Source of the DNA: Aurantiochytrium sp. KH105
Lineage: Eukaryota > Sar > Bigyra > Thraustochytrida > Thraustochytriidae
DNA: 64,000 bases
NCBI GenBank assembly: GCA_003116975.1
Contig: BGKB01000169.1
Span: 1-64,000, forward strand
Direction: 5' to 3'
In this document: in pieces, positions 1 through 64,000 of the stretch
Numbering within the stretch: the stretch's first letter is position 1
Layout: each line of letters begins with the position of its first letter
Translations under genes and position numbers: made by a program
Notes under the pieces: generated by a model
Seen by the model: the letters and a program-made list of their open reading frames with translations, nothing else
What the model was told of the DNA's origin: nothing
The model's database searches: none

Positions 1-779
1 GCCGCCTCGTCTTTCCGGGAAGCCGCGCTGCGCCTCGCGCGGCCGCCGCGGCGCCCCGGCGGGCGGCGGGCGCGCGCGGGGGCGGGCGGGCGGGCGGGAG
101 GGCGGGCGCGCCGGAGCTGGCCAGCGGCGGCGCGAGGCGCGGCGAGGCGCGGCGGCGGCGGCCAGGGAGCGAGGGAACGGCGAGCGCGGCAGCGGCCGCG
201 GCCTCGGGCCCGGGCCCGGCCGAGGAGATTCGGCTGCGAAAAGGGGTTGCGCAAAGAGGCGGAAGAAGGGTTGCGCGGATAGGGGTTGCGCGGAGGTAAG
301 GTGGGAGGCGCGCGAAGTCCGCAATTCCCCGGGGGAGGAAGGGGAGGGGCCGCGCGCACGGAGGAGGCGCGGAAGGGGCTAAGGGGAGGGGAGGGGTTAA
401 GGTGGGAGGAAGGCGGGCCTCGCTCGGAGGAGGACTTGGAGGAGAAGGAGACCGCGTTGGAGAGCGGGCGCGAGAGCGACGAGCTGCAGACGAGGAGCGG
501 AGAGCGGGGGCGCAGAAAGGGCGTCGCGCAGGGAGGAAAAGCGCCCGCGGGGAGGCGCGGAGCAGAAGAAACAGGAGCACGGCCTGAAGAAAGCGCGAAC
601 TGCTTCTTCGTTCACGCGTACGTACGCATACGTGCGCGAGCGCGAAGACCTCGGCGAAGTGGACGCGGACACGGGATAGGTAGACGGGGACGAGGGCGAG
701 GCCGAGGTCGGGGTCCAGGAGAACGCCGAGCAAGAAAGCCGCCGAGGTAGACTCGAGGCAAGCAAAGCAAGCAAGCATC
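1..779. other. GC-rich upstream region of PEX19, no gene seen
   Basis: Very GC-rich, purine-skewed sequence with GGGC and GGCG runs near positions 60-110 and repeated G-rich blocks between 230 and 420. Frames that stay open here on both strands encode only Arg/Gly/Glu-rich low-complexity protein and look like by-products of base composition. A short ACGT-rich palindromic patch lies near 616-640. It probably holds the PEX19 promoter and 5' leader; no individual element can be assigned. Confidence 0.5.
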
Positions 780-1658
780 ATGTCCGGCGACGGAGACGAC
801 CTCGACGACCTCCTGGCCAGCGCACTCGACGAGGTGGAGCTGGAGGACTCGGAGGAGACCTCAGACGCGCGCGCGGCCGCACGGGCCGCTGCACAAGAGT
901 CCGCCAGTGCAGCGAAAAAATCGGAGCAGGAGGCCAAGGAGGCCGCCAGCGCAGCCGCAGCCAGCGGCGCCGGCGGACTCGGCGGACTGGAAAACTTCGA
1001 AGCCAGCGCAGCAGAGCTCCTCAAGGAGCTCAACGACCCAGAGTTTAGCAAAACCCTGGAAGAGACCCTCAAAGCGATGGGCCAACAAGAGGGGGCCAAC
1101 CTTGGCGACGGATCCGACGAGGACATCGCCAAGCTGCTGCAAAAGATGGCCTCCTCCGCTGGCGACATGGAAGGCCTCGACGCCGGAAACGCCGAGCAAA
1201 TGGGCGAAGATATCATGAAGGAGATGATGGCGCAATTCGAGAAAATGGGCAACAAGGAAGACTTTGAGAGCGTCATTGCCAACATGATGAACCAGATGCT
1301 CAGCAAGGATGTCATGTACGCCCCACTCAAGATGACCTGCGACAAATTCCCCGAGTGGCTCGCCGACCACGAAGACAAACTCGAGCCTGCCGAGTACGAA
1401 CGCTACGGCAAGCAGTATGAAATCTACCAGCGCATCGTCGCCACCTACGAGACCGAGCCGGACAACATGGCCAAAATCAGCGAACTTTTCACCGAGGTGC
1501 AAGAGTACGGACAACCTCCTGTCGAGATTGTCAAAGAACTTTCCCCCGGCCTCGAGATGGACGAAAACGGCGTACCCAAGCTCCCTGCGCTCGGCGGAGC
1601 CCCGGGTGGGATGCCGCCGGGCATGCCTCCTGGCATGGACGGCTGCGCCCAGCAATAA
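780..1658 (+). CDS. PEX19: Peroxin-19, farnesylated import receptor for peroxisomal membrane proteins
   Basis: 292 aa, the usual size for PEX19. PEX19 is the mainly cytosolic chaperone that binds peroxisomal membrane proteins and docks on PEX3. The N-terminus has an acidic amphipathic helix, DDLDDLLASALDEVE at about residues 7-21, which matches the PEX3-docking motif. An Ala/Lys/Glu-rich linker follows, then a helical Met-rich domain at about 100-270 containing the cargo-binding region. The C-terminal tail is rich in Gly, Met and Pro and ends in CAQQ, a CaaX farnesylation box like the CKQQ of yeast Pex19. The start is the first ATG in frame, in the context atcATGtcc, and the acidic helix follows directly. 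No intron is needed. Family assignment is firm; lipidation is inferred from the motif. Confidence 0.96.
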   Translation: MSGDGDDLDDLLASALDEVELEDSEETSDARAAARAAAQESASAAKKSEQEAKEAASAAAASGAGGLGGLENFEASAAELLKELNDPEFSKTLEETLKAMGQQEGANLGDGSDEDIAKLLQKMASSAGDMEGLDAGNAEQMGEDIMKEMMAQFEKMGNKEDFESVIANMMNQMLSKDVMYAPLKMTCDKFPEWLADHEDKLEPAEYERYGKQYEIYQRIVATYETEPDNMAKISELFTEVQEYGQPPVEIVKELSPGLEMDENGVPKLPALGGAPGGMPPGMPPGMDGCAQQ

Positions 1659-2106
1659 TCAAATGAAAATGTTTCCCTGAACAAGTCCTTTTATTATAAC
1701 GTCATGCGAGGCATGAGCGTAGACGCAGGGCCAAACGACTTCCGAGAAAGCCCAAGGAGTCGAAGCTCAAACACAATGAATTCATTCAAATGACTTGGGA
1801 GGCTGGTCAAAATCCGGTCCATGAGCGATCGTGAAGCCGGGGCCAGGCTCTGTCTTTCCTCGCAATCATCTTGATTATCTTGTTCCTTTCTCCCCTCGTG
1901 CTGCAATTAATTTCGTACGAGCACCCGGCGCGCCTCAATCGAGTAGTCAGTCACCGCTGGCCGTCATTCTTCTTTCTCGCCAATAAATTGAATTGCTAGG
2001 ACCAAAGGCCTGTGGTCAGTATTCAATCATTCATTCATCAGTCTCCTGCGACCGCTCGACATCAAGTTGCTACGCGTGGTAACACACTCGCTCACAGCAC
2101 CCATCC
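1659..2106. other. Intergenic spacer between PEX19 and HD-domain gene
   Basis: About 450 bp of lower GC. It should hold the PEX19 3' UTR and the promoter of the next gene. An AATAAA lies at about 1982-1987, rather far from the PEX19 stop. ATTCAATCATTCATTCATC at 2021-2039 is a short ATTC-type repeat close to the next start. No gene is seen. Confidence 0.5.
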
Positions 2107-3069
2107 ATGACCGCGCTCAAGCGCTTCCGTACGCAGACCGGGCGCGAGCCCAGCGCCCAAGACGTGCTGCTCGTGGCCGACGGCATCGTCATTGGGGCCG
2201 CCGAGCCCGGAGCCCGGAGCCTCGTTCTCAGCGAAGTCGTGCGCGCGGCGGCAACAGCAAAGGAAGCGGTCGAGGCCACGGCCCTCTGTGACCTCGACGC
2301 CTTGCAGCAGGCGCTCGTCGATAAAGTCCTCCCGCAAAACGAGGAGAGACTTGCGTGCGTGGGCAGAGGCGCCGAGTCCAAACTCGAGCTCGAATGCCCC
2401 GTGCTTGCCGAGGCACACGGCGCACTGCATTGGAAGGGAACCAAAGCGGGCGACAAAAAAGATGCTCTTCTAGACGAAGCTTCAGCCCGGCGCGATGTAG
2501 CTTTCCAAACGAGCGTCAGTAACCTGAAGCGCGTCAAACGCACGGGCTGGGTCCTGCGCAAGGTTCCGGATCCCGAAAGCGTCTCGGACCATAGCTTCGG
2601 CGTCGCGCTGGCGGCTCTTCTTGTCGAGGATGATCAAATTGACACGGCCAAGGCCGTTCAAATGGGTTTGCTTCACGACGTGGCCGAGGCCATCGTCGGC
2701 GACATTGCCCCTGGCCAAGGGATTTCCGATGAAGATAAACATGCCCGAGAGCAGGCTGCAATGCGGGAACTCTTGCAAGAGAAACTCGGTGGAGGCGCGC
2801 GTGCAGATCGAATCAATGCTCTCTGGCAAGAATATGAAGCTCGCGAGACACCCGAGGCAAAGCTCGTCAAAGACCTTGATCGATGGGAGATGATTCTCAC
2901 GGCCGATGGCTATGAGCGCGAGGCGGATTCGCATTTCTTGCAAGAGTTCTACGATGGCGTGCGAGGTAAAATTAAACATCCTCGTGTGAAGGCTTGGCAA
3001 AAGGCCCTCGAAGAGGCGCGCGAGCTTCGACGACGAGATGCGAACGAAAAACGCACAGAAACCTTGTGA
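2107..3069 (+). CDS. HD-domain protein, HDDC2/YfbR-like 5'-deoxynucleotidase
   Basis: 320 aa. Residues from about 145 onward match the HDDC2/YfbR family of metal-dependent phosphohydrolases that remove phosphate from deoxynucleoside 5'-monophosphates. The HD metal ligands are visible as H162 (SDHSFG), H190-D191 (GLLHDVAEA) and D258 (KDLDRWEM). The family signatures PESVSDHS and GDIAPG are also present. Residues 1-140 are an extension not found in typical ~200-aa members; it is rich in Ala, Glu and Leu and I do not recognise it. The start at 2107 is the first in-frame ATG in this stretch. Catalytic class is well supported by the residues; substrate is inferred from the family. Confidence 0.85.
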   Translation: MTALKRFRTQTGREPSAQDVLLVADGIVIGAAEPGARSLVLSEVVRAAATAKEAVEATALCDLDALQQALVDKVLPQNEERLACVGRGAESKLELECPVLAEAHGALHWKGTKAGDKKDALLDEASARRDVAFQTSVSNLKRVKRTGWVLRKVPDPESVSDHSFGVALAALLVEDDQIDTAKAVQMGLLHDVAEAIVGDIAPGQGISDEDKHAREQAAMRELLQEKLGGGARADRINALWQEYEARETPEAKLVKDLDRWEMILTADGYEREADSHFLQEFYDGVRGKIKHPRVKAWQKALEEARELRRRDANEKRTETL

Positions 3070-3905
3070 TGATCTGCAACCTGCTCTGGAAAGCATGACA
3101 GTTTGCAAACGAGTCCCTGACAAATGCAATAGAAAGAAGCGGAGTTCTGGCGTTACGTCTTGGGTTCTTTCTCACCACATGTTTCTCATGTCGTGTCGTC
3201 TGTTTGTTAAAGAGGAACATGAAGATGGCGAGAGCGCGAGCGTTTTTCAACCTTCCTTGCGTCTAGCATGTAGACACGTTGAGATGCAAGTCGACAGCCA
3301 GAGACAAAGGGAGTATGCAAGGGAAAATGATAGAGCGAGAGAGAAAAACCATGCCTAGGTTCACCTCAACATGAAATGCGACATGGCGGCTTTCGAGTAG
3401 CGAATTGCTTCCAAGTCGATGAGCAAGATTGCGGACGAGCAGATTTTCACGTCTCTTTTCGTGGTCTTGGTCTTGTTGAGCGAACGAATTCATGTAAAGT
3501 CCATGTTTACCACATTCCGAGTCAGTTGTATGTACTCTTCGTTTTTCTTGCCCATCTTGATGCGACCAATCTGTTGGGCATCGCGCTGTGCAGCGCGCAT
3601 CATACAGCCATGAGGGGAGCCAGCTCCTGACGCGAAATCAGGTTATCGCAACACGCTCAACTTGACCAACTCCAAAGTTGAAGGCACCAGAATGTCAACT
3701 CTATCTTCGGCGTATTCGAGATACATTAGTGTTTACATTGAGAAACAGTCGTATCTACCACATCAAGAATGCACCCAAATGCACACGACCGACCTGAGGG
3801 GCGCCCCATGCCTGAATACGTGCCGCAAAGAGATAATCGAGGGAGCTGCGACCCACCTCTCCGCTGACGCGGGTGCACAGCGAGAGGGGGGAGCGGGCGG
3901 CGAGA
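3070..3905. other. Intergenic spacer, no gene seen
   Basis: About 0.8 kb of moderate GC between the HD-domain gene and the first VWA-like secreted protein. Short open frames occur on both strands but have no recognisable similarity and no sustained codon bias. Likely a 3' UTR plus a promoter. Confidence 0.45.
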
Positions 3906-6155
3906 ATGAGGCCCAAGCAGGTCCGCGCGAATCGGGGAACCTTCGTGATGGCCGCGGCTGCGCTGTGCAGTACGGCTCACATATCGTTTGCTGCAAAGAC
4001 CCCGCGCTTTGACGCAGGCCGAACTTACTACGGCCGCTGCGCAGATGCCAATGGGGGAGTCCTTCCGTTCTACGCGCGTGACTTCACCAAGTCAAGGCAA
4101 AAGGGCCTTGACTTGTGCCTCAAAACGTATGGCAAAAAGGTCATCGCGTACGCTGTTGAGGAGCACGGATACTACGATTCGCTTGAAGGCGTACAGATTG
4201 ATTGCGTCTTTGATCCCAATGATCTTCCAGAGGTGGCCGACGGCTGGGTCGATGAAAGTGACTTCTACAGTGGCGAGTTCCCTCTCGTTGGTGGGAATGA
4301 CGAGTTCCCTGTTCAATGCTACGACTTTATGGCAGATCCGACGCCACAACCTACGTTAAGCACACTAGAGGCGCCATCCTTCCTGAGTGGAAATGTTTAC
4401 ACGGGAGAGTGTGTAAACGCGCAAGGTCGTGAAACAAAATCCTACGTCTATCAACTTGACGCTTCGGACAAGACACCGCAAGACGGTCTCGATCTCTGCT
4501 TTGCGACCTTTGGCGATAAAGTTATCGCATATGCCTTTACCAAAATCGTGTATAGCCCGTACCGATGGTCAAGGACAACTGACTTCATGTGCTACTTTGA
4601 TCCTTTGGCGGAACTTCCGCCTCTCCCTTTTGGATGGTACGACTGGGGCGATGATTTCGAAGAGCTACCCATTACCGGGGGTGATGGCGACGAGAGCACT
4701 CGATGTTACCTTTTTGGAACGGGTCCTCTAGACCCTGCGATTTTGGATTCTTCATGGGGTTTCTGCGTCAACAAGCACGAGGAGGTACTTAAAAATTACT
4801 ATCGAGACTTTGATGGAAGAACTCCTAAAGAAGCTCTTCAAGATTGTTTTGACACCTTTGGAAGGAACAAAGTCATCGGTTTTGGTTTTGAACTTGGATA
4901 TGACAGCTATGCCTGCTACTTTGACCCTACCGATTTGCCGGATCTACCGCCCACGTGGGATGTATGGGGATTTGATGTGAAGGCGCCAATTGTGGGAGGT
5001 AGTGGCGATGCCACTTCAATCTGCTTCACCCTGAAGAATCCCGGGTCGAGCTCACCTCCATCACTGACAAGCCATTCAACGCCAAGCCCGACGCTAAGAC
5101 CGACTCGTTTCCTGACGCTGCAACCAACGCTAGAGCCGACACGATCTCTGACGATACACCCGACGCCATTCCCAACGCTTCGCCCGGCGCGACTCCCGAC
5201 TCCAGTTCCAACAGGAGAAAGCGCTCCACCGCAAATCAACAGTGCTTTGAGCGCCATCGGTGAATGCGTCGGTACTGAAGGCGGCGTCATGTCATACTTT
5301 TTCCACCTCTTCTCAACGCTTTCAATAGCATCGTCACCCCAAGCTGCTCTCGACGCTTGCTTTGCATACTTTGGCGATGCTGTTATTGCAATTGGTATGC
5401 ACGAAGATGTCCTCGGCTTTTCGTGCTATTTTGATCCAACCAATATGCCAGCACAGCCCATGAACTGGGAATTGGTGGAAAGCGCTGCTTTACCTCCCGT
5501 TGTCGGGGGCAGCGGTCAAGGTGGCATCACATGCTATTACAACTTCACATCAGCAGCCGCTTGCTCTGCACGTATCATGGTGGCCGTCGATCGCACCTAC
5601 GAAACCCGATTTCCCAAGCCTGCGATCAAGGCCGTACGATCTGCATATGAGATTACCAAGGCAGTAGTAAGAGCCCTGCCCCTCGGCAATGAGACCCACC
5701 TTGGACTTCTCGATATCGATCGCACCTCCGTCAGCTGGCGCGTCAAACTCAATGCAGATGCCTCCGCGAATAAGTCGCTTCTTCTCGAGGAGATTGTTCT
5801 GGCTCAAAGCAATATTAATGCAGGCGCACGGGCGGCCGGATCCAAGTTTCCGCCAGTCTTCCAGGGCATTGCCGACGAGCTTGCTTTTGATGGCCGCGTC
5901 CCAAGCTTCATGCTTCTAGTGAGCGACGGCATTCTTCTCAAGCCCAAACATTGGCCAAACTATGAAGACCTCAAGGCAAAGCTTGACAAACGTCTCGGCA
6001 ATGCCGCGCCCAGAATCCTCTGTTTTCGTACGGATGGTGACGAGAACACGTGGTTTCTAGACATTGTGTGCGACGAGACGTATTTTGAGGGCATGGCTGG
6101 CGGGAAATTGTTGAATGAGGTTGCGGCCGATATTGCATCAAGAATATGTTCATGA
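3906..6155 (+). CDS. Secreted repeat protein with four Cys-rich units and a VWA-like domain (paralogue A)
   Basis: 749 aa from the ATG at 3906, chosen because a signal peptide follows (hydrophobic stretch MAAAALCSTAHISFA at about residues 15-29); an upstream ATG at 3873 would add 11 charged residues. Four related units of about 90-110 residues follow, at roughly 35-140, 160-270, 285-373 and 448-545. Each has a Cys near the start, a central LDLC- or LDAC-type helix, an FG.KVIA strand, a C(Y/V)FDP motif, a VGG or TGG turn and a final C(Y/F). A Pro/Thr/Ser-rich linker (about 380-440) that could be O-glycosylated separates units 3 and 4. The last ~195 residues look like a von Willebrand A fold: RIMVAVDRTYE as strand 1 and FMLLVSDG as strand 4. 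The classical DxSxS metal site appears as DRTYE, so metal binding may be altered. Probably extracellular or wall-associated. The function is unknown to me. Confidence 0.82.
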   Translation: MRPKQVRANRGTFVMAAAALCSTAHISFAAKTPRFDAGRTYYGRCADANGGVLPFYARDFTKSRQKGLDLCLKTYGKKVIAYAVEEHGYYDSLEGVQIDCVFDPNDLPEVADGWVDESDFYSGEFPLVGGNDEFPVQCYDFMADPTPQPTLSTLEAPSFLSGNVYTGECVNAQGRETKSYVYQLDASDKTPQDGLDLCFATFGDKVIAYAFTKIVYSPYRWSRTTDFMCYFDPLAELPPLPFGWYDWGDDFEELPITGGDGDESTRCYLFGTGPLDPAILDSSWGFCVNKHEEVLKNYYRDFDGRTPKEALQDCFDTFGRNKVIGFGFELGYDSYACYFDPTDLPDLPPTWDVWGFDVKAPIVGGSGDATSICFTLKNPGSSSPPSLTSHSTPSPTLRPTRFLTLQPTLEPTRSLTIHPTPFPTLRPARLPTPVPTGESAPPQINSALSAIGECVGTEGGVMSYFFHLFSTLSIASSPQAALDACFAYFGDAVIAIGMHEDVLGFSCYFDPTNMPAQPMNWELVESAALPPVVGGSGQGGITCYYNFTSAAACSARIMVAVDRTYETRFPKPAIKAVRSAYEITKAVVRALPLGNETHLGLLDIDRTSVSWRVKLNADASANKSLLLEEIVLAQSNINAGARAAGSKFPPVFQGIADELAFDGRVPSFMLLVSDGILLKPKHWPNYEDLKAKLDKRLGNAAPRILCFRTDGDENTWFLDIVCDETYFEGMAGGKLLNEVAADIASRICS

Positions 6156-7834
6156 CAAGATAGTTCATTTTTCATATTGATCTCTATTAACATCCTTGTT
6201 TATCATCATCATCACTGCTATTGCGCGCAAGTGGCGGGTCAGAAAAGCAAGGATTGAAGCATTCTGGACAAATGCTATTTCCAATTCGTCAGTGACTGCG
6301 CTGGGGCTGTTCTTCTCGTTGCAAGCCCTACCAACCATGCCTCGGGACTGTCCCGTTTGGGCTTGGAGTTGCGGAGCTGGCTGGGGACGCTTGAAGCAAG
6401 AGTGTGATGCACAAAGTTTGTTTGAGCAGTCACGTGATCGGAGTCAGTCACTGCTCAAGAGCATAGAGGCGAGTGTAAAGAAGTAGCCTTGCATTTCTTT
6501 ACGGGCGTATGGTGAAGGTACAAAGAACAATGGATCCAAAGCGATCTGTTTAGCTTCTGACTTGGATCTCGGCCTTGTCGCTGCCATCAACTGTGCTCGA
6601 CCTGGACGGTAGTTTCCGCGAGGCTAATGACGGACGTGGCCCCGAGTTATGGCCCTCTTTGCCAGGCGAAGTGCATCCATGGCCCGTCGCCGCGTGCTGT
6701 GATGTGTGGCCCGCGCGAAAATCTCTCGGGCTCTTTCCAAACTGAAGGGGGGATGCAGGTCTTCCTTCCCTCTAGGCTTGTCTCTGCCCGTTGGTGTCAG
6801 ATGCCAGTAAACAGCGCCGCCGCCACCGTCGTCGCCGCCACCGCCGACAACAGCCGTCCTACTCGGTCGAGCTCGGCGTGTCGACCATTCTCGCCGCGTC
6901 CGTCTCTCCTGCTCCTGCGCGAGACTCCTCGGGGCGTCCGGGAGTCACGTCGTTGCTTCGTTTCGTTTTGGGCTGGCTAATCTAATACGTCAAACAAGAC
7001 TAGGCGCAAGTCTTTGCAGCCAGTCAGCCGGCCATGGTTGGCGAGAATGATCATGCACGCAGACGAGCCCGACTGCGGCCTAGGCCGAGGGCTGTTTGGA
7101 GAAAAGAAGAAATCGCCCGCCACGGGGGATGTCGTACCTTTCGCTCTCCAGCTCGCTCTCGAGCAGCACTGCAAAGCTAAACGAAAAAGGGTGGCGACCA
7201 CCGGCCAGCTGCAGAGAGCTTGCTTGGAAGGTCGACCACGCTGCCGCTACATCCAGCTGCAGCTCGATCTGGAGCTGGCAAGAGATCCGTGCTGCGCTGG
7301 CATTCATTCTTCCGTCAACAGCAAGTCGCGAAGATCCTGAACTTCCGGCCACAGTGGTTAGTGGTTGGCAGAGCGACCAGGTCAAAGAGAAGGCATGGCT
7401 GACTACGAGCGGGGCTACGCTTTTTCTCGCGCCGCCTGTCGGCCCACGTGATCAGCCACGACAAACAAGCCAGCCGGCCACCGTGGCACGTGCTGCTGCC
7501 GCGACAGCGGCCTGCTTCGCATAGCTTCTGGGGCATGCTCTGAACTCCGGGCTAGGCCGAGGGAGCGAGGGGTCGCGATGACCAGTGAGCGGGAGACGAG
7601 CTGTCGCGAGATTCTCCAAAGTGCGGCGTCCAGCTGCTGATGGCTATTGCGTGCTTCGGCCTGGACGGCAGGGATGAGAGAGGGAAAGTGGAAGGCTTGG
7701 ATCTCGCGCGGGACGCACGCAAAGGTAGAGAGCTAGGGCGTGCATGCTGCGCCTCGAGCAAACCTCGAACGTCGCGCAGGCTAGTATACGAGCGACATTT
7801 GCCAAGAGCACCGAGAAGAGGAAAGCTGGCAACC
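6156..7834. other. Spacer between the two VWA-like paralogues, no gene seen
   Basis: About 1.7 kb. The left part is AT-richer and carries CATCATCATCAC at about 6203-6214. The right part is GC-rich with CCGCCG runs near 6817-6850. Open frames on both strands are short and lack domain features. The in-frame extension upstream of 7835 (from 7640) is Arg-rich and has no signal peptide, so it is treated as leader. Confidence 0.45.
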
Positions 7835-9334
7835 ATGGACAGCTTGCAGCTGCTAAAGTCCGTGACGCTGGGAAGTCTCGTGGTGCTCAATGCTGTGTCC
7901 GGGGCGGTAGGCGCGGAGAGTCTGCGCTATGATGGAGGTCGAACCTACTATGGCAACTGCGTCGGTGAGACAGGAGGGACATTTCCAACTCATATCAAGA
8001 CGAACTTTGAGGGTACACGCCAGGAGGGGCTTGATCTTTGTCTAGCGGCATACGGGGACAAGGTCGTTGCTTACAGTGTTCAAGACAACAACTACTATTA
8101 CTACGATGATTTCCTCCCCAATACAATCAACATCCACTGCAACTTTGACGATCAAGATGTCCCTGCGCTGGCAGAAGGCTGGGAACTCGAGGAGTACCCC
8201 AGCTACGGCGAAACCCCCGTTGATAGTGGAGATCAAGCGTGGGCCACGGAATGCTACGACTTTAGGGCCGAGGCGACCTCGCAACCAACCCCTAGCTCAC
8301 GGCAAGCACCCGCATACAACAGTGGAGAAGTTTACAACGGCACTTGCAGTGACGCTCAAGGTCTCGAGTTGCCCAATTACAGTTTGCAAATCACCGACCC
8401 TCCTATGCTGCCTCAAGATGGACTTGATCTCTGTTTTGCGACCTTTGGAGAGTCGGTCGTAGCCTTTGCTACCTCAAAGGAAGGAGACAAGCCGTATGAA
8501 GACACAATCGTCTGCTACTTTGATCCTTCCAATATTCCAGAGATGCAATACCTCTGGTACGATCAAGGGTATCATTACGGCCTTGGCTATGCGCAACTTC
8601 CTATCGTTGGAGGCGTCACTGCAAACCGGGAAACATATGTGTGCTACGTCTTCCACGACGAGACGGACACCTCGAATTCGACGCCTATGCCATCGCTGAG
8701 CCCGACATTAGCACCAAACGGCGATGCTGCACAGACAGCCAATTGCTTGGCTCGCGTCGTGGTTGCAGTTGATCGCACGTACGACACCAAATACCCTAAA
8801 CCTGCCATCAAAGCTGTGCGCTCTGCATATGAAGTTGCCTCGGCTGTGGTTGAAGCGTTTCCGTTTGGCGATGAGGCGCTTCTTGGCCTGCTCGACATCA
8901 ACCGTGGATCCGTGAATTGGCGTGTCAAACTCGGCGATGAGGCTGCTTCAAGCAAGTCGCTTCTTCTGGACAAGATTGCAAAGGCCCAGAAAGGCCTCAA
9001 CGCCGGCTCGCGGTCGTCCAAGTCCAGGTTTCCGCCGCTTTTCAAAGGAGTCGCCGACACGCTTGCCTCCGACGGCAGCACCCCGAGCTACACGCTCTTG
9101 GTAAGCGATGGAGAAGAAAAGATCAGCAAGATGCAGAACTTTGAGAAACTCAAGGCCGGCCTCGGTCAGCGCCTTGGCGATGCTGCGCCAATGATTCTGT
9201 GCTTCCGCACAGCTGGCGGGGAGAGCACATGGCTTTTTGACGTGGTGTGCGACAAAGTCTTTTTCGAGGGAATGGAGGATGGCAAGACGCTGCGTGAGGT
9301 CGCCGACGACATTGCCGCGGAAATTTGCGCTTGA
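7835..9334 (+). CDS. Secreted repeat protein with two Cys-rich units and a VWA-like domain (paralogue B)
   Basis: 499 aa from the ATG at 7835, in the good context aaccATGg and directly followed by a signal peptide (about residues 1-27, ending VSGAVGAES). This is the tandem paralogue of the preceding gene. The mature N-terminus (RYDGGRTYYGNC) aligns with that of paralogue A. Two Cys-rich units lie at about 28-145 and 155-275 with the same LDLC, VVA(Y/F)A, CYFDP and IVGG landmarks. A short Ser/Thr/Pro linker leads to the C-terminal VWA-like domain (about 295-499), whose first strand RVVVAVDRTYDTK and core FPLLLVSDG-type segment (here TLLVSDGEE) closely match A. It lacks the two extra units and the long Pro/Thr linker of A, so units have been gained or lost since duplication. 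Its role is unknown, probably a surface or secreted binding protein. Confidence 0.82.
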   Translation: MDSLQLLKSVTLGSLVVLNAVSGAVGAESLRYDGGRTYYGNCVGETGGTFPTHIKTNFEGTRQEGLDLCLAAYGDKVVAYSVQDNNYYYYDDFLPNTINIHCNFDDQDVPALAEGWELEEYPSYGETPVDSGDQAWATECYDFRAEATSQPTPSSRQAPAYNSGEVYNGTCSDAQGLELPNYSLQITDPPMLPQDGLDLCFATFGESVVAFATSKEGDKPYEDTIVCYFDPSNIPEMQYLWYDQGYHYGLGYAQLPIVGGVTANRETYVCYVFHDETDTSNSTPMPSLSPTLAPNGDAAQTANCLARVVVAVDRTYDTKYPKPAIKAVRSAYEVASAVVEAFPFGDEALLGLLDINRGSVNWRVKLGDEAASSKSLLLDKIAKAQKGLNAGSRSSKSRFPPLFKGVADTLASDGSTPSYTLLVSDGEEKISKMQNFEKLKAGLGQRLGDAAPMILCFRTAGGESTWLFDVVCDKVFFEGMEDGKTLREVADDIAAEICA

Positions 9335-10321
9335 TAAATTGATCTCGCTCGCAACATAATAATAGAAGTCCTTACGCATACGAATAACGTCGGTGTTTTG
9401 TTCAAAGAAAAAGAGTCAAGCCGTCGTTCCCTTCTTCTGCTGTTCTTTTATCTTGCCGCATTCTTCTGCCGGCCTGTTCTTTCGTGCTCGTCATGGAGGT
9501 GGGTGTACGTGATGCGGTTTATCTCGCCTCGAAGAGCGAGTAAGTCTCTACGTTCGCATGACTTGCACGAAGCCGGACTTGCAACGACAAGCTTCTTGTC
9601 CCTGCCGCGCGCGATGATGCTTGCCTTCCCATACCGTAGCGTTGCCGTGAGGTGCGACGCTTTCCATGCCGTGTCCCTCAGCCGCGACGCACGCCAAGCG
9701 GACAGTCTCGCCTCCTACTCTCTTCCTACGCTAAACCCTAATAACCCCCGACGCCCCCCCGCCGGAATTGGCTCACCCCGCCTTCACGCATGTGTCGCAC
9801 CACATGGCTGGACACTCTGCCCGCCGCCCGGGGATCCGACGCCGGCCTCCGCCGCGCGTTTCCCTGCCCCCTCCCCTGGCCTCCCGCGGCCTCTCGCGCG
9901 GGGCGGTCGCGCCCTGGGCCAGGCCAGGTAGTGCGCCATCGTTTTAGTCCCAGCCCGGCGCAGCCCAGCTCGTGCCGCGCTCGAGCCGCCGCGCACGCAC
10001 GAACCTACGCAGGCAGGCGGGCGGGCGGGCGGGCGGGCGGGCGGGCGGGCGGGCAGGCAGGCAGGCCCGCGGAGCCGCGCGAAGGCAGCGGCGCGGAGCA
10101 GCGCAGAGCTGCAGCGCGGCGCCGGCTCGAGAGCTCTTCTCCGCGCCGGGACTCGAGTTCTGGCGCAGAACCAGGAACTGGGTCGCGCCATTGCCACGAC
10201 CCAACCCGAGCCGACCCGAGCTTTGCTTAGCTTAGCTAGCCCGACGCTGCCCAGCCCGAGGCGAGGCGAGCGACGCAGAGCGGCAACCTCGTGAGCTCGC
10301 GAGCGACCGCCTCTGCGCAGC
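9335..10321. other. Upstream tract of the kinase gene, no gene seen
   Basis: About 1 kb, AT-richer on the left and very GC-rich on the right, containing a GGCG/GGCA tetranucleotide run (listed separately). Several long frames are open here on both strands, including one antisense to the kinase N-terminal half, but they encode only Pro/Ala/Arg or poly-Leu low complexity. Confidence 0.45.
10012..10066. repeat. GGCG/GGCA tetranucleotide microsatellite
   Basis: About thirteen head-to-tail tetranucleotides, mostly GGCG with GGCA at both ends, about 260 bp upstream of the kinase start codon. G-run spacing is compatible with G-quadruplex formation on the plus strand (inference). Confidence 0.9.
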
Positions 10322-12124
10322 ATGGGCTGCGCGCAGTCGAAGCGCGACTCGCGCGCGGCGGTGGACGAGTCCGCGGACTTCGAGCAGCTCGAGCGCCTCG
10401 ACGCCGACGCCGAGGCCGCGGCGCAGAGCTCCGCCGGCAAGAACAAGGCCAGGACCAGGAGCAAGAGCAAGGCGAGCGCGGAGCGCCTCGACGAAGCCTC
10501 GTCCGAGGCGCTCTGCGCGGACGAGGCCGGCGGCGAGGCGTCTGCGAGCGACCTCGAGACCCCGGGACTGCCTGCTGGGGCAGACCCCAGCGCCAAGGCC
10601 GCCAAGGGCCGCCGACGGTCCGCCTCGCAGAGCCCCAATAACGCTGCTCCGCGCATCAGCAAACAGAACAGCAGCGCAGGCTCCGCGGGCAGCGGCTCGC
10701 ACTCCGCGGCCAATAGCGGCCCCACGTCGTCGTCCTCGTCCGCGACGACGACGACGACGACGACGACGGCAACACCGACGACGGCCACGCCTGCGACGGC
10801 CACAACAGCGACGGCATCGACATCGTCCGCCTCCAAGACCTCGCCGGCGTCGGCAGAGACACATTCGGGCAACGGGGACACAGCTGGCGCGGAAGCGGCC
10901 AACACGGTCGAGGCCGCGGCGCCGGCGGGCAGGATGGGCCGCAGAGGTGCCTCCTCAGCAGGCGAAGCAGCCAAAGGCGCCAACATTTCGCGACGCGGGT
11001 CGGCTGATGCCGGAAATGGCGGCAACTTGCGCGCCCATCCGTCGTCGTCCTCGTCAGGGTCAAGCAACAAGAACAACAACAATAGCAACAGTAGCAACAG
11101 CAACAACAACAGCAGCGGTAACAGCAGAAGCAACAACGGGACAGGCGCGGCCGATAACGATGAATTCTATGGACTGGACATCAACTACAATGACATTGAG
11201 CTGCGCGAAAGCATTGGAAGCGGTACGTACGGGCAAGTGTTCAAGTGTCGGTACAAGGGCAAACAATTGGCGCTCAAGAAGATTTTCGTCCCCGAAGGTG
11301 CCATGGAGCGCGCCGAGATGCTCGAAGACTTTGCCAAGGAGTTGGGAATCCTCTCTGTGCTGCGGCATGAGCGAATTGTTCAGTTCAAGGGCGCTGTCCG
11401 CAAACATCCCACCTACGCACTCATGTTTGAGCTCTGCGAGGGTTGCGTTGGTACCCTTCTCCGCATGGTACGCCGCCGCAAGGTCAGCGTGACGTGGAGC
11501 ATTTGCATCACGATTGCCAAGGACTGCGCCGAGGCTGTGTCATATTTGCACTCGCTGCGTCCGCGCATCTTGCACCGGGATCTCAAGTCCGAGAACCTCT
11601 TGCTCACGTCGCGCTTCAGGTGCAAGCTCACGGACTTCGGACTCTCGCGCGTCTACGAGGGCCGTCGCCGCACCATGACCGTCTGTGGCACTCCGTGCTG
11701 GGTGGCGCCCGAAATCTTCCGCGGTGAGGCGTACAACGAGAAGATTGACGTGTACTCCTTTGGCGTCGTGCTTTGGGAACTCTTCACCGGCCGCAAGCCG
11801 TACACTGAATACGAGAGTGTAGAGCTTCCCTATCGCGTCGGGAAGAAGGGTTTGCGTCCGCCGCTGCTCAAGCATGTCCCGCCCTCGATCAATCGCCTCA
11901 TGCGCGACTGCTGGCACGAGTCTCCTGGCATGCGTCCCACCTTTCCTGAGATCGAAAAGCGTCTGGCCATGATTGAGAGTGAGCTTAACGACGCTAGCTG
12001 CCTCAATACGCCGGCTCATCAAACAAAGGTGTCCTGGAATCAGCAAGTGGCGCATGCACGACAGCCGGGCGACGCTGCTGCCGTCCCGGGTACGCGCCGT
12101 TCTCATACATCGACGGTCGCCTGA
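10322..12124 (+). CDS. TKL-like protein kinase with N-terminal acylation signal
   Basis: 600 aa. It starts MGCAQSK, a strong N-myristoylation signal (Gly2, Ser6) with Cys3 available for palmitoylation, so membrane anchoring is expected. Residues ~10-285 are low complexity (Ser, Ala, Thr, Asn runs, including a poly-Asn/Ser stretch just before the catalytic domain) and probably disordered. The kinase domain spans about 290-560. It has the Gly-rich loop IGSGTYGQVF, the Lys in LALKK, the catalytic loop HRDLKSENLL, the DFG motif (TDFGLSR), the activation segment end CGTPCWVAPE, and DVYSFGVVLWEL. HRDLKSEN and the WVAPE/DVYSFG pattern place it with tyrosine-kinase-like (TKL) serine/threonine kinases, as in the Raf/MLK-like groups expanded in protists. 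All key catalytic residues are present. Substrate and pathway cannot be read from the sequence. Confidence 0.92.
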   Translation: MGCAQSKRDSRAAVDESADFEQLERLDADAEAAAQSSAGKNKARTRSKSKASAERLDEASSEALCADEAGGEASASDLETPGLPAGADPSAKAAKGRRRSASQSPNNAAPRISKQNSSAGSAGSGSHSAANSGPTSSSSSATTTTTTTTATPTTATPATATTATASTSSASKTSPASAETHSGNGDTAGAEAANTVEAAAPAGRMGRRGASSAGEAAKGANISRRGSADAGNGGNLRAHPSSSSSGSSNKNNNNSNSSNSNNNSSGNSRSNNGTGAADNDEFYGLDINYNDIELRESIGSGTYGQVFKCRYKGKQLALKKIFVPEGAMERAEMLEDFAKELGILSVLRHERIVQFKGAVRKHPTYALMFELCEGCVGTLLRMVRRRKVSVTWSICITIAKDCAEAVSYLHSLRPRILHRDLKSENLLLTSRFRCKLTDFGLSRVYEGRRRTMTVCGTPCWVAPEIFRGEAYNEKIDVYSFGVVLWELFTGRKPYTEYESVELPYRVGKKGLRPPLLKHVPPSINRLMRDCWHESPGMRPTFPEIEKRLAMIESELNDASCLNTPAHQTKVSWNQQVAHARQPGDAAAVPGTRRSHTSTVA

Positions 12125-12659
12125 TCATGGTTAACAAAACAAAAACGAAGCATCTTGTTTTTACGCGCCACAACACAAATAGTACCAGCTCTTGGCCACA
12201 GCTTGTTTTGTGTCTCTATCACCAACTTCAAGGTGCGCCCTACCTCGGCTCGAGACACAATCGCTCAAGTAGGCCTGGAATGGTATTCGACTCTATTGTC
12301 GATGTGGAGCGAAACTTACTCGAGAAAGATGCTTTGAATTTCGGAATGCACAATGTGTTCAGGAATTCCGCTCAATTAGCTGCCCAATCTTAATTTGTTC
12401 TGTGCCTACTGCAATTGCGATCACAACTCACAGAGGCTGAAGAAGGATGCTCTCTTTTCCGTCTCTTGGAAAACCCAAGTAGCGACCAAAGAGTGAACTT
12501 GTGAAGTGAGCTGAGCTGCATGCACAAAAGAGCAACGCGCGCTTTCCAGCTTCCTGTGCCTTCGCGCCCGTTCGCACCGGTGCGTACCCTCTGGCCCGCG
12601 TTTGCACCGAGCTTGTCCGCGTCGTCGCGCACGCACGCACGCACGCACAATCGGCCAAA
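12125..12659. other. Spacer upstream of the WD40 gene
   Basis: About 0.5 kb holding the kinase 3' UTR and the WD40 gene promoter. A CGCA tetranucleotide run at about 12628-12648 lies immediately before the next start codon. No gene is seen. Confidence 0.45.
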
Positions 12660-13727
12660 ATGGCGCACCAGCACAAGATGGGGCCCGTGTACGGGGTTGA
12701 TCAATCAGCGGAGCTCGACCTGGCCTCGTGCAGCTTCCCGGACAACACGTTCCGAGCATGGAGCAAGTCGGGCGCGCTGGTGTTTGCAATGAAGACCCCG
12801 AATGAGGCGTGGGCTAGCGCAATTGCCGTACATGGGACGATGGCCGCCCTAGGAACATACACGGGAGGCCTGTACGTTGTTGATCTCGTTGGCAACGAGA
12901 TTGTGCACACCCTCGTTGGCCATGAAGATGACGTGCTCAGCATCATCCATACGGATGCCCTGGTGATATCGGGAGCTTCGGACGGAACGATTCGCTTTTG
13001 GGACACAGCGGACGGCAAGAGTCTTCGCACAATCTCCATCGGTACGTGGGCGCTTAGTCTGGCCATGCAAGACAACGTGCTCGCAGTCGCACAAAGAGAG
13101 GCCTCCGTCGCTGTCTTTGATATACACAACGGCGAGAAAGTCCACAGTATTGACACAGAAGCCAATGCTGTCGCAATTGACGGGCAGCACCTGGTGACCG
13201 CGAGCGAGGACAACAACGTGAAGCTGTATTCCTTGCCTCACTACCAGCTTATTCACGTTTTGGAAGGTCACACAAACTGGGTGACATGCGTCGATATCAA
13301 GAACGACTGCATCGTTAGCGGTGGCTACGACGATACGGTCAGAGTCTGGGACTGCCGCAGTAAAGAGCAGGTTCATGTTCTCGAAGGCCATGCGCAGACA
13401 GTTCTCTCAATCTCATTACTAGGTTCCCAGATAGTCAGTGGAGGGTCTGATGGCACTGTCAGAGTATGGGACGCCCGTGCGGGTACCCTGTCCCGCCTCT
13501 TGAACGGTTCCGAGACGTTTGCGTCACTTCATGAAGTCTCCGAGCCCCTTCCCAAGGCGACTCCGCTTGCGGCTCCAGAAGAAACCGAGAATCACACTGA
13601 GGCCGTTCCGCAAGGAGGCCTAGAGAGCGAGGTCCGGTCGTCTCTGCTGGAAGTGCCCGTGGTTCAAGACGTCCCGCGGGACGAGCAAACGCGCTGCTCC
13701 AATCTTTTTTGCTGCGCGCTGCTGTAA
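12660..13727 (+). CDS. WD40-repeat protein with a C-terminal CaaX box
   Basis: 355 aa. Residues ~40-280 form about six WD40 blades, the clearest being DGTIRFWD, DDTVRVWD and DGTVRVWD, each preceded by a GH-type segment (VGHEDD, LEGHTN, LEGHAQ). WD40 propellers act as protein-interaction platforms; no catalytic domain is present. The tail (~281-355) is Glu/Pro-rich and ends LFCCALL. CALL is a CaaX box whose final Leu favours geranylgeranylation, and the adjacent Cys could be palmitoylated, so the propeller is probably tethered to a membrane. CaaX boxes are uncommon on WD40 proteins. The start at 12660 follows a short CGCA repeat and leads straight into the folded region. Similar to F-box/TRAF7-type propellers, but without the extra domain. 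Confidence 0.88.
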   Translation: MAHQHKMGPVYGVDQSAELDLASCSFPDNTFRAWSKSGALVFAMKTPNEAWASAIAVHGTMAALGTYTGGLYVVDLVGNEIVHTLVGHEDDVLSIIHTDALVISGASDGTIRFWDTADGKSLRTISIGTWALSLAMQDNVLAVAQREASVAVFDIHNGEKVHSIDTEANAVAIDGQHLVTASEDNNVKLYSLPHYQLIHVLEGHTNWVTCVDIKNDCIVSGGYDDTVRVWDCRSKEQVHVLEGHAQTVLSISLLGSQIVSGGSDGTVRVWDARAGTLSRLLNGSETFASLHEVSEPLPKATPLAAPEETENHTEAVPQGGLESEVRSSLLEVPVVQDVPRDEQTRCSNLFCCALL

Positions 13728-14084
13728 CACTGCGAGGCGACGAGGTGATCTCCCAGACACCCTGGGTTCCGGCTCGTTCTATTCTCATAATTATATGTGG
13801 GCGTCACTTCCCGCAGCAAAGTGATGCAAAGGGCATCAATCGGCGCCGATGGATGATGCCAGTCGCGATGCGCACGAGGCAAAAGCTGCGCAAAGCCCTG
13901 AGCCGTGCAATGTCGAGGACAATGCCAAAGCAAAGCAAAGCAAGGCAAGGCAAGGCAAGGCAAGGCAAGGCAAGGCAAGGCAAGGCATGTTGGGTCGCGC
14001 TCGCAGCAGACCCGCAACGAAAGCATCAAAGAACAGCCAAGAAGAGCCAAGACAAGCAACTCGAGGAGAACATAAGAAAGAAGA
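13728..14084. other. Spacer with GGCAA microsatellite
   Basis: About 0.36 kb between the WD40 gene and the small membrane-protein gene, dominated by a pentanucleotide repeat (listed separately). The frames that read through the repeat are not considered coding. Confidence 0.5.
13926..13986. repeat. GGCAA pentanucleotide microsatellite
   Basis: Around twelve head-to-tail copies. It opens with AAAGC variants and becomes perfect GGCAA. It ends about 100 bp before the next start codon, so it lies in the promoter or 5' leader of the small membrane-protein gene. Confidence 0.95.
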
Positions 14085-14534
14085 ATGGCGTCCTCTTTTG
14101 CGTCGAAGACGGAGCAAAGCGGCGGCCTGGAGGTGAACAAAGGTCTTGAAAAGTGGAAGTCCGTGCTTCGTTACGATGCAGGTTACTGCGTGGCGTCTGG
14201 GATTGTCATGGCTGGCCTGAAGAACCCGCTTGGGATTCATGTTGGCGTCCCTCCGCAAGCGATGCTCGGCGTGGGCGTGGGCGCAACTGTCTGGGGCGTA
14301 GCCCTTTTCGTCGCGAGCCGCATGTTTACAGCCAAGGACGCCGAGACATGGCCGGGCTGGAGCAAGCTACTCGGCAACGCAAGCCTTGTCTTTGCTGCTG
14401 GAGTGGCCGTGGGCGCAGCTGCGGCGCCGAACGCCACGATCCTTGGACGTGGCCTCTTGGTGGCCACCGCGCTCGAGATCGCGGCGTTTGGATTATACGA
14501 GCGCCACATTGCGAACATGCACACGCGCGCCTAA
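14085..14534 (+). CDS. Small multi-pass membrane protein, function unknown
   Basis: 149 aa. After about 30 polar residues there are three to four hydrophobic segments: roughly 31-47 (AGYCVASGIVMAGL), 58-80 (a Gly/Val-rich helix ending FVASRMF), 92-115 (LLGNASLVFAAGVAVGAAAA) and 119-137 (GRGLLVATALEIAAFGL). Gly and Ala are abundant in the helices, which suggests tight packing. The C-terminus ERHIANMHTRA is short and basic. I do not recognise a family; a small membrane or organelle-membrane protein is the most that can be said. The ATG context aagaATGgcg is good, and the frame shows steady G/C third positions. Confidence 0.7.
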   Translation: MASSFASKTEQSGGLEVNKGLEKWKSVLRYDAGYCVASGIVMAGLKNPLGIHVGVPPQAMLGVGVGATVWGVALFVASRMFTAKDAETWPGWSKLLGNASLVFAAGVAVGAAAAPNATILGRGLLVATALEIAAFGLYERHIANMHTRA

Positions 14535-14922
14535 CTGCGACAAGTTCAATCTTCCTTCTTTCTTTCTTTCATTTTTCTTCTTCTTCTTTTGAGATCAAAC
14601 AATCAAAACAAGCAATTCGCGTGCTACTTGGACCTGTTTCTCGTTGCCAAGTCGACCTACGATGCGTTCCCGTTTTACGACCGAACCACAATGTTCCTTC
14701 GCATCTTAGAGGCCATCAGCCAAAGAGGGACCAGCATTATTAGGCTCTACGCCAGTAAGCCCAGAGCAGCACTTACGTTGATCGGGATTTCGATGGCGAT
14801 TATTAGGCATCAATGTTCATACAAAGGAAATAGAAGAAGAACAAGGCTTTTTGCTTTCAAAGAATGCTTTTTTCTTTTTTGTAACGGATCTCGCATAAGA
14901 ATGCGAGCCCAAAAGCAAAACG
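14535..14922. other. Spacer, no gene seen
   Basis: About 0.39 kb with T/C-rich tracts (CTTT and TTC runs near 14553-14590) just after the membrane-protein stop. Likely a 3' UTR and the next promoter. Confidence 0.45.
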
Positions 14923-16269
14923 ATGGCAACCCTTCGTGAGGCACGAGCGCGCGTGATCGCGCAGCCTGGATGGCTCGACACACTAGATGTAGCAGTGGCC
15001 GCCTGTGTGCGCGCCTTTGTTGAAGAAGAGGCGCGCGAAACACCACAGGGCGAGCTGCAGCCTCTGGCGTGGGAGATCATATTTGATGTCATTGGCGAGG
15101 ACTTTGCCGAGACACATTTTGCAAATCGAAAGCGTAATCGCAGACTACTTGAGATACCGTATCTCGTTCCAGAAATGCGCGTCGAGCTGTGCCGGGAAGT
15201 CGAGATGAGGCTTCTGGCTTTCATGAAGGAACATTTAGCCGCTGATGCGTCTCAGGCGTCATTTGTGAAAGTCTGCGAACAGCTAGCTCTCGAGAACCCG
15301 ACAGGTCGCGCAGACACGCTCGGCGCGATGCTGAGTGCCGATCTTACAGGCCATGGCCATGACCTTCCATTGGCTTTGCATCTGGGCCACACGTCTCCGT
15401 GCACATTGGTCGCTGATCGGGATAAATGGGTCTCAGAGAGGCGGGAAAGTCGTCGCGCTCTGCTCATGGCCTGCCAAGGACGCTCGTTGCCGCCTTCCAT
15501 GCGAAAGTACATTCTAACGGAGGCACTCGTTCGCGAGGACCTCGTCAAAGCCTGCGAAAAGCATATTCTTCAGGCTCGGCGCGAGCGTGACGCAGTGGCC
15601 AATTGGTCAGAGTCATGGGTTGCGCGCTCGGTAGCGGACGCACTCCGTCTTTTGCGAACGGACGCAGACGCACTTGGACCGCTTAATTTTAGTCATCTCG
15701 AGACCAAGTGCAAGCAGGTGCTCGAGCTGCACTCACAAATGACGGGCCGTCAGCATGGATCGCTTGCGCTGCCTCTGTTGATGCTTCTTCTTGATTTTCC
15801 GTTTGAATCCACGGCAAACTTGTTGGCGATGCTGGAACGTCTTCGTGAGATTTTGCCACCTCGCGCTCGGACATTGCAATTTGCGCAATCCTTGTGGGCC
15901 CGCATTGTAGACCATGCGCCAGACCTGGCTGGCAAGGTGCGACGCGTCATCGAGGAGCATCGCGCTGCAGCAGCCGCCGTAGAAATCGAGGAGCCTCACG
16001 TGCTTTTGCTGGACTGGGCAGAGTCAGCGCTTGTGGGCTGTGTGAAAATTAACGTCGCGCGATATGTATGGATGCAGAGCCTAATTCCGGGCCTTTTGGA
16101 TGCGGAGGTTCCGTCTTGGGACCTCGACATGTTTATGAGTCAATGCGTCAAAATCTTTTGTCTAGCGGGAGAATCTATTGGACTAGCGCAGAGCGTCTCT
16201 GAGCTACAACGGGCGGTTCGCGAGAAACCGCGCAACCTCTCAACGCGAGCCCTGCGCGAAGCTTCATGA
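14923..16269 (+). CDS. Alpha-helical protein of unknown function
   Basis: 448 aa with no signal peptide or membrane segment. Composition (Leu, Ala, Glu, Arg) and heptad-like spacing suggest an all-helical fold through most of the length. A basic patch RKRNRRLLE lies near residue 70, and a run of short leucine-rich helices lies near 280-300. I recognise no domain or catalytic motif. The open frame is long, has strong third-position G/C bias and starts with ATGGCA, so it is very likely a real gene. It is convergent with the next gene, with 135 bp between the stop codons. Confidence 0.75.
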   Translation: MATLREARARVIAQPGWLDTLDVAVAACVRAFVEEEARETPQGELQPLAWEIIFDVIGEDFAETHFANRKRNRRLLEIPYLVPEMRVELCREVEMRLLAFMKEHLAADASQASFVKVCEQLALENPTGRADTLGAMLSADLTGHGHDLPLALHLGHTSPCTLVADRDKWVSERRESRRALLMACQGRSLPPSMRKYILTEALVREDLVKACEKHILQARRERDAVANWSESWVARSVADALRLLRTDADALGPLNFSHLETKCKQVLELHSQMTGRQHGSLALPLLMLLLDFPFESTANLLAMLERLREILPPRARTLQFAQSLWARIVDHAPDLAGKVRRVIEEHRAAAAAVEIEEPHVLLLDWAESALVGCVKINVARYVWMQSLIPGLLDAEVPSWDLDMFMSQCVKIFCLAGESIGLAQSVSELQRAVREKPRNLSTRALREAS

Positions 16270-16404
16270 AAAACAGCAAGAAGAAAAAAGGAAGAGGGAG
16301 GGGCCGCGCCCATGACGCGCGTGTGGGCGTGCGTTCTATTCCGGGCCTGGAAACATCCATGTACATGCATGACGCAAGGTAAAGCGAATCCGTAACACCA
16401 ACCT

Positions 16405-19400
16405 TTAGACATGGGGCAAGGCAAGCTCCAAGAGAAGCTTGAGCTGCGCGTCATTAAGAATTTCAACTTCGGCGCGGCTGTACATGGACATATTCGATAG
16501 TGCTGGGAAACCTGCATCAACGAGCACGCGGACGGCACGTTGCAGGCTCTCGTGTGTCAAGGGAATCTCCCCATCCAAAGCACGTTGCAGCAGCTTTTTC
16601 ACCCCGTCCGCCGGCAATTGTGGGGACTCAGATACTTCTCTGGTCTCTTTGTCCTTTAAAGCATCCAGAGATCCATCGAATTTTAGATCTCTTTCCGACC
16701 TGTGCAAGTTAGCGAACGTGTCGCTGATTTCTCGCATGAATTCGAAGTCGCCCTCGTCGAATTCTTCTTCCCAAGCCGCATCGTTGTCGTCTTCTGCTTT
16801 GCTAATTCTTAACGGGGAAGTTTTCTCAAAGGGGGTCAAGGCCTGGTCCCATGTGTCGCCTTCGCCGGAAATTGTTTCCCAATCCAGATTTTCCAGATCC
16901 TTTGAATCGACGCGTCCTGGTTCGGCGTGTCGGATTGCAGCCTCAAGAAGCCCGGGGTACTTTTCAATCATCTCGTCGGCAACGGCCTCAATATCGTGGA
17001 ATCGACCACTGTGGAGAAGTTCTCTGCACTTGTTTTGCACGTCTTTCCAAGGGTCTCGATAAACCCTCAGCGCCTCCGCATCATTACCATGGTGAATTGC
17101 TTCAATTTGTCCATTTCGAGCCATTGCATCGGCGTCATCGTGCAAAGCAGCAGAGAAGGCGGGGATGTGGAGCAGATTGCGCAAGAGAATCCCGGTTGGC
17201 TCCTTTGCGGCTTCGTCGAGGATACATTTCAATTCGTCGCCGTGGAGGCGGCCACTTTCGTGAAGCCATTCAATTCTCTTTGCAAGCTCTAGGTAGGATT
17301 CCAAAAGGTCGGCAGGAAGCATTTCTGGCCCACTCTCGTGGTCCTTTGTAAGGTCATCCCATCGATCCACTTTCTTCTGCACACCGCTGAAGTGAGTGTT
17401 GCCATCGTTGTCATCATCATCATCATCATAGTTGTCGTCGTCGTCGTCATCAAAGTAAAAGTCATAATTGAAGTCTCCATCGATGTCGAAGTCGAATTCA
17501 GAGTCAAGATCGTCACAATCGGCTTGAAGATCCATGAAACGAGCGTCGCGAAAAAAACTTTCTCCATCTTGAAGATGCGCGTCCCCAAAGGCTGCATCGT
17601 GCTTTAACGAGGCATCTTCCGAGATCTCCCATATCTGATGATAAGGAAGAAAGTTTTCTGCAGGCGGCGCTGTCAATTTGGGCGGGACGCTGAGACGCTC
17701 CACGAGATGATCATAACGTCCGACAGAGGCAACTTGGGGGACGCCTCTTGCTTTCTCGATTTCGCACGCGAGGTCAGCAAGGAATTCCATGTGGAATATG
17801 CCACTTGGAAGCTCGTAATAGATGCGTTCAAGATGTCGAGGGTGGCCCACCTCACCAACAAAGTCCTCCAGATTGAAAGATTCAGTGACTCCCAGTCGAA
17901 ACGAGGCGCACGAGGCCTCGTACAATGTCGAACACGCCCCTTTGGCAACGGCAGCCCACACAGCATTCCATGCAGTATGGTTTTTGTCACAGTCGGTCTC
18001 GAAGAGATCACCAAAGACAAGTTTACGTAGCACCTTGGTGTTTTGGGGGCGCAACACTGTCCAGCGGCCCTGCGTGATGCCTTTTTCAAGATCTTCCATC
18101 GGGAAAACCTCGAGACCACCGTAGTAGTTGACGCGTCCGTCGCTTGGCTCTCGTGTAGATGCGCACGAGACGTGCAGGCCCGAAGCTCCAAGCGGCCGGG
18201 CATTGGCTCGAGGCTCACCATCAAAAATTATCGAGATTGCATCGCCTGTGGCCCCGCCATAAAACATGTTGGGCCGACCGCGTTTCTCGTCGTCGACACT
18301 CTCCCACGCTGCAATGGTCATCAAGAGCGAGTGTTCTGAGCCCTCAAGGTCTTGCGCAGGCCACGGAAGGCTTTCAGCCACTCTTACAGAGGCTGGATGT
18401 CCATTGAGGTCCTTTTTGAGGTTGTCCACGCCTAGCAAACGAAGTCGCCCCCCAATGCTGCAGCGTGGCCATCTGAGCGTCGCGTCGACGTGGACGCGAG
18501 GCTTGTTGAGCGAGATGCCAACATAACTATCACTCGTAGCTCCATCCTTTACGTCTGCCTTGACGAGAAGAATGAGCTGCTGTCCAGCAAAGGGGTCGGT
18601 CATTGCAGGATTGGCGTGAAGAATGCATCCTTCAAGGTCATGCATATTGTCAAACCAGTCCTTTTCAATCGAGAAACTGGCAGCAGCCTTGGGCTTGGAA
18701 ATGTACTCGTGGACTTCCTGTCGAGAGCTGGGATACAGGGCAAGGGGTCGAACGCTTCCGTTGAGCGCCTGAACCCTTCCCATTGCATCGACACGCTCGC
18801 TCGTGTAGGGATCAGATTCGTTATCACAGTCGGGAGTGATCCAAGACAGGGCACCGCACGGAGCATATGTGTCAGTCCGCAGCGAGTCGCGGACATTCTC
18901 GAGACTCATGACGGTTGCTCGCAAGAGTTTGCTGATCAACTGTGCTTGCTCTGCGGGATTTCTATACTTTGACGTGAGCTGTAAAGCAGTCATGGACGGA
19001 TGCTGGTCCAAAGGGAGCGCCGTGCGGAAATCAGCGGCGATAGCGCGGCGTTGAGCAATGAGCAGACCCTGGATGGAGGGATACCACGTTTTCACCCCTG
19101 GCGTGCCGAGCTCCGAGACCTTGACGCTTGGCGGGCGAGAAAATAGACGCGCTCCAGCGTTTTGGTCCGATGGGTCGTGTTGTTGTCGGAGCTTGCGGCG
19201 CAGCGTGTCTTCAAGATGCGGTGTGACCTGTAAAAGGTGGGCATCGGCATGAAAGTCGCGAAGCCTCTGCATGGTGAAGGACGCGATGAAGTCCTGTTGC
19301 GCAGGCTTTGGCGGAGGCGCTCTCCCCGCGAGCTCCTCCTTCACCATTGCATGCATGGACAGAGGTTCATCGTCGAAAGGTCCATCGGGCCACATGACGG

Positions 19401-19539
19401 CGTCCTCGTACGCGACTCGATGCCCCGTCCAGATGCGCAGCAAGTTGAACGTGCTAAAGACACCGCCGGGCGTTCGGTCGAGCTCCCGCGCGAGCTTGAG
19501 CGCCCTGCGGTACAGACGCGACGCCTCGAGCGTCGCCAT
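16405..19539 (-). CDS. Large acidic protein of unknown function, LYR-like N-terminus
   Basis: 1044 aa. The first residues (SRLYRRALKLAREL) resemble the opening helix of LYR-motif mitochondrial proteins, with Leu-Tyr-Arg at 9-11, but the rest is far longer than that family. The middle (~250-560) looks globular and beta-rich, with many Gly/Pro turns (YYGGLEVFP, MFYGGATGD). Around residues 680-725 is an extreme Asp-rich tract with interspersed Phe/Tyr/Asn, encoded by a (GAY)n-type stretch at about 17405-17510. The C-terminal third is helical and Glu/Asp-rich. I recognise no catalytic motif. Length and codon bias make it a real gene; function is open. A tandem gene on the same strand (the lipase) lies upstream. 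Confidence 0.75.
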   Translation of the reverse strand: MATLEASRLYRRALKLARELDRTPGGVFSTFNLLRIWTGHRVAYEDAVMWPDGPFDDEPLSMHAMVKEELAGRAPPPKPAQQDFIASFTMQRLRDFHADAHLLQVTPHLEDTLRRKLRQQHDPSDQNAGARLFSRPPSVKVSELGTPGVKTWYPSIQGLLIAQRRAIAADFRTALPLDQHPSMTALQLTSKYRNPAEQAQLISKLLRATVMSLENVRDSLRTDTYAPCGALSWITPDCDNESDPYTSERVDAMGRVQALNGSVRPLALYPSSRQEVHEYISKPKAAASFSIEKDWFDNMHDLEGCILHANPAMTDPFAGQQLILLVKADVKDGATSDSYVGISLNKPRVHVDATLRWPRCSIGGRLRLLGVDNLKKDLNGHPASVRVAESLPWPAQDLEGSEHSLLMTIAAWESVDDEKRGRPNMFYGGATGDAISIIFDGEPRANARPLGASGLHVSCASTREPSDGRVNYYGGLEVFPMEDLEKGITQGRWTVLRPQNTKVLRKLVFGDLFETDCDKNHTAWNAVWAAVAKGACSTLYEASCASFRLGVTESFNLEDFVGEVGHPRHLERIYYELPSGIFHMEFLADLACEIEKARGVPQVASVGRYDHLVERLSVPPKLTAPPAENFLPYHQIWEISEDASLKHDAAFGDAHLQDGESFFRDARFMDLQADCDDLDSEFDFDIDGDFNYDFYFDDDDDDNYDDDDDDNDGNTHFSGVQKKVDRWDDLTKDHESGPEMLPADLLESYLELAKRIEWLHESGRLHGDELKCILDEAAKEPTGILLRNLLHIPAFSAALHDDADAMARNGQIEAIHHGNDAEALRVYRDPWKDVQNKCRELLHSGRFHDIEAVADEMIEKYPGLLEAAIRHAEPGRVDSKDLENLDWETISGEGDTWDQALTPFEKTSPLRISKAEDDNDAAWEEEFDEGDFEFMREISDTFANLHRSERDLKFDGSLDALKDKETREVSESPQLPADGVKKLLQRALDGEIPLTHESLQRAVRVLVDAGFPALSNMSMYSRAEVEILNDAQLKLLLELALPHV

Positions 19540-20009
19540 TGTCGCCTCGCTACGGCGCCTGCGCGCACGCGCAGATTGGCCACTGCTACTCTTTTACAAG
19601 GTCACGAGGTCGTCTTGGTGCGACCTCAGCTCGCGTCACCACCACTGCGCTACTCTTGACTTGGGAAAAGACTGTGACACCGACGCCTCGCAACGTTTGC
19701 GAAGAAGAGAAGGGCGGGTCGGTCATCAAAGCTTTGACGAGCTGCAAGACAATCAACCGAGCATTCGGGCCCTGTGGCTTGCGTGACACATTTACATCAA
19801 GAACATTTTCGTTGGCATGCTCGAATGACCTTCTGGGAGACTTGCGAATCTCGACCACTTCTGCGCAAGCAGCCTATTAGTAAAGAAGAAAGAAAAGATG
19901 ACTGGGTCGAATAGAAGTTAGAAGATGAAATATCAGGTCTACGTGCGAGGCGTTTGTGAATGAATATACATGGCCGAAAGCAACGACGGCGAAGCTCGCC
20001 ATTCGCGAC
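19540..20009. other. Spacer between two minus-strand genes
   Basis: About 0.47 kb. It should carry the promoter of the large acidic gene and the 3' end of the lipase gene. A 90-codon minus-strand frame (19586-19858) is open, but it has no recognisable features and weak codon bias, so it is not called. Confidence 0.4.
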
Positions 20010-20909
20010 TTAGTCAAACCATTCCTCGTAGCTGGTGTGGTCATCGATATCGGATGCATACAATAACTGAAGACTCGAAGGGGCGTCACGCGATTCCTCG
20101 TACTGGCACTCGAAGCAGTGCATCTCGCCAAAGTGCTCAAATCCAAAGTTGTTCATGGGAAAGGCAGGAACTGGGTCATCACGGTACACGAGGCGAAGCT
20201 GGTAGTACTGATTGTGCACCTTGTCGCTATCGTCGTTGACAAGAACGCGTGGAGATCCAAAGGTAATCGAAGCCATTCGCTCGGGGTCCCAAAGGCCTTC
20301 TGAATAGACGGCAAAACCAAAGAGGTTGGCAAGGGCGCCACCGCGAGAATAGCCAGCGATCATGAGCACATCGTTCTCCATGTCGCAGACGTCTTCCACG
20401 CGCTCCCACACATCATGGCGCAGACCATTGTAGGCGTTGACAAAACCGGAATATCCCTTGCCAAGTGTTTTGTAGCTGCCGTTCGAGTCGTCGTCGCAGG
20501 TGTTGTACCTGAGGCACCACCCGAAGAAGGAGAAAGCGCATCCGCACTCCTCGGAAGGCGAGCCACTCTCGTTCCCGTTTTCTTCAATGGACAAGATCTT
20601 CGTTTTTCCGAGGTCAAGATTGTCAACCCAGTCCTCGGCATCGTTGGTCTCCTCGGAGACGATCCAGCACAGCGAGTTTCCGGGCTCGAAAATCGTGTCA
20701 TTCGTTCTCGTCACCTGGACTCTGTCATTCTCATAAATCACGGCGAGCTCGTCATCGTAGGTCGCGTTCTCGATCTGCGCCCACGCTTCTTGCGCGATGC
20801 GAAAGTCTAACTCCTCGAGTCCGCGCACAGTCTCCTGCGCCCTCGCTTCGCTCGCGAGTCCTGCTGCCGCGACGGCCGTCGCCGCTGCGAACGCTGCAAT
20901 CGCCACCAT
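20010..20909 (-). CDS. Secreted class 3 (fungal-type) lipase
   Basis: 299 aa. The first ~24 residues are an Ala-rich signal peptide ending near SEARAQ. The body matches the Lipase_3 alpha/beta-hydrolase family of triacylglycerol and related lipases. The nucleophile Ser188 lies in GYSRGGA, a GxSxG elbow. A likely Asp in VYRDDPVP (244/245) and His291 in DDHTSYEEW complete the triad, and SITFGSPR is the usual strand after the elbow. Cys residues at 122-138 and 265-268 would suit disulfides in a secreted enzyme. Length fits the family. It probably acts outside the cell on lipids; exact substrate is not readable. It is divergent from the Dad1-like gene. Confidence 0.92.
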   Translation of the reverse strand: MVAIAAFAAATAVAAAGLASEARAQETVRGLEELDFRIAQEAWAQIENATYDDELAVIYENDRVQVTRTNDTIFEPGNSLCWIVSEETNDAEDWVDNLDLGKTKILSIEENGNESGSPSEECGCAFSFFGWCLRYNTCDDDSNGSYKTLGKGYSGFVNAYNGLRHDVWERVEDVCDMENDVLMIAGYSRGGALANLFGFAVYSEGLWDPERMASITFGSPRVLVNDDSDKVHNQYYQLRLVYRDDPVPAFPMNNFGFEHFGEMHCFECQYEESRDAPSSLQLLYASDIDDHTSYEEWFD

Positions 20910-22245
20910 CAGCTCTCCGAACCGAGTCCCCTGTGTTGCTCGTGACAGTCACCACCGAGGGGCCGAGCGTGCGTGCGTGCGTGCGTGGAACGAGGTCGGC
21001 TCCGGCGCTGTGTTAGGGTTGTTGCAGGTTTCGCTTTTGCTTTGCTCTGGACAGCTGCAGCTGCTGCTGCTGCAGACGTCTCTGCAGCTGGCCGCTGTCG
21101 TTCTCCTCTTTTCGCGCGCCATCTTCGGGGGCCGATGGCTTCCGAACGAGGCTTCCGAACTCCGAGTCCGGCTCTAGTGACCATCTTCGACTCATTGACG
21201 TCCTCGACCATTGTGTGCGCCACTGCTGCTTGTGGGAGGATCAATCAACCAAAGAACCAAAGAACCACTCGATGGCCGTATCTCTTTCTTCAAGTTCCTG
21301 CCCATGGAGAACTGGCGTGGGTGTAGTATGTTGTGGCAGGCTGGCAGACTGGCAGACTGGCAGCACATTGGAATCGGTAATACCGGCCGAACTGGGCCGA
21401 CGAGGGAAACGAAGTTGGCTCGTCATCGGTCGCACCGCGTCGACCAAGCATGGCAACTGGCGACTGGCTGGCCAATTGGCCTTGGCGGCTGGCCGATGAC
21501 CGAAGGAGTCGGGAGAACCCGATATAAAGAGCCCAAGCAGGCCGGTTCTTGTTGTCGTCGCTCGCCCGTCGGCCGAATTCGAGAGTTTGAGACGATGCGA
21601 AAACTTATCCATGACTCTGTGCAATCAATGATGGCAGCAGTTCGCATCGTCAAAGCGCTTCAACACGACCAAGACGTTCAGAAGACATTTTGTTCTCAAC
21701 GACATCACCGACCGCACGGGTCGGGGCACGAGGGCGTATCTTTGCTGGCTGATCTATCGTTGCTTGCAAGCTTTCGATCACCCACGAACATGACCTTTCA
21801 GGTTGCTGTTGGTTGATGTCCATTGTGTCGCACGTGTCTCTTTATGGCTTAGACGGACGCATGGGCGCAAGGAAGTCTTGACAAAAGCCACATGAAATAC
21901 AAGTCCCCTCGCAAGCACAACTCATTCTCTTTGACGCACCATGGATCGATCGATGGCCGTCAATTAGCAAGGAGAAAGCAAAGGTCTTGCGCACATTATT
22001 CACTGACCCCGCCCTGCTGTGCCATGTATGCGTGCCCTCGGCAACCAGCGCCAGCGGCAGCGCCCTCGCATCCTGACGCTTCACTGTCAGGGCTACTGCG
22101 AAAAGACCGACTGCGAAAAGTGCAGACCCCGAACCAATCGCATTGCTGTAACGGCTGCTGCGCGGAGACGCAGCCGCGACGTTGAGCGAGGGGGTCCGGG
22201 CGCCAGACAAGGGCAGGACGCGAGACGTTGCGCGCGACATACAGG
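20910..22245. other. Divergent promoter region between lipase and Dad1-like gene
   Basis: About 1.3 kb. It includes a GTGC run near 20970-20987, CTGCAGCTG-type palindromes around 21050-21090, and an 8-bp tandem (CTGGCAGA, about three copies, 21337-21365). One copy of the recurring TCACTGTCA nonamer lies at 22081-22089, 165 bp before the Dad1-like start. A 201-codon plus-strand frame (21211-21816) is Trp/Gly-rich and not convincing. Confidence 0.45.
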
Positions 22246-22458
22246 ATGGAGGACCCCTTTGTGCAGCAGCAGGAAGCTCTCCTGCGTCGTATCACGAACT
22301 CGGCCGAGCGTCTCGCCGAGGTGGTCGAGGAGGTGAACGGCGAGCTCCAACACGCTGAGGCTTCTTATGCGCGGATTGAAAAGGCGCATGCTGTGTGGAA
22401 GCTGTACGAGACCAAAATGCAAAAGCCTGGCGCTGGGGGAAAACCTGGTGTACCATAG
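22246..22458 (+). CDS. DASH/Dam1 complex subunit Dad1-like protein
   Basis: 70 aa from the ATG at 22246 (context aggATGgag); an upstream in-frame ATG at 22228 would add six residues. The sequence fits the short Dad1 subunit of the DASH ring that couples kinetochores to microtubules. It has an N-terminal F-x-QQ (DPFVQQQEALL, compared with FxEQR in yeast Dad1), a helical middle with regularly spaced Leu, Val and Ile, a second conserved Asn-x-x-Leu (VNGELQ), and a closing VWKLYE that matches the LWKTLY/LWSxF end of Dad1. The small size also matches. The assignment rests on motif spacing in a very short protein, so other small coiled-coil proteins remain possible. It would act in the nucleus at kinetochores. 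Confidence 0.6.
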   Translation: MEDPFVQQQEALLRRITNSAERLAEVVEEVNGELQHAEASYARIEKAHAVWKLYETKMQKPGAGGKPGVP

Positions 22459-22892
22459 ATTGACAGTGAGTATTCATCTTTTCCAAGAAAGAGCTTTTCC
22501 CCAATTGAGGCCGGCCGACAGGCAGCTTTTTGGTTATTGTTGGCAATAGGATGGCATTGCTTTTGTTGTCATGCAAAGCAGCTTTAGCCGTCTCGTTTGC
22601 ATTCGATAGCGAACTTGGCGCAAGATTCTGCAACAAGAAAGACAGTAAGGGAGAAAGAAGGAGAACGGAAAAGTTGGGAACGAAAGGAAAGGACTTGCCG
22701 GATTCGAGCCGCGGAAAACGATGAAATACACAATACAGATTTTTTTGTTATGTAGATATGATCAAGATTTGCCACGGAGACGGGCAGAACGATGCTGATC
22801 CTTGATAAGGAAAAGAAGGCGGAACAGTTGACGAGCTAGCGTTTCACCACGAGACGCGCGCACCGCTCGAGTCATACTACTTTGTTTGACTC
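22459..22892. other. Convergent 3' spacer
   Basis: About 0.43 kb between the stop codons of the Dad1-like gene and the hydrolase-like gene, AT-richer than the genes. A copy of the TGACAGTGA nonamer begins 3 bp after the Dad1-like stop (22461-22469). No gene is seen. Confidence 0.45.
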
Positions 22893-23645
22893 TTAAATGG
22901 CATCCGGAGCGTTGCGCTCGACCTTGAGCCAGTCCATGTACGTGAGGCACGAGTGGTACGGACGATCTGCCTGCGCACGCACAAAGTCTGACTCGAGAAT
23001 CTCGTTGGGATCCTCGTAACGCAAGGATACCGGGTCGAGCGCGTTATGGAGCTGAAGGATGTCTTCGGCGCCGGGTCCAGGGTGCACAAGGACTGGACTG
23101 CCAAGCACGAAGACGTGAAACTTGATGCCGTGGTCTTGAGCAAGGGCCTCTGCATGGCCCTCGCGAATGAAACAAAGCGTACACCATCCACCGTGCGAGT
23201 GGCACACGAGGTTGATGGTTTTGATGTTGGGGTTCGCCTCGCACATGCTCTTCATGTGCCTCTTCATCTTGTCGGCGACGGTCACAGCCTGCGGTTCGAG
23301 CTGGGAACGAATGCCATCCATGGAGGTGGCAATGACGCGTTCCCTATAGCCTGTGTCCAGATACGAGTCGACGGCCACGGCGGCGGCGGCCATGAGCGCA
23401 GCGCCAAAGGCGAGGCCGGCATTTTTCCGCACAAGGCTCGTGACACGTTCGTGAGGGATGTCTCTCGCAAGCGTCGGATTGTGAATGTGCACAGCAGGAC
23501 ACCCGAAGATGTCGAGGAGCTTGGCCTTGTTGGCGGTCCACGTGGCCTCGTCCTTGGGGTTAAAGAGTCCATTCACAAAGACTGTGACCTCGTCGCCATC
23601 GATTGTCTCGACGAGGGTATCGTCCGGCTGCTCTGCGTTGTCCAT
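22893..23645 (-). CDS. Alpha/beta-hydrolase-fold serine hydrolase-like protein
   Basis: 250 aa with no clear signal peptide. A strand TVFVNGLFNP near the start looks like the first core strand with its oxyanion turn. LVCHSHGGW at about 147-154 is a nucleophile elbow in which Ser150 sits in C-H-S-H-G, a variant of GxSxG (first Gly replaced by Cys/His). Asp204 (NALDPVS) and His231 (PYHSCL) are in the expected order for a triad. A hydrophobic Ala-rich segment at 78-93 could be membrane-associated. The layout recalls lipase-like or DUF676-type hydrolases, but the altered elbow makes substrate uncertain. Start ATG at 23645 leads into an acidic N-terminus. Confidence 0.72.
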   Translation of the reverse strand: MDNAEQPDDTLVETIDGDEVTVFVNGLFNPKDEATWTANKAKLLDIFGCPAVHIHNPTLARDIPHERVTSLVRKNAGLAFGAALMAAAAVAVDSYLDTGYRERVIATSMDGIRSQLEPQAVTVADKMKRHMKSMCEANPNIKTINLVCHSHGGWCTLCFIREGHAEALAQDHGIKFHVFVLGSPVLVHPGPGAEDILQLHNALDPVSLRYEDPNEILESDFVRAQADRPYHSCLTYMDWLKVERNAPDAI

Positions 23646-24313
23646 TGCGTCGATCTTGCGCGTGGCGCTTCGCTTGAATTGTCGAGCGAGCTCGGCGAGG
23701 TGACGTGGAGGCGCGGAAGGTACTTTTCAAGATCTGCTCCGCTCTGCACTCTGCACTCAGCACTCAGCTCAGCTCTGCTTTGCTCTGCTTTACCGTCTTT
23801 CGTTGCGATCGCTCTCTCGTGTCGGGCCCACTCTCACGAGGCCCTCTTTGTCCGCGCTCTCCGTCCGCGCTTCGGGCCCGCTCGCTTGTTTGCTCCAGTT
23901 CTGCGCGCAATCACCATCATGCCTCATCTCTGCCTGGCCTCGTCCGGTCTGGTCCGTCTTGGAGGCGAGTGCAGCTGCCGCGGGAAAGGCGACGTACCCG
24001 CCCGCCCTCGCGCACACGGCGCGCCTCGCCTTCTCCACGTACCAACGCCTCCATGCCTCTACCTGGAAGAAGCCGCGATGACGCGGCGTCCGCCCTGCGC
24101 GAAGCATGAGAGTGCGAGGTCCGACCGCGCGCCGCTGCGTCGCCGCCGCCGCCGCCGCGTCGTCCGCGCCGCCGCCGCCGCGTCTCCGCGCCTCCGCGAC
24201 GCCGCGCAGCAGCACGCCGCGCTCTGCAGCCGCGCACGCCGCGGCCTCGCGCGCGCGGGGAGGGGGGAGGCGGCGGCGCGGTCTCTGGGTCTCCGTTCAT
24301 CGTCGTCTTTGTG

Positions 24314-24362
24314 TCATCATCATCATCATTATCATCATCACCATCATCATCATCTTTATCTC
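24314..24362. repeat. ATC trinucleotide microsatellite
   Basis: An interrupted CAT/ATC run of about sixteen units in a noncoding stretch. Confidence 0.9.
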
Positions 24363-25180
24363 TATCTTCATCAGGGTCGCCGTCGCCGCCTCGCTGCAGG
24401 CGGCGGGAAGGCAGTCAGGCAAGCAGCGCTCGCGCCGCGCCTTCGCCTTCGCCGCCAGGTCTCTCCCGCGCACGCCTGCGCGCTGCACAAACTTGCGCAG
24501 GGCACAAGTCGGGGCCCGCGCGCGTGCTCGTCGCCTTCGCGCGTTAGTTTGGCGCACCATAAACGAAAGAGAGGCGGCCGCCGGTACCAGAGATCGGGAC
24601 CGGCCGCGGCATGCGCCGCAGCATAAAGACGCGCGGGCTGGGCGCGCTGCAGCAGCTGCAGCAGGTGCAGCTGCAGCAGCGCGAAAGCCGCGACGAGGCG
24701 CGCGAGAGCGTCGAGGGCGGCGAGCACAAACTGCGCGGCGCGGAGGAACTTGCGGCCGGCTCGCCGCGCCGCGTCGCAGGCGGGCGGGGAGGAGGGCCTG
24801 GGCGGGGCCGAGCAGGTGAGCTGCGACCGGGAGACGCCACGCCCGAAGGCGGTCTTTCCTCGCCTCCGTGCCAGCGGCGAGAGCGGCAAGGCGCAGCGGC
24901 CCCGCGGCGGACGTGCGCAGCGGCAGGGCGGCGCGCGGGGCGGCACAGGCCCTCGGGAGGCGAGCAGCGAGGGCTGGCCTTCGGCAAGGCGCGGTGTACG
25001 GGGGGCACTAGCTAGCAGCGGGCGCATCGTGGCAGCCATCGTGAATTGGCGCACCGGGGAGGGAGGACGACCGCCCCGAGGACCTCGAGCTCAGCGGCAC
25101 GCCCGAAGGCAGGCAGCAGCAGCAGCAGCAGCAAAAGCAGCAAAAGCCTGCAGCTTGGCAGAGACGTCCACGGGGGAGAC

Positions 25181-25219
25181 CAGAGCAGAGCAGAGCAGAG
25201 CAGAGCAGAGCAGAGCAGA
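25181..25219. repeat. CAGAG pentanucleotide microsatellite
   Basis: About seven and a half perfect head-to-tail copies upstream of the 26537 gene. Confidence 0.95.
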
Positions 25220-25305
25220 CCTTGGTTGTACGGAGCGAGGGCGACCTCGTGGAGGGCGGACCCGGAGGGCGGCCAGACGAAGGACAGAGACCTCATCCCA
25301 TCTCG

Positions 25306-25339
25306 AGACTCGACTCGACTCGACTCGACTCGACTCGAG
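25306..25339. repeat. CGACT pentanucleotide microsatellite
   Basis: About seven copies, ending in CGAGC, 90 bp after the CAGAG array. Confidence 0.95.
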
Positions 25340-25620
25340 CTCCTGCGAGCGGCTGCGGCAGACGTGCAGCAGCAGCCAGCAGACCTCTTCTCCTCCTTGG
25401 ACGCGCGCCAAAGAGGCATCGCCTCGCCTCCGCAAGCCAAGGCCAGCCAAGCGAGCAAGGCCATACATCCACCAAGAGAAAGTCCCACCTCGCGGCAAGG
25501 CCCCCAGCAGGCAGGAAAAGAAAGAAAGAAAGGGCGGCGTGAGAGAGAACGCGCCCCAAAAGCAAGCAAAGCAGGCCATTTCCGCCTACATCCCGCCTCC
25601 GCATCGGCCCCGCGCCGCGC

Positions 25621-25660
<40 letters not shown>

Positions 25661-25661
25661 A
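25621..25661. repeat. GCAA tetranucleotide microsatellite
   Basis: About ten perfect copies of GCAA. Confidence 0.95.
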
Positions 25662-25799
25662 CCAGCCGGCGCAGACCCGCGCGTCCCGGCCTTCTCCCGC
25701 GCGCTCGGGGCTCGCCGCCGCGCCAGTGCTCGCTCGCCTTCACTGCATCGCCTTGCGCTCCCTCCCTCTTCAATTCGCCGTCACTTCGATTCACTTCGC

Positions 25800-25836
25800 T
25801 TCAATTCAATTCAATTCAATTCAATTCAAGTCAATT
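25800..25836. repeat. CAATT pentanucleotide microsatellite
   Basis: About seven copies, an AT-rich unit in otherwise very GC-rich surroundings. Confidence 0.95.
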
Positions 25837-26380
25837 CGCCTTCTCGCCTCGGCACGTCCGGTCCTTGCCGCGCAGACAGACCGCGAGGCCGCTCCCGAGC
25901 CAGCGCGGAGAGAGCGAGGCGGCCGCGCGCGCGCAGGCGGAGAGAGCGAGGCGCGGCGTCGCGGCGGCAGCGGCGGCAGCGGCGGCATCGAGCGGAGGCA
26001 GGCAGACCCCTTTCGAGAGAAGGCAGAGACGCCGTGCGCCCCGGGGCGGACGACGCGCGGCGCCGCGACGCCAGCAGCCGCGCCCGCGAGAGCGCGAGCG
26101 AGCGCGCGAGCGCGCGAGCGCGCAGGCGGGAAGCCGCGCCCGTCGAGCGTCCACCGGCCGCGCGCGCGCGTGCGAGCGAGCGAGCGAGCGAGCGAGCGAG
26201 GCTGCGCGGTTCGCCATCGGCCGAGGCCAGCGCCCGCCCGCCTACCTGACCTGCCCGCCTGCCGCGCAGGGAGTCGACGCCCACGGAGCGGAGCCGAGCG
26301 GCGCCGCGCGCGAGACGCGGGACGCGAGCGAGGGAGAGAGAGGAGAGCGCTGCCAGCCGGGCGCCCGCGAGCCCCCGCGC

Positions 26381-26409
26381 TCTTCTTCTTCTTCTTCTTC
26401 TTCTTCTTC
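26381..26409. repeat. TTC trinucleotide microsatellite
   Basis: Nine to ten copies of TTC, about 130 bp upstream of the 26537 start codon, forming a pure pyrimidine tract. Confidence 0.92.
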
Positions 26410-26536
26410 ACCCGCGCCACCGAGACGACGACGTCGGAGCCAGCCGCTGCGTAAGAGTGCCTAGGGAGTAGTTAGGGGGAAAAGGCGAGAGAGGGAGTGC
26501 GCGCGAGGAGCGCGACACACAGCGTCTCCAGTCACC

Positions 26537-28024
26537 ATGATGATGCCAGAGCCCATCGTGAAGGCCTCCTTCGAGGACGACCGCTTCGAAGACAGGTACC
26601 AGCGCAACAACAAACGCGGCGGTCTCAAAAATTTGCGGTGCTTTCCGATCTGTTCAGCTCAACACAAGGAGCGCGGCTTTTGTGGACGCTCCGTCGTGGT
26701 CAACGTCGAGGGCCCCCTGCTCGAGGAGGAGGACGCGCCCGAGCTCGTCGCCATCGCCGAGTTCGTCCCCGCCGACGCCACCGAGCTCACCTTCACGCCC
26801 GGTCAGGCCTACCCGCAGCAAGACATCGACAGTGGGGTGCGCACCAGCGAGTTCCCGCTGCGCCCCTTGATGCAAGCCGTCTTGGTGCGCAAGGACGATG
26901 GCGAGAATGAGACGTCCAAAAAGCAAGTCTTTGAGTTCAACCGTCGACGAAAGGGATGGCATTACGGCTGGGCCGCCAACAAACACTCGTGCAACACCCT
27001 TCACTGCCTCCGCATTTTCATCTTGGCGCGTCAACCCGACAACACGCTCGTCTGTCTGACCACCTTTGCCTCTTCTTCCTTTGTGCTGTACTGCCGTCGC
27101 CGTCGCCGCTTTGTAAAGGAGATCCCGGCCTCGGCGCAGGCCCCCGCACCTGCTGCCTCGCCGGCGTCTTCGGCCTCCTCTGGCGACGAGGCCCCTGTCG
27201 AGACGACGCTCAGTCCCACCAGCCTTAAGCGTGCGCGCCCAGCGTGCGCAAGCGCCTCCACCAGTCTTCGTCCCAACAAGACCGCAAAGAAGCAAACTTC
27301 CGCAACGGCGCCGGCAGCAGCAGCAGCAGCGGCAGCGGCAGCGGCAGCGGCGGGCACAGCAAGCGACAACGAGAGCGAGACAACTGTGTTTCTGGATGAT
27401 GCGACGTCGCGTCTGAACTTGCTTTCGCAGGCGTCGGTCCCCAAGCCCGAGGTCGTGACCGGAGCTTCGCCGCGATCGAGCTCGCTTGATCTTGCCCACT
27501 TCCTCGTAAGTCTGTCTCAGAGCTCTTCGAGCGCGACTTCGAGCCCTAGTGCAACCTCGAGCCCGAGCCCGACGCCGAGCGAAACCGTGAGTCCAGTGCC
27601 GAGTCCCGGCAAGACGGCCCCCTTCAAGGACGTCTGGCTCACTGCGGCAGCACACAACAAACCACTCGTGCCCGAAATCAAGACCGCGCCTGCGAAGGAA
27701 GTCAAAGAGACCAAGGCCATGCAAATGGTGCGACAGTTGCTTCGGCAGCAGACACAGCAAATGAAGCCGCAGCGCGAAATGTTTGGAGGCGTATCTGCAA
27801 TGAACGATTGGCCGATCCTGACCACCAACAACAACAACAACAACAACAAAAAGCAGCATCTCCTCTCGGTGACCAAGGAGCTGGCAGGTGTTGGCGCCGA
27901 GACCCCGGGAATGGGTTTTGCAACGCCGCAAACGCTCAAGGAGAAGCTGCATGCCCTTGATCTCTTGCAGCGATCCTTGGGTCTTTCCTCTGCGCTCGTG
28001 GCCCAGCTTGCCAAGACCAGCTAA
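26537..28024 (+). CDS. Putative regulatory protein with a beta-rich N-terminal domain and basic RRRRR patch
   Basis: 495 aa, starting MMMPEP in the context caccATG. Residues ~30-190 look like a compact beta-rich domain: strands such as SVVVNVEG and ELVAIAEFV, a GWHYGW turn, LRIFILA, and SSFVLYCRRRRRF ending in a strongly basic patch. The pattern of a beta sandwich closed by a basic strand resembles p53-like/NDT80-like DNA-binding domains, but I cannot assign the family. The rest is low complexity: poly-Ala (~260-275), Ser/Pro-rich tracts, and a poly-Asn run near 430. KRARPA and RPNKTAKK at ~230-250 could be nuclear localisation signals. Composition and the long repeat-rich leader suggest a nuclear regulator. 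Real gene: high confidence. Function: tentative. Confidence 0.72.
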   Translation: MMMPEPIVKASFEDDRFEDRYQRNNKRGGLKNLRCFPICSAQHKERGFCGRSVVVNVEGPLLEEEDAPELVAIAEFVPADATELTFTPGQAYPQQDIDSGVRTSEFPLRPLMQAVLVRKDDGENETSKKQVFEFNRRRKGWHYGWAANKHSCNTLHCLRIFILARQPDNTLVCLTTFASSSFVLYCRRRRRFVKEIPASAQAPAPAASPASSASSGDEAPVETTLSPTSLKRARPACASASTSLRPNKTAKKQTSATAPAAAAAAAAAAAAAGTASDNESETTVFLDDATSRLNLLSQASVPKPEVVTGASPRSSSLDLAHFLVSLSQSSSSATSSPSATSSPSPTPSETVSPVPSPGKTAPFKDVWLTAAAHNKPLVPEIKTAPAKEVKETKAMQMVRQLLRQQTQQMKPQREMFGGVSAMNDWPILTTNNNNNNNKKQHLLSVTKELAGVGAETPGMGFATPQTLKEKLHALDLLQRSLGLSSALVAQLAKTS

Positions 28025-28702
28025 GTTGTCTTGGTTCCTTGTCAAGAGTGGGCCGGTCTTCGTTGAGCATAGCACGAGCGTAGGGGTAACCAGTTGCTGC
28101 TCGCCTTGGTCAGAGGCCCACTTTCCGAATTGATGTCAACAATAGAACCCACGAACCGAAAGCAAGTTTTTGTTTTGCATGACTGTTCCTTTTTCCCTTT
28201 CTTCTTGGAGTACTGAGGGGGTGCGGGGCAAAAATACGCACTTCGCAACCAAGCAGTCCTCAACGAGGCAATTCGGAACGCAACAAATGACGCACAGCTC
28301 AAGGGATGGAAGGCGAGCATTTTGTAAAAACTAACCCGTAGAAGAGGGGCCAGAACGCATGCATACACGTCAAAAGTAGTCCGTTGAGTTGCGCCATTTT
28401 TTTGTCTGGTCGACTTCTCTTTCCCCTTCAACTTATCGACATTCATGTAATGGGCAGCTTGCGATGCGCGACCAAATTTCATATACTCTTTTTCTATCGG
28501 TTCATCTTTCTGGACGCATCGTGGCGTGGAGCAAGCCATTGATCGAATGTGCTCTTCGCCTGACACAGCAGTTTATCTAAAGAAAATTGTCATGCTCCTT
28601 TTTCTCTCTTTTTCCTTCATGGGATGGACTTTTCTTTTTACTCGTTGGCAGTTAAATGTGTATCATCAATCCAGTTACTACGGTCTTTTATAAAAAGAGA
28701 AA
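28025..28702. other. Convergent 3' spacer
   Basis: About 0.68 kb of AT-richer sequence between the putative regulator and the dehydroquinase gene, holding both 3' UTRs. Open frames on either strand lack domain features. No gene is seen. Confidence 0.45.
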
Positions 28703-29371
28703 TTATGCGGTAATGTCGGCAATCTGACGCATTTGGTCGAGCGTGAGCTGACCTGGCGCGGTGGCAGTCTCGGGGGAGAGCGCCACAAACGTGAAGGGCG
28801 CACCAAGTTGCAAAGCTGCCATGCGAGTAATTTTACCGGGTGCTCCCATGCCCAACGCAACCGTAGGAAACTCCGTGTTGTAAAGCGCTAGCACACGAGC
28901 CGCGTCCTGGTGCGTCTTGCATGCGACCGCGACCTTGGCAATGTCTGCCCCGTAGGTTTTGCAGGTTTCAATAATCTCTTGCAGCTGCGCATCAGCTGGC
29001 GTCTCTTCGTAATTGTGGTAGGAGACAACGACCTTGACACCATTACTTTTCGCAGAGGCGATAATGGCCTCGCGGTATTCTTGCGGCGCCTCGATCTCAA
29101 GGTCGACCATTTGCACACCGCCGCCGTCCATAAGGGAGGTGAGCAAGTCCTTGCGCTCGTCTGTAAATCCGGGGACCTTGAGATCGCGGCACGTGAGCAC
29201 CTTGGTCACCTTGCGCGCGCACAGCTCGGCCATGGCCGCGTCGTCCACCTCGCCGCCGCCACGCACGCTCATGAGATCAGCACGCAGCTCGGTCATCTCG
29301 CCCTCGCGAAGGCCATCGAGAATTTCGCCGCACGCCTCCGCGGTACGCTCGCTAACGCTAGCGCACAGCAT
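28703..29371 (-). CDS. aroD: Type I 3-dehydroquinate dehydratase, stand-alone
   Basis: 222 aa, the length of a single-domain type I dehydroquinase. The enzyme makes 3-dehydroshikimate from 3-dehydroquinate through a Schiff base (shikimate pathway step 3, or quinate breakdown). Active-site residues are all visible: Glu29-Arg31-type motif (ELRAD), Arg62 (TCRD), His119 in SYHNYEETP, the Schiff-base Lys146 in DIAKVAV, Arg183 in ITRMAA and Gln208 in APGQLT. No transit peptide is obvious. In most eukaryotes this activity is part of the pentafunctional AROM protein or is fused to shikimate dehydrogenase, so a separate single-domain gene is unusual and could reflect transfer from prokaryotes or a second, catabolic enzyme. 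It is divergent from NCA2. Confidence 0.95.
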   Translation of the reverse strand: MLCASVSERTAEACGEILDGLREGEMTELRADLMSVRGGGEVDDAAMAELCARKVTKVLTCRDLKVPGFTDERKDLLTSLMDGGGVQMVDLEIEAPQEYREAIIASAKSNGVKVVVSYHNYEETPADAQLQEIIETCKTYGADIAKVAVACKTHQDAARVLALYNTEFPTVALGMGAPGKITRMAALQLGAPFTFVALSPETATAPGQLTLDQMRQIADITA

Positions 29372-30354
29372 CTTCTCTTGCCCCTTGTGCCCGCGGCCGC
29401 TACTCTCTCCGCGCGCTAGGTCGCTCCTTGTCGTCGCTCACTCCGCGGTGTGATGGAGAAATGAATGAAGGATGGGGTCCGTGTTGCGTGCTTGTTCCTG
29501 CCAAAGACACAATGAAGTGACCCGGCCTTTGGTCTCAACATGGTGGAGAAGCAGCAGCAGCAGCAGCGCAATGGTCACGTTACCATGGACGTCGCTCGTC
29601 GCGTGAATTGCTGGAGGAGCTTTGTGTTGTGACCAAGAATCTGTGAATCGTGTCGCACTTGGCTTGACAAGAAAGAGCAATGTCGATTTGAGGCAAAGCA
29701 AGCGCCGAGATCGAGCGAGATTGAAATGCCTGCATGTGTAGAATAGAGGTATATACGAAACTTGCACACTTGCAGCGTGGGAATAGATTCAAGCGACCTA
29801 TTCATATCCTTCATTCGTCCCAGCACATGTCTGCTCTGCACTATCGCGTCTGCGAATGGTCACATGTTGTAAAATAGGCTGACTGTCAGTTTCACTGTCA
29901 GTGCGTGGAATCCCGTTCCTCTGCTGGGCAGGACAAGTGTTCAAGGCGTTTAAAGTAAAACAAGACATCTTTAAAAGTGAGTTGATGTTTCTCCAGAGAA
30001 AAACAAGACGCGTGTCTTCAAGACGATTCTTCACTTTCAAAAGGAGGACACCTATCTTTCGATCGATCGATCGATTCCCTCGCTTCCCCCAACAGGACAG
30101 TAGTGGACGTCGAACGTGCTTGTGTCCTCTCGACATCATCTGCGCAATGCCTTGCTCTATCCTTCTTACATTGACTGTAAACATCTGCAGCTCTCGCTGG
30201 TCTTACGAGTGCTCGTTGATGGGACGACTTGTCTTCTCAGCAGCAGCTGCAGCAGCAGCTGAGGTGATAAGCAGGAGATCCTCGTGAATCGTTACGTTGC
30301 CTAGCATTCTCTCATTGTGCGCGGAGGCTCGAGGACTGGGCGCGGCGGCAAGCG
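29372..30354. other. Divergent promoter region, dehydroquinase and NCA2
   Basis: About 1 kb shared upstream region. It contains a GCAGCAGCAG run near 29550-29566, the sequence CACTGTCA twice close together with a full TCACTGTCA at 29892-29900, a GATC tetranucleotide palindromic run at 30060-30075, and GCAGCAGCTG-type palindromes near 30240-30260. No gene is seen. Confidence 0.45.
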
Positions 30355-32526
30355 ATGGATTCGCACGCAGCCACTGCGAGCCCGTCGCTGGGCCCGCTCG
30401 CAAGACGCTGCAGTGCTCAGAAAGACCTCGACGCCGCAACAGATGACGATGAGTCTGACGGTGACGAGCAGCAGCAAGAGCAGCAAGGGCAGGCGCAGCA
30501 AGGCGTGCAGGCAGGAAGTCGGCGACGCGGGCGGCAAGATCAAGAGCAAAGTCCACGTGATGTAAACGCAGCCAAGTCGAGCAATGATCGCGGTAAACGT
30601 GAAGATGCGGCTCGCGAGGGAGGAGACAATCGAGAGCGTCTTCACGCGCGCTTCGCGCCACTCACGCGCACCGTGGAGGATGACAGAGGGTATAGCATTG
30701 GAGGCGAGGACTCGCATGGAGGCATGCCGCCACTCGAATTGCCCGAGCGAGGGTCGCAACAGATGATGCCGCTGTCGGAGAGCCCAAGCAAGTCGCGGCT
30801 CTTGATTCGGGGCGCCAGCTCGTTCAACATGCATGCGGCGACGCTTGGAGAACTTACGGTAGGAACTAATACGGGCGATGCGCAGCTCCGCGCGTTATAC
30901 GATGTCGATACTGTCATGCAAGAAGTAGCCCTTCTTGAAGGCGAGGCCGAGCGTCGCGTGGGGATTGCGCTTTTGGACGCCATCGAAGTCCTCGACGCCT
31001 CCTCGTGGGGGCGATCGCACGTTTCTGATGTGCGATACGTCTGTGAAGAACTCTTGCCGCTGTGCGCGGGTATCGACCACCTACCTGCGAGTCTGGGAAG
31101 TCTCGAGGCCTTTGTGTCTGCTCGTGTGGTGCTGGAGCTAGTCAACTTTGTTGTTGTTGAACTCCTCAAACAGCTCGAAGAGCTATCTGGCCATTTGGCA
31201 TTTTGGGAAGATCTCGAGGATAGCCCTATGCGAGTGCAAATCGTGCTCATGTGGCAGCGGCCGCGCAAGTGGCGTGGGTTGGCAAGGTCGATTCGGTATC
31301 TCGACGATCTTTCACTCAAGCAGCTGGGCCAGCTGGGACGACTCAAGGAGCTTGCTCTCCAGTTTGAGGATCTTCGTTCGCAGCGTGGAGTGGCCCATCT
31401 TACTCTCGCAAGCATGTATGAGATTGCAAGCGCACTCGAGGTGCAAGAGAGTGCTTCGTCTGTGGCGGGTTCGATGACCTCTGAGGCGAGCGGAGGCGTG
31501 GCCCGTTTCTGGCCCGTCTTTTGCAGCGCCTTTGATGCCCTTGAGCAAGTCTTTGGGCAGCGCCTCGACGGTCTGAAGCAAGTGCCACGGCACATCAAGT
31601 ACTGGCCGGAGGTGATGGCTGTGTCTGCATTGGCACTGGGTGTTGGTGCCTTTGCGGTGTCGCGCTGGGACGCAACGCTTGCAAGCGCGGGTCGGGTGGC
31701 TGACTCGATGCATGAATTCTTTGTGGAGCACGTGGTCAAGCCGACAGCGACGTTGGTGGATGAGCTAATTTTTGACCGCATGCTGCAGGTCTCGGACGCA
31801 GAGGCTATGGCGGACGCCCAGGCAAGTCTGGGTCGAATGCTGGAAGACTATGTTCGTGAGTCGGACCCGTCGTTGGCGGCCTCGGAACGTGCTCGCATTG
31901 TCCGCGAGCTCGACGTGTCTGTGCTGAGTCTGCGCTACGAGACTGAGATGAAAAAGCCGTTTGCGAGTTTGGTCTCGGGCGATCTTGTGCGTATGCTCTT
32001 GATCCAAATGCAGCATCTCAAAAAGGAACTCTTGGGCATCATGTCAACTTTGGATGAGCTGATGCGCGAGAACCAGTTCAATTTGCAGGTGCTAGCCCTC
32101 ATGCCAAGTCTGGTGCTTGCGGCTTCCGTGCAGCAGTTTGGATCCCAGGTGCTCTTTGCTTTGCGTGGAACAAAGCGATCGCGACGATTCGTGTATGCAG
32201 AGACGCGGGCGCGGCTGCGTGACGTTGAGCAGACGCTCAACTTGCATTTGGAGGACCAGAACACGCTCAAGGATGTGGCGCTGGGAAGGTTGGTACTGCA
32301 GGTCCATTTGCTGGAGAATTTGCTGTTTTCTAACCAAGCATACTTTGATCGTCACGAGCGGAGGCGTCTTGCAGAGGACGTGGGTGAGCTCCTTTCGGAC
32401 CAGCTTTCCATTGCGCAAAAGCTCAACACGATCCACCGTATGCATCGCTCATACGAGTGCTTGGCTTCGGCGGCAGTGGCCTCTCCCTTTTCGCTCCGAG
32501 CCAAGCTTGCGCGGTTTTTGTTGTAG
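30355..32526 (+). CDS. NCA2: NCA2-family mitochondrial membrane protein
   Basis: 723 aa. Residues ~1-150 are Gln/Glu/Asp/Ser-rich and poorly conserved. The C-terminal ~400 residues match the NCA2 family (nuclear control of ATPase protein 2), first found in yeast as needed for expression of mitochondrial Atp6/Atp8. Family features seen: RYLDDLSLKQLGQL, a first membrane segment VMAVSALALGVGAFAV followed by the FF-EHVVKP stretch, a helical LGRMLEDYV region, the hallmark GDLVRMLLIQMQHLKKELL, ENQFNLQVLALMPSLVLAASV as second membrane segment, and a C-terminal helix. Probably in a mitochondrial membrane. No intron is needed. The start at 30355 is the first in-frame ATG; a later start is possible because the N-terminus is low complexity. 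Confidence 0.9.
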   Translation: MDSHAATASPSLGPLARRCSAQKDLDAATDDDESDGDEQQQEQQGQAQQGVQAGSRRRGRQDQEQSPRDVNAAKSSNDRGKREDAAREGGDNRERLHARFAPLTRTVEDDRGYSIGGEDSHGGMPPLELPERGSQQMMPLSESPSKSRLLIRGASSFNMHAATLGELTVGTNTGDAQLRALYDVDTVMQEVALLEGEAERRVGIALLDAIEVLDASSWGRSHVSDVRYVCEELLPLCAGIDHLPASLGSLEAFVSARVVLELVNFVVVELLKQLEELSGHLAFWEDLEDSPMRVQIVLMWQRPRKWRGLARSIRYLDDLSLKQLGQLGRLKELALQFEDLRSQRGVAHLTLASMYEIASALEVQESASSVAGSMTSEASGGVARFWPVFCSAFDALEQVFGQRLDGLKQVPRHIKYWPEVMAVSALALGVGAFAVSRWDATLASAGRVADSMHEFFVEHVVKPTATLVDELIFDRMLQVSDAEAMADAQASLGRMLEDYVRESDPSLAASERARIVRELDVSVLSLRYETEMKKPFASLVSGDLVRMLLIQMQHLKKELLGIMSTLDELMRENQFNLQVLALMPSLVLAASVQQFGSQVLFALRGTKRSRRFVYAETRARLRDVEQTLNLHLEDQNTLKDVALGRLVLQVHLLENLLFSNQAYFDRHERRRLAEDVGELLSDQLSIAQKLNTIHRMHRSYECLASAAVASPFSLRAKLARFLL

Positions 32527-34033
32527 CGTAGGACGCCGCTGGTATTCTTTTTTTCTTGTAGGATAACATCGATTTTGGTCTTGTCATTGGGCAATTTGGG
32601 GTGAAGGAGGTGTCGTCAACAGTGTTTGCAGAAAGAACACAATTCTTGTTCTTTTTTCTTTTCTTTTTTCGCAAGCAAGAAGTAAGCCAGGGGCACTTTG
32701 CGAACGGGTAGCAGGACCTGGCGACGACATGCAGCAGTCTCCCTGTTCATACATTTTTTTTTCTAAAAATAGATGCAGTAGATGCAGCGCTGAGGCTTGT
32801 GCTATGAATCTCTGTTCCTAGGTAGGTAGATAGATGCAGCGCTGTGACTTGTTGTCTTATCTGGTCCATTGGCTGACAGTGAACGAGGAAGAGAAAAAAA
32901 GGAAAACACACCCAAGATATTGCAACCCAAGATGCATCGCCATGCGGAACGGGCGCGCACGAAACATTCCGGGAGATTCGTTCCTGAACCGTGCCGTGCG
33001 CGCGCCGTCTTCCCCGCGCCGCGCGCGTTCAAGTGCTGGAGCGTGCTTGCCCCCCGGCCAAGCGAGCCACAGCCGGGGACGCTTTGCTTTCGCGCGTCTG
33101 CAGACGCGTATACTTTCTTTTCGGAAACGGGACGATTCCGGAAACGTGGCGACAAGTTCTTTTGTGTTTTCGATTAACCAACCAAGTATCAAACGCAGGC
33201 CCTCACTGACAGGGACGCTCAAGATGGGCCGCGCTACTCGTAGGCCAGGCCGGGCAAGAAAACAGGACAAAACGGGACAGGCCATGCGGGCCTCTTTGGA
33301 TGGTTTTGCAGACACAGAGGATCGGGAGGGCTGCGCCAATTGCAGGCCCCATCAGGTGCAGTAGCCACCACTCGTTCTCGTCCGGGCCCTCGGACCGACT
33401 CGACCATCCTCGGCCAAAGGTGACCGTCGCAGCGCACGAAGATGCGCATCCGGGACGAATCTGTGGCGCCGGTCCCGCCGCACCGCGCGTGAATCTGGCA
33501 CATGTCTCGAATCTTGCGGTGCGCGCAAAGGAAGGGCTTGAAAGGAAGGGATGAATGGAAGGGAGAGAATCGCCGCCGTGTCGAGCTGCTCATGTGGACA
33601 AAAGGAAGAGGTAGCATCGCCGCCATGCCAAGCGGCCAATGTGGCCAACGATAGTGTCGATGCGGCAGTGGAGGTCATGCCCACGATTCGTCCCAATTCG
33701 CGATTGAATCTAGTGATACGATGGCTCGTGCCTGCGCCTGTCTGTGCTGGCCGCCGTCGCGTCTCGCAGCCAAGATGCAATGCGATCAACCCAGACGAAA
33801 TAAACTCTTCTCAGACGAGACGAGCTTTAGTTGAATAATATGAGAAGGCGTGGGACGATTTTTCACTCAACATGGGACCCAAGCGAATCCTTTCACCTTA
33901 TATCTTTCCAGCCTAAGCGTCCATGCCTAGGCTACTACTTATCCTTTGATCGCAAATAAAGATTCGCCTTTGCACTGGCCACACGCTTGACCATTTTCCT
34001 CGAACCTGTTGCCGGCCTGACTCGGCACTTTCC

Positions 34034-34123
34034 ATTGTATTGCTCTGCACTGCGCACGACATTGCATCGCATTGCATCGCACTGCATTGCATGGAACTGC
34101 ACTGCATTGCATGGAACTGCGAA
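34034..34123. repeat. Degenerate TGCAT/CGCAT repeat
   Basis: About 90 bp of imperfect five-base units (GCATT, GCATC, GCACT, GGAACT variants), an older-looking relative of the array at 34467. Confidence 0.75.
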
Positions 34124-34466
34124 CCTTGCCGAGCTTTGTCCCTGCTAGTGGTGCAGCGGACGTTTGTTTGCTGGCCCACTCGTCGGTGTCCACGCGCCGC
34201 TTTCGCGCCTTCTCCACTCAGTCGACCGTCCGGCAGCCTGGTCAGACTCTGGCCTCGACGCACGTCATCCCGCCCGCCCGCCTCGATGCGTCGCGTCGCG
34301 TCGCGTCGCGTACGAGCCCAAGCAGGGCCTCTCTCCGCCGCACCTCGCTCCCTCCCGGCCGAACGCGCGGCGTCAGTCCGGGCCCTGGTCTGCCCGATGG
34401 ATGGCGCTGCAGCTCATTCGTTCATTCATCCACCTAGCCAGCCAGCACGCCGCGCCGCCGCGGGCC

Positions 34467-34582
34467 TCGCATCGCGTCGCGTCGCGTCGCATCGCATCGC
34501 ATCGCATCGCATCGCATCGCATCGCATCGCATCGCATCGCATCGCATCGCATCGCCTCGCCTCGCCTCGCATCGCCTCGCCT
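34467..34582. repeat. TCGCA pentanucleotide microsatellite
   Basis: About 22 five-base units. It begins with TCGCG variants, has a long perfect TCGCA core, and ends with TCGCC variants. The longest pure pentanucleotide array in the window. Confidence 0.95.
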
Positions 34583-36929
34583 CCGCGCCAAGCCGCGCTC
34601 TGCTGCGGCCAAACGCAGAGCTCGAGGCCGCGCAGAGCTTTTCGAGCGCGGCTGGCACCGGCCGCGGGGGTTAACACCACAGCTGAGCACTGCGGGTATG
34701 CGGAGCGCAAAGCTGCGGCCAGAAGCGCGGGTCCGGGAGGCTCCTGCAGAGAATCCGGGGCTGCAGCGGGGCGGCCTGCCCTCCATGACCTCTATAAAAG
34801 AAATAGACGAGTAGGGTACTGAGGGAAAGTGGCCACTTCGCCTTCTGTAGTAGAGGCTCCCTCTCCCGTCCCCACATGACAATGTCTGGCCCCACACGTG
34901 GAGGGCCACAGCATGTCCGAGGCGCGGAGCTCGGAGCGCTGCGCTGAGGAGGCTCTTGGACGGAGGGAGGGAAGGAGATAAGGCGGCGCGCAGTGCGCTG
35001 CGCCGCGAACGGCAGGTAGTACAGCGAGCTCGAAGGGGCGGAGCGGGAAAGGTACTGGTGGATCATGGCAGCTCGGAAGAGCGAGGCGTCTGTCCTGTTG
35101 AGGTTCGTACTCTACGATAATGCAGCGGAATTTTGTGCAAGATTGCGTGCTTGAATTTGCCGCGAGAAATGACAGCAGAGCAGCAGCAGCAGCAGCAGCA
35201 GCGTTCGCTCCTTCGTTCGTTCGTTCGTACGATCGTTTGTTCGAAAATTCCTCACTTTCCTTTTGTCGTTTGTTCGCACGTATACTCACGTCCGTTGTCG
35301 CTGTGGCTCGCTGTCCCGAGAAGAGAAGGAAGAATTCGAGCTCGCCCTTGTATCGGCGTATGAGCCTGCTCGGCTCAGCTCTTGCGCGCCAAAAACTAGG
35401 GGCTGCTGGCTGGCTTGACGTTGCGTCGCGTCGCGTCGCATCGGTCTTCGGAATCTGGCAAGTAGCCCACGTCCGCGAGCCAACCAGGCCCTTCCTGGGT
35501 GGTCTCGCGCTCGAAAGATGATATCCGGAAATGCACGTGAGAGCGATCGCGGGGTTTTCATGCTATTGCCGGAGCAAATCCGGCGTGCTCTTCCGGTTCG
35601 CGTGCTTTCCTGCTTGTCTTGTGGTCCCACCGATTCTTGGAGGCATTGCATGCTGCAGCCGCAGCTGCAGGGCAACTGCGCACTCCCGAGACGTGCCACG
35701 TGCCCATTTTTTTTTTCTTCTTCGCTCTCATTGCGGGCGGTCGTTTATATCAACGTGCGAAAAGCTGTGGAGAAGTCTCGCGTTGGCCTCCGATGCAGGC
35801 TTATGGGGGGAGAGAGAGAGTGTGTGTGTGAAAGAGAGAAAGGCTCCTGCTGCTGCTGAGGCTTCGGCTTCGCTTCAACCTTTCTGTTCCGTCTCGGAAC
35901 ACGTCGGGACGAGCGACTGGAGTTCTTGCATGAATGCATGCATTCTAATTTTTTTTATTCAACATGCATCTCGCGATGCGTCCGTGCATCCCGAGCCGAA
36001 ATCTTTTGCGTTCCTGGCTACCCGACCGCTTGCGAATGCGACTGCCGTATTTGGCTTTGGCCCCGCGTCGAGTGCAAGAAGCACAGCCCTGGCTGGCAAG
36101 AACTCACCTCGCGCCCCAACAGATCATCCTTCCCGTGCTGCACTAATTGCGTGCAGGTGCCGCCAGGGTCTCCGTCAACGCCAGGCCTCGGTCGGAGGAG
36201 GGCAGGAGAAGCTGCGTCCGTGTCAAGACGAGCCCGGAAGAGGCCTTCGCGTTATTCTCGGCTGGGCAGGCGCTCTGTTGGCTGCCTGCCACCGAAGCGT
36301 CGATGCGGCCAGGTGTGGACCACACCCCGGCACAATGGCGCCAGGTGCGGGGATGGCGGGGCCCCGTCTCTTTCCCGCGCCTGGTCGAGTTGCCGTGGTT
36401 GGTTGCCATGGCGATGGAGCGGCGAGCCGCCAGATCTGGCGCGGGAGGTGGGTGGTCAACTCGTCGTGATCCATCGCCAAGCCAGCCGGGTCGAGCCGAG
36501 GCTCGCGAGACGCCCGATCTCTCTTCCGCCGGCCGGGAGAGCGGCGTCGGTCGACGCAAAGAGGACGAGCGAGGAGGGGGGGGGGCGGATAATCTTTCGC
36601 GCCTGCACGTTGGTGCTTCGCTGGCCGTGCTTTCGCCGGCGCCCTCGACAACTCACGTAAGACAAGAACGCAGTGTCGCGTCTGGCTTGCTGGCTGAAAG
36701 GCTGGCTGGCTCCGTGCCCGGAGCCAAAGTGAAAGGTCGACACCGCTTGCGACCCGGCCGCCCCGTGCGAGTGCTGGTGCCTTTTGCCTTGCTTGCTCCG
36801 GCCCCGCTGCTGGCCCCGAGACGGACGCGGTGATCCGCTCTCGATTCCGCCGCTCGTCCGTCTCGTGAGGAAAGCACGCAGTAAGAGCAGCACGCCATTC
36901 GCCAGGTACGGCGAGCGAAGGTCGTTCGT

Positions 36930-37003
36930 TGCAATGTGATGCGATGCAATGCGATGAGATGCGATGAAATGCAATGCAATGCAATGCAATGCAATGCAAT
37001 GCG
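36930..37003. repeat. TGCAA/TGCGA pentanucleotide microsatellite
   Basis: About fourteen units. Variants TGCGA, TGAGA and TGAAA come first and a perfect TGCAA run follows. Confidence 0.93.
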
Positions 37004-38064
37004 AGTCTTTGGCCCTCGCTCCAGCCCCACGCCGCCCGTCCGTCGCGTGTCTGTTTGTGGACCTGCCGGCTATCGACGCGGCAGCTTGCCTCCTGCCAGC
37101 CAGTCGAGCAGCCAGCCAGCCAGCCAGCCCGGTGACGCGACGGACGCGGCACGGCTCGGGTCGCGCCCCGCAAGCGAAAGCGAGCAGCTGGCCGCCAAGA
37201 AGCAAGCGAAGTGCCCTGCCCGCCTCGTCTCCCTCTCTTTGGCCGGACGGAGGCAAGTGGGCATGCAGGAATGCGTGCAAGGGGCAGGGGTCGCAGCGCG
37301 TCGACCCGGCCAGCGGCCGAGAGACTGACCGGTCGACGGCCGTCCAACGCCGGACGCGGAGCGAGCGAGGAGGCGCGATCTAGCGCAAGCTGCGGCTGCG
37401 AGTGCGAGTGCGAGCGCGGTAGCATGTGGCAGTGGCTCGTCGCGATCCGGGATTTCCTTCCGCGGTCCGCGGTGTCCACTCCATCTTTCTCTCTCTCACT
37501 CTTCCCTGGCCACTGCTGGCGTGGCACGCAAAACAACCAAAGAAAAATAAATAAATGAAAGCAGGCTGCTCTCGGACTCGGCCCGTGCCGCGGGCCGAAA
37601 ATCGAGCTGTGGGACTACACCAAGCTAGCTAGCTTCTTCCGGGGCGGTCAATTCGCCGGCGCGCGGACTGGCCACCGCGCGCGGCGGCGGCGCGGCGACT
37701 CGATGCCGCTCGCATCACTGTCGTCGCGGCGCGGCGCGTGCAGACGCCTGCGCGCCGGTGGCGTCGAGCCCGCCGCTTCGCCCTTTCGCCCCTGGCTGCC
37801 GCAGCCGGCGGCGGGGTACGAGCGGCGAAATCCGGCCGACGCTCCTTACACGGCTGCCACGGCGGTATAGGCAGGCAAGGCAAGCCGGGCGGGCGGGCGG
37901 CCAGCGGCTGGAAAAACCAGGCAGGCCCGCGTATTTGCCGACGGCGACCACGACTCCGCCGCCGTGACGCGCGCGTGCGTCACGGCGGCGCAGCGCGGCG
38001 CAGTGCAGTGCGCGGCCGCGGCGGGGCGCTTGCTTCTCTCTGCTGCTGCCATTTGGCCGCGCAG

Positions 38065-38106
38065 GCGCTGCGCTGCGCTGCGCTGCGCTGCGCTGCGCTG
38101 CGCTGC
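38065..38106. repeat. CTGCG pentanucleotide microsatellite
   Basis: About eight perfect copies within the gene-poor stretch. Confidence 0.95.
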
Positions 38107-41100
38107 ACGCGCACGCGCCGCGGCGTCGACACGGGATCCACGGTGGCGCGGCGAGGTGTGGTAGACAGGTGTGGTGCGGTCGCGGACAAAGATCGTCGAT
38201 GGAGGCATCGATGGATGCATGGATAGATGGATGGATGCAGATTATGCATAGAGAGCGGGCGAGAGTAGCGAGAGTCAGGACCAGAGCCGACGGGAGAACG
38301 AATCGTCATACCTGGCACGGCCCGGTCGCTGCTGGAGGAGTCCAGTGCGGTTTGGACAAAAGAGGCCAGCCGGAATCTTGTTCGGAATCTCCTTGTCGCT
38401 GCATCTGCATCTGCTGCTGCACGGCAGCTGCAGCTGCAGCCAGCAGCTGGCATGGATGCATCTGTCCATCACCGTGCCACCGGGAAGGAATGGAGTGGAT
38501 GCAGGAAGGACTGCGCGGGCGGAGCCCATGCATCTCGAGGCTTTTTCCTCGTGCCGAGCAGCTGCTGCTGATCAGAGGCACGCGAGCCACGCGTCGATCT
38601 ATCGTTGGACCGAGACCCACCCGCCATCCGCCGCAAGCAAGCAAGCGAGCAAGCAAGCGAGCAAGGACATGGATAAGGAAGTGACGATCCGAGTCCACCT
38701 TTCGCGTGTCCGTCCGTTCGAGCGGCGAGCTTTGATGCCAGGACGCGTGCCCACCCTCGTTTTCTGCCAAGTGAGCTCTCGCTCTCCCGCCGGGCAAAAG
38801 CGCGCGAGCAAACGAAGCTGCGTCGGAAGAAACCGGGAGAATCGGGAGGGAGGGAGGCTGGAAGGGCGCTCTTGCCGGCATCTGCCAGCCGCAGCTGCTT
38901 TCTCCCACTTCTGCTCTCCTTCGTCCGCACGATTGGGGAGGCGGCGGGATCTTTCTTTTCTTTTTTTAGGGGCCCACTTCCTGGGCCGGCCGAGCGAAGC
39001 GAAGTGCCGACTGCGACAGCGACTGCGACTGCGACCCCCAAGAAACAGCAAAGTAGCCTGGTTGAAGGTTGTCTCGCGCAACCAGGACCTCCGCCGTGGG
39101 CTGTGTCGCGAAGCGCGGGCCGGCCGTGCCTTCCGGGCTTCTTGTTCTTGCCTGCACTGCTGCTCGATCTTCGAATCGAGAGAGAGAGGAGAATGGGTCA
39201 AGGCTGGACCGGGGCGCGCGGAGCAGCCTCGCGGCAGCCGCCGAAAAAGATCGGGAGATCGATCGATTGATCGTTCGTTCGTTTAGCGATCGATGGTGGT
39301 GGCAGGTCTCGAGTCGAGTCGGGTGGAGTCGAGACGCAAGGATCGCTGGCTGCTCTGCTACGTACTGTCCAACATACCGCTGCTTAAGACGGGAGGCCTC
39401 ACTGTCAAGTCGAGCCCAGTTTTTTCTCGGCAGAAGAACACGAGGCCAGGCCGAGCTGGAGGCTTCTTTCCTTCAGCTGGCAAGGCCGGCGCGCCACGAT
39501 TCGGCGCTGGATGCTCAGTCCTCCGCACCCTCCCTCCTAGGCGTGTTATTTTACCCCCCACCTCGATCGAAGCAGATCGCACCGCGCCGCGAGGAGAAGA
39601 TGTGTGGGGACAGATCGACTGCGGGCACTTTCCTCTTTTCCATTTTCTTTTTCTTTTCCCTTTTCCTTTTCTCTCGACCAGGACAGACCAGACTGGTAGA
39701 GGGACCCCCGCATCTGGCTGCTGCCCGCAGAAGGACCTTGGGCCGGCAGGGGCAGCGAGGGCAGGTCGTGCACGCGCGGAGGCGGCGAGTGGCCCCGCGG
39801 AAGCCGCTGTAGGGAAGGAAGCTGCTTTGCTTGGCGCCGAGCTGCGGCGACGAAGTCGGAGCTGCAGGCCCAGAGACGCGCGGGCAGGAGGCGTCGGTCT
39901 GCCGCGGCTCCCGAGGAAGACCCGGCGCAGAGCAGTACAGGGCAGGGCCGGGCAGGGCGCGCGGGGGGGGGCACGAGGCGCGCGCGCGGTTCACACGCGC
40001 GTCGAGGCCCTAACGCGGCACGCGCGGCAAGACACGGCGGCGGAGACCGCGGCGCGGCGCGAGACGTCCCGCGCGCCCCCCCTGGGCCCCTCCCGCGGCG
40101 GCGCCAGCTATGGTAAAGGAGTGCGGTCCACAGCTGCGGCGCGGAGAAGCTGCGGCTTCCATCTCGGCCGGCGTTTCGGGACTGGCCCCGCCGGTCGGTC
40201 GGTTCTGTCAGGCTCCCCGCAGTTAGCCTGCCCATTCTCGCCTGGCTGGCTGGCAAGCTGACTGTGGTGGCTGGCGCGCAGTTCGGAAGTTAGTTCTGCG
40301 GCAGAGAGAGACCGGCCACAGAGAGAAGCGGAGCGCGGCGGAGAAGGAGGCGCAGAAGAGGCGAAGAACCGCGGTATGTCGAGAGCATCGGCGCGCCGCC
40401 GCCTCGCGCGCAACGCCTGCGAGACCGTTGCTCGCTGCTTGCTGCGCTGGCTGCAGCTGCCGAGCTCGGTCGGCCGCCTCGCCTCGCGTTGCCGCCAGGC
40501 TTCTTTCGATTCGGAACGTACGCACGTACGTCCTGGGCCGCGCTGCGCAGCGTTGGGCTGCCAGAGGCAGCGGGAGAAAGAGGAGGGGAAAGAAGAAGAT
40601 ACGAGGCGACCGCTTGCTGCAATGCGTTGTAATGCAGGGAAATGCAATGCGATGCAGAGCAATGCAAAGCCTCGGTTGCCAGAAGAAGAAAGAGAGAATA
40701 GAAGCTGCTGCAGCTGCAGCTGCTGCAAGGATGCCAACGCTGCGAGGGAGGCTTGGCTTGGCTTCGTTTCTTGTCCAGTCCTGTGGCCTTGAACAGTGTT
40801 TTTCGCGCAGACCAAAGCTGCACAGAATTCGGCGCCATTCTACGTGCCGGCCGTGAAGCCAAGAAGAAGAATAGCATTTTCTAAGAAGACGACAACAGAA
40901 AGTTCGAGTTACCAGCATCTTATGCCAGAGCTTACTGCTGGCAGGCCTGCTCTTCAGCCAGCTGGCCGCCGCCGCGGGCCTTCCCTCGCCGGAGGTGTGG
41001 CGGGCGGCAGCGGCCAGCCTAGCCGCAGCAGCAGACGCGAACGTTTGCGAGGCAAGGCGAGGCAAGGCGCCCATGGTCGCACGTGAGTGCAGCACCCGGC

Positions 41101-41422
41101 CCGCCGCCGAACGGTACGTCGCGCCAGAGCCAGAGTGGCCGCCGCCAAGGAGGCCGGATTCCTGGGGCTGCTATGAAATGGTGTGGGCTATAGCTTGACA
41201 GTGTGGGGGTGGTGTGGGCCGGCGTTCTGGAGTGCATTACAGCAGCCTCCGCGCTGTCAATCCATTGATCGATTCGTCGATCCATCGATCGATAGACCGA
41301 TCGGCGCATCGGTCGGATGAAGGAGACTCGCGCGGGCCTGCGCTGCGCCGCGTGGCACGGGAAGCCTGGCCGCTGCTTGCTTTCTTTCTTTTTATCTTTC
41401 TTTCTTGCCTGCTTCCTCGCTT

Positions 41423-41472
41423 CGCTCTGCGCTGCTCTGCTCTGCTCTGCTCTGCTCTGCTCCGCTCTGCTC
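41423..41472. repeat. CTCTG pentanucleotide microsatellite
   Basis: About nine copies of CTCTG with CGCTG/CCGCTG variants at the edges. The same unit recurs at 46131 and, reverse-complemented (CAGAG), at 25181. Confidence 0.93.
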
Positions 41473-42147
41473 ACTCGTCAGTGAGTTCGCAGCGAGAGGC
41501 AAGAACGCGCCAAGCCACGCCAAGCCAAGCCACGCATCGCTAGCCTGCTCCACCCACAGCGACGGCGCTGCTTCCGACGAGTCTCGCCCTGCCCCTCTGT
41601 AAGAACTCCAAGACAGATAGATCGATCAATCGATCGATCGATCCTTCTTTTCTGCCATCTCGGAATACCAAGAGTTACTTGCCGGCCGGCCGTCCAGCCT
41701 GCGCCGCCTTCTTCCCTCCCGGGCGTTTCTACCTCTTTCTTTCGTCTTTTTACTTGGCCTCCCCCCCCCTCTCGCCTTCTTCCTTTTCGCTGCTTCTTGC
41801 TGCTGCTGCTTGCTTGCCCGGCGGGCGACGCGCTGCCGCGGCCGGCAGCCAGAATGCAAACCCAGAACCCGAACTCGAGCGACCAGCCGAGCAGCACAGC
41901 AGCGCAGCAACAGCAGCAGCAGCGCGAGGAGAGGAGTCCATCCCTCCATCCATCCACCCACCCACCGATCCATCCATCTTGATCCATCCAGCCGTCGATC
42001 CAACGAGCAAGGGACAAGAGTCCAAGTCGAGTCAGGCAGGCAAGCGCTTGTGGCACTCCACTTCGCGCTTCCAGAGTTCCGTCCGCGCAGGCGCATCGAC
42101 CGGTCGTGGTCGATCGATCCGAGTCCATCGCAGTGCACGCCCCCCTC

Positions 42148-42192
42148 TTCGCGCGGGCACTTCGCGCGGGCACTTCGCGCGGGCACTTCGCG
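42148..42192. repeat. 13-bp minisatellite, three copies
   Basis: The unit GCGCGGGCACTTC is repeated three times head to tail, flanked by TTC and by a partial fourth copy, about 0.9 kb upstream of the AP2 gene. Confidence 0.9.
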
Positions 42193-43087
42193 CACTCCGT
42201 CCCTTTTCCAGTCTTGAAGCAAAAGCAAAGCAAAACCTCGGTCCTCGAGCGGCGGTCCAGGCCGAGTCCCGGAGAGCAGAGCCAGGAGCCAACAGACAGA
42301 CCCACCGGCCGGCTCGGCGCGCGCGAGGCTTCAGATCGATAAAAGAGAGCTACCTCCCGGCCCGGCGCCGTCCTTGAGCTAGCAGCTCGACGTCTCGGCA
42401 CGCGCGGTCTGATACTGAGACGGGAGTTGAGACGCACGCGTCCTGCCTCTTGAATTTGCATTACATTACCACTTTCTCAGTCGCGCTCTCTCTCTCTCTG
42501 TCCGAAAGGCAGTAAGCAGAGGCGAGCAAGGCACGCGCGGCCCAGGCTTGCTTTCTCTCCTTCTCGCATCGCATTTTCCAGCCACCACCGCCTCGCGGCA
42601 TCGCCCCGCCCCGCATCGCATCGCAGGCCAGCAAGCCGGCGAGCCAGACGACCGAGGCGGGACGAGACAGACGAGCAGGCGCTCCAGGCCGGAAGAGCGG
42701 CCCCGGATAAGTAATCGCGCGCACGCGCGCGCGCGCGCAGAAGAGGCAGCGCGGCGCACACTTTGTGCGGCCAGCTTCCGAGTACACACTTGGGCGAGGA
42801 AGGCGGAGGGAGGCGCCCGAAGAGGAAGCGAGCGGCGGGGAGCACGTGCTCTTGCGGCACGCGAGGCAAGCCGGCGGAACGCGGCGGCCCGGGCTCGGAA
42901 GAAGCAGGCGGGCAGGCAGCATCTGCAGCTGCAGAGCTTGGGGCGACCAGGCAGACCCGCTTGGCTCGGCTCGAGAAGGAGATCGAAAGCAGAAGCAGAA
43001 ACAAACCGCGTTCGTCCACACTCCGGCTCGCAGGAGAAGCAGCAGGAGCAAGAGCGAGCGAAGCAAAGCAAAGCAGAGCAGCAGAGA

Positions 43088-44470
43088 ATGATGGACTTCG
43101 CGGCAGAAGACCTCGAGTTCATGTTCGATGACAAGGACTCGTTCATGCCGAGTGGCATGGACGCCAGCTTCCTCGATGGCGGCGACCTCTTTGACGGCTA
43201 CGCAGAACAGCTCGACAGCCCGCTGTCCAGCATGACCGACGACGATGGCATTGTCGCCGCGGCAGAGCCCCTCCCCGAGATCAAGCCTGTCAGCGAGGAC
43301 ATCATCGGATGGCCGCTCCCCGAGGTCCACAACCCCATCGAGCTCTCCGCGCCCGTGGTGCCGGCACCGGCGCCCATCGAGGTCAACAGCAGCAACAATA
43401 TCACTTACATGCCCATGAGGATCAAGGAGGAGCCTCGCAAGGCACCTGCCACCGCCAGCAAGAAGCGCAAGGCCGCCACTGGCACGACCGCGCCGACGCC
43501 CAAGAAGTTCTGCACGCCCGAGCACGTTGCAAAGCCGGCCCACGTCTCGGCCCCCAAACCGAGCTTCCGCGGCGCGATGGAGATGCAGCAAAAGCAAAAG
43601 ATGCACACCATCAAGCAGCAGCAGCAGCAGCAGTGTGCCCCTGTCCCATCCATGCATGTCATGCAGCACATTCACAACAACAACAAGATGCGCCCCGCGC
43701 CACTGGCCACCGCCCCGATGCAGGCCTACAACAGCAGGCTAACAATCTCGAGCTTGCCGACCAGTGCTGCGTCCAAGCCTGAGCCCAAGCCCGAGTCGGT
43801 CTCCAAGCCCAAGCCTGAGCCCGTGGCCTCGGCCACGCCCGCGGTGACGCCCAAGACCAACAGCGCCAACGCCGAAAAGGGACGCCAAACATCCACCTTT
43901 CGCGGCGTCAGCTGCTGCGGCAAGGATCGCAAGTGGCAGGCACGCATCCGCGACGCAACCCGCGTGCGCTACCTTGGCCGATTCACAACCGAGCTCGAGG
44001 CAGCCCTCGTCTACGACACCGCCGCTCGCCAGATCAAGGGCATCAAGGCTCCCACCAACTTTGTCGACATGGACAACGACACCTTGAGCGTCCTCAAGGA
44101 AGCCTTTGCCAAGCATGGATGCGTGCCCAACACCCTTCAGCACCTCGTGCACTGCCCGCGCAAAGTTCCCGCATCCTCGGACACGAGCAGCACCGTCAGC
44201 GACAACCACGTGACCCCGCGCATTTCGGACCTCTCTGTCAACGGCGACTTCCCGGACTCACCGCTCGCAAAGGTCATCGTCAAGGCCCCGGCCATGGCGC
44301 CCCATGCCAAGACCAAGGCCACCGCAGCTTCGTACAACCCCCCTGTGCAGAGCCTCTACGTTGTTAACAACGACGGAGCCCAGCATCACATGCACCCACA
44401 TTCCAAGCACATGCCGGCTGTTCAGCCCATGCTTGCACACAACATGTATGCTCACCCGCACAACATGTAA
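43088..44470 (+). CDS. AP2/ERF-domain transcription factor-like protein
   Basis: 460 aa from the ATG at 43088, which opens an acidic Met/Asp/Phe-rich stretch (MMDFAAEDLEFMF) typical of activation domains. The frame is open for another 180 codons upstream, but that part is Arg-rich, reads through simple sequence and is judged leader. A basic cluster SKKRKAATG and TPKK near residues 122-140 could be a nuclear localisation signal. Gln-rich and Pro/Lys/Glu-rich low complexity follows. One AP2 domain lies at about 269-326: TFRGVS, a WQARIRD strand, YLGRFTTELEAALVYDTAA and the closing NF. These match the three-strand sheet plus helix that binds DNA in plant ERF and apicomplexan AP2 proteins. The C-terminus is His/Met-rich. 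Targets are unknown. Confidence 0.9.
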   Translation: MMDFAAEDLEFMFDDKDSFMPSGMDASFLDGGDLFDGYAEQLDSPLSSMTDDDGIVAAAEPLPEIKPVSEDIIGWPLPEVHNPIELSAPVVPAPAPIEVNSSNNITYMPMRIKEEPRKAPATASKKRKAATGTTAPTPKKFCTPEHVAKPAHVSAPKPSFRGAMEMQQKQKMHTIKQQQQQQCAPVPSMHVMQHIHNNNKMRPAPLATAPMQAYNSRLTISSLPTSAASKPEPKPESVSKPKPEPVASATPAVTPKTNSANAEKGRQTSTFRGVSCCGKDRKWQARIRDATRVRYLGRFTTELEAALVYDTAARQIKGIKAPTNFVDMDNDTLSVLKEAFAKHGCVPNTLQHLVHCPRKVPASSDTSSTVSDNHVTPRISDLSVNGDFPDSPLAKVIVKAPAMAPHAKTKATAASYNPPVQSLYVVNNDGAQHHMHPHSKHMPAVQPMLAHNMYAHPHNM

Positions 44471-44758
44471 ACCGAGGCCGATAAAAGCCTTGCGCCTGTA
44501 GCCCCGTCGGCCCGACGCTGTCAACTACGCGCCCTGAGGAAGGGCTCGCAACGATAAAGGACCCGACGAGCGGCACCCTGCTGTCCTGACACTTTCACTT
44601 CATACTGTAGATCAATTGCAACTTCTCTTTTCTTACTTTCTTCACTCCATTACTACACATTCCTTTCGCATGCATCATCGTGTCCACACGAAAAAAGAAA
44701 ACGCAGGACATTGTCTTTCAAAATTTCAAAATTGAGTTGGGCTCACAACAATCAAAAG

Positions 44759-46033
44759 TCATTGCAACTTATTCTTAGTTGGATCATTGTTATTGTCTTC
44801 TTCATCGATCTCCAGACGAGCCAAAGCAGTCTGCACACGTAGAGGAGACCATATGCTGCGCTCCAGTTCCAACGATCCGTGCAAGAGGTCGGTCAAGCCA
44901 CGAATTCCAGACCCACCCACGCGATGGTCCACGCATTGGTCACGGGCGTAATTGTACGTACGAATCTTTTCGGAGCGGTCGCCCGTCACAAGCAAGTCAG
45001 CTCGCATATCTTGTTTCTTGCGCCGCTCCTCCTCTTGCACTTGTGCCTGGACACGTGCGAGCAAGATCTTCATGGCCTTGGACTTGTTCATGTGCTGTGA
45101 ACGCTCGTCTTGGATGGACACAGTGAGACCCGTAGGCTCGTGAATCACGCGAACTGCACTCTCCGTCGTGTTTACGTGCTGGCCACCAGCACCAGAAGCA
45201 CGAAAGACCTCGACGCGCACCTCGCTTGGATCAAGCTGGACCTCGGTCTCGTCCACTTCTGGGAGGACGAGCACCATCACTGTGCTTGTGTGCACGCGGC
45301 CACTGCTCTCGGTGCTCGGCACTCGCTGAACGCGATGGACGCCGCTTTCGAACTTGAGTCGCCCGAATGCGCCCTCTCCTGAGACCAAAGCTAGGCCTTC
45401 GCGCAACCCTTGGTCCTTGTAACGCTTGGCCATGGTTTCCCATTGCCATTGCTTGGCACCCGCAAGACGCTCGTACATGGTAAAAATTTCTTCTGCAAAC
45501 AACGCCGCCTCATCGCCACCCACGCCAGGTCGAACCTCCACGATAGCGTTGGCGTCTTCGTCTTCGTCTCGAGGCAATAGCCCCGCCACGAGGTCATCCT
45601 CTGCGGCACGCGCCAGAGCCAAAGCGGACTCGAGTTCCTCGCGCGCCAGAGCCGCGAGCTCGCGGTCCTCGTCTTCAAAGGCGTCAATGTCTTGCCGCAA
45701 GCTTTGTGCTAATGCCTCTGCGCTTTGCATTTGTCTGTGGGCCTCGCAGAGTGTGTCGAGACGCCCTGCCTCGCGTGCTGTACGTGCATAGGCAGCTGAT
45801 CCGGGCGCGAGCGTCTCGAGGTCCGCATTGGTCTTTTCGAGCGCCGCTTCCAGCCGCGTTGCGCCCTGAAGCACGCGTGCACGTGCCCAATCCGGGAGCG
45901 GCATCGTCTCTGCCTGTTCTGCCTGCCCGCTCATGGCTCTGCGTCCGCACATGGGTCGGGGTCTTCGTCGTCTCCAGCGCCAAGCCACCAAAACGTCGAC
46001 GACCGGCATGCCCAGCCTCCTTCGTGCGAGCAT
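44759..46033 (-). CDS. Mitochondrial peptide chain release factor 1 (class I)
   Basis: 424 aa. The N-terminal ~35 residues are Arg-rich and free of acidic residues (MLARRRLGMPVV...RRRRPRP), a likely mitochondrial targeting sequence, so it should act in organelle translation termination at UAA/UAG. The body matches RF1 throughout: GVGGDEAALFAEEIF, the tripeptide anticodon-like PST in VPSTESSGRVHTST (P-x-T class, not the SPF of RF2), and the catalytic GGQ in GAGGQHVNTTESAVR, whose codons lie at 45179-45187. The RF1 C-terminal segments KIRTYNYARDQ and DHRVGG are intact. A short unstructured tail follows. Convergent with the AP2 gene, 288 bp apart. A shorter start at the ATG 24 nt inside is possible. 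Confidence 0.95.
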   Translation of the reverse strand: MLARRRLGMPVVDVLVAWRWRRRRPRPMCGRRAMSGQAEQAETMPLPDWARARVLQGATRLEAALEKTNADLETLAPGSAAYARTAREAGRLDTLCEAHRQMQSAEALAQSLRQDIDAFEDEDRELAALAREELESALALARAAEDDLVAGLLPRDEDEDANAIVEVRPGVGGDEAALFAEEIFTMYERLAGAKQWQWETMAKRYKDQGLREGLALVSGEGAFGRLKFESGVHRVQRVPSTESSGRVHTSTVMVLVLPEVDETEVQLDPSEVRVEVFRASGAGGQHVNTTESAVRVIHEPTGLTVSIQDERSQHMNKSKAMKILLARVQAQVQEEERRKKQDMRADLLVTGDRSEKIRTYNYARDQCVDHRVGGSGIRGLTDLLHGSLELERSIWSPLRVQTALARLEIDEEDNNNDPTKNKLQ

Positions 46034-46130
46034 CCTTTCTTCGTGGTGGTGCTGGCCGGTACAGTACTACGTGAAGACTTTCTTTACCCAACGGAGGGAT
46101 ACCTGCGCCTCCTGGCCCGTCCTCGTCTCT

Positions 46131-46172
46131 GCTCGGCTCTGCTCTGCTCTGCTCTGCTCTGCCTGGCGCGGC
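46131..46172. repeat. CTCTG pentanucleotide microsatellite
   Basis: About seven copies of CTCTG just upstream of the RF1 gene's 5' end. Confidence 0.93.
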
Positions 46173-46545
46173 GCGACGCGACGCCAAGGGTGCCCAAGCG
46201 GCCTCGCTCGCCGCAGGCGACCTCCGCCGGTTCAGGCCTGACCGTCCTCATGAACTTGAAGTTCCCTTCTACGATAGGTCGCTTTCCTCCCCTGCGGCCC
46301 CGTCCAAAAGCGGCCCAACCTCCCGCCGATCCGCACACCCTGCGGGACCTTCTGTGGGCCTTGTCCGGCCTTGAGGTGCTGCAGTGGCGTCGGGGCGGTT
46401 CCCACAGCAGACCTGATCCCACACAGTGTACCACTTTTATGGTGCTGCAGTCACCACACTGGCCCGCCGTGGGGTTTAGGTCGCCGTAGTCCAGGACAGT
46501 AGCCGCGGCACGCGCGCGCGCGTTGCTCCGAGGCTTTCTTTCGGT

Positions 46546-46566
46546 CGATCGATCGATCGATCGATT
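46546..46566. repeat. GATC palindromic tetranucleotide run
   Basis: Five tandem GATC/CGAT units, self-complementary. Similar shorter runs occur at about 30060, 39256, 41281 and 41621. Confidence 0.9.
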
Positions 46567-46787
46567 CCGGCGCCGATGCGAGGACGATCTCGAAAGCGCG
46601 ATGCGATGTTGCGATGCGATGTTGCGATGCGGATGCGGAAGCGGAATGGAGGCCGCCGCGTACCTCCTGGCGCTGCGCGCGCGCGGCTCGCCGCCGGGGT
46701 CTCGGAAAGGCGCACGCGCGGGCCAGCCGTGCCGGGCGGGCTGGAATTCCCGCGAGAGTCGCCTTTGCCGGCCACACCACGCTTGCT

Positions 46788-47056
46788 ATGCGTGCCGCGG
46801 GGATCTTGGGGTTCAAGTGGGCGAAGACGGACGCGGAGAAGACAGTCTTGAAGATGGACTTGCAGACGAAAGACCGTCTGGAGGACGACCACATGGCATG
46901 CTGTACTATGTGCTGAAGCGCAAGATCGAGGTCAAGACCGAAGACGAGGAGTTCGACGGCGACGAAGGCAAGATCGAGACCTGCGGCTGCGGCGGCGGCG
47001 GCGCGGCCAATGAAGACCGGATCAAGGCCGCGATCCGAAACGAGGAAGCTAGCTAG
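46788..47056 (+). CDS. Possible small gene in two overlapping coding-like frames
   Basis: A frame from the ATG at 46788 to a stop at 46914-46916 encodes 42 residues (MRAAGILGFKWAKTDAEK...), with almost every third base G or C. A second frame, from the ATG at 46898 to the stop at 47054-47056, encodes 52 residues (MLYYVLKRKIEVKTEDEEF...CGCGGGG...) with the same strong bias. The bias drops in each frame outside its own segment, so coding potential appears to hop by one base near 46895-46916. Either this is one ~95-residue protein disrupted by an indel or assembly error, or two tiny overlapping ORFs, or chance. No family recognised. The Cys/Gly-rich motif near the end (CGCGGGG) is notable. Confidence 0.3.
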
Positions 47057-47075
47057 CTAGCTAGCTAGCTAGCTT
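47047..47075. repeat. GCTA palindromic tetranucleotide microsatellite
   Basis: About seven copies of GCTA/TAGC, self-complementary. It overlaps the stop codon of the possible small gene. Confidence 0.93.
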
Positions 47076-48603
47076 CGGAGCTAACAGTGAAGCACGGCGA
47101 GAGGCGAGGCGCGGCGCTCCAGGACGGCGCGCCTCGTTCTTGACGCGACGCAAGCGAGGCCGGCATGCGGGCGGCTGGCCGTGTCCGCGCCGCACCGCTT
47201 GTGTGCGGCCCGGACTCGAGCCGCGATCGAGCCGCGAGCGTGCGTGTGTGCGTCGCGTGCGTGGCGTGGCGTGGCGTTGCATTGTGCCGCGATGGCTTGG
47301 CATGGCGCGGCATGCGCATGGGCATGGGCATGTCGGGCCTGAATGAGCGAGCGTGCGCGCGAACTCGAGGCGCGCCGCCGAGTGGCGACGAGCGGCAGGC
47401 AGGTCGTCGCTCCTCCCTGCCGCCGCCGAGCGCCGTCCGTCCAAGGCCGTGCTCGTGGCCGCTCAACCTCGACGGCCATCATCATCATCATCATCTCCTC
47501 TTGTATCCATCCGACTTCTCCATCGCCGGGACGCGACGCGACGCGACGCAAGACCGCGCGGCCTGCCTGACTGCCTTGGTTCCTGGCTGCCTGGCTGCCT
47601 ATCGTAGCGCAGGGTGCAGGAGCCAAGGCCTTGCTTGCTTGCTAGCTCGGCGGCAAAGTTTCCGCGCGGCGTCTGTGTCTCGCTCGCTCGCTGGAGAAAG
47701 AAAGAACGAAAGACCTTAGAACGAACGCTAGGTGTGCGAAGGTACTTATTTACAAGGGATAAAAAACCTAGAACAGAACTGGGGTTTACTGCTACAGTAG
47801 TAGGTACCAGGGGCCTAGGGCTGGTCACAGGCAGGGAGGGGCAAGAAACGCCTGGGACGAATTCGGAGGCGCGGCAGGGACGAGGGTTGCCAGGTCTGTC
47901 ATCGGAGAGAAAGCTGCCGCGCGAGGAGCTTGGGCGGTGGACGCGCGCTGGGATCCTCGAGGCGAGGTGCCGACGGGCGGCCGCGGTCGATCGCTCGCTC
48001 GCTCGAGCAGCAGTTTGCAGAGCGGGCGAGGGACTCTGACTATGAAGACGCGGTGCATGGATGGGTGTGTGGGTGTTTGTTTGTTTTATGGAGAGATGGA
48101 TCTGGGCTTTATGTGGGGCGCGGCGGCGGTAGGAGGGCGTAGCGGGTAGGTAGGCGAAAAGGGCGAGAGGCCGGCGGGCGAGCAGAAGTAGATTGCACGC
48201 CACGCCGCGCCAAGCCGCGCCACGCCACGCCACGCCAAGCCGAGGCGCCACGAGAGAGACGCGACCCGCGCGGAGGACGCGAGCGCAGACGCGGGCGAGC
48301 GAGCGCGCCCCGGCTGCAGCAGGCTGCGCGGGCAGGCGAGGCAGAACTGAGCCCTGAAAAGGCAGGCAGAGTCGCCGTCATCCCTTCATTCGTCCGGGAC
48401 CTGGACAGCCAGCCGCCAGAGCTCCCGCGCGTCGCGACCTGCTCCGCGCGCAGCAGAGCCCTGCTGCCTCGCGCGGCGGCCGCGCGGCGCGGCGCAGCGC
48501 GTCGCAGCGCCGGCGCCGAGACGTGCGCGAGGTCATACGAACCAGGCACGCCGCCAGTCCCGTTTTCAGAGGCCAGATCCGCTCGGCCTTGCTCGCTCGC
48601 TCG

Positions 48604-48633
48604 AGCCAAGCCAAGCCAAGCCAAGCCAAGCCG
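48604..48633. repeat. CCAAG pentanucleotide microsatellite
   Basis: About six copies of CCAAG. A degenerate relative (CCACG/CCAAG/CCGCG units) lies at about 48197-48242. Confidence 0.93.
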
Positions 48634-48905
48634 CGCAGAGCGCCGCGGCCTCGACGGCCAGGCCGGCCTCGCGAGCGTCTGCTGCGCAGGTCTCCCGAGC
48701 GCGGTGCCGCCGCGCGCGCCTTCTGTGCTCGGGTGCAGGTGCAGCAAGAGCAGCCGAAGAAAGCCGCTCCGTGCACAACTCATCAGTCTAATAAGCCGTA
48801 GCGAGCAGGTCGAAGGCAACCAACTCGTGGCCGCAGAGCAGGAAAGCGCCGCGCAGGACGAGGACGAGGACGAGGACGGGGAGAGAGGCCTCGAGCGCAG
48901 GTCTG

Positions 48906-48955
48906 GCTGTCTGACTGACTGACTGACTGACTGACCGTCCGTCTGTCTGTCTGAC

Positions 48956-48986
<31 letters not shown>

Positions 48987-48994
48987 GTGTGTGT
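48906..48994. repeat. GACT/GTCT tetranucleotide compound microsatellite
   Basis: About 89 bp: GTCT, then GACT x5, then GTCC/GTCT x11 ending in a TG run. It lies 60 bp upstream of the TBC gene start at 49057. Confidence 0.95.
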
Positions 48995-49056
48995 CGCCCG
49001 CCGCCGGTCCGCGGAGCGGCGTGGAGCGAGGAGCACTTGTGCACGCGCAAAAGGCC

Positions 49057-51108
49057 ATGCAGCATGGCGAGAGCGGCTTCGAGTCGCTCCTGCAGGGGAG
49101 GAACACGAGGAGCTTGCTGAGCGGGAATGCCAACGGAGACGGAGGCTTCGTGTTCGTGGAGCTCGTCGAAAACGAGGAGGGTGACATTGAGGCCAAAGAG
49201 GAGCAGCAGCACAGCGAGCAGCAAGAGAGTCTTCATCGACCATCGACGCAGGAAACAGACCGCACCCGCGAAGCCGCCACACCCAAGCGCGCTGCTGGGC
49301 TCATGACCTACATGCGAGATGTATGGGGTAGTCGTGCCAACAGCAATCAAAGCAGCGCCGGCCGGAACGTCAAGATGAACAACGTCGAAGAACCCGAACC
49401 ATTGGAAGACACGGATTTTTCCGACAACGAGGCCTCCGGATACGGAGATCACGATGTCGAGTCCGACGATCAGTCTATGGATCCTGACTGTAATAAAAGG
49501 AAACCGAGGTCCAGCTCCGTGCGGACCTCGTCCTCGGCGCCCTCATTCACCGCCTCGCCACCGCCTCCGCGATCAGCATCATCATCAACGAGCACAACGA
49601 CACTCCCGCGAGCTTCCATGCCTTCGTCGCCTTCATCGCCATCGTCTTCCTTTTTGCAAGGGTTCCGCCCCTCTCTCAAAAGGCCCACCACGGCGCCAAA
49701 TGCAGTCGCACAAGGCCGTCGACCGTCGCCCAGTCGACGCTTTTTGCCCACTTTTTCCAGCTCAAACACGGCACGAACAAATACAGAGACCCAGGGTACA
49801 TTATCCGGCGGGCCAGCCGCTTCAACAAAGCACGTCATGATCCACCAAAGGCGCGTACCCAAGACGCGTAGTGAATGCAACCGCATCCCTCTTGGCTGGT
49901 TTGAGCAAATGGAACCCCAAGGCTCGACCTGGGCTCGCCTTATTCAACAAAAATGTGACGAGAGCCTCGCGGTCTCGGCAGTGCCGCTGGCTTTCGAAGA
50001 TACAGACTGCGAAAGCAAAGATCTCGACGAGTGCAGCGAGAGCACCCCTTGGAGCATTGGGCCCGAAGCTAATGATGAGCTCGCTCTCGACAAGGAACCT
50101 GCAGAGGGCGGTAGCCCGCTCCATCTTGCAACTAACCAGGGCGAAGAAGGAACATTTTTGGGAGAGACACAGTCCGCAGCCAGTTCGCTGAGCCCGAGAT
50201 CGCTGTCGAGCAAATCGAGCAAGGCCGCCTCGCAATCTTTGGCCAGCTTTGTCGTTGAGCAAAAAGAGGCCGCCTCGATTGACGGCTGGAGCACTGTGCA
50301 AAGCTCACCGAAACGTATCTATTCTAAGTTCTCCTTTGACGCTAGTCACGAAGACGACGTCAATAACCTCGATGACGATGATGACGTATCCACAGACACA
50401 GAGCGCAGTGCAAGTCCGCGCAACCACGGGCACCCTCCATTGCAAGAAGGTGAAATTGAACGCGATGTACCCCGCACCTATCCAACACTCTCGCTCTTTC
50501 AAAACGCGCGCGTGCAGCGCAGGCTTGTGAATGCTCTGGGCAACATTGCTCTTGACAACCCCGATATGGGCTATGTACAGGGCATGAATTACGTCATGGC
50601 GCAGCTTTTACTGCATTTCCCGCAACCCGCGCATGCCGCCGAGGAGACCTTCAAGGCTCTCATTGATGCGCCCGCGTACAATCTCCGTGGCCTCTACTCT
50701 CCTGGTCTCCACATGCTGCGGTCCATGGTCGATCGTCTTCGTCAGCTCGTGCGCAAGCTACGACCTGGCCTTTTTGCGCGCCTTCAGGCGCTGGACCTTG
50801 ATTCGCTGCACTTCACCTTCAACTGGTTTATTACACTCTTCTCGTACACAATGCCGTTTGAAGTTCTCGCCGATGTGTGGGGGCTTTTCTTTGAGCAGAG
50901 CTGGGCAGCCATCTTTCGCGTCAGTCTCGTGCTCTTGGCGACTGTCGAAGTCGACCTGCTTCGGGCCGACTTTGAGACCGCCACGCTCATTCTCCGCGCA
51001 GCACCCACGTTTCCTCGCAAGGATCTCATCAACCAAGCAAAACGCGTTCCATTGACGCCTCATGATGAGCGTGACATTCGTGATCTTGTATTCATGGACT
51101 GTGTGTAG
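49057..51108 (+). CDS. TBC-domain Rab GTPase-activating protein
   Basis: 683 aa from the ATG at 49057. The frame extends to 48985 through the end of a microsatellite, so the later ATG is preferred. Residues 1-~450 are Ser/Glu/Asp-rich, probably disordered. The TBC domain runs from about 465 to the C-terminus. Both catalytic fingers are present: Arg473 in IERDVPR (the IxxDxxR motif) and Gln508 in YVQGMNY (YxQ). Further TBC features are TYPTLSLFQ, LDLDSLHFTFNWFITLFSY, and VLADVWGLFFEQSWAAIFRVSLVLL. With both fingers intact, it should stimulate GTP hydrolysis by a Rab in membrane traffic. The first TBC motif (RxxxW) is not evident, so the domain may begin with a divergent lobe. Convergent with the GT34-like gene. 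Confidence 0.92.
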   Translation: MQHGESGFESLLQGRNTRSLLSGNANGDGGFVFVELVENEEGDIEAKEEQQHSEQQESLHRPSTQETDRTREAATPKRAAGLMTYMRDVWGSRANSNQSSAGRNVKMNNVEEPEPLEDTDFSDNEASGYGDHDVESDDQSMDPDCNKRKPRSSSVRTSSSAPSFTASPPPPRSASSSTSTTTLPRASMPSSPSSPSSSFLQGFRPSLKRPTTAPNAVAQGRRPSPSRRFLPTFSSSNTARTNTETQGTLSGGPAASTKHVMIHQRRVPKTRSECNRIPLGWFEQMEPQGSTWARLIQQKCDESLAVSAVPLAFEDTDCESKDLDECSESTPWSIGPEANDELALDKEPAEGGSPLHLATNQGEEGTFLGETQSAASSLSPRSLSSKSSKAASQSLASFVVEQKEAASIDGWSTVQSSPKRIYSKFSFDASHEDDVNNLDDDDDVSTDTERSASPRNHGHPPLQEGEIERDVPRTYPTLSLFQNARVQRRLVNALGNIALDNPDMGYVQGMNYVMAQLLLHFPQPAHAAEETFKALIDAPAYNLRGLYSPGLHMLRSMVDRLRQLVRKLRPGLFARLQALDLDSLHFTFNWFITLFSYTMPFEVLADVWGLFFEQSWAAIFRVSLVLLATVEVDLLRADFETATLILRAAPTFPRKDLINQAKRVPLTPHDERDIRDLVFMDCV

Positions 51109-51932
51109 CCTCTTACCCGAAATTTGTATTCTGTTTATCAAATAATGTGTGTTTGCTCATTTTCTCCTGCGTCAGGTCACCTCTTCTCGTTTCGCTTGAT
51201 ACTTTGATTCATTCGTGCACGCACGACCGCACGAGTCTTATGCGCGCTAGCTTCAAAGAAAAAACCAAGTGCTGCCATCTTGCATCGCAGCTAAAAGGGC
51301 TAAAGCGCGTTGCATTTGAAAAGAGAAAGTGATTGAAGAAATGTGAAATTAAAGCTGGCCTCGGAGTTCGAGGTCCACGTGAAGACCACTAGCTCTTTAC
51401 CAGTGTATACCTTGGTTGCGGATTCGTGTTTCCTCTCCGAATAAGGTAAATGTAAAATGGGGAGGGAAGGAAAGGGAGTCTTGATAACTTTCGCGTGTAG
51501 TCCGATGAACAGAAAACCTGATGGCCTTTGAGCGAGAACAAAGAAACTTTCGCTTGGTCATCTATCTCCTCAAGAGCATTTGCGATGAAGAAACGTTCGA
51601 TGAGGTCCTGGACTAGGTTCTAAAGGGGCCTGCTATGCCTTAGGTGTTTCGAATACGTTGACAATGGAATTCTTCAGGTGACGGGTCTGCGGGCGACTTT
51701 GTGTTGACAGTGAGTCTGATCTGCCGCCACGATCTACTGTATCCGTGGAGTTGAGACGAGAGCATGAGACTGCCGTGTCTTGTAATTGCGAGCTAGCCAC
51801 GGAAGTAACTATTCAAGATGAACGCAAACGTGGAACAGCCTTTCTTCGTCTTGAAATCATGAACCCGTTCTGTGGTTATCGGGGAACTCTTGGGCCAACT
51901 TCCATTCAATCGCTCAAGATTGACATGAAACT
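51109..51932. other. Convergent 3' spacer, TBC and GT34-like genes
   Basis: About 0.82 kb of moderate GC with no convincing frame. It contains one TGACAGTGA nonamer at 51705-51713. Both 3' UTRs must lie here. Confidence 0.45.
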
Positions 51933-54900
51933 CTATAAATGACCACGTTTCTCAGATGGATCCTTGTTGCGTGCCTCTGCGACAACTAGAGCTTTCTGCA
52001 TTTGCTCGTATCGCCACTCTCGAGGAAATACTCCTGCAAAGTGAACCACAAACAGACCATCGGCATAGTGCCACGGTCTACAGTCTTCCACGGGCCGACG
52101 GCCCGACTTTCCAAAGCAAATGTTCGTGTTCAAAGCGCACGCCTCGACCAGACCTGTCTTGGCACGAACTTCCGAGACCTTGGGATACGGAGGTCTCTGA
52201 TTCCTGCGAGCGTCGTTGGTCAGATCACGCGTTCCGTATAGATACTGCATCGCACGCTGCTCATAGAGAAACGGATGGCGACCCGTGACCAGCCACGTCT
52301 GGTCCCAGCACTCCTTGAGCCACCATTGCGACCACTCCGAGTTGTGGATGATGAAAACGCCCGAGTTGATACTCGCTACGTCTTCTGCAAAGAATAGCTC
52401 GTGCGATCCGTCCAGGAGATCCTCGATGGCGATCGACATGTTCATGAAGATGGCGTCCGCATCAGACCACACCATGTAGTCATAGTCTGGCAAGTGCTTT
52501 TGTATGATTGTCAGCTTCGACCAGGGTGCCGGTCGGCTCGGATCGATCTCTGCATCTCCAATGAGCAGGTCATAGCCGTGGTGACTCGCGTACGCTTTCT
52601 TATTGGTGAGAGTAGCATTTCGAAGCTCGGGACTGAGATTCGATGCAAACGTTAGCACACAGATGCGGGGCTTGCCGTCACGAAACGTGGGCAGTGTGGC
52701 GCGTCGCGCAGCGATTGCCTCTGGAGAGATGAACTTGCATTCGCGAGCTGGCATCACAGGGTCAAACTTTGGCAGCAAATCAACAGGATTCGTTTTGCCG
52801 TTTGCTACCACGGAGGTGTCGCCGGTCTTTGGTGGTGTTTCTGCTGGTTGCTGCTTTGGGACGTGCACGATGGCGTCCTCGTTTGGCAATATCTTGGTCT
52901 TGCTCTCCTCTGGCATCGGCAAAGCCTTGTTGCGCGCCTCTGCAACAACTAGAGCTTTCTGCATTTGCTCGTATCGCCACTCTTTGGGACCTACTCCTGC
53001 AAAGTGAACCACAAACAGACCATCGGCATAGTGCCACGGTCCACAGTCCTCCACGGGCCGGCGGGCCGACTTTCCAAAGCAAATGTTCGTGTTCAAAGCG
53101 CACGCCTCGATCAGACCAGTCTTGGCACGGACTTCCGAGACCTTGGGATATGGAGGTTTCCGGTACCTGCGAGCGTCCTTGGTCAGTTCGGTGGTTCCGT
53201 ATAGATAGTGCATCGCACGCTGCTCATAGAGAAACAGGTGGCTACCTGTGACCAGCCACGTCTGGTCCCAGCACTCTTTGAGCCACCATTGCGACCACTC
53301 CGAGTTGCGGATGATGAAAACGCCCGAGTTAATACTATTCTGGTCTTCTGCAAAGAACAGCTCGTGCGATCCGTCCAGGAGATCCTCGATGGCGATCGAC
53401 ATGTTCATGAAGATGGCGTCCGCATCAGACCACACCATGTAGTCATAGTCTGGCAAGTGCTTTTGCAGGATTGTCAGCTTCGACCAGGGCGCCGGTCGGC
53501 TCGGGTCGATCTCTGCGTCTCCAATGAGCAGATCATAGCCGTGGTGACTCGCATACGCTTTCTTATTGCTGAGCGAGGTGGTACGGAGCTCGGGACTGAG
53601 ATTCGATGCAAACGTTAGCACACAGATGCGGGGCTTGCCGTCACGAAACGTGGGCAGTGTGGCGCGTCGCGCAGCGATTGCCTCTGGAGAGATGAACTTG
53701 CATTCGCGAGCTGGCATCACAGGGTCAAACTTTGGCAGCAAATCAACAGGATTCGTTTTGCCGTTTGCTACCACGGAGGTGTCGCCGGTCTTTGGTGGTG
53801 TTTCTGCTGGTTGCTGCTTTGGGACGTGCACGATGGCGTCCTCGTTTGGCAATATCTTGGTCTTGCTCTGCTCGGGCATCGGCAAAGCCTTGTTGCGCGC
53901 CTCTGCGACAACTAGAGCTTTCTGCATTTGCTCGTATCGCCACTCTCGAGGAAATACTCCTGCAAAGTGAACCACAAACAGACCATCGGCATAGTGCCAC
54001 GGTCTACAGTCTTCCACGGGCCGACGGCCCGACTTTCCAAAGCAAATGTTCGTGTTCAAAGCGCACGCCTCGATCAGACCAGTCTTGGCACGGACTTCCG
54101 AGACCTTGGGATACGGAGGTTTCCGGTACCTGCGAGCGTCGTTGGTCAGATCACGCGTTCCGTATAGATACTGCATCGCACGCTGCTCATAGAGAAACGG
54201 ATGGCGACCCGTTACCAGCCACGTCTGGTCCCAGCACTCCTTGAGCCACCATAGCGACCACTCCGAGTTGTGGATGATGAAAACGCCCGAATTGATACTT
54301 GCTACGTCTTCTGCAAAGAACAGCTCGTGCGATCCGTCCAGGAGATCCTCGATGGCGATCGACATGTTCATGAAGATGGCGTCCGCATCAGACCACACCA
54401 TGTAGTCATAGTCTGGCAAGTGCTTTTGCAGGATTGTCAGCTTCGACCAGGGCGCCGGTCGGCTCGGGTCGATCTCTGCATCTCCAATGAGCAGATCATA
54501 GCCGTGGTGACTGGCATAGGCTTTCTTATTGCTGAGCGAGGAGGTGCGAAGCTCGGGGCTGAGATTCGATGCAAACGTTAGCAGACAGATGCGGGGCGTG
54601 CCGTCACGAAACGTGGGCAGTGTGGCGCGTCGCGCGGCGATTGCCTCTGGAGAGATGAACTTGCATTCGCGAGCTGGCATCACAGGGTCAAACTTTGGCA
54701 GAGAGGCCAATTCTACATTGTCTTCTTCTTGAGATCCCGCTTCTTCCATGTTGATTCCATAGCTCGGCAAGTTATAACCAGCATTTGATAGCGAGGTGTT
54801 TCCAAAGAAGAAACTGCTGGCGTCCAAAGCTGGCACGAAAGTCGCAAGTACCCTCCAAGCGATGAATGCAAGGAGTGGTACGCTGACAACGGCAGCAAAC

Positions 54901-55028
54901 TTGTACGTCCGAGATACACTGACGCTCCTCTCCTCCTCATCGCCAACAAAGTCCTCACGCTGACGCCGTTCGTGTCGCACGTTTCCCTCAGTTTCGCCAG
55001 GCTGTGCGTTTGTCTCTTTTGCTGTCAT
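51933..55028 (-). CDS. Triple-domain GT34-like glycosyltransferase, type II membrane protein
   Basis: 1031 aa. A cytosolic basic/acidic N-terminus, one membrane anchor at about 42-68 (AAVVSVPLLAFIAWRVLATF), then three tandem copies of one glycosyltransferase domain starting at residues 113, 434 and 755 (each FDPVMPARECKF). Each carries the DxD metal/nucleotide-sugar site in MVWSDADAIFMN, followed by NSGVFII(H/R)NSEWS and LYEQRAM. That order fits the GT34 (Gma12/Mnn10, alpha-galactosyl/mannosyl-type) family, so a Golgi lumen enzyme is likely. Copies are 321 residues apart with a Lys/Pro-rich linker between 1-2 and 2-3. DNA identity between copies is extremely high, which points to recent duplication or conversion. 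Donor and acceptor sugars are unknown. A single-domain relative is next door. Confidence 0.9.
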   Translation of the reverse strand: MTAKETNAQPGETEGNVRHERRQREDFVGDEEERSVSVSRTYKFAAVVSVPLLAFIAWRVLATFVPALDASSFFFGNTSLSNAGYNLPSYGINMEEAGSQEEDNVELASLPKFDPVMPARECKFISPEAIAARRATLPTFRDGTPRICLLTFASNLSPELRTSSLSNKKAYASHHGYDLLIGDAEIDPSRPAPWSKLTILQKHLPDYDYMVWSDADAIFMNMSIAIEDLLDGSHELFFAEDVASINSGVFIIHNSEWSLWWLKECWDQTWLVTGRHPFLYEQRAMQYLYGTRDLTNDARRYRKPPYPKVSEVRAKTGLIEACALNTNICFGKSGRRPVEDCRPWHYADGLFVVHFAGVFPREWRYEQMQKALVVAEARNKALPMPEQSKTKILPNEDAIVHVPKQQPAETPPKTGDTSVVANGKTNPVDLLPKFDPVMPARECKFISPEAIAARRATLPTFRDGKPRICVLTFASNLSPELRTTSLSNKKAYASHHGYDLLIGDAEIDPSRPAPWSKLTILQKHLPDYDYMVWSDADAIFMNMSIAIEDLLDGSHELFFAEDQNSINSGVFIIRNSEWSQWWLKECWDQTWLVTGSHLFLYEQRAMHYLYGTTELTKDARRYRKPPYPKVSEVRAKTGLIEACALNTNICFGKSARRPVEDCGPWHYADGLFVVHFAGVGPKEWRYEQMQKALVVAEARNKALPMPEESKTKILPNEDAIVHVPKQQPAETPPKTGDTSVVANGKTNPVDLLPKFDPVMPARECKFISPEAIAARRATLPTFRDGKPRICVLTFASNLSPELRNATLTNKKAYASHHGYDLLIGDAEIDPSRPAPWSKLTIIQKHLPDYDYMVWSDADAIFMNMSIAIEDLLDGSHELFFAEDVASINSGVFIIHNSEWSQWWLKECWDQTWLVTGRHPFLYEQRAMQYLYGTRDLTNDARRNQRPPYPKVSEVRAKTGLVEACALNTNICFGKSGRRPVEDCRPWHYADGLFVVHFAGVFPREWRYEQMQKALVVAEARNKDPSEKRGHL
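51936..52766 (-). repeat. Tandem gene-internal repeat, unit 3 (C-terminal copy)
   Basis: Third copy of the 963-bp unit encoding a GT34-like domain. It lacks the linker found after copies 1 and 2 because the protein ends here. Confidence 0.9.
52767..53729 (-). repeat. Tandem gene-internal repeat, unit 2 (963 bp)
   Basis: Middle copy, exactly 963 bp (321 codons) from the equivalent points in copies 1 and 3. It differs from both at several clustered sites, e.g. EDQNSINS and GSHLFLYEQ where 1 and 3 have EDVASINS and GRHPFLYEQ. Confidence 0.9.
53730..54692 (-). repeat. Tandem gene-internal repeat, unit 1 (963 bp)
   Basis: First (N-terminal) copy of the GT34-like domain plus linker. Its linker is almost identical to that of unit 2. 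Confidence 0.9.
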
Positions 55029-55526
55029 TCTTCTCTACACACCGATGGCTGCGGCTACACGCGCCGTTCTTTGCCGCGCAACCAAGGCCGCGGCGGCAAG
55101 CCTGCTCCCTGGCCGCGCCGCAGGAAACGCGCGCCCGCCCGTCCGCCCGCCCAATCCGCGTTGCCTGTCTTCGTTCTGCTTGCACTTGCGACTTCAATTC
55201 GGCAACTGTCGCTCGATCAGGGGCTCGGCTCGAATCGGGGGCCTTCGTGGTGTGCGCGTCATTGCGCGCTGCACCCAGCGAGGTTCAAAAGGCACCCGCA
55301 CGAAGAGCGAACGTCTTCGAAGGGGGCGACAAGGCTTTGGCATCGTCATTCACCGCTGTCGCGGCTCGACGTGGGAAAGTTGAAGTGTTCATGATTATTG
55401 CATGCGTGGCTGGCATGATTACGTGTTTCCCGCAAAAACTTGGGACATTTGGGCCAGCATGATCTTTCGAGACTGCGAAAAATAGACTGAAATAGACAAC
55501 AAGCTCGTAGTTCATTAACAACATAA
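55029..55526. other. Spacer between tandem glycosyltransferase genes
   Basis: About 0.5 kb on the left of the single-domain gene's stop. It must contain the promoter of the triple-domain gene. No gene is seen. Confidence 0.45.
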
Positions 55527-56801
55527 TTATGGCGCAATTTGATTACGCAGCTCCGCAATTCTCACTGCCTCGAGCATTTGGACACTGCGCCAAGTATGTA
55601 TTTTGCCAGCAAAGTGCACCAAAAGGAACCCGTCCGAATATTCCCAAGGGTGACATTCCGGGTATCGCTCGTATTCGTCGTAGCACGTGTTGGTATTCAG
55701 CGCGCATGGCTCTACAATCTTCGTCTTGGCCCGAACTTCCTTCCAGGCCGGGTATCTTGGTCTGCCGTACTTTAATGCATTCGCAGTCAATGCTTCAGAG
55801 TTATAGAGGTACTGAATCGCGCGCTGCTCAAATTGAAACGGGTGATGACCATCGACCAGCCAGGTCTGGTTCCAGCATTCGGACAGCCACCATTGGGACC
55901 ATTCTGAACTGTGGACAATGAATACGCCCGAATTGATACCGGCAGCGTCAGCTGAAAAGAAGAGTTCATGCTCGCTGTCCACCAAATCTTCAATGGCGAT
56001 CGACATATTCATGAAAATGGCGTCCACGTCAGACCACATAATATAGTCGTATTCTGGCAGATACTTTCTCATAATTGACAGCTTCGACCACGCCGGTTGA
56101 CGGGTTGGATCAATTTCGCTGTCCCCGATAATTACATCGTATCCATGGCGACTCGCATACGCTTCCTTGTTGGCCAATGACGCATTTCGGGCGCGTGGAT
56201 CAATATTTAATGCAAAGGTCAGGAGCCCAACACGGGCTTTTGCACCACTCTTATACGACTGCGACGCCCGCCGCGCTGCAACAGCGTCCGCAGCGAGGTA
56301 CTCACATTCCCTCGAGGGTGCAAGTGGATCGAACATCGGAGGTTCTTCGAGCGAACTCGTCTCTTGCTGAGAAGCACTAGCTTGACCCCTGTATTTATGT
56401 TTCCTCCTGTGACCCACTAGCCTCTTCGAGGAACCAGGTTTGTTGTCGGACTCGTTGCTCCCTGAGAAAAGGTCCTTTTCTGATGAATCTGCTGACGATG
56501 TAGTAACCGAGTTCAAGTCATGATTTCCGTCGGGAACGACAACGTCGCCAAAGGCGCCGTTTCCGAAATCGGCGCTTGGGGCGGTCACGAGGGAGCTATT
56601 TATTTGCCATCCAATAAAGACAATGAGCGGTAGCCCCAAAATTGCGAGTGCGCGAATTAGCCCGGGGCCTGTTGTTGCTCGCTTTCGGTCCCCGCTGCTT
56701 TCCTCCGGGGCCAGCACGTCTTGTATCCGCTCGCTACCTCGCCTCGGCCGCGAGTGGGTTGACCCCGCGACTTGCGCACGCTCAACGTCCATGGCCGTCA
56801 T
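55527..56801 (-). CDS. Single-domain GT34-like glycosyltransferase, type II membrane protein
   Basis: 424 aa if started at the ATG at 56801; the next ATG (56792, good context gccATGg) is equally plausible. The frame is open upstream to 56993, but that part is Arg-rich without features. The N-terminus is basic and acidic, then a membrane anchor (LIRALAILGLPLIVFIGW), a Ser/Asp-rich stem, and one catalytic domain. The domain has FDPLAPSRECEY, GYDVIIGDSEIDP, the DxD site in MWSDVDAIFMN, NSGVFIVHSSEWSQWW and LVHFAGK. These align with every copy of the triple-domain neighbour, so the two genes are tandem paralogues on the same strand. This one is more diverged, so it may represent the ancestral one-domain form. 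Golgi location and a role in glycan or glycoprotein synthesis are inferred. Confidence 0.9.
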   Translation of the reverse strand: MTAMDVERAQVAGSTHSRPRRGSERIQDVLAPEESSGDRKRATTGPGLIRALAILGLPLIVFIGWQINSSLVTAPSADFGNGAFGDVVVPDGNHDLNSVTTSSADSSEKDLFSGSNESDNKPGSSKRLVGHRRKHKYRGQASASQQETSSLEEPPMFDPLAPSRECEYLAADAVAARRASQSYKSGAKARVGLLTFALNIDPRARNASLANKEAYASRHGYDVIIGDSEIDPTRQPAWSKLSIMRKYLPEYDYIMWSDVDAIFMNMSIAIEDLVDSEHELFFSADAAGINSGVFIVHSSEWSQWWLSECWNQTWLVDGHHPFQFEQRAIQYLYNSEALTANALKYGRPRYPAWKEVRAKTKIVEPCALNTNTCYDEYERYPECHPWEYSDGFLLVHFAGKIHTWRSVQMLEAVRIAELRNQIAP

Positions 56802-58215
56802 GGCGTCGCTTTTCGATCGCTCAAGCGAACGTCGCCGCGGTGGGCGCTCTTTGCCCCACAAGTGCCGCAACGCAACGCCAGACCTCTCCCCTCGCGCAGC
56901 TCCGGCCCTGGCCTCGCCCTGTTCACCTCCCGTGCGCACGCGCGAGGGCGCGCGAGGCTCGGCCGCGGCAATAAGTAAGTGCCTACGTGGCACGTGCGTT
57001 AGAGATTTGGTGTATAGGCCCCTTCTATGTGTGCATCATTTATTCATTGCGCATGTTTCTTTCATTCATTTTCATTCACTGTCAGTCCATAGGCCTACCT
57101 CTTATTCTCCAGGACGACGCGTGGCTCGACCGCGAGCGAGGGATTATCCACGAGCATCCGGAGGGTCTGCGCTGGACGTGGGTTCTAGGTGTGCGGGTCG
57201 AGGCTGCGTGAGACAAGAATGAGCGGGAGCGCAGCTCGAGCTGCTCGTTGAGGAGGGTTCAATTACTTACCTGCTTGCTCACAGGACGCATAAGGCACGG
57301 AGACTTGTCGCTGAGACGATGAGTGTGGCGCTAATCGCAGCAGAACAAAAAGACTGACACGGACGCCAAATCTGCAAGGAAAGTCGTGCCGCGGTGTGCC
57401 AGCATTTGAGGTTACACGTAGAGTGCAAGGAAATATCCGAGACTTGAAGCATGGGGGGTCTATAATGATCATACTGACCGTGCAAGTAATTTTTTCGGCA
57501 TAGCTGAATTCTGAGCAGGGGCAGACTGGCAATCTAAGGTCGAACGAGACTGGGGTAGGTTGCGACCTGTCAAAGCTATGCGTGGAAGTAAGCGGCAAGC
57601 GTGTTGTCAAGATTATTCGCCGATTTCTTTGAGCTATAGATTGAGCGGTGAACGACACAGATCCGCCAAGCCAAAAGTAAATGCAGAAAGTCTCGTGGGG
57701 CTGGTTCGATAAATGTAGGCCTCAAATCTGTGCTCAGTAAGTCGGCAAAAAAGGAAGAGAAGTTCGGGGAAATGAATATATTTTCGTAGCGAGCGCGTGC
57801 ATAAATTTTAGGTGATATTCCTGGGGTAATGATTAATGCCGTGGGTTGAAAACAAAGAAGTCAAAGATGCTTCAATGTTTTTCGATAGTGCCTCTAAAGG
57901 TTTCGCAAGCAGCTTTCATTTCATTTCACGCTCTTCGTGGAACGAAACTCTTGCTCATCTTGGCATCACATCTTTGGTTCTTGAAAACAATGCTGTTGCC
58001 ACGACGCGATCGATCGCTTGCGGAGAAAGGAGTCTTTCGGCTCAAGAGCCGACCGCAAGGGGTGCTGTCAGGGAATATATGGGCCACAGACTAGACAGAG
58101 GTTGACAAGTTGATATGAGTCGCCTTTTTGTAGTCTGACAGGTGCAAGCGATGCAATAAATTGTCGACTCACTGTCAGGAGGCCACTTCGTTTGTCGTCC
58201 TCTCCCCCTCTCTTC

Positions 58216-58267
<52 letters not shown>

Positions 58268-58405
58268 TGCATCATACAGCGACTCTTAATCATTTCTGAA
58301 CTTGCGTTGCGCTCAACCGACATTTTCCTCTTCTTAGTTTCGATTTCGGGAGGCAAAACGAGGAACTCGCGAGCCCAAAAACCCTTGCTTGCGTACGCGA
58401 CGACC
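56802..58405. other. Divergent promoter region, GT34-like and DRE-TIM genes
   Basis: About 1.6 kb, moderate to low GC on the right. It holds two TCACTGTCA nonamers (57076-57084 and 58169-58177) and a long CT-dinucleotide tract (separate entry). Open frames are short and featureless. Confidence 0.45.
58207..58265. repeat. TC dinucleotide microsatellite
   Basis: About 59 bp of nearly pure TC, interrupted by CCC and TGT. It ends 141 bp before the start codon at 58406 and may be a promoter pyrimidine tract. Confidence 0.92.
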
Positions 58406-60341
58406 ATGGGTAGCGGGCTGACGAAGCCAGCCGGTGAGGCAGGGGCACTCGCACGGCTGCAAGAGATCAGAAGTGAGAACCTGCAATCAGGCGACATCGA
58501 CAATGACCAGAACAAGGATGCCGAAACTCTACGCGCAGAACTCTGTGAGATCAAAACAGCCCTTTGCAAAGTAAACCTCGAGGACCTTATCAAGGAGGCA
58601 AGGCTCGCCGATGCCAAGGCAAAGCTCGAGCGCCTGAGGACTATCGACCCCTTTGTCCTTGACAACTCCATGCGCGAGACGACAGTTGCACAGGTCAAAG
58701 GCCACTCACTTCAAGATAAGCTGGAGATTCTGCAGCATGTTCGCAAAACTGGCCTCGAACACATTATCGTAGGCGCACTCGGTCGCCTCAAACGAGTCGA
58801 CAATGAACTTCTCGAGTACTTTCAAGATCAAAATGAGGATCGCAGCAAATTCTATCTTTTCACTGAGCTTTTTGAAAAGGTTGACCCGGATACAAGATTG
58901 CCAAATGCCACGCTTCCAGCGTCACTGCAAATTGCAAAGGACTGCGGCATTCCCAATGTCATTGTAGAGATCGATCTTTCGCATCCGGACATTGACTGGG
59001 ACGCCGCACTGCCTCGCGAGTCAGATCCACCCTACTTTGCCCTCCTCGCGGACCGAGTTGCCTGGATCCGTGCTCATCTTTGTGCTGATGCAAGAATTTT
59101 CTTCAACTTTCGCGATTGGCTCGTCACATGGCACAACCACCCAACGCGTGTCGAGCGCGTCGCAAGCTTTTTTGCCAATGCCGCACCCGAGGAACGTATC
59201 ATGGGCTTTTGCGTCGAAGATCCATCCGGCGCCTTTCTCCCCTTTCAGTACGCAGATCCTGTGCAAAGGCTACGCGAAGCCATGGATCAGCACGATTGGG
59301 CGGACGGCCATATTCTCGTCCATATACATAAAAATTATGGGCTTGCCGAAGCTTCGGCACTTGAAGTCCTCGCGCTCGGCGCGACCGGCGTGTGGTGTGG
59401 CATCCCTGACGAGGGTGCCGCTGTAGGCCACGCCTGCTCGTGTGTTCTTCTTACAAATCTTGCACGACTTGGTAACACGCGCGTGCTCGAGCGCTACAAC
59501 TTTCCAGCACTCCGCGAAGCCGCCATCGAAATCACGCGGCTAATCACCGACGAGCCTCCGCATCCACGAACTGAAGTCTATGGTGCGCGGGCACTTGACG
59601 TCATCTTTGAGGGCATCAACACAGCCAACGACCCGTTAGCAAAGAATTTCGATGTCAATACCCTTTTCCAAGTTCCGGTTCAGACGCGGATCAGCACCAT
59701 GGCCACGGCCTCCATGATGGCGGATCGCCTTGCCGAAGTGTTTGGCCCCGAGGCGCGCCAGACAGCCTCTGTAGCTGTCTGCGAGCAAATGGTGGTAAGT
59801 TTACGATACATTCCGCTTTGTCTCGACGCCAGGCGCATACTCACAATGTTTGGAATCTTATCTTTTCACACAGGAAACTCTACACGATGACTTGCGCCAA
59901 GGCCGAGAGGAAGAGTACCAATCGACTGTGGGCATCTTTTCTCTCTTTGAACGGAGTGGTGGCGTCCCGACAGAGGCCATGATCAGCGTAATCGACCACG
60001 ATGCGTCTCTCGATAAACATCCAGTACTTGTGGCGCTCAGAGCTTATTTTGATGTTTGGGACTACAAGGACCATGCCAAGGACGACTGCATTTCGTTTGA
60101 CAACTTTTATGACGCATTCATGGCGCGATTTCTCACATGTTACTCTTGCGAAAAGGCCCGAAAGCTGTTTGCGGCCGCTGATCTCAGCCACGACGGCGCC
60201 ATACAGTGGCGTGAAATTGCTTTGCGCGCAAAATGGGCTCTTACTGAGTACCCCAAGCTAGTCACCAATGTCCAGGATCTCATTGGCGTCATCATGGAGC
60301 AATACTTTCTGCCTGAAATGCTACGGACTTGTCAAACGTAA
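58406..60341 (+). CDS. DRE-TIM metallolyase-like protein fused to EF-hands, myristoylation signal
   Basis: Two exons, 58406-59794 and 59874-60341, joined in phase 0, give 618 aa. The ATG at 58406 (context accATGg) starts MGSGLTKP, a good N-myristoylation signal; an upstream in-frame ATG at 58307 would hide it. Residues ~75-450 look like the TIM barrel of the HMG-CoA lyase/isopropylmalate synthase superfamily. The first strand is VLDNSMRETT, where Arg90 is kept and the usual metal-binding Asp is Glu91. ILVHIHKNYGLAEASALEV holds the H-x-H metal pair (306, 308), and ALGATGVWCGIPDEGAAVGH is the following loop. A C-terminal EF-hand has a full loop DLSHDGAIQWRE (566-577); the one before it (near YFDVWDYKDHA) is degenerate. 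A calcium-responsive, membrane-tethered lyase-like protein is inferred; the reaction is unknown. Confidence 0.85.
59795..59873 (+). other. Spliceosomal intron, 79 nt
   Basis: Donor GTAAGT at 59795, acceptor CACACAG ending 59873. Splicing joins two frames in phase 0: the first frame otherwise runs into unrelated residues, while the second begins mid-protein with an EF-hand region. This is the only intron I can place with confidence. Confidence 0.85.
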
Positions 60342-61349
60342 GGTAAACAAAGGAAAACACTTTCCTGACCCTGCCTACATTCGCTGCAGACCCGTAAAAA
60401 CGAACGAATGAACGATTGTACGTACGAATACCTATTTGGCGTACGTAGATAGAAGTGTCTTTGTGGTTTGTCGAAAGCAACCTTACAGCACCAAGCGCCG
60501 TCAGCCGCGCATCGAGCAACCTACTTTTGCTCAAAGCCCATATGCAGGGGCCACTCGAGTCCTTGCTAGAATAAAGGGGCCTGCACCTGCCATTCGAAAG
60601 TAGGAGAGCGTGAGGATCATGAGTTCCAAAAATCGTGGTCCCCTATCGCAAACATAGTCCAGCATGCTCGCTGCACTGTCTTCAGCCAAGTCAATCAACA
60701 AAATTCTCTCTACTCCAAGTATGCCTGCATCGCCTTGACCTCGTGGTCGGTCGCCTCTGCGCTACGCGCTCCACGAGTTTTCTCTTTCCTCCACGGGACC
60801 AATACGCGCCAAAGTTCAGGCTTGTGGCTCTGCTCGAGCTCCTGGGTCGGCCTCCTCGAGAGCCCAGCCCAAAGGGTCCAAAGGGCATAGGCCTCGTAGT
60901 ATCCCATGCGGTAGCACTGAAGAGCGGACTTGTCGCCCGCTTCAGCCGGTCAGAATCAGAAAAGCTTGGCTTGGGTCCGACATTCGACATTGGCGCCGCC
61001 GTCGTTGCGCCGTCGCCGCCGTCAGACCGAGGGGGCTTGCTGGAGGCAACGCGCTCGCGAGCGACCTCGGAGCAAGGAGGCTGAGCGCCCGACCGGTCGA
61101 CGTCGCGCGATCGCGGACCACGCGGGGTCGCAGAGGGTCCTGGCAAACCTGAATCTCCGGGCGCAGCGCAAGCACGGCCGGACCGGGAGGCATTCAGGCC
61201 ACACCTCTGAGTCGACTATAGAGCGAGCGCAGACTTTCGACTCGAGGCTTTCGCTTTAAGACAACATCTCCGTCCGCGAGAGACAAGACTTTTGTTTTGA
61301 GACAAGAATTCCGTCTCGGAAACCACTTTTTCCGTCGAAAACAGAGAAA
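60342..61349. other. Spacer upstream of the thioesterase-like gene
   Basis: About 1 kb. The left 300 bp are AT-richer, with ACGT palindromes near 60418-60446. The right part is GC-rich. A short minus-strand frame with coding-like codons lies here (next entry). Otherwise nothing is seen. Confidence 0.45.
60710..60907 (-). CDS. Possible small protein or terminal exon
   Basis: 65 codons, starting MGYYEAYALWTLWAGLSRR and ending MQAYLE. Amino-acid composition is balanced (Trp, Tyr, Glu, His), unlike the Arg/Ser-rich shadows in the other frames, and most third bases are G or C. The frame stays open and protein-like for 14 codons upstream of its ATG, so it could be the last exon of a spliced minus-strand gene. 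No family is recognised and no first exon was identified. Confidence 0.3.
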   Translation of the reverse strand: MGYYEAYALWTLWAGLSRRPTQELEQSHKPELWRVLVPWRKEKTRGARSAEATDHEVKAMQAYLE

Positions 61350-62261
61350 ATGGCAACCCGTCTCGACGAAGCGATCGCTCTTGACCTCGTCAAAGGCGAC
61401 GCCGAGGGGTCCACGTGGCGCGGCCTTATCACCGACAAATACAATGTTTTCATCGTGCCGAATGGTGGTCTGCTGATGGCTCTCATCTTGCGCGCGATGC
61501 GTAATGAGCAGAAGCGCCATGGACTCGACAAGGAATCCAATCTTGACTGTCTCCACATGCAGCACTCCTTCCTTGCAGCCACCGTGGGAAACGCCCCGTG
61601 CGACATCACAGTGCGTGTCATCAAACGCGGCAGAACCCTTTCCTGGGTCTCTGCAGAGCTCCAGCAGGCTGCCAAGGTCCGCATCATGGCCATTGCGGGC
61701 TTTGGCAAGTACGATCCCTGCCCAGCAACCAACTACATCCCGGTGGAAGATGTCAAGCTTATCAACACTCAAAGCGAAAGGTTCAAATCTTCTTCCATTC
61801 CCAAAGGCAACGGTGAGACGCGCGAGCTTTTCAGCCGCTGGGTTTGGAACTTTCCTCCCGGTGACAAAGACGTCTATCTCCGCATGACCTCGCAGCAGGA
61901 GCACCCGGACCCGTGTCCCACCAAGTTCAACGTCTATATGCGCCATGAAGATCGTAGCGAGCCCATTACTGTAGAATCCTTGGTTGCCATTTCTGACGCG
62001 GCGATTCCTACGATCAAGGCGCTTCTGCCCTTTGGGAACATGGGTTGGGTTCCTACTCTCTCCTTCAATTCGTATCTCTTTGCCGAGCCGCGTCCTGACC
62101 TCGAGTGGGTCTACTGCGAGTTCAACCTCGAGGCTGCGAGCGAGGGTCGTAGCATTCAGGGTGTCTCGATCTTTGACCCGGAGACCGGCGCTCTTTTGTG
62201 CAGAGCCTCGCAAGGCGCTCTCAACGTAGCCGAGCAAAAGGATCAGTCCAGTAAGATATAG
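61350..62261 (+). CDS. Acyl-CoA thioesterase-like protein, double hotdog
   Basis: 303 aa, no transit or signal peptide visible. Layout fits the TesB-like/thioesterase-like superfamily with two hotdog halves. The first (~15-130) has VPNGGLLMALILRAM as the long central helix entry, HSFLA and VIKRGRTLSWVSAEL, a strand pair typical of these enzymes. The second (~165-290) has a matching pair ending in EWVYCEFNLEAASEGRSIQGVSIFDPETGALLCRASQGAL, the usual closing strand-turn-strand with the D-x-x-G-x-L motif. Such proteins cleave acyl-CoA to fatty acid and CoA. Specific substrate and compartment cannot be read. It is convergent with the next gene, only 34 bp between stop codons. Confidence 0.85.
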   Translation: MATRLDEAIALDLVKGDAEGSTWRGLITDKYNVFIVPNGGLLMALILRAMRNEQKRHGLDKESNLDCLHMQHSFLAATVGNAPCDITVRVIKRGRTLSWVSAELQQAAKVRIMAIAGFGKYDPCPATNYIPVEDVKLINTQSERFKSSSIPKGNGETRELFSRWVWNFPPGDKDVYLRMTSQQEHPDPCPTKFNVYMRHEDRSEPITVESLVAISDAAIPTIKALLPFGNMGWVPTLSFNSYLFAEPRPDLEWVYCEFNLEAASEGRSIQGVSIFDPETGALLCRASQGALNVAEQKDQSSKI

Positions 62262-62295
62262 TAATTGATAAAGTCTTTACATCAGTCCTTGTCTT

Positions 62296-64000
62296 TCACT
62301 TTCTCTTGAATTTGGGATCCATTGCTTCAATCTCGCTCTGAATGCGTACACGCATGCGCTGCAAGACACGCGGCGGAATGTGTTGGTGTATCTCAATCAG
62401 CTTCGAGTCCGGCAAGTTGTATGATGATGCCTGTAAGAGTACTCGTGAGGCTTGATAGGCGTGTATAACAGCCCGTGCATCCTCTGGAGCCGATGGCATC
62501 AGATCCGACGGATCGATCTGTTCAAGAATTCCCATGAGCTTCCGCGTTCGTTTCGATTTGCGTACGGTCCGCTTTGTCTTTGCCCGGGCCGCTTCCGCCT
62601 TTTTCCGTTGCTCTTTCTTTGCGGCCTCGTCCAAAAGCCGTGTTAGATTCTCCACTTTGGTCGCAACATTCTCCGATTCCTGGATGCCCTCCACACTCCA
62701 GTCAACATCTTGCGCAATTTGCAAAAGGTCGAGGTAGCTATCTTCCGGTGTGAGCAGCGCACGAGGTACAGGAAGTCTTGTGCTGCTTACAGCCAGCGCG
62801 ACGACCCATTCCTGAGCCGACGTTGGTTCATGACCGAGCTTCCCACCAGGAATACCGAGCAAGTCCAGCCATGCCTCATCGGGCTGCTGTACGTTTGCAG
62901 CAAGAGACGATATGATTTTATGATGCTCGAGCCGAAAAGCATCACCGGCGCGATCGCCAGAAAAGACCACATGTGCGGCATGCTTCACCTCTCCTTGTGC
63001 ACAAATGTGAACCTCATCGTGAAGTACTTGTCCTGTCAAAGGGTCAAGCATGGAATGGCAAATGCGTGCTTCTGGTGTTCGGTCAGGCGGGTTGGGGCAA
63101 ATGCGCAAGCTTGGCACAAATCTTGCATCGAGGCGTTCTCCCAACGCTTCAAGATCGAAACCTGGCGAGGTTGATGGTCGATCATCCTCCAAATCGAGTG
63201 TGTCAATGGCATCCGACGGATCGGGACGCCGCGCAGAAGGAATGTAATGTTCGACTTGGGGCTCTGCGTCGACAAAGAGGTGAAAGCGAACCCCATCTGG
63301 ACCTTGGTACACGGGTAACTCTTGCAAAACCCCGTTTGTTTGCGGAAACATCCACAAGCGCGCGTTGGCGCGTTCCATAGGGTCCAGTACACGTGCTCGC
63401 GCATTTTTCTCGAACACAAAGCTTTTGCCCTTACCTTTGACAATCGAACTCTTGTTTACTTGCAAAGAACGAGATTGATCATCCAAAGAGTTTACCTCGT
63501 TCATTTGCACAGGCGCCGCGTTCGCATTGGTCTGCGCCAGTTGTCTCTCCTCAGCATCACAATCGTGATCCTCGATTTTTGCTTCGTTCTCGCAAAGAGG
63601 GACAGCCCTGCTATCGCTGGTGGTCTCTGGTTCCGCAGAAGCCGTCTTCGTTGAACCTGCAGAGCGCGTAAAGATGAGTGGGTCCAAGTGTACACGCATA
63701 GCACCCGCTTTGGTCACATCCACGCCCATCACCACGGGTGCAAAGGATTTGCGTCTTGTGTAGCGCGGAAGCTCGTGCGCATAGACGTTGGTTGCATTGT
63801 ACGGATGCTGCGAGATCACGCGAACAATGTCCTTGATGAGCTTGCCTGCTAGCTCATGACTGCCCAGCGACAAGAGAGCATCGAACCCTCCATCCATGCT
63901 CATGAGCTGTGCGTTGAGTGGGTCCACCGCCAGCTGGCGTAGCGTAAGCGCGGCCAGCGTTACATTTTGCTGATGCGCCTCTGTGGGCGTCGCCTCGCGC
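62296..64000 (-). CDS. Unknown protein, 5' end beyond the window, ARM-like start and basic C-terminus
   Basis: The minus-strand frame is open from the stop at 62296 to the window edge with no in-frame ATG between 63905 and 64000, so the gene begins further right; at least 567 residues are visible. The most N-terminal part (NVTLAALTLRQLAV, then GGFDALLSLGSHELAGKLI) has helix pairs with Leu/Gly spacing like an armadillo repeat. The middle is mixed with Pro-rich and acidic loops. The C-terminal ~110 residues carry a Lys/Arg/Ala coiled stretch (EAARAKTKRTVRKSKRTRK) that could be a nuclear or nucleic-acid-binding signal, then a helical end. I do not recognise the family. Confidence 0.7.
   Translation of the reverse strand, partial: REATPTEAHQQNVTLAALTLRQLAVDPLNAQLMSMDGGFDALLSLGSHELAGKLIKDIVRVISQHPYNATNVYAHELPRYTRRKSFAPVVMGVDVTKAGAMRVHLDPLIFTRSAGSTKTASAEPETTSDSRAVPLCENEAKIEDHDCDAEERQLAQTNANAAPVQMNEVNSLDDQSRSLQVNKSSIVKGKGKSFVFEKNARARVLDPMERANARLWMFPQTNGVLQELPVYQGPDGVRFHLFVDAEPQVEHYIPSARRPDPSDAIDTLDLEDDRPSTSPGFDLEALGERLDARFVPSLRICPNPPDRTPEARICHSMLDPLTGQVLHDEVHICAQGEVKHAAHVVFSGDRAGDAFRLEHHKIISSLAANVQQPDEAWLDLLGIPGGKLGHEPTSAQEWVVALAVSSTRLPVPRALLTPEDSYLDLLQIAQDVDWSVEGIQESENVATKVENLTRLLDEAAKKEQRKKAEAARAKTKRTVRKSKRTRKLMGILEQIDPSDLMPSAPEDARAVIHAYQASRVLLQASSYNLPDSKLIEIHQHIPPRVLQRMRVRIQSEIEAMDPKFKRK

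Follow-up and report, generated by a model that had tools for sequence, protein, structure and literature searches.

The window, the whole stretch of 64,000 nucleotides analysed from the Aurantiochytrium sp. KH105 genome, contains a gene whose product is almost certainly a member of the ilborin family. The protein would combine a divergent, metal-dependent barrel of the homocitrate synthase type with a C-terminal Ca2+-binding EF-hand and an added, probably myristoylated N-terminal extension. The best explanation overall, to which we assign a probability of about 0.6, is a metal-dependent barrel enzyme tuned by Ca2+. This calcium-tuned metalloenzyme is the most likely reading, perhaps with a link to ovothiol metabolism. 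The features of the gene are the following.

58406..59794, + strand: exon 1 (residues 1-463), with the N-terminal extension, the entire barrel and the beginning of the post-barrel region
58406..58570, + strand: N-terminal extension (about residues 1-55) with the myristoylation-type start MGSGLTK, which the three intact EF-type proteins of cyanobacteria lack
58649..59668, + strand: DRE-TIM or homocitrate-synthase-like barrel region (residues 82-421)
58673..58678, + strand: Arg90-Glu91, assigned by homology as substrate arginine and first metal ligand, with Glu replacing Asp as in homocitrate synthase
59321..59329, + strand: His306-x-His308, metal-binding motif predicted from homology in the alignments
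59429..59431, + strand: His342 at the strand-8 GN position (His in six of seven aligned family rows, Asn in L154)
59795..59873, + strand: intron of 79 nt, phase 0, GT-AG (GTAAGT...CACAG), with splice sites kept in both alleles
59874..60341, + strand: exon 2 (residues 464-618), with the remaining conserved post-barrel tail, the degenerate and canonical EF-hand loops, a C-terminal stretch and the stop codon
60069..60104, + strand: degenerate EF-like loop DHAKDDCISFDN (residues 529-540)
60180..60218, + strand: canonical EF-hand loop DLSHDGAIQWREI (residues 566-578), aligned with DIDGNGYVSWQEF of the cyanobacterial protein from locus L124

The gene is real, and the spliced exons encode a protein of 618 amino acids. 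The host genome (76 Mb, 367 contigs) has two matches to each exon, one in the window and one in contig C78, with 99% identity in exon 1 and 98% in exon 2. We read these copies as two alleles. Their coding sequences of 1857 nt differ by 31 substitutions (23 in exon 1, 8 in exon 2) and no indels. Codon position 3 carries 22 of the 31 (four of the eight in exon 2), and the differing codons are silent in 21 cases and residue-changing in eight. The second allele keeps the frame, the splice sites and all motifs. There are two substitutions in the intron, compared with 122 substitutions and 185 gap columns per 1547 columns of the 5' flank and 43 substitutions and 474 gap columns per 1190 columns of the 3' flank. 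NG86 estimates are dN 0.0063 and dS 0.053 for the whole coding sequence (dN/dS about 0.12), dN 0.0047 and dS 0.057 for exon 1, and dN 0.011 and dS 0.040 for exon 2 (dN/dS about 0.28). Constraint between the alleles is clear for the whole coding sequence and exon 1, and weaker for exon 2 taken alone.

A CT-rich simple repeat (window 58200-58265) is seen by eye about 140 bp 5' of the start codon, in a flank that diverges strongly between the alleles. The neighbouring genes encode a GT34-type glycosyltransferase (window 55527-56993, - strand) and an acyl-CoA thioesterase-like protein (window 61350-62261, + strand), neither with an evident link to the ilborin gene. An Rfam scan of the window gave zero matches. 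Elsewhere in the host, PfaA-type omega-3 PUFA synthase matches were observed on separate frames in contigs C72, C155, C290 and C61. The PfaA model scores 930 bits for the first part and 456 bits for the last part, on another contig, and no match exceeds the 1010-bit cut-off; among 14 control genomes 11 have a match, again none over the cut-off. Such matches would suit a labyrinthulomycete, and so would the published Hondaea match.

The sequence-only reading had known of no described enzyme with this architecture. It is, in fact, that of the ilborins, described by Borisenko et al. 2022 (PMC8864356) as proteins with an aldolase-type TIM barrel and a C-terminal EF-hand. Ilborins were reported from sponges, cnidarians, ctenophores, echinoderms, one flatworm and two cyanobacteria (Moorea producens and Okeania hirsuta), with a full-length match, A0A2R5GS87, in the thraustochytrid Hondaea, and were reported absent from chordates (PMC8864356). 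They are 560-610 residues long and contain two metal-binding histidines and an Arg-Glu pair, the latter missing in three shortened sequences; the Glu after Arg is the homocitrate synthase state (PMC8864356). Flagellated cells of the sponge larva reportedly have ilborin as their major protein; functional studies are, according to the authors, still ahead (PMC8864356). The window protein has the barrel followed by the EF-hand in one chain, the Arg-Glu pair, the two histidines and a single canonical EF loop. Its 618 residues exceed the ilborin range, and the surplus sits in the N-terminal extension.

A profile built from the two alleles matched 33 of 386 genomes of the cyanobacterial phylum at E 0.001. 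Two of them stand out, G787 with 209.6 bits and G662 with 121 bits, the others having at most 28 bits. The G787 protein (locus L124) is encoded by a single intronless frame of 580 residues from Met and contains both the barrel and the EF loop. Aligned with residues 69-588 of the spliced protein from the window, it shows 30% identity (E 2e-81 with the database size set to 1e8), and exon 2 alone matches it at E 2.8e-7. Since this alignment crosses residues 463/464, it supports both the splice and the fusion without RNA. The G662 protein (locus L125) is EF-less and 28% identical, and the one in L154 (genome G1068), with 26% identity in the alignment and its end cut by the contig, has no EF-hand that we could find. 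L154:1-1521 encodes an ilborin-type barrel followed by an extra C-terminal stretch, and HMGL-like is its only Pfam match.

Within the order, eight of 243 genomes matched at E 1e-8, four with over 700 bits, although G787 and G662 among these four were themselves query rows, and four with 36-41 bits. A search with the L124 protein found seven of 388 genomes at E 1e-20: G787, G845, G924, G1023, G983, where just the EF end is present, and two distant ones, G662 and G1068. In a small tree whose other rows are all cyanobacterial, the window alleles join the EF-type rows with support 82/90, on an unstarred branch that carries a long-branch warning. Ilborin was not seen in the phylum of G015 (31 of 398 genomes at E 0.001, at most 30.5 bits). 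A degenerate-pattern search of prokaryotic genome contigs and viral contigs gave no confirmed relative; the viral contigs also gave none with the host pyruvate carboxylase as query. Plasmids gave zero tblastn matches at E 1, and the best match from a search at E 10, at E 0.8, is a phosphotriesterase, judged to be due to chance. PHROGs gave nothing at E 1.

Unspliced, the first frame ends at the stop at 59890, as would be expected if a barrel gene and a separate EF-hand gene had been misjoined. We consider this hardly credible: one bacterial reading frame aligns across the exon junction, both alleles keep the splice sites, and exon 2 has no in-frame ATG ahead of residue 499. The two-gene reading was rejected on the strength of the intronless homolog spanning the junction. 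The 79-nt phase-0 splice at 59795-59873 agrees with the sequence-only reading, which had, however, placed it exactly between the barrel and the EF-hand part. The L125 protein aligns by blastp up to residue 495 of the window protein, so that the first 32 residues of exon 2 are barrel tail, and the canonical EF loop begins only at the 103rd residue of this exon; the intron is therefore not exactly at the domain boundary. Nor does an origin by exon-level fusion hold, as the intronless L124 protein has the same barrel and EF-hand joined across the junction.

Homology of the barrel to DRE-TIM metallolyases was found with several profiles. The Pfam HMGL-like model matches residues 267-372 at E 1.3e-5 with 25.2 bits, below its cut-off of 29, and the NCBIfam citramalate synthase model matches residues 84-381 at E 1.4e-5, far under its cut-off. 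Scores with the NCBIfam homocitrate, isopropylmalate and citramalate synthase models do not exceed 23.7 bits, against cut-offs of 413-748. An hhalign comparison between the two alleles and 95 DRE-TIM sequences, chosen by a pattern requiring Arg-Asp, with four others dropped and duplicates removed, gave E 7.4e-7 and a probability of 91.8% over 307 columns (residues 82-421). An alignment of seven ilborin rows, few and non-independent (the two window alleles, three closely related cyanobacterial EF-type proteins and the two EF-less proteins), matched the DRE-TIM sequences in a profile comparison at E 3e-13 with 98.0% over 321 columns. With the two-allele profile and E <=1 as threshold, 25 of 30 genomes, drawn from a set of 80, gave a match. 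With the seven-row alignment nine distinct solved sequences were found at E 0.01, the best being the homocitrate synthases 3A9I (E 6.5e-10) and 2ZTJ (E 6.8e-10), whose LREGEQ is in register with the ilborin SxRE motif. The barrel homology proposed by the sequence-only reading is borne out.

The residues of the predicted metal site are conserved. Arg90, Glu91, His306 and His308 are present in all seven rows, as the sequence-only reading had noted for the window protein (Arg kept, Asp replaced by Glu, HxH kept). Thirty-eight columns are invariant over the seven rows, many of them polar, including His100, Glu271, Trp330, Arg354 and Asn357, and this would fit a kept active site. Roles of the residues were taken from methylthioalkylmalate synthase (MAMS, PMC11532901) and HMG-CoA lyase (PMC6941031); in the latter the Asn of the strand-8 GN (Asn275), at the position of our His342, is a metal ligand. 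With these four residues kept, binding of a metal and a carboxylate is likely.

Other hallmarks of the superfamily are absent. A TIM barrel is indicated by sequence homology, and the arginine, the acidic metal ligand and HxH are in place. However, the strand-2 DRE glutamate is found in none of the seven rows, being replaced by Ile in the window (Ile121) and EF-type proteins (five rows), Leu in L125 and Val in L154, and the strand-8 GER is gone in the alignment with DRE-TIM sequences. Without this glutamate the window protein is better called homologous to the DRE-TIM metallolyases than a canonical member of them. The hydrophobic residue in all seven rows and the loss of GER make classical chemistry unlikely and a non-catalytic role possible; the exact chemistry must presumably differ from that of textbook superfamily members. 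The column that matches the GIH histidine of IPMS has Asn405 in the window protein, His in the three EF-type cyanobacterial rows, and Met and Glu in the EF-less rows; it is the likely site of the Claisen base. If the GIH His is, as its spacing suggests, His388 of the related enzyme MAMS, a MAMS mutant with the same His-to-Asn change retains some activity (PMC11532901).

One alternative is that ilborin is a non-catalytic Ca2+ sensor or scaffold, whose pseudoenzyme barrel binds a metabolite or a partner while the EF-hand reports Ca2+ and the lipid anchors the protein. The absence of the DRE glutamate from all seven rows, the missing GER and the Asn405 of the host at the likely base position agree with it. 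However, no row, bacterial or eukaryotic, has lost the Arg, the Glu or either His, and a pseudoenzyme would often lose a metal ligand over such a distance. We thus regard a pure sensor as rather unlikely. An active metalloenzyme is somewhat favoured by the conserved residues, and the chemistry of this probable metal enzyme would be an altered one.

The C-terminal EF-hand of the sequence-only reading is present as one canonical loop (566-578); the second loop (529-540) is degenerate, with Asn at position 12, where an acid is expected. The canonical loop DLSHDGAIQWREI is the sole match in six frames of the window to the EF-hand loop pattern PS00018. Of 20000 shuffled versions of exon 2, 26 contained the pattern, and of 20000 of the whole protein, 65 did. 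All Pfam EF-hand models remained under their curated cut-offs (at best 21 bits against 30), so it is best described as an EF-hand-like loop and not as a domain scored by Pfam. The canonical loop is common to both alleles and to three of three intact cyanobacterial EF-type proteins, and Ca2+ binding by the window protein is quite likely.

The N-terminus begins with MGSGLTK in both alleles, as expected from the N-myristoylation signal proposed earlier. The heptapeptide matches the N-myristoylation pattern PROSITE PS00008. Gly2 and permissive residues up to position 7 are present, a combination with a chance of about 0.008 given the composition of the protein, and we consider myristoylation fairly probable. 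The Arg-Glu pair, at residues 90-91 in the window protein, is at residues 35-36 in the EF-type cyanobacterial proteins. As these lack the extension, a membrane anchor, if real, is probably an addition on the eukaryotic side.

In the proposed mechanism, the barrel would hold a divalent metal via Glu91, His306 and His308. The metal and Arg90 would together bind the substrate, a 2-oxo acid or a comparable carboxylate. The barrel would then make or break a C-C (or C-S) bond adjacent to the carboxylate. Ca2+ at the EF-hand, beyond the C-terminal region of the barrel, may tune activity or partner binding, and the lipid would keep the protein at the membrane. The earlier suggestion of a calcium-controlled, membrane-tethered lyase or sensor is still a reasonable guess; apart from the anchor, it is the proposal of the ilborin authors (PMC8864356).

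The genomic context in cyanobacteria provides a further lead. At all five EF-type loci (three with intact ilborins, one frame-broken, one with the EF end only) a two-domain ovoA gene lies directly upstream on the same strand, at a spacing of 84-308 bp. In L147, L148 and L149 ovoA encodes 717 residues from Met, and the gaps to ilborin are 217, 99 and 100 bp. The gap in L152 is 308 bp, and in L153 the ovoA frame is followed after 84 bp by only the EF end of ilborin. The broken ilborin copy, in G924, is split into a frame of 482 residues and a second frame with the EF part. Full ovoA copies score 614-619 bits with TIGR04344, exceeding its cut-off of 400; the L142 copy, named OvoA by NCBIfam, scores 216.9 bits with TIGR04345 (cut-off 170) and 278 bits with TIGR04344, the gene being cut by the locus end. 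When flanks of 0.66-2.6 kb were compared, only the ovoA-side flanks of L147, L148 and L149 matched each other, and those of L152 and L153 matched no other, so that the five loci have three different upstream contexts.

Of the 243 genomes in the order, 67 have OvoA, and most of these frames are 441-494 residues long. The ilborin-linked ovoA are frames of 780 residues and are second OvoA copies in the three genomes concerned; long OvoA frames are also present in G976 (726) and G949 (550), which have no ilborin match. All four ilborin-family genomes of this set carry OvoA, but we did not take this co-occurrence as a test, since three of the four are close kin. At the EF-less locus L150 no ovoA was seen by eye among the frames. 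The host has a 904-residue frame that passes the cut-off for the C-terminal OvoA model and does not share a contig with ilborin; one of 14 control genomes is also above the cut-off.

One possibility is that ilborin acts with OvoA in ovothiol or 5-thiohistidine metabolism. Its substrate might then be, for instance, the sulfoxide product, 5-thiohistidine or a 2-oxo acid released in the lyase step. The constant position of ovoA in three upstream contexts, the four of four genomes against 67 of 243 and the host frame speak for it. Amphimedon and Nematostella are reported to have both OvoA and ilborin (PMC4768315; PMC8864356). However, the neighbourhood, although suggestive, comes from five related genomes (OvoA 89-97% identical), and the adjacency may thus be one event. 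Moreover, 63 of the 67 OvoA-positive genomes, including G976, have no clear ilborin, ovoA does not adjoin the EF-less relative in L150, and the two host genes are on different contigs. Annelids, molluscs, Branchiostoma and Ciona are among the animals listed with OvoA (PMC4768315), whereas ilborin was reported absent from chordates, and OvoB, the lyase already known, depends on PLP (PMC9890322). We therefore consider this role doubtful. Equally tentative is the idea that ovoA and ilborin form an old two-gene unit, whose members are still neighbours in a few marine cyanobacteria and lie apart in the protist and in marine animals, and in which the homocitrate-synthase-like barrel, with a new chemistry, would process thiohistidine or an OvoA-adjacent 2-oxo acid under Ca2+ control. 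The ilborin paper mentions neither ovothiol nor OvoA (PMC8864356), and the adjacency was not found in the literature searched. Among the matches listed for OvoA with the cyanobacterial genera (ten of 85 papers), none showed an occurrence of OvoA.

The host OvoA C-terminal-domain gene is at C210:258418-259194 and in C226, and a weaker second gene is in C251 and C249; each pair probably represents alleles.

What is new here is the anatomy of the family, with EF-less relatives, a fusion that is also present without an intron and a myristoyl-type extension on the host side, and the ovoA neighbourhood of the EF-type cyanobacterial ilborins. The latter is the first concrete pathway lead for ilborin. 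The protist ilborin, with one allele pair, and the compact bacterial homologs offer simple assay systems, and the EF-less relatives make it possible to compare proteins with and without the Ca2+ module.

Among known systems, the cyanobacterial proteins of L125 and L154 share the barrel signature and the post-barrel tail with the window protein, but no EF-hand was found in them. Homocitrate synthase (2ZTJ/3A9I; mitochondrial 3IVS) has the same barrel, with Glu as first metal ligand after Arg, and HxH; unlike it, the window protein lacks the strand-2 glutamate and scores far under the NCBIfam cut-offs. To our knowledge, there is no EF-hand in homocitrate synthase or in the human HMG-CoA lyase er-cHL, the product of HMGCLL1. 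The latter belongs to the same superfamily and also has an N-myristoylation motif, MGNVPSA, which is thought to explain its membrane association, but it retains the Asp, Asn and Glu active-site residues (PMC6941031). The sponge ilborins (Halisarca dujardini ilborin A-D and orthologues) have in common with the window protein the barrel, the C-terminal EF-hand with one canonical loop, Arg-Glu and the two metal His (PMC8864356). Myristoylation and introns go unmentioned in that paper. The window protein differs in its extra N-terminal stretch of roughly 55 residues, which opens with a myristoylation-type sequence, whereas the sponge ilborins are held to be cytoplasmic (PMC8864356).
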